Shown piece by piece: positions 1-17,874 of a stretch of DNA of 17,874 bases. A program made the position numbers and the translations under genes. Position 1 is the stretch's first letter. Each line of letters begins with the position of its first letter. The notes beneath the pieces were generated by a model. That model was not told where the DNA came from, did no database searches, and was given only the letters and a program-made list of their open reading frames with translations. Origin of the DNA: Campylobacteraceae bacterium (lineage in GTDB: Bacteria > Campylobacterota > Campylobacteria > Campylobacterales > Sulfurovaceae); the NCBI GenBank assembly GCA_026985495.1, contig JALSQJ010000032.1, positions 1 to 17,874 of the forward strand, in the 5' to 3' direction.

Positions 1-97
1 TTTTTATGTATTTCAACTGTTTGTTTTGCTGTTCTTTTCGCCAAAAATAGACAAAAAATAGCACGATAATAATAGGAATTATAATATTTGCTGTCAT
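1..97 (-). CDS. N-terminus of a membrane-anchored protein (partial, runs off left edge)
   Basis: An ATG at 97-95 opens a reading frame that stays open to the window edge (32 codons). The peptide starts MTANIIIPIIIVLFFVYFW and continues with a basic, polar stretch (R, K, E, Q, N). This gives one hydrophobic helix at about residues 4-19 followed by a positively charged cytoplasmic side, as in single-pass membrane anchors. An AGGA sequence lies about 10 nt upstream of the ATG. The family cannot be named from this fragment. It follows the minus-strand operon after a gap of about 126 nt, so it may have its own promoter; a TATTAT box on the minus strand at 171-176 is a weak candidate. Chance ORF remains possible. 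Confidence 0.4.
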   Translation of the reverse strand, partial: MTANIIIPIIIVLFFVYFWRKEQQNKQLKYIK

Positions 98-223
98 TGG
101 GGGTAAGTCCTTATAAAGTATTAAAATTGGTCAATGTGGTCAGACGTTGAATATACACCAAATTCCTACTATAATACCTTAAAAAAAGAGGAGCTTTTGG
201 AGTATAAAGATAAAATCATCATA

Positions 224-979
224 CTATGTGTTGTATGCTTTTAGAAACAGAATAAAATCGGAACTCAAATACTCCTTATCTATATTGGTTTTTTTTAGGT
301 ATTTAGCAAATTTAATAGACAATAGTGGGAAAATTCGGCTAAAAGGGAAGAAGGTATGGTTTAAAAAAGAGACTTTTTGAGTAGAGAAGAGATGTTCAGT
401 TATCTTTTTTGCTTCATCTATACTATATCCATACTCTCTGAAAGGTTGTGATGAGACTTTATCTTTTTTAAATGCCAACTTTGTTAAAAAAGAGAATTTA
501 CCTCTTATAACATTACTAATACTTCTTCTATTGGTAAAGGTGATAATAAAGACTCCACTCTTAGCTAAAGAGTTATGAACAAACTCAAATATCCTATTTA
601 GCTCCTCTAATTCAATATAGGTAGATACCCCTAACATAAAGATATAATCAAACTTTTTAACTGGAAAGTTAGCATCGTAACAGTTACCACAAAATCTATT
701 CTCCTCTTTAAGGCTACTCTGTTTTAACATATCACAAGATATATCAGTAGCAAAAAAGTTAAGAGCTTCATATCTATCTGCAATAAAATCATAAAGCCCA
801 CCTGTTCCATGACCAATATCTAATATATTTTTATTATTAAAATCTATATTTTTTGTAACCTCTTCGAGTCGTTCATAGAAGAAGTATTCATAAAATTTAT
901 TTTTTCGTGAATATTTCTCTTTGTAATCTATAGCATTTGAATTAAAGAAGTTTTGTACCATTTTTTCTTGTTTACTCAT
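224..979 (-). CDS. Class I SAM-dependent methyltransferase
   Basis: A 251-residue protein predicted to transfer a methyl group from S-adenosylmethionine. The glycine-rich SAM motif is LDIGHGTGG (residues 53-61). An acidic motif II-like segment follows (FFATDIS, about 76-82), then a post-motif strand FDYIFMLGV (about 110-118), which is the usual order in Methyltransf_11/25-type enzymes. There is no signal peptide or membrane segment, so it should be cytosolic. It is the last gene of the minus-strand operon. Its AGAGG ribosome site overlaps the stop codon of the upstream sulfatase-fold gene, and 11 nt separate the two genes, so they are probably translated together. The context suggests methylation of a sugar, a glycan terminus or a lipid-linked intermediate. 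The acceptor cannot be read from the sequence. Confidence 0.85.
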   Translation of the reverse strand: MSKQEKMVQNFFNSNAIDYKEKYSRKNKFYEYFFYERLEEVTKNIDFNNKNILDIGHGTGGLYDFIADRYEALNFFATDISCDMLKQSSLKEENRFCGNCYDANFPVKKFDYIFMLGVSTYIELEELNRIFEFVHNSLAKSGVFIITFTNRRSISNVIRGKFSFLTKLAFKKDKVSSQPFREYGYSIDEAKKITEHLFSTQKVSFLNHTFFPFSRIFPLLSIKFAKYLKKTNIDKEYLSSDFILFLKAYNT

Positions 980-990
980 TATTTATACCT

Positions 991-2628
991 CTATTTATAT
1001 ATTTTTTTATCTAATGAAGAGGATAGAATATACTCTCTATCTTCACTACTATTAAACCCTCTATAGAGAGTATCTCCATAAGGTTCAATTATGCTCTTAT
1101 TGTACCCAAAGAGAGATAGTATAGTTGGGAAAATCTGAATTTGAGAATAGAATTTATCTCTATCTACGGGAAATCTCTTTTTAGCATCTTTAGTAAATAC
1201 AAAAAGGGGAACACTAACCTCATTTTTAACGACTATCTCTGTATTACAATGAGTTCGTGTAAGATTTTTAGTCTCTAAAATATTTTGTCCATGGTCAGAA
1301 GTGTAAAAAACTACACTATTTTCAAAATTAACCTTTTTCACCATCTCTTTTAGATACAAATCTACAGATGAGTAGATAGAGTTTAGATAGGTGTTTACCA
1401 TCTGCTCTTTATGCTCCATATCCATGCCACCATAAGCTACCTCTACAGTTGGTTGAAAAGGGCTATATTTATGGTTATAACTTGTAAAATAAGGAAAATG
1501 TGAACCATACTTTACAACTACAATAAAATTTTTTCTACTACCACTTTTATGGGTAATTTGTGCAACTCTATCAAGTAGTGTGCTATCCTTCTTATATCTA
1601 GGTACATCAGTTCCTAATGTCTTAAAATTATCAATCGACTCTTTATCATAAAGGGTTAAGTAGTCTTGTAGATGATCTTTTTGTGTTTGTGAATCAAAAA
1701 GCCAAGTTGTATAACCTGCTCGTTTTGCATATTGGAAAATAGTAGGAAGTTTAAACATCTCCTCTTTAATATGTTGTTTTGACTTTGGAACCATTCCAAT
1801 TCGTAAAAATAGATTTGATTTTCCAGAGCAATTACTTATGGAGTTTACCACACCAAAATTTGAGATAATAGAGCTATTTTTATCTAATTTAGTAAGATAA
1901 GGGGTAGTATCTTTTGGGTATCCATTAATAGAGAGATAGGTTCCTGTAACCGATTCATCAATAATCCAAATAATATTTTTAAATCTCCCCTCATCTATAG
2001 GGGTAATATCTTTAGATAAAACTCTTCTTCTCAAAGGGGCAGATATACGGTTATTCTCTACAGCAATAAGTGGAATTTTTATCAATGAAGGGTATGAGCT
2101 AAGTTTAAATGTATCTACCCTATGGGTTACCATAGAGATAAACACTAAAGGGATAAAAAGTAATACTATTGTCCAATTTGAAAAACGTATCTTTAAAACT
2201 TTTTTACGAATAATATAGAGTATCCAAACAACTATTAGTGACAATAGTATTGATTTTCCTATATTGGTAGCATAGGCAAATAGAAATTGATAGTTAGAGG
2301 TTTCATTTAAAGCCAATCTATATTCAGAGATAGAGAACCCATGTGAAACCCCTAAAAACTGAACAAAAAAGTCTATTACTAGTGATAAAAATAGTAAAAA
2401 AAGAGCCATATAAAAGATAGGTTTCGATTTTATTGCAATAACTATTAGAAAAAAAAGAGTTGCTAAAAGATAACTAAAAAGAAAAATTGTCCCTTTTGCT
2501 AATCCTCTTAAATCAAAAAGTTCATAGTGATAGTGTAACTCCTCTATTAAAAATTGTGGGTGGGCTAAAGATTGTATTACCCCAAACAGTAGCAACAATA
2601 GCATAAAACTTAAAATAACTCTTCTCAT
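991..2628 (-). CDS. Phosphoethanolamine transferase-like membrane sulfatase-fold protein (EptA/EptC type)
   Basis: A 545-residue protein with five predicted transmembrane helices (about 5-22, 44-66, 71-95, 120-140, 152-168) and a large periplasmic alkaline-phosphatase/sulfatase domain, the layout of lipid A/glycan phosphoethanolamine transferases. Family motifs seen: DESVTGTYLSINGYPKDTTP (224-243, metal ligand E225), KYGSHFPYF (373-381), SDHGQ (444-448, metal ligands D445 and H446) and TH (459-460). Known members move phosphoethanolamine from phosphatidylethanolamine to lipid A, glycans or flagellar parts. The conserved threonine nucleophile region (CxTST in EptA) reads NCSGKSN at 266-272, so the nucleophile would have to be a serine, or the substrate differs. 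The start overlaps the upstream GT4 stop as ATGA and has a GGAGAT ribosome site. Confidence is high for the fold and moderate for the exact activity. Confidence 0.85.
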   Translation of the reverse strand: MRRVILSFMLLLLLFGVIQSLAHPQFLIEELHYHYELFDLRGLAKGTIFLFSYLLATLFFLIVIAIKSKPIFYMALFLLFLSLVIDFFVQFLGVSHGFSISEYRLALNETSNYQFLFAYATNIGKSILLSLIVVWILYIIRKKVLKIRFSNWTIVLLFIPLVFISMVTHRVDTFKLSSYPSLIKIPLIAVENNRISAPLRRRVLSKDITPIDEGRFKNIIWIIDESVTGTYLSINGYPKDTTPYLTKLDKNSSIISNFGVVNSISNCSGKSNLFLRIGMVPKSKQHIKEEMFKLPTIFQYAKRAGYTTWLFDSQTQKDHLQDYLTLYDKESIDNFKTLGTDVPRYKKDSTLLDRVAQITHKSGSRKNFIVVVKYGSHFPYFTSYNHKYSPFQPTVEVAYGGMDMEHKEQMVNTYLNSIYSSVDLYLKEMVKKVNFENSVVFYTSDHGQNILETKNLTRTHCNTEIVVKNEVSVPLFVFTKDAKKRFPVDRDKFYSQIQIFPTILSLFGYNKSIIEPYGDTLYRGFNSSEDREYILSSSLDKKIYK

Positions 2629-3719
2629 AATATCTCCATATATCTTTTTAAAATTGTTTTTTTATTATATTTTTTTATAGTTTTTAGTTTAATCTTCTCT
2701 CTATCAAAACCATAAAAGGCACTCTCTTCTATTTTTTTAGCAAACATCTCAATATTGTTAAAAGGGACAAAAAAACCATTTACCCCCTCCTCTATAATCT
2801 CTTCAATTCCACCTAAACAACTAAAAGCTACAATTGGCAAACCAAGAGTATTGGCTTCAATAAGTACATTTGGAAACCCCTCACGTTCAGAGGTTAAAAG
2901 AAATAGGTCGGCAGTAGCCATATATGAGTAAGGGTTCGATTGATAACCCTCAAAATGGATACGATGTTCAATCTTTAACTCTTTTGCTAAACGTTTTAAA
3001 CTCTCCTCCATCTCTCCTAAACCAACAATAGTTAAACTATAGTTTGAAGGTAAAAGAGCAATAGCTTGTAACATAAGGTCATGCCGTTTCTCTCTACGCA
3101 AACCTGCAACTGTTAAAAGGTTTATTTTACTCTTATCAAAACTATAATCCCCATCTTTTTTAGATAGTTGCTCTATCTTCTCGATATCTATAGGATTATT
3201 TATAACCTCTATTTTAGTTGATATGCTATAGTTTTTAACCAAATCATTTTTCATATCTTCAGATTGAGCTACAATAACATCATAGTTTGAGTAGCTTGTT
3301 TTATAGAGCCAATCAAAAAGTTTTGGATATTTAGAGGCTTGATTTTGTAGTGACACAATATTGGTCTCTCTTGCAATCCATCGACTATTTTTAAGTAGTT
3401 TTTTTATTATAAAAAGAGAGGGAGCTAGAGCAATATTTAGATGTCCTATACCTGCAAAAACAGTATTAGGCTTTAGAGTATATAGTGTTTTTAAACATCT
3501 TGGCATACCTCTCATAACTGAAGCAATACCTAAATTATGCACCACAATCTCTTGACTTAACTCCTCTCTTAATGCTCCACTATTGTTAAAGATAATTAGA
3601 TGAACATCAAACCCCTCTTTTGCAAAGTGGTTTAAGATAGTAACCATCATCTTCTCTGCTCCTCCCACCTCTAGGTGGTGAATAAGAGCAACAAATCTTC
3701 TTCTATTAGTTACATCCAT
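2625..3719 (-). CDS. Glycosyltransferase family 4
   Basis: A 364-residue GT-B fold retaining glycosyltransferase. The N-terminal acceptor lobe carries the GGAEK motif (19-23) typical of GT4 enzymes. The C-terminal nucleotide-sugar lobe shows VAGLRREKR (204-212) and the EX7E signature EREGFPNVLIEA (278-289, with E280 and E288). It resembles enzymes that add N-acetylhexosamine or hexose to undecaprenyl-linked or lipid-linked oligosaccharides (PglA/PglH/WbnK-like), but the sugar cannot be assigned. It has no membrane helix and probably acts at the cytoplasmic face of the inner membrane. It overlaps the end of the asparagine synthetase gene by 10 nt and the next gene by 4 nt (ATGA), indicating translational coupling. 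The ribosome site is weak (GAG just before the ATG), consistent with reinitiation. It is the only glycosyltransferase in the window, so the glycan locus must extend elsewhere. Confidence 0.92.
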   Translation of the reverse strand: MDVTNRRRFVALIHHLEVGGAEKMMVTILNHFAKEGFDVHLIIFNNSGALREELSQEIVVHNLGIASVMRGMPRCLKTLYTLKPNTVFAGIGHLNIALAPSLFIIKKLLKNSRWIARETNIVSLQNQASKYPKLFDWLYKTSYSNYDVIVAQSEDMKNDLVKNYSISTKIEVINNPIDIEKIEQLSKKDGDYSFDKSKINLLTVAGLRREKRHDLMLQAIALLPSNYSLTIVGLGEMEESLKRLAKELKIEHRIHFEGYQSNPYSYMATADLFLLTSEREGFPNVLIEANTLGLPIVAFSCLGGIEEIIEEGVNGFFVPFNNIEMFAKKIEESAFYGFDREKIKLKTIKKYNKKTILKRYMEIL

Positions 3720-5605
3720 CGCTCATACCACATCTCAAACATCAAAATAAACCAGAGTCTATGCACAGATACTGCTCTTCCATTAAGATACTCATCTCTC
3801 ATTCTTACCACCTCATTAGGGTTAAAAATCCCCTCTCTCTCTATACGTTCATAACTTAAATAGTCTAAAAAGTAAGATTTTAGTTCATCTCTAAACCACT
3901 CAGTAATAGGTGGAGAGAATCCCATTTTAGGACGCTCCATTATCTCTTTTGGAATATATTTGTGAGTTATCTCCTTTAAAACCCACTTCTTTTGACCATT
4001 TCGGTACTTCATCTTATTGGGTAGTTGTGAAGCAAACTCAATAATAGTTCGGTCTAAAAATGGCTCTCGCCCCTCTAACCCTACACTCATGGTTGCTCTA
4101 TCAACTTTAGTTAAGATATCATCTGCCATATATGTTTTATAGTCAATAAGCAACATCTGAGACAAACTATCTTCAATTTTTGATACATCTATATCAAAAG
4201 AGGTTATAATTTTTTGAGTAGGTTTAAGTAGCAACCTCTCTATCTCATCATTGGAGTACTGCTCATAGCTCTGCTCCAATAACTCTGCTCCATTTTTAGC
4301 TAAAAGCATCTTTTTTATCTTCTCATACCGTATGGTAAAATTATAGATATTATCAACAAAAGGGATAGAGTTTGGCTCTATCATATTTAAAATACCAACC
4401 CCACCCCTTTTAACGATATTAGGGACTTTTTTTAAAATATTATCTATCTTATAGAGGTTATCATAGGCTTGATACCCTGCAAATATCTCATCTCCACCAT
4501 CAGCACTTAGACTTACTGTAACCTCTTCTCGTGCCAATTGACTAACCAATAGAGTAGGAATTGCTGAGGCATCTCCAAAAGGTTCATCATATACCTCTGC
4601 TAGTTTAGGTATCACCTCTAAAGCATCTCTATGGGTACAGTAGTATTCGGTATGGTTCGTGCCTAAATGGTCTGCTACTCTTTGTGCATGTGGTGCTTCG
4701 TTGTACCCTTTCTCTTCAAATCCAATAGTAAAGGTATTTATCTTCTCTTTCCTATCTAGCTGGAGAAGTGCTGTTACTAACGAACTATCATATCCTCCAC
4801 TTAAAAAGCACCCTACAGGTACATCAGATACCATTCGGTAGTTAAATGCTTCTCTAAGAACTTTCTCTGTCTCTAAAACTGCTTCACTATCACTCAACTC
4901 TAACTTTGGTTTTTCATAATAGCTACGAATTGACCAATACTCTCTTTGTTGAACCTTTTGGCTCTTTAAATCTAACTCTAAAATATGCCCTGCATTTAAC
5001 TGATGAGTATCTTTAAAGATAGAGTATGGTTGAAGTACATAGCCATGTTGAAGATAAGAGACTAAAACATCTTGGTCTATCTCTTTTTTAAATAATGGGT
5101 GCTTATGAAAACTTTTAAGCTCTGAAGCAAATAGGAATAGTCCATCACGATAGTACCAATATAGAGGCTTAACCCCTGCATGGTCTCGAATAAGTGTCAA
5201 TTTCTCCTCTTTTTTGTTAAAAATTACAATAGAGAACATACCTCTAAATCTATCTATCATAGAGTCTTTCCAAGCATGAAAAGCTTTTAAGACAACCTCT
5301 GTATCGCTATTTGAATGGAACTCATACCCTAAAGTCTCTAACTCATCTCGTATCTCTTTAAAGTTATAAACCTCTCCATTATATACAATAGTTAACTCAT
5401 TAAACTCCATAGGCTGATTTCCCTCAACCGACAAATCTAAGATGGAGAGTCGTTGATGTCCCAATCCGACAACACTACCCTCTAACTCATAAAAAGTATC
5501 TCCTGAAGCATCTGAACCTCTATGAGCTAAAACCTTCATCATTGAGGATAAAATCTTTGAGCTACTACTCTTTTTAAAATCACAAAACCCTACAATACCA
5601 CACAT
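3710..5605 (-). CDS. asnB: Asparagine synthase (glutamine-hydrolysing), complete
   Basis: A 631-residue two-domain amidotransferase. The N-terminal class II glutaminase is intact: catalytic Cys2 in MCGIVGF, HRGSD (28-32), GHQRLSILDLS (49-59), YNGEVYN (75-81) and SDTEVV (100-105). The C-terminal ATP-pyrophosphatase domain has the P-loop SGGYDSS (269-275) and SADGGDEIFAGY (367-378), with the usual EPFLDR and MGFSPP segments further on. The family activates a carboxylate as acyl-AMP and attacks it with glutamine-derived ammonia. In housekeeping form this makes asparagine; in surface-glycan loci, homologues (for example WbpS-type) are thought to amidate sugar acids. Gene position inside a glycan operon, 2 nt behind a methyltransferase, favours the latter (inference). 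The gene symbol is given by family only. It is the only one of the three synthetase homologues here with a full active-site set. Confidence 0.93.
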   Translation of the reverse strand: MCGIVGFCDFKKSSSSKILSSMMKVLAHRGSDASGDTFYELEGSVVGLGHQRLSILDLSVEGNQPMEFNELTIVYNGEVYNFKEIRDELETLGYEFHSNSDTEVVLKAFHAWKDSMIDRFRGMFSIVIFNKKEEKLTLIRDHAGVKPLYWYYRDGLFLFASELKSFHKHPLFKKEIDQDVLVSYLQHGYVLQPYSIFKDTHQLNAGHILELDLKSQKVQQREYWSIRSYYEKPKLELSDSEAVLETEKVLREAFNYRMVSDVPVGCFLSGGYDSSLVTALLQLDRKEKINTFTIGFEEKGYNEAPHAQRVADHLGTNHTEYYCTHRDALEVIPKLAEVYDEPFGDASAIPTLLVSQLAREEVTVSLSADGGDEIFAGYQAYDNLYKIDNILKKVPNIVKRGGVGILNMIEPNSIPFVDNIYNFTIRYEKIKKMLLAKNGAELLEQSYEQYSNDEIERLLLKPTQKIITSFDIDVSKIEDSLSQMLLIDYKTYMADDILTKVDRATMSVGLEGREPFLDRTIIEFASQLPNKMKYRNGQKKWVLKEITHKYIPKEIMERPKMGFSPPITEWFRDELKSYFLDYLSYERIEREGIFNPNEVVRMRDEYLNGRAVSVHRLWFILMFEMWYERWM

Positions 5606-5607
5606 GG

Positions 5608-6303
5608 CTACACCTTGAAAAAATCTACCGTGGCACTGCTTGGGTAGGTAATATGGTTTAAAAAGGTAAAGTAGCTATTTAAAACATCACAAGAGGCATT
5701 ACCATATATAACATAGACATCACCCTCAAAACTCTCTTTTTGAGCCAATATATTCTCGACCACCTTTTTCATTACGACCTCATCAAAAGGGTTAAAAAAG
5801 TAGATAACTGAAATATCACTAGGGAGCATATAGGTCGTTGCATCGGCATAGATAGAGGTTACATCTTTGAGATTTAACTTCTGAATATTTCTCTGTGCTA
5901 TCTCATGCAACTCTTTAGCAAACTCCACACCAATAGCTCTCTTAAAGCCTAACTCTTTAGCATGAATAATTGCTGCTCCTTTTCCACTACCATAATCGAC
6001 AAATAGTTCTCTATTCAATTTAGCTCCTATTGTATCTTCTAAATCATTTAAGAGTTGTGATAGAAAGTCCACCGAAGTAGAGACTAGAGCTGTTCCATGC
6101 TCCTGATACTCTCCTGTTCTGGTCAAATCATAAATATTTTGAGTAGAGAAGTCAATCCCTTTTACTCTATAGCTAACTCGTTGGCTAATCTTTCTAAGGG
6201 TAGAGAGTACTCCATTCTCTTTTAATGAGTTAACAAAAAGCTCCAATTTATACGCCAAACCATTTTGGTGTGACATATCTGCATTAACGTGTGTTCTCTT
6301 CAT
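5608..6303 (-). CDS. SAM-dependent methyltransferase (class I fold)
   Basis: A 231-residue protein, the first gene of the minus-strand operon. The SAM-binding motif is FVDYGSGKG (101-109), followed by GVEFAKEL (125-132) with the acidic ribose-binding Glu, and a strand ending YFFNPF (168-173). The VDxGSGKG...GVE...NPF combination is common in a family annotated only as class I methyltransferase and often found in polysaccharide loci. Residues 1-90 lack a clear motif and may bind the acceptor. The start at 6303 is supported by an AGAAG site about 7 nt upstream and by an extended -10 box at 6333-6343, which would give a leader of roughly 20-25 nt. The next gene, asparagine synthetase, begins 2 nt after its stop. 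Substrate unknown. Confidence 0.82.
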   Translation of the reverse strand: MKRTHVNADMSHQNGLAYKLELFVNSLKENGVLSTLRKISQRVSYRVKGIDFSTQNIYDLTRTGEYQEHGTALVSTSVDFLSQLLNDLEDTIGAKLNRELFVDYGSGKGAAIIHAKELGFKRAIGVEFAKELHEIAQRNIQKLNLKDVTSIYADATTYMLPSDISVIYFFNPFDEVVMKKVVENILAQKESFEGDVYVIYGNASCDVLNSYFTFLNHITYPSSATVDFFKV

Positions 6304-6332
6304 TTTATATCTTCTTTAAAATTAATAGAGAA

Positions 6333-6343
6333 ATTATTACATA
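6333..6343 (-). promoter_or_regulatory. Extended -10 promoter of the minus-strand glycan operon
   Basis: The minus strand reads TATGTAATAAT, a TGn-type extended -10 element. Transcription would start near 6326 and leave a leader of roughly 23 nt before the methyltransferase ATG. No -35 box is evident, only AT-rich tracts, as is usual for campylobacterotal sigma70 promoters. It sits back to back with the plus-strand promoter at 6372-6388. Confidence 0.55.
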
Positions 6344-6371
6344 TTTAAGCTTTATTTTATATTACTTTGTG

Positions 6372-6388
6372 TTGTTTTATGTTACAAT
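6372..6388 (+). promoter_or_regulatory. Extended -10 promoter of the plus-strand flippase operon
   Basis: The sequence TTGTTTTATGTTACAAT carries TGT followed by the -10 hexamer TACAAT (6383-6388). It matches the element at 12716-12732 at 16 of 17 positions. Transcription would start near 6395, about 22 nt before the ATG at 6417. This is evidence that the flippase starts at 6417 and not at the upstream in-frame GTG at 6291, which would lie within the divergent gene's start and ahead of this promoter. Confidence 0.65.
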
Positions 6389-6416
6389 AAGGGCTAGAAA
6401 ATATAGTGGAGAGTCT

Positions 6417-7685
6417 ATGAGAACAGAGAAAGAGGAGTATAAAGTTTTAAGGTCAAACTTTATATCATTAACTATGCTACAAACAGCAAACTATATTTTA
6501 CCACTTATAACTTTACCTTACTTGGTAAAGACTCTGGGTGTTGAATATTTTGGTCTTTTAGCCTTTGCAACAGCTACTATCACCTATTTTGGAATATTAA
6601 CCGATTATGGATTTAACTTAACAGCTACAAAAGAGATATCGATACATAGAGAAGATAACAAGAGAGTTATAGAGATTTTCTCTGCTGTTATGAGTATTAA
6701 ATTTATACTACTTTTAATAAGCTTTGCTATACTTCTCTTACTTATATCTATAGTTGATAAATTCTCAGAACATTGGGAGATATATCTTTTAACCTTTGGT
6801 ACCGTTGTAGGTCAAGTTCTATTTCCTGTTTGGTTCTTTCAAGGTATGGAGAAGATGAAGTATATCACCTACTTAAATCTACTCTCAAAGTCCATCTTTA
6901 CCACTGCTATTTTTATCTTTGTCCAAGATAAGAGTGATTTTTTTCTTGTTCCTCTACTTCTTTCTATAGGAGCTATTGTTTCAGGGGTTATCTCGTTATA
7001 TATTATCTATAAAGAGTTCCATATCTCCTTTAAGATAGAGAGTAAAGAGACGCTAAAAGAGTATCTTTTAGATGGTTGGCATGTTTTTCTATCACGCTTC
7101 TATTTGAGTCTATATACCACTACCAATATTTTACTTCTTGGTCTAATGACCAACAATATTGCTGTAGGGTACTACTCTATTGCTGAGAAGATTGTTGTTG
7201 CTATTGGAGGTCTGTTTGACCCTATTAATCAGACCATTTACCCCTATCTTGCTCGAAAATATAGAGAGAGTTTTAATCTATTTGTAAAGTTTTTAAAAAA
7301 GGTCTCTACTCTTTTCATAGTAGTCTCTTCTACTTTTGTACTCTTTGGAGAGTTTTTTGTAGAGGAGCTAATAATACTAATTAATGGTGAGATAAACCAA
7401 CATATTGTTATGCTTTTAAGCATCTTTCTATTACGAATTTTTGTTATGCCTTTTGGAGCACTGCTCTCTAACACGCTCATTATCATGGAGAGAAAAAGAG
7501 AGTTTATAAAAGTTATGAACTATACTGTTTTATTTGATTTAATAATTGTCCCTTTTGCTATTTACCAATTTCATGAACTGGGGTTAATTGTCTCTTTTTT
7601 ACTTATTATCTCCATTCATACACTCTTCTTATGGTACTTTGTCAATCAATCTATTGCCAATAAAAGGCTAACTTATGTTGCATAG
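6417..7685 (+). CDS. Wzx-type polysaccharide flippase (oligosaccharide transporter)
   Basis: From the ATG at 6417 the protein has 422 residues, typical for MOP/PST-superfamily flippases. It moves undecaprenyl-linked oligosaccharide units across the inner membrane. The N-terminus (MRTEKEEYKVLRSNFISLT) is followed by a first helix ending in LPLITLPYLVKTLGVEYFG, the classic start of PF01943 flippases. About 12 hydrophobic helices separated by short charged loops follow, including the family-like stretch FPVWFFQGMEKMKY. The longer frame beginning at GTG 6291 adds 42 residues lying over the promoter and is rejected. A GGAGAG site precedes the ATG. It is the first gene of the plus-strand operon and overlaps the next gene by 11 nt. 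It ties the divergent operons to assembly of a lipid-linked glycan. Confidence 0.92.
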   Translation: MRTEKEEYKVLRSNFISLTMLQTANYILPLITLPYLVKTLGVEYFGLLAFATATITYFGILTDYGFNLTATKEISIHREDNKRVIEIFSAVMSIKFILLLISFAILLLLISIVDKFSEHWEIYLLTFGTVVGQVLFPVWFFQGMEKMKYITYLNLLSKSIFTTAIFIFVQDKSDFFLVPLLLSIGAIVSGVISLYIIYKEFHISFKIESKETLKEYLLDGWHVFLSRFYLSLYTTTNILLLGLMTNNIAVGYYSIAEKIVVAIGGLFDPINQTIYPYLARKYRESFNLFVKFLKKVSTLFIVVSSTFVLFGEFFVEELIILINGEINQHIVMLLSIFLLRIFVMPFGALLSNTLIIMERKREFIKVMNYTVLFDLIIVPFAIYQFHELGLIVSFLLIISIHTLFLWYFVNQSIANKRLTYVA

Positions 7686-9150
7686 ATATAGCCTAAATAA
7701 CCCAAAGATAGAGCTAAAATCTGATTTATCAGCACACAATCCACTCTATATATACCTTTGCCCAAATAGAGACTACCTTCTATATACAGACTCTATTAAT
7801 GAACTACTAGAGCATAAGGAGGTCACAAAACCTCTTGCAGTAAGAGAAGAGAGTATCTCTTTTCTATTACAGAGTGGTATTGTTCCTCTTCCTTATACCA
7901 TCTATCAAGATATCTTCAGTGTTGGTATTGGAGATATAGCAACAGTTAGAACAATCAACAGTAAAATTACAATAGATTTTAGCCATAACTTCCCATTTAA
8001 AGATAGCTATAGAGATGAGAGTATGGATATTGATGAAAATAAGATAATAGAGCTACTTGCTACAGCTACTACCTCTAAACTCAACTGCTCTAACCCAACC
8101 TACCTCTTTCATAGTGCAGGGAAAGATAGCAATATGATAGCTTTAGCTTTAGCAGAGGCTGGTGTTCAAAAAGAGATTACCTGCCTAACCCACAAGAGTA
8201 AAGGGGAGCAAGATGAGAGTGAAATCTCCAAAAATATTGCAACAAAACTTGGCTTTAAACATCAAAAGCTCTATCTCCCTAAAAAGTTACAATCAAAAGA
8301 GCTAAATAGCATAGAGAACTACTTTGAAAATGCACCTTTCCCATCTGTTGACAATGTTACCCTAGCCTATCCAATATATGCCACACAGGTCAATTTTGAT
8401 ATGAGCAATATTATAGATGGTAGTGGGAACGATGTCTATATGGGTCACATTCCTACACAAGTAGAGTTCACAAAACAGAGACTATTCTCTAAACTTCACC
8501 ACTTTAGAGTATTTACTGACTATCTTGACTCTTCAAATAAACTAAGAAACATTACACTTACTCGTGCAGAGTGGGCAGGGATAAATGGCTTCTCTTTTGG
8601 TGATGCAAAAAAGATATTTAAGCCAACTACCAACAACTATGAGTACTGGAGAGAGATGAGTAAACAGAGAGATAAGTGGAACTACCTAGAGGTTAGAGCT
8701 GATATTTGGGGTTCATTTGTTGAGTCTGATAGAGTTATACGAAAATCAAGAAACTTAGCCTCTATATACCATGCTAATCTAATCTTACCTTGGTGCAACC
8801 AAGAGGTTGCAACCTACTTCTCTAAGCTACCCTCTAAGGTACTATATAATAAAAAAGAGCTAAAAAACAAGCTTATTTTGAGAAAAATATTAAAAGATAA
8901 GATAGGACTAGATAGCGATAAATTGGGTAAAATGGCATTCTCTTTTGACTTTTTCTCTATTTTAATGATGATGAGAAGTGAAGTGGTAAGAGAGATTATT
9001 GAGTGTAAACTTTGGAATAGAGAAGAGATAGAGTATAAGGTCTTATCTTTAATAAAATACTCAAATAGATATAGTAAAAATAGAGTACTACTTCAACGAC
9101 TCTATCTTATTAGTGCATGGTACAATAAGAGTAGATATATAAAAAAATAG
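7675..9150 (+). CDS. Asparagine synthetase-like ATP-pyrophosphatase lacking the glutaminase domain
   Basis: A 491-residue protein. Its first ~100 residues align by eye with only the tail of a class II glutaminase domain (NPLYIYL.. and SGIVPLPYTIYQDI resemble KPLYWYY.. and HGYVLQPYSIFKDT of the 631-residue synthetase at 3710-5605). The catalytic Cys and all glutamine-binding segments are absent. The synthetase part keeps a PP-loop as SAGKDSN (147-153, usual SGGxDSS) and IIDGSGNDVYMG (246-257, usual DGGDExFAGY), both altered. An AMP-forming amide or ester ligation with an amine other than glutamine nitrogen is plausible, as in beta-lactam synthetase or lasso-peptide cyclase. Loss of activity is also possible. 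The ATG has AAAAGG about 8 nt upstream and overlaps the flippase stop by 11 nt, so it is translationally coupled. Substrate unknown. Confidence 0.85.
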   Translation: MLHRYSLNNPKIELKSDLSAHNPLYIYLCPNRDYLLYTDSINELLEHKEVTKPLAVREESISFLLQSGIVPLPYTIYQDIFSVGIGDIATVRTINSKITIDFSHNFPFKDSYRDESMDIDENKIIELLATATTSKLNCSNPTYLFHSAGKDSNMIALALAEAGVQKEITCLTHKSKGEQDESEISKNIATKLGFKHQKLYLPKKLQSKELNSIENYFENAPFPSVDNVTLAYPIYATQVNFDMSNIIDGSGNDVYMGHIPTQVEFTKQRLFSKLHHFRVFTDYLDSSNKLRNITLTRAEWAGINGFSFGDAKKIFKPTTNNYEYWREMSKQRDKWNYLEVRADIWGSFVESDRVIRKSRNLASIYHANLILPWCNQEVATYFSKLPSKVLYNKKELKNKLILRKILKDKIGLDSDKLGKMAFSFDFFSILMMMRSEVVREIIECKLWNREEIEYKVLSLIKYSNRYSKNRVLLQRLYLISAWYNKSRYIKK

Positions 9151-9156
9151 ATATAG

Positions 9157-9174
9157 AAAAAGGTAATTAAATTG
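9157..9174 (+). promoter_or_regulatory. Ribosome binding site and TTG start of the 576-residue synthetase
   Basis: AAAAAGG at 9157-9163 lies 8 nt before a TTG at 9172, an ideal spacing. No ATG or GTG offers a better site. The previous gene stops at 9150, so only 21 nt separate the genes and there is no room upstream for the missing glutaminase N-terminus. Confidence 0.6.
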
Positions 9175-10902
9175 AAAAAGTTTTTAGCATATATTTATAA
9201 AGAGAGACTATCTATTATAGAAAGAGCAACCACTATAAGAACTTTAGAGAGCGATATAACAGTACTCTTTAGTGGTTTTTTACTTAATAATGTAACAGAG
9301 TTATCTGAAGCAGAGTATATTGAAAAACTATACAGAGATGAAGGGATAGAGTTTTTAAATAGATTAGAGGGTAATTTTGCTCTAGCTCTATATGACAAGA
9401 AGCATAAAAAACTCTACATTGCTAAAGATAGAGTCGGCGTAACCCCACTCTACTTTAGCCACACAGAAAAGGGTTTTATATTTGGTACAAGAGTTCAAGA
9501 GTTCTCTATGGTTAACGATTTTAAGCTCACTATAAATCCTAATGCATTAGGTCACTATCTACAATATGGTTATATACTTCAACCAAATAGTATCTTTAGT
9601 AATTGCTATAAACTCAATGCTGGAGAGTATCTAACTCTTGATATAAAAAACGACGTAATAACACATCACAGCTACTGGTCTCTTGAAAATTGTTACAAAA
9701 AAAAAGAGTTCTCTACAGAGGAGCATACAATTCATAAAGCTAACGAACTACTAAATCAATCTGTTGAAAAAAATTGTTACAAAAAACCTTTTGGAGTCTC
9801 ACTTAGTGGAGGGTATGACAGCTCTACTCTTGCTGCCATTGCACAGAGACAAAGTAGTCAAAAAATTGATACCTTTACCATTGGCTTTTATGAGAATAGA
9901 ATCAATGAAGCCCCTTATGCTAAAGCGATTGCCAAACATCTTGGAACTAATCATCATGAACACTACTTTAATGCAAAAGATATATTAAACTTCATACCTA
10001 AAATAGCTAAAGTTTATGATGAACCATTTGCTGACCACGCTTCATCTCCTACCATTTTAACCTCTCAACTCCTAAAAGAGAACCATAATGAGAATTTAAT
10101 TGCAGGTGATGGGGGCGATGAGGTCTTTGCCACAGCAGAGAATGTTCAAGATTTTGAAAAACTAAAAGCTACTCCACTCTTACTAAAACAGCTCTTTGCA
10201 CAACCATTAAGTTATCTTCCTATTGGTAAAATACCCTACCTAAAGAACTACAATAACCTTCCTCTCAAATACCATAAAATAATAGAACTTCTTTTATCTA
10301 AATCTACTCCTAAAATGATTCAAAATAGAATCTCTCTTTTTTTAGAGGAGGAGATAGAAAGCTCAGTAAAAGGGTATCAAACTCCACTCTATACTACATT
10401 TGATACTCTTAACTTTGGAGGTGATACTCAAATGGTTGATGAGATTATAGGAACCTACTTCAAGACAACAATGGTCGATGGAGAGTTGGTAAAAAGTTAC
10501 TCTGCTATGAATTACAACAATATTAGACTCTCAACCCCATATTTAGATAGAGAGCTTATTGAGTATATAGCAAAAGTACCCTCCTCTATTAAGATTAAAA
10601 ATGGTATAAAAAAATATATCTTAAAAGAGATAGCCTACAGATACATTCCTAAAGAGCTTATAGAGCGTCCAAAGTGTGGTTTTGATATCCCATTTGGAGA
10701 GTGGATGAGAGATGAATTAAAAGATATTTTATATGCACAAATTAATAAAAAAAGGCTAGATAAAGATAATCTCTTTTATACTTCTTACATCTTAAATATT
10801 AGAGATAACTTCTATGCAGGTAATGATGCATATAAATATAAACTATGGAGAGTTTTCATCTTTCAACTATGGTATGAGAACTTCTGCTCCAATAAAGGAT
10901 AA
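9172..10902 (+). CDS. Asparagine synthetase homologue with truncated, Cys-less glutaminase domain
   Basis: A 576-residue protein starting at TTG. Residues 1-110 match the later half of a class II glutaminase fold (EGNFALALYD at 66-75 and KDRVGVTPLYF at 85-95 correspond to RGMFSIVIFN and RDHAGVKPLYW in the 631-residue homologue). The MCGI nucleophile start, the HRGxD, RLSI and NGE segments are missing, about 55 residues. The ATP-pyrophosphatase domain is fully conserved: SGGYDSS (212-218), AGDGGDEVFA (321-330), STPYLDRELIEY and KCGFDIPFGEW. So it should adenylate a carboxylate but cannot release ammonia from glutamine. It may use free ammonia, another amine, or ammonia from a partner such as the complete synthetase encoded at 3710-5605. 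It is the third gene of the plus-strand operon. The reaction product is unknown. Confidence 0.87.
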   Translation: MKKFLAYIYKERLSIIERATTIRTLESDITVLFSGFLLNNVTELSEAEYIEKLYRDEGIEFLNRLEGNFALALYDKKHKKLYIAKDRVGVTPLYFSHTEKGFIFGTRVQEFSMVNDFKLTINPNALGHYLQYGYILQPNSIFSNCYKLNAGEYLTLDIKNDVITHHSYWSLENCYKKKEFSTEEHTIHKANELLNQSVEKNCYKKPFGVSLSGGYDSSTLAAIAQRQSSQKIDTFTIGFYENRINEAPYAKAIAKHLGTNHHEHYFNAKDILNFIPKIAKVYDEPFADHASSPTILTSQLLKENHNENLIAGDGGDEVFATAENVQDFEKLKATPLLLKQLFAQPLSYLPIGKIPYLKNYNNLPLKYHKIIELLLSKSTPKMIQNRISLFLEEEIESSVKGYQTPLYTTFDTLNFGGDTQMVDEIIGTYFKTTMVDGELVKSYSAMNYNNIRLSTPYLDRELIEYIAKVPSSIKIKNGIKKYILKEIAYRYIPKELIERPKCGFDIPFGEWMRDELKDILYAQINKKRLDKDNLFYTSYILNIRDNFYAGNDAYKYKLWRVFIFQLWYENFCSNKG

Positions 10903-11040
10903 ATTATCGAAATCTGTATTACACCAACTAACAACAAACACTACACTGCACCTACTATATCTTACGAGGAATGGTCAAAAGAGAAGCTAAAAAAAGTTCA
11001 AGAGCTTATCAACAGACAACTAACCAAAAGAGAAGAGCCA
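10903..11040 (+). other. In-frame coding-like extension without a standard start codon
   Basis: Immediately after the TAA at 10900-10902 the same frame stays open into the next gene (11041-11733). It encodes a plausible soluble segment including TAPTISYEEWSKEKLKKVQE. The 46 codons contain no ATG, GTG or TTG. AAAGGA at 10894-10899 is a good ribosome site 3 nt before ATT (10903) and 6 nt before ATC (10906). Codon choice matches the neighbours. Options are a rare ATT/ATC start, stop-codon readthrough, a mutated ATG, or non-coding spacer. Confidence 0.45.
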
Positions 11041-11733
11041 ATGGTAATTGTACTAGAGATTGCACACTTCTCACTACCTCTAAAAAGAGAGAACCAAGAG
11101 TGGGCAAAACGAAATATGAGCTTTGCAAATGAACTTTGTGGACGCATTATTAAAGAGCATCAACACAAATTTAAAATTATTCCTACAATTCTACTCAATA
11201 ATCTCGATGAAGATTCACTCCATAGAGCTGAAGAGTTTATTGATGAGATGGTGGAGAATCAGAAATATATACGAAGCGAATCGATTCGTCTTGTATCTGA
11301 ACGTAACCTAAAAAATAGAGCATTTAAGTCTCTTAAAAAAAATAAAAAACTTGCCAATAGTTTTATTAATATTGAAGGAAAAGCCTACCTAAAAGATGAT
11401 GAGTATCAACATGACCTTGCTGCTGGGTTTGTAGATGATAATGGGAAGATTATCCCTAGATGTGGACTAATCTTAACCTCTTTTTTAGATATGGTAGCTA
11501 AATTTTCTAATGATAGATTACACCAAAAATCCGATGCAAATGTACTTTTTATCTCATTTTCAGAACAGTTTCATGAGTATCAAAGAGTTAGATTGGGGGT
11601 TGATATATATACAAAAACCCATAAAAAAGCAACCATTCACCCTATTATTATCCATTGGTCGTATGAGATTGACCAAGCATTAACCTCTTTTAGAGAGTGC
11701 AACACTCAAGCATGGAATGAAGTTGAACTATAA
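11041..11733 (+). CDS. Hypothetical protein in the glycan/amide operon (start uncertain)
   Basis: A 230-residue protein from the first ATG. I do not recognise its family. It has no signal peptide or convincing membrane helix. Strand-like hydrophobic segments (MVIVLEIAHFSLPL, ANVLFISFSEQF, ATIHPIIIHWSYEI) alternate with charged, Lys/Glu-rich helical stretches, suggesting a soluble alpha/beta enzyme or scaffold. The ATG at 11041 has only a weak site (AAGAG, 4 nt away), and coding-like sequence continues upstream to 10903, giving up to 276 residues. The gene overlaps the acyltransferase downstream by 17 nt and follows the synthetase, so it is probably co-expressed with both. It might supply or bind the amine or acyl partner of the synthetases, but that is speculation. 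Confidence 0.65.
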   Translation: MVIVLEIAHFSLPLKRENQEWAKRNMSFANELCGRIIKEHQHKFKIIPTILLNNLDEDSLHRAEEFIDEMVENQKYIRSESIRLVSERNLKNRAFKSLKKNKKLANSFINIEGKAYLKDDEYQHDLAAGFVDDNGKIIPRCGLILTSFLDMVAKFSNDRLHQKSDANVLFISFSEQFHEYQRVRLGVDIYTKTHKKATIHPIIIHWSYEIDQALTSFRECNTQAWNEVEL

Positions 11734-12685
11734 TAGATTAAGCATTAATGAGACAAATCGGCTAAAAGGTCTTCTGATAATACTGATTGTATTTGGGCAT
11801 ATCTCCCAACTACTTCAACAGTATGGCTCTCTCCATGCTACCCTATACTCATTTCATGTGGTTGCATTTTTCTTTTTACCATTTCTTTTTAATAAAGATA
11901 TTTTAACTATAAAAAGTATTAAAAAAAATCTCAAACGTATCTACATACCATATAGTATCTTTTTTATTATCTCTTTGGTAGCATTCTCTATTATGCAATA
12001 CCACTTTGACCCTATCTCTGCTTTAAAAAGTTGGGCAATCGGTAGTAGTCACTACCTAAAAATAGATACAGGATTACGAATTTTTTGGTTTTTCCCTGCA
12101 CTCTTTTCAACTATTTTACTAATAATGCTATATAACTTTTTATCTAAAAAATTACAAAAAATATATCTAATCTTAATGCTAATTGCCCATATATCAATCC
12201 CTTTTATCCCTAAAAGTACACTATTTTTATTCCCCATAAGCTCATATATTGCACTCTATCTATTTACAATAGGTATGGTAGTAAAATATATTTATGAACA
12301 TTTAGATTATGCCAAATACTCTTTACAAATCTCTATACTATTTATCTTATCGTTACTACTATCTTATGGTTCTGACTTTTCATTAGCGTCAGCTATTTTT
12401 CCAGATAATATTTTTAACTTCTTGCTACAAGATGCTGTGATGATTTTAAGTTTTTTTACACTTGTTTTATGGAGTAAATCTATCCATTTTTTTGAAAGTT
12501 TTGGTAGATACTCTATTGCTATCTTTACCATTCACCCTTTTATTATACAAGTAATAGATAAACTTTATAGATGGGAGGGTTTAACAGATGGTCTTATGAA
12601 ATTTTTACTAGTTATAACCCTTACCTATTTAATTACAAGATTAATATACTATTTTAAAATTAATAAAATTTTATATCCTAGATAA
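11717..12685 (+). CDS. Acyltransferase family 3 membrane protein
   Basis: A 322-residue, highly hydrophobic protein with about ten predicted helices. The N-terminal signature RLKGLLIILIVFGHI (15-29) contains the conserved Arg and the GH histidine (H28) of acyltransferase family 3 (OafA/NodX/WecH-type). YSFHVVAFFFLPF (44-56) matches the usual FHMPLFFFxSG segment. Members O-acetylate or succinylate sugars of O-antigen, exopolysaccharide or peptidoglycan in the inner membrane. The length is slightly short for the family (about 340-370) and there is no extra C-terminal SGNH domain. The start overlaps the upstream gene by 17 nt. It is the last gene of the plus-strand operon; no clear terminator follows before the next promoter. 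Acyl donor and sugar are unknown. Confidence 0.88.
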   Translation: MKLNYNRLSINETNRLKGLLIILIVFGHISQLLQQYGSLHATLYSFHVVAFFFLPFLFNKDILTIKSIKKNLKRIYIPYSIFFIISLVAFSIMQYHFDPISALKSWAIGSSHYLKIDTGLRIFWFFPALFSTILLIMLYNFLSKKLQKIYLILMLIAHISIPFIPKSTLFLFPISSYIALYLFTIGMVVKYIYEHLDYAKYSLQISILFILSLLLSYGSDFSLASAIFPDNIFNFLLQDAVMILSFFTLVLWSKSIHFFESFGRYSIAIFTIHPFIIQVIDKLYRWEGLTDGLMKFLLVITLTYLITRLIYYFKINKILYPR

Positions 12686-12715
12686 TATTTTTATACAAAT
12701 TAAAGTTTTATTATA

Positions 12716-12732
12716 TTGTTTTATGTTATAAT
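12716..12732 (+). promoter_or_regulatory. Extended -10 promoter of the secreted repeat protein gene
   Basis: TTGTTTTATGTTATAAT contains a perfect TGnTATAAT element (-10 hexamer at 12727-12732) behind T-rich tracts. Transcription would start near 12739, about 30 nt before the ATG at 12770. The element makes the in-frame TTG at 12716 an unlikely start. Confidence 0.7.
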
Positions 12733-12769
12733 CTATTTTGAAAAGAAATATATTATGAGGATTTACAAA

Positions 12770-14236
12770 ATGATAAAAAAAATAGTGATTGTTCTATTCT
12801 CCTTAGCTACTCTATTAATGGGAGCTAATGTTAATCTAACTAAAGAGACTTTTAAAACCAATGAAGATATTGTGGTCAATTTTTCAAATATGGAAGCTAA
12901 AAATCAAGATTGGATTGGAATTTATCCTGTAAATAGTGAAAACAATTGGGCAAATGTTGTACGTTGGAGCTGGACAGGTGACGTAGATAACGGTAGCGTT
13001 ACACTAAATAAAATAACTGTTGCTGGAACCTATGAGGTAAGAGCTTTTTACAATAACTCTTATCATGTTGAAGCATTTAAACAATTTACAGTTCAAGAGG
13101 TACCTTCTAACACTGAAGTAAATACTACTAAAGCAGTATATCAACCTAATGAGACAATTCAAGTAAACTTTAGAGATATGGTTGCTAAAAACCAAGATTG
13201 GATTGGTATATACCCTGCTGGAAGTAGTAACGATTGGGGAAATGTAGTAGCATGGAACTGGACAGGAGATGTTACCAATGGCTCTTTAGATTTCAACGCT
13301 CTACCTGTAGGTAACTATGAAGTTAGAGCCTTCTATAACAACTCAGTTCATCTTGAATCTAGTTTTGCTTTTAGTGTTAAAAGTACTCTTTTCAAACTAG
13401 AGAGCCAAAAAGATACTTATGATAACTATGAGATAATTCATGCAAACTTCCAAAATATGAGAGGAAACCAAAGTGATTGGATTGGAGTATTCCCTATTGG
13501 TGCAGATGATGAGAAAGAGAGTGCTTTAGAGTGGAAATATGTAAATGGTTTAGTAAATGGTTCTCTATCTTTTCTTGGACTCCCTGCTGGAACATATGAG
13601 TTAAGAGCCTACTTTGCAACACTACACAAAGCAACTGTTCAATTTACAGTTCAAGATAGACCTGCTATAACCACCATATATGAAGATGCAGAAGATGGAA
13701 TTGACCCAAATTGGGTTCACTATGCAGGAATATATCCTATTCAACTATTGACTAATGCAGGAGTAAATAGTCAAAAATCTATTCGACTAAGAGGATATTG
13801 GTCAAATGGATATAACCCATCTGGATACTATCTACCATTTGCAAACTCTACTATAGAGCAGAAGTTTTTTGAACTAGATACACGAATTGGTGTATCATCT
13901 CACATTGGTAACTTTGGAGTTACAATTAGCACTAAAAATGGTTCACGTAGAATTATTTGGGCTTCATGGATGAATCACTCCGATGGACATGGAGGAAATG
14001 ATATGAGTGGGAATGCTGTTCCAAGAGAGCCATTTACACAAGATGATGGTTACCTACTAATGTTCCCTGGACCTACAGACTACTATTTAGATACAAGAAA
14101 TGGTAACTTTATACACTATAAAATCAATATAGAAAAGACCCTTAGAGTTCTTGAACCAGATAATGAGCTATTAAGAGTAACAGGCTTTACTAGTGCAGGT
14201 GGAGATTTTGACAATCTCTCTTTAACTTCTAAATAA
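12770..14236 (+). CDS. Secreted protein with three tandem Ig-like DWIGIYP repeats and a C-terminal beta domain
   Basis: From the ATG at 12770 (TGAGGAT site, 8 nt spacing) the protein has 488 residues. It starts with a Sec signal peptide (MIKKIVIVLFSLATLLMGA, no lipobox Cys). Three repeats of about 90 residues follow (about 20-109, 115-204, 206-295). Each has a DWIGIYP/DWIGVFP core (47, 143, 236), a W-rich strand, an NGS turn and a closing GTYEVRAF-like strand. This resembles Ig-like/SKICH-type beta sandwiches often found in secreted phosphoesterases and adhesins. Residues ~302-485 form a separate domain rich in Trp, Tyr and Gly and ending GGDFDNLSL, jelly-roll or lectin-like in style. No enzyme motif, sortase signal or membrane anchor is seen, so it is periplasmic or extracellular. 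It has its own promoter and terminator. Role unknown; carbohydrate or surface binding is a guess. Confidence 0.85.
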   Translation: MIKKIVIVLFSLATLLMGANVNLTKETFKTNEDIVVNFSNMEAKNQDWIGIYPVNSENNWANVVRWSWTGDVDNGSVTLNKITVAGTYEVRAFYNNSYHVEAFKQFTVQEVPSNTEVNTTKAVYQPNETIQVNFRDMVAKNQDWIGIYPAGSSNDWGNVVAWNWTGDVTNGSLDFNALPVGNYEVRAFYNNSVHLESSFAFSVKSTLFKLESQKDTYDNYEIIHANFQNMRGNQSDWIGVFPIGADDEKESALEWKYVNGLVNGSLSFLGLPAGTYELRAYFATLHKATVQFTVQDRPAITTIYEDAEDGIDPNWVHYAGIYPIQLLTNAGVNSQKSIRLRGYWSNGYNPSGYYLPFANSTIEQKFFELDTRIGVSSHIGNFGVTISTKNGSRRIIWASWMNHSDGHGGNDMSGNAVPREPFTQDDGYLLMFPGPTDYYLDTRNGNFIHYKINIEKTLRVLEPDNELLRVTGFTSAGGDFDNLSLTSK

Positions 14237-14273
14237 GTAGGTTGGGGTGAAGATATACCCCAACCTACTTTTT
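14235..14273 (+). terminator. Rho-independent terminator after the secreted repeat protein
   Basis: A perfect 14-bp inverted repeat (14235-14248 with 14257-14270, left arm AAGTAGGTTGGGGT) encloses an 8-nt loop and runs into five T residues (14269-14273). The stem overlaps the stop codon. On the other strand the stem is followed by a weaker T-rich tract and might also stop readthrough from the converging GNAT gene. Confidence 0.92.
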
Positions 14274-14289
14274 CTAGGGTAGGCTTGGG

Positions 14290-14295
14290 TATAAT
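14290..14295 (+). promoter_or_regulatory. Possible orphan -10 box
   Basis: TATAAT follows TTGGG and lies about 44 nt before a short frame starting at 14339. No intact gene on the plus strand follows it, so it is either chance or the leftover promoter of a lost gene. Confidence 0.25.
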
Positions 14296-14338
14296 CATCG
14301 TTTTTTGTTCATACTCTACGCGTGTCAATTCCTCACTT

Positions 14339-14377
14339 ATGGCTAATATGAGGTTTACCATTTTAGAGGTAATGGTG
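14339..14377 (+). pseudogene. Possible remnant of a (pseudo)pilin N-terminus
   Basis: In frame from ATG 14339 the peptide reads MANMRFTILEVMV, close to the prepilin methylation motif (G)FTLIEVMV, then degenerates into sequence opposite the GNAT gene's 3' end. The glycine before F is absent and the hydrophobic helix does not continue. It may be the stub of a prepilin-like gene interrupted when the neighbouring module arrived, or a chance match over about ten residues. Confidence 0.25.
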
Positions 14378-14385
14378 TATGATGG

Positions 14386-14907
14386 TTATAGGTGTTCATG
14401 CGTAACCTCAATCATTTCCAATATAATATCAATATTTAAAAACATTGGCAAAGGTTCATCCTCTTTTATTGCAACAAAACCTAATTTTTCATAAAATAAA
14501 ATAGCATCTTTTTCAGCCAATAAGTAAACACCTATACAACCTGCTAGTTTAGATACTTGATAAACTTTCATAAACATATCTTTTAAAAGTCTTTTACCAA
14601 TCCCTTTTCCTTGCAATGACTTGTCAACACCTAACATACTCAACTTTACTACAGGAACAATAGGTGGTAAGCCCGTTGGCTTATTTTCTAATTCAAAATC
14701 ATATTTAGCGATAGAAAAGGTATCTAAGGTATAAAAACCAATAAAACGTTCATCTTGTAATAATACATACGCTTGACTTAAATGTTTTTTTACACGTTTT
14801 TTAAGAGACTTTTGAACAAATTTATTTATCATTTCGTTATTACAATCAAACTCTTTTTGACCTATATAGCTTTTACTAGGGTCGTATGTTTCTAATTTTA
14901 GTTGCAT
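14386..14907 (-). CDS. GNAT N-acetyltransferase, TacT/AtaT toxin-like
   Basis: A 173-residue GCN5-related acetyltransferase. The acetyl-CoA pyrophosphate loop is Q99-G-K-G-I-G-K (QGKGIGKRLL) after the strand KLSMLGVDKS, and FYEKLGF (138-144) holds the tyrosine (Y139) that corresponds to the catalytic Tyr of TacT-type toxins. The N-terminal FDCNNEMINKFVQKSL segment, with a Cys-Asn pair followed by a helix, also matches the toxin subfamily. Known members acetylate aminoacyl-tRNA and block translation, and are held by a DUF1778 antitoxin. The gene starts 4 nt after the stop of the HsdM/HsdS-like gene, so the two form one operon. The expected antitoxin is not directly upstream; it lies at 16826-17101, transcribed divergently. 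A housekeeping acetyltransferase role is the alternative. Confidence 0.85.
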   Translation of the reverse strand: MQLKLETYDPSKSYIGQKEFDCNNEMINKFVQKSLKKRVKKHLSQAYVLLQDERFIGFYTLDTFSIAKYDFELENKPTGLPPIVPVVKLSMLGVDKSLQGKGIGKRLLKDMFMKVYQVSKLAGCIGVYLLAEKDAILFYEKLGFVAIKEDEPLPMFLNIDIILEMIEVTHEHL

Positions 14908-14911
14908 AGTT

Positions 14912-16666
14912 CTACTCCCAATCTTCTAAAAAACTCTTGTGAAGCTTTTTAATTTTTCTTTGAATAGTTTGAATTTCATCAAACATATTTTGCTCTTGTT
15001 TAAAATTATTTAATATTTTTCCCCTCTCTTGTAGAGATAAATATGGTACTTTTAGTTTTCTTAACTCTTTGGTTGATATTTGAGGCATAGCAGTTCCTGA
15101 TACCAATTGGTTTAAAAGAGCTTGTCCTATATTTGATTTTAAAAACATATAAAGTTCTATGGCTCTATTTTTATCTTTCAATCTTATAATCTCAATAGCT
15201 TGTGAAGCTAAAAGTAGATTATCTAGTTCTCCCACAATAGCAACTTTTCCAATTGTTCCTTTTGTACTCAAAAGAATATCATTTGTTTCTAATTTATAAG
15301 TATTATATTTTTTATATTGTTCATCAATATATATTTTTTTTCTACCCATATAAGTATACCCTGCCGTAGAAAAATCAGAAGGAGAAAGAATATAAACTTC
15401 TTTACCCTTACTCTCATCTTTAAATAGTTGAGATTTCTTTATAGTAGCTATATCTTCCAATGTAGCCAATTCATAACTTTCAATTTTTTCTTTAATTTTA
15501 ATTATCTCTTGTGACACAACATATCTATCAATAGCTAAGGAGTATCTATTTTTAATAATTTCATCAATACTAATTAATGCTGAATATTTCTCATTTAATT
15601 GTTTTGTTTTATAAATATCAACTATTTTATCTATATCATTTAAAATAATTTTTCGCTTATCTTTTGTTAAGAAAAAATTATCTTTTAAATTAAGAAAATA
15701 TACTTTATCATTTTTTTTATTTTTATTAATAAGAAAAAAAGTTGTTTCAATTGATGTAGCACTATGTAAGTTTGGTGGGAGTTGAATAATAGCTTCTAAC
15801 CAATTATTATCAATAATATATTTCCTCAATAACTCTTCTGCCCCACTTCGATAAGTTAATCCTACAGATACTAGAACAACTGCTTCTTTTTTTGTTTGAG
15901 CTAAAATATGTTCAAAAAATGGAACATCCAGTAAGTTACCTTTTTGTATTTTAAATCTATTATACATATCGTGATAAAAAAACTCTGTATCCTTTCTCAT
16001 ACTGAATGGAGGAAATGATACAACACAATCAAATTTTTTTAATTCATTACCTTCTAAATAAGATGGTTGCTTTAAAATATCTGTATTCTTAAATACTATG
16101 TTTTTTGCGTCTAAAATCTTTATAAGTTCAACAATAAATAGTTCTTCTCTGTTGATAGCTTCTGCATATACTTTAGCATTTGTAAAATATGCAACATTAT
16201 AACTTTTATTAAAAGGAGTATACACACTATCACAATCTAAAGTTAATAGTTTTGTAGCAAACTCAACTAATTGGGTATGAGCAGGAATAGAAAAATCTAT
16301 TTTAGAATCAAAAGCCTCATTTACAGCTAATGGTTCATCAACAGATACTACAAAGTCTAGTATTCGCCAAAAATCTTTTACACTTATTATATTTAAAAAA
16401 TTAAAGTCCATTTCAAATATTTCAAATATCTTAATAAATACTAGATTATGCACTACTTGTTTAAAACTATCAACTATATTTTCAGACATAAATCTTGATT
16501 CATTCGTAACATTTAAATAGAAATTATTAAAAGTCAAATCAGTAGGTATATTCTTATCTTCTAAAGATAATTTTTTCCATGATAATAATAGATATATTAT
16601 AATTACGGTTTCTTTTTTATTTAACTGAATACTTAATGCTAGTTTATTAATGTCTTCTAAATCCAT
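14912..16666 (-). CDS. Fused HsdM-HsdS-like type I methylase/specificity protein with degenerate catalytic motifs
   Basis: A 584-residue protein. Residues ~120-340 follow the N6-adenine methylase (HsdM) fold, with the typical late segments VPFFEHIL (248-255), AEELLRKYII (276-285) and AIIQLPPNLHSATSIETTFFLI (292-313). The SAM motif I (DPxCGSGG) is replaced by YTPFNKSYN (149-157), and the catalytic NPPF reads FPPF (218-221), so methyl transfer is doubtful. Residues ~390-584 are one HsdS half: a single target-recognition domain (TNDILLSTKGTIGKVAIVG, LLASQA, SGTAMPQISTKELRKLKVP) and a coiled-coil-like C-terminal helix. It probably binds DNA and may act as a regulator or decoy. No hsdR is nearby. 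Ribosome site TTAAAGGAG (16672-16680), promoter at 16714-16719. The base composition is more AT-rich than the glycan genes. Confidence 0.82.
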   Translation of the reverse strand: MDLEDINKLALSIQLNKKETVIIIYLLLSWKKLSLEDKNIPTDLTFNNFYLNVTNESRFMSENIVDSFKQVVHNLVFIKIFEIFEMDFNFLNIISVKDFWRILDFVVSVDEPLAVNEAFDSKIDFSIPAHTQLVEFATKLLTLDCDSVYTPFNKSYNVAYFTNAKVYAEAINREELFIVELIKILDAKNIVFKNTDILKQPSYLEGNELKKFDCVVSFPPFSMRKDTEFFYHDMYNRFKIQKGNLLDVPFFEHILAQTKKEAVVLVSVGLTYRSGAEELLRKYIIDNNWLEAIIQLPPNLHSATSIETTFFLINKNKKNDKVYFLNLKDNFFLTKDKRKIILNDIDKIVDIYKTKQLNEKYSALISIDEIIKNRYSLAIDRYVVSQEIIKIKEKIESYELATLEDIATIKKSQLFKDESKGKEVYILSPSDFSTAGYTYMGRKKIYIDEQYKKYNTYKLETNDILLSTKGTIGKVAIVGELDNLLLASQAIEIIRLKDKNRAIELYMFLKSNIGQALLNQLVSGTAMPQISTKELRKLKVPYLSLQERGKILNNFKQEQNMFDEIQTIQRKIKKLHKSFLEDWE

Positions 16667-16680
16667 AAGCTCTCCTTTAA

Positions 16681-16704
16681 TTAATTTGGTCTGTACTAAA
16701 TTAA
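16681..16704. promoter_or_regulatory. Palindromic operator candidate
   Basis: Two 10-nt arms (TTAATTTGGT and ACTAAATTAA) around CTGT form an inverted repeat with one mismatch. It lies between the -10 box (16714-16719) and the ribosome site of the HsdM/HsdS-like gene, spanning the expected transcription start. This is a good place for repression. The adjacent ribbon-helix-helix DUF1778 protein is the obvious candidate binder (inference). Confidence 0.45.
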
Positions 16705-16713
16705 GATAAAAGA

Positions 16714-16719
16714 ATTATA
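16714..16719 (-). promoter_or_regulatory. -10 box of the HsdM/S-GNAT operon
   Basis: The minus strand reads GTTATAAT, giving the hexamer TATAAT. A start near 16707 would give a leader of about 40 nt containing the palindrome at 16681-16704 and the AAAGGAG site before the ATG at 16666. Confidence 0.5.
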
Positions 16720-16825
16720 ACTAAAAGAAAAGAGCATGTCAAGTTGTAAAGAGCAAACTAAAAATTACTTCTTTTAATCTTAGTAAAGTTAAAATACCCG
16801 TATATAAACCGTACAAGGATATAAG

Positions 16826-17101
16826 ATGAGCCAACCTAATAACTTAAAAGATGCAAGAATAGAGTTCAAAACATCTAAGGATATAAAAATATTATTACAA
16901 GAAGTTGCAAATTCATTGGGCATGGATTTAAGCAACTTTTTAATCTCAACAGCCGTACAAAGAGCCAAAGAGATACAAAAAGAAGAAAGAGTATTGATGT
17001 TATCCAACCAAGAATGGAAAAACTTTCAAAAAATCATCAATACACCTAAAAAACCTACACAAGAGTTTAAAGAACTTATGAAGCTTAAAAGCTTTGAATA
17101 A
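16826..17101 (+). CDS. DUF1778 family antitoxin (TacA-like, ribbon-helix-helix)
   Basis: A 91-residue protein of usual DUF1778 length. Residues ~9-51 fit the ribbon-helix-helix: a DNA-contacting strand (ARIEFKTS), then two helices (KILLQEVANSLGMDLSNFLI and AVQRAKEIQKE). The C-terminal part (VLMLSNQEWKNFQKIINTP, 55-73, then Lys/Glu-rich) matches the region that wraps GNAT toxins and carries the family's LSxxxWxxFxxxLxxP pattern. Such proteins neutralise a TacT/AtaT-type acetyltransferase and repress their own promoter. AAGGA at 16815-16819 gives a 6-nt spacing to the ATG. Usually the toxin follows directly downstream; here no toxin follows, and the GNAT gene lies on the other side of the HsdM/S gene on the opposite strand. 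Confidence 0.82.
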   Translation: MSQPNNLKDARIEFKTSKDIKILLQEVANSLGMDLSNFLISTAVQRAKEIQKEERVLMLSNQEWKNFQKIINTPKKPTQEFKELMKLKSFE

Positions 17102-17231
17102 TGTAGTATTAGAATTTTGTACACTTAATCTTAGGCATAAAAGGGGATAGTTTAGAACCTTGTTTAGATATACATGATTTTTTATGGTCTCAAGACCAGC
17201 AAGTGCTGTTATTTATTTTACTATTGCATTT
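17102..17231. other. Intergenic spacer with two small adjacent hairpins
   Basis: No gene is seen here between the convergent antitoxin and HTTM/DCC genes. GGTCTCAAGACC (17186-17197) and CAGCAAGTGCTG (17197-17208) are back-to-back short inverted repeats, followed by a T-rich stretch. They may act as a weak terminator or mark a recombination scar. No remnant of a GNAT toxin was visible directly behind the antitoxin. Confidence 0.3.
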
Positions 17232-17874
17232 TTATATCTGACACCCCTTACTATTACACCCAAACCTATATCTATTTCTAGCAATCCAACCATAGATATA
17301 TCTTCCTATAGTTGGTATAAATGGCAAATAGAGTATAGGTAACACAATCCAAAAAAGTGGCATTACCCATAACATGCGTCGAACACCATCAAACCCAACA
17401 TAACTCTCTTTGCTTCTTACACCTTTGGCAAAGAGACCTTTTTCAATATCATTGTCCCAACTCTCCAACTGCCCCTCATAACCATCTATCTCATTAGAGC
17501 TAATCACAATTAAACGGTTAAACCAATCAAATTTTTTAGCAATCCATACACTTTTTTTACAAAAAGAGCAATCTCCGTCCCATACAACAATAACCTTTTG
17601 AAAAAAGCGATGAATTGGTAAAAAAACCAACCAACTTAGAAAGATACCTGTAAAAAAAAGATTTATTGCTAAGGAGCTTAGATGAAATGAGATATAGATA
17701 AAAATAGCTAAGGGAATATAGTTTCTTTTAAAGAAAAGCACTGGAATGAGCAGATGTTCCAAATAGATTAAAACTGTTCCAAAAATATCAATCCAACTAT
17801 TTTGACTAATAAACTCTCTTAAATAGAAATATCCCCTATCATCTCCCAATTCAATCTTTATAAGATTAAGCTCA
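17232..17874 (-). CDS. HTTM-like membrane protein with C-terminal DCC (DUF393) thiol-redox domain, 5' end outside window
   Basis: The frame is open to the right edge (residues ...ELNLIKIE before the first internal TTG at 17849), so the true start lies outside. About 213 residues are visible. Two to three membrane segments (roughly 20-40 and 45-77 counted from the TTG) resemble the end of an HTTM domain. A DCC domain follows with VVWDGDCSFCKKS (88-100), where C94-x-x-C97 is the thioredoxin-like redox pair following DGDC. Another hydrophobic stretch (about 160-180) and a C-terminal Cys pair (GCNSKGCQI) complete it. HTTM proteins are distantly related to vitamin K-dependent gamma-carboxylase; DCC proteins are putative thiol-disulfide oxidoreductases. 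The fusion suggests a membrane redox or quinone-linked role, but substrates are unknown. Confidence 0.75.
   Translation of the reverse strand, partial: ELNLIKIELGDDRGYFYLREFISQNSWIDIFGTVLIYLEHLLIPVLFFKRNYIPLAIFIYISFHLSSLAINLFFTGIFLSWLVFLPIHRFFQKVIVVWDGDCSFCKKSVWIAKKFDWFNRLIVISSNEIDGYEGQLESWDNDIEKGLFAKGVRSKESYVGFDGVRRMLWVMPLFWIVLPILYLPFIPTIGRYIYGWIARNRYRFGCNSKGCQI

Follow-up and report, generated by a model that had tools for sequence, protein, structure and literature searches.

The locus analysed here raises the question of what three members of the asparagine synthetase superfamily, only one of them with an intact glutaminase, do in a single surface glycan locus. To our knowledge, there are few cases in which it is understood how bacteria decorate their surface sugars with amino acids or other amines.

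Three asparagine synthetase homologues in one glycan locus

The window is the whole of contig C32 (17,874 bases), which belongs to a metagenome-assembled genome. Features referred to in the text are listed in Table 1.

Table 1. Genes and sequence elements of the window.
Feature	Position	Strand	Description
GT364	2625..3719	-	Family-4 glycosyltransferase, after ASN631; Glycos_transf_1 124.9 bits
ASN631	3710..5605	-	Full-length glutamine-dependent amidotransferase of the AsnB/WbpS type; Pfam and NCBIfam
MT231	5608..6303	-	SAM methyltransferase; Methyltransf_25 32.5 bits
WZX464	6291..7685, likely start 6420	+	Wzx-type flippase; Polysacc_synt 213.7 bits
ASN491	7675..9150	+	Short divergent Asn_synthase-family protein; HSAGKDSN, GSGNDVY; Pfam 32.2 bits
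ASN576	9172..10902	+	Ligase resembling asparagine synthetase, lacking the glutaminase nucleophile; TTG start; Asn_synthase 244.4 bits, partial match to GATase_7
AAAGGA TAA ATT ATC	10894..10908	+	Shine-Dalgarno-like AAAGGA, ASN576 stop, 3-nt gap, putative AUC start of U230
U230	10906..11733, putative ATC start at 10906	+	Partner protein; class I aminoacyl-tRNA-synthetase-like predicted fold
U230, ORF from first ATG	11041-11733	+	
ACYL322	11717..12685	+	Membrane acyltransferase; Acyl_transf_3 75.9 bits

The three superfamily genes that a first-pass annotation had placed in one glycan locus are present and intact (ORF list and Pfam), and ASN631, ASN576 and ASN491 alike pass the Pfam cut-off for Asn_synthase. 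The glycan context is borne out by a Wzx flippase and a glycosyltransferase in the window and by a deacetylase and an EpsG-type polymerase in related loci. When compared to TIGR01536 (cut-off 267.1), ASN631 scores 474.9 bits and ASN576, with 248.3 bits, stays below. Both are below the cut-off (816.9) of the XrtA/PEP-CTERM amidotransferase family TIGR03108 (ASN631 550.7, ASN576 278.8). The graded loss of the glutaminase domain is as had been described. The glutaminase half of ASN631 is complete, with an intact Cys2; in ASN576, Cys2 is absent and the match to GATase_7 is confined to the second half of the model; ASN491 starts near the end of the domain and keeps only the tail of the glutaminase fold.

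The annotation had named findings that would speak against the short forms, namely upstream coding sequence or a sequencing error restoring full glutaminase domains, or pseudogenes in relatives. The frames from stop to stop comprise only 581 codons (ASN576) and 492 codons (ASN491), so that the missing parts cannot be restored from in-frame upstream sequence. It is extremely unlikely that pseudogenes or errors of the assembly account for the short forms, even though the genome (1.59 Mb) consists of 262 contigs, is 79.75% complete and is 5.79% contaminated. Another genome of the genus, G526, has a locus with the same gene order and the same short forms: acyltransferase (the same neighbour as ACYL322), U230, ASN576, ASN491 and flippase are followed by MT231, ASN631 and GT364 on the opposite strand. 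Between the window and G526, sequence identity is 73.1% for ASN631, 61.6% for ASN576 and 63.3% for ASN491, with pN/pS values of 0.24, 0.33 and 0.35, respectively (synonymous sites are nearly saturated), and there are no internal stops in any of the three. The short architecture of ASN576 is repeated in more than 20 other assemblies. For ASN576, a pseudogene, a frameshift or missing upstream sequence is ruled out by these assemblies and by purifying selection as compared to G526. For ASN491, the rejection of a pseudogene rests on one intact orthologue, that in G526. Both are taken as functional genes, in the case of ASN491 on the strength of this orthologue.

Glutaminase residues and the ATP site

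Residues of human asparagine synthetase, named in PMC6748925 and PMC11615228, together with some further ones, were mapped onto the alignment via ASN631. The ASN576 rows L063, L085 and L148, which are cut short, were excluded from the residue table. A 596-aa protein from G056 is ASN631-like by BLAST; it was counted in the ASN576 clade because of its ASN576 signature and its U230 neighbour. The ASN631 set excludes L149 (cut) and includes the genome's other AsnB, encoded on contig C17.

ASN631 has Cys2, Asn76, Glu78, Asp502, Glu511 and Arg513 (human Cys1, Asn74, Glu76, Asp405, Glu414 and Arg416), all of which are kept in 15/15 ASN631-type rows. In these residues and in its full length, it is like AsnB and WbpS, from which ASN631-type proteins differ by a Lys at Arg142 (15/15) and mostly also at Arg403 (14/15). 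ASN576 and ASN491 differ from AsnB and WbpS in having no nucleophile. Cys1 is found in none of the 26 proteins of the ASN576 clade, and none has an M-C, L-C or V-C pair in its first 60 residues. For ASN491, the region itself is missing (0/2). The tunnel residues Asp405 and Glu414 are each retained in 0/26 ASN576 rows, as compared to 15/15 ASN631-type rows. This argues against channelled ammonia; free ammonia is still compatible. Asn74 (6/26), Glu76 (3/26) and Arg416 (6/26) are retained in a few rows. Surviving features of the glutaminase are Gly75 (26/26) and the equivalent of Asp97 (8/26), and the predicted structure of the ASN576 N-domain is a compacted Ntn fold.

The N-type ATP-pyrophosphatase loop SGGxDS is present in 26/26 ASN576 and 15/15 ASN631-type rows. 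In the ASN576 clade, the PP-loop Ser, both Gly, Asp and Ser, the residues Asp367 and Glu368 of the amino-group pocket, a Lys at the position of Arg403 and a C-terminal Lys are all invariant (26/26). The Asp400 position is occupied by Gly, Ala or Lys (26/26). Glu364 is essential in the human enzyme, as stated in a portion of PMC6748925; the corresponding residue is Asp in 26/26 ASN576 and in 14/15 ASN631-type rows. Thus, in the ASN576 clade, the nucleophile and most channel residues are gone and the adenylating site is retained. This pairing agrees with the earlier view of a glutaminase-dead member that is fit for other amines. The clade is a natural asparagine synthetase stripped of its ammonia supply, with a strictly conserved ATP site. 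ASN491 has the loop SAGKDS (2/2) and keeps SxGxDS and Asp367. Glu364 is replaced by Ser, and the Glu368 position is either a gap or Val, so that ASN491 probably uses an acyl substrate unlike aspartate.

Distribution and the partner gene U230

ASN491 has an orthologue in only one of the 33 other genomes of the genus (G526; 2/34 with its own) and was not found in 22 genomes of a second family (f6) at E 1e-14. When searched against 248 genomes from across the order, its own among them, it matched 13 others at E 1e-10. These matches cover part of longer proteins, with open frames of 591-644 aa, at 24-29% identity and are read as generic AsnB. Outside the phylum, ASN491 was sought in plasmid records, with one weak AsnB match, and in genome contigs by a single pattern scan. 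Two clostridial loci (L019 and L020), considered as holders of ASN491 relatives, both turned out to encode ordinary full-length AsnB.

ASN576 occurs in 15/34 genomes of the genus (own included; E below 1e-160) and in 12 genomes of f6 (order sample of 298 genomes). In the neighbourhood check, ASN631, ASN576 and ASN491 occurred together in only one other genome, G526. Since ASN491 is rare while ASN576 is not, the trio, which the annotation had treated as a set of one ammonia donor and two ligases, was rejected as the conserved unit. In 9/28 relative loci, an ASN631-type gene is present on the fetched stretch alongside ASN576, many stretches being cut by contig ends. Four of these nine loci belong to a more distant branch of the tree. 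In this tree, a group of 46 rows that consists entirely of full-length AsnB types, including one truncated at a contig end, splits off at 100/100. The ASN576 clade has a single origin in 60% of the bootstrap trees, and a single loss of the glutaminase was not adopted. Two further rows (591 and 623 aa) group among the short forms. Three f6 genomes (G233, G107 and G185) encode members of a third short clade, ASN590, behind ASN631 and a glycosyltransferase; this clade has residue losses as in ASN576 (3/3 rows).

The conserved unit is ASN576 together with the next gene, U230. The annotation had looked for cooperating partners among the paralogues and missed this constant partner. To examine the pair, 29 loci were fetched from relatives. 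Both genes are present in 26, and in all 26, U230 is downstream of ASN576 on the same strand. The genes are adjacent in 23 of these and 3.9-4.9 kb apart in three (24/27 adjacent when the window is included). ASN576 lacks U230 at two loci: in G500, the contig ends inside ASN576; in G499, a different gene follows on a short contig, and U230 was not found anywhere in this genome (94% complete). U230 occurs without ASN576 at one locus, at a contig end (G224). Within the genus (34 genomes), 13 genomes have both genes, two only ASN576, none only U230 and 19 neither. U230 was found in 14/22 f6 genomes; in a sample of 397 genomes from the phylum, two had it, namely the window's own genome and G026. 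The sole search beyond the phylum, with U230 from G026 against plasmid records, gave no match. A literature search for the ASN576-U230 pair returned no description that we recognised; absence from print is not claimed.

U230 is more conserved than ASN576 (81.8% vs 61.6% identity between the window and G526), and its residues Glu51, His54, Trp66 and Asn70 are invariant. It has no convincing Pfam match and no PDB sequence match. According to a fold search with its model, U230 has a class I aminoacyl-tRNA-synthetase-like predicted fold, with a Rossmann-like catalytic fold; the best Foldseek TM-score is low (0.41). HIGH and KMSKS are the signature ATP-binding motifs of class I aminoacyl-tRNA synthetases. 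HxGH and KMSKS were each found in 0/25 U230 rows, and hhalign comparison with two ArgRS profiles gave probabilities of 0.2% and 4.1%. A cyclodipeptide-synthase-like nature of U230 was also considered; no such structure was among the fold-search rows shown, although the reading may still hold. An AlphaFold model of the ASN576-U230 read-through product has a pTM of 0.69 and provides no confident contact between the two. U230 represents a partner family of recognisable predicted fold that is paired with an AsnB-derived ligase.

In the genus, translation of U230 seems to start from a conserved codon, AUC or AUA. Past the preceding stop, the first 32 to 71 codons of its frame include neither ATG nor GTG nor TTG in 12/13 genus loci, and the protein sequence encoded by this stretch is conserved. 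The start context is AAAGGA-TAA-NNN (TAG once), with AAAGGA in 13/13 loci. The codon that follows is ATC in 10 loci, ATA in two and ATG in one; in the thirteenth locus (G522), the ATG sits one codon later. In 15 stretches from the genus, ATC makes up 13.9% of the codons for isoleucine. Codon bias alone thus does not explain its use at this position, with the reservation that the loci are related. The 5' stretch is under selection: codons 2-45 have a pN/pS of 0.41 and the rest of the gene 0.17 (12 of the 13 loci; L146, which is cut, was left out). A helix encoded by the 5' stretch is placed within the fold in the predicted model. U230 rows from the second family mostly have Met at or near the start position. 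Fusion of ASN576 to U230 by stop-codon read-through is frame-compatible in 12/13 genus loci. It is disfavoured by G505 (one assembly), in which ASN576 ends in a different frame, so that initiation is favoured over read-through. If borne out, this start at a codon other than AUG would be an unusual example of a start-codon choice retained throughout a genus.

Possible function and related systems

We consider it fairly probable that ASN576, as an AsnB-derived amide ligase, acts together with U230 on a Wzx-dependent glycan precursor, that the ASN631 amide is separate and that ASN491 is optional. As its ATP site and its partner U230 are kept in many relatives, ASN576 probably joins other building blocks by amide bonds. 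It would have evolved from a glutamine-dependent AsnB into a working ATP-dependent amide ligase, activating a carboxylate to an acyl-AMP at the N-type ATP-pyrophosphatase site. The acyl group would then pass to an amine that does not derive from its own dead glutaminase. This amine is probably an amino acid or amino sugar, free ammonia being less likely. U230 may be a dedicated partner, which probably binds or presents one substrate via its class I synthetase-like pocket, and the pair would work on a precursor from which a Wzx-dependent surface glycan is made. ASN631 could form a separate primary amide, for example a uronamide, in the same glycan, and ASN491 may be a rare, optional extra ligase. 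What the data show directly is the genes with their conservation and linkage and the losses of residues; the folds are predicted, and we infer the activity of ASN576, its substrates, the order of steps and its physical cooperation with U230. Tentatively, the pair might even be a new two-protein amide-forming system for surface glycans, in which the class I synthetase-like partner supplies the amine (e.g., an amino acid) to a ligase without glutaminase and ammonia tunnel, for aminoacyl or other secondary amides on a lipid-linked sugar, and in which the conserved AUC start codon ties translation of U230 to the ASN576 gene. The ASN576-U230 pair makes the amide product a concrete, testable question.

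NH3-dependent synthetases make primary amides from free or supplied ammonia. The main rival to amine transfer is that ASN576 does the same, with free ammonia or ammonia from another protein, its dead N-domain serving as a scaffold. The intact ATP site, with Asp367 and Glu368 kept in 26/26, and the Ntn-like predicted fold of the N-domain, with Gly75 in 26/26, are in line with this. However, Asp405 and Glu414 are gone in 26/26, so that any ammonia channel would have to be new, and ASN631-type genes, being present in only 9/28 stretches, are not constant enough to support ASN631 as an obligate donor. We regard the ammonia reading as rather doubtful. AsnB-family glutaminases normally feed ammonia to their own synthetase domain. 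This speaks against the arrangement proposed by the annotation, in which ASN631 would be an ammonia donor serving ASN576 and ASN491 as two ligases, and so do the lost tunnel residues of ASN576 (0/26 rows), the inconstancy of ASN631-type genes (9/28) and the rarity of ASN491 (2/34 genus genomes, not found in the other order and family samples). The co-occurrence of all three in the same gene order in the window and G526 is in its favour; we consider such cooperation very improbable. It is unlikely, but less so, that ASN576 is a dead or regulatory scaffold and U230 the enzyme, e.g., an MshC-like adenylating aminoacyl ligase. The higher conservation of U230 and its synthetase-like predicted fold would fit, but the scored PP-loop residues of ASN576 are invariant in 26 rows, which is unexpected for a dead protein, and HxGH and KMSKS are missing from U230 (0/25).

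Several known systems resemble parts of the preferred reading, a ligase ASN576 with its partner U230. Like beta-lactam and carbapenam synthetases, ASN576 has an AsnB fold with a dead glutaminase domain. Similarity is low (39.7 and 29.0 bits, respectively), and the gene context is different. These synthetases use the catalytic Tyr of a Tyr-Glu dyad. At the aligned position of Glu364, where this Tyr would be expected, ASN576 has an Asp (26/26). Lasso peptide cyclase is another glutaminase-dead AsnB relative that forms amides. With 123.3 bits, ASN576 is far under the cut-off (525) of NF033535, and the window ORFs of at least 100 aa include no protease or precursor peptide that was noted. The hydroxyamidotransferase TsnB9 (PDB 7ylz) is closer to ASN631 (206 bits) than to ASN576 (79.4 bits) and has its own Cys, which ASN576 lacks. 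Class I aminoacyl-tRNA synthetases and MshC are like U230 in predicted fold; MshC is described in PMC6594144 as linking cysteine to an amino sugar through an amide. U230 differs by the absence of HIGH and KMSKS and of any detectable sequence relation to ArgRS.

The Wbp/Vim linking-sugar pathway of Porphyromonas and Tannerella combines, according to portions of PMC7468200, the AsnB-like WbpS, the putative deacetylase VimE and amino-acid transfer on one sugar. In P. gingivalis, as stated there, a uronic acid is turned into a uronamide by WbpS; an acetyl group is taken off by a putative deacetylase, and the amine thus exposed receives an amino acid. The latter step is assigned to VimA, which is N-acetyltransferase/FemAB-like. 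The only VimA-like trace among 30 scanned proteins is a weak Acetyltransf_6 match (E 0.015) of an arginyl-tRNA-protein transferase of L051. In a Thauera exopolysaccharide cluster, an asparagine synthase is near a deacetylase (portion of PMC4784049). Among the 28 relative ASN576 loci, a polysaccharide deacetylase is encoded in six, adjoining U230 in five; it is absent from the window and from 22/28 fetched stretches, many of which are cut by contig ends. Other neighbours in these loci are a Wzx-type flippase (16), the methyltransferases MT429 (15) and MT231 (13) and ASN631-type genes (9), and GT364 homologues occur near ASN631-type genes in relatives. Neighbourhood labels are best BLAST hits (E 1e-10 or better). 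Pfam was applied to sampled relatives only (deacetylase of L060, MT429 of L053, EpsG-type polymerase of L139), and chain-length (Wzz), MBOAT and SGNH labels were assigned by appearance only. The window's genome has its MT429 homologue on contig C26, in the same stretch as a second flippase. At one locus (L059, G130), a TupA-type ATP-grasp protein (213 bits) is encoded between U230 and ASN576.

Start codon of U230

The start of the gene for U230, the partner protein encoded downstream of ASN576 (a putative ligase of the Asn_synthase family lacking the glutaminase nucleophile), was compared between the window and 12 further loci from the genus (L119, L137-L142 and L144-L148). An ATG is found at this position only in G522. 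Initiation appears to occur at AUC in 10 of the 13 loci and at AUA in two. The putative start is preceded at a short distance by a conserved AAAGGA in this set, and the ASN576 stop codon lies immediately 5' of it in 12 of the 13 loci.

Features with coordinates
Feature	Location	Remark
AAAGGA site, ASN576 stop and putative U230 start	window 10894-10908	conserved across genus loci
Stretch with an additional full-length AsnB, 619 aa	G000 contig C17, L064:8353-11207	adjoins polysaccharide deacetylase
ProA-like ORF (putative glutamate-5-semialdehyde dehydrogenase)	G000 contig C26, L091:3066-4775	assigned by eye
Protein with three SKICH-domain-like matches	window 12716-14236	Pfam, E 5e-11

Arginyl-tRNA synthetase of the genus

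Across loci L092-L111, the arginyl-tRNA synthetase of the genus matches the PF00750 model at 1e-80 to 1e-128, whereas those from eight other families of the order (one genome each) reach only 1e-17 to 1e-25. This gap suggests that the genus has a different type of the enzyme, which was perhaps acquired.

Further putative ligases and glycan-type genes

A TupA-like ATP-grasp protein, possibly another amide-forming enzyme, shares two loci of G130 with ASN576 and U230. The L059 protein scores 213 bits to the TupA-like family; the L058 protein, from its start, looks alike.

In three genomes of a second family (L065, L066, L067), the amidotransferase gene ASN631 is followed by a glycosyltransferase gene and then by ASN590, representing a third clade of short asparagine synthetase homologues (587-593 aa) without the Cys nucleophile.

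In G000, the genome to which the window belongs, a WecG-type glycosyltransferase gene follows the additional AsnB. The ProA-like ORF has a hydrophobic C-terminal extension in the same frame and is flanked by a flippase and a homologue of the methyltransferase MT429. Homologues of the SKICH-like protein occur in many related loci, at times two or three per locus.
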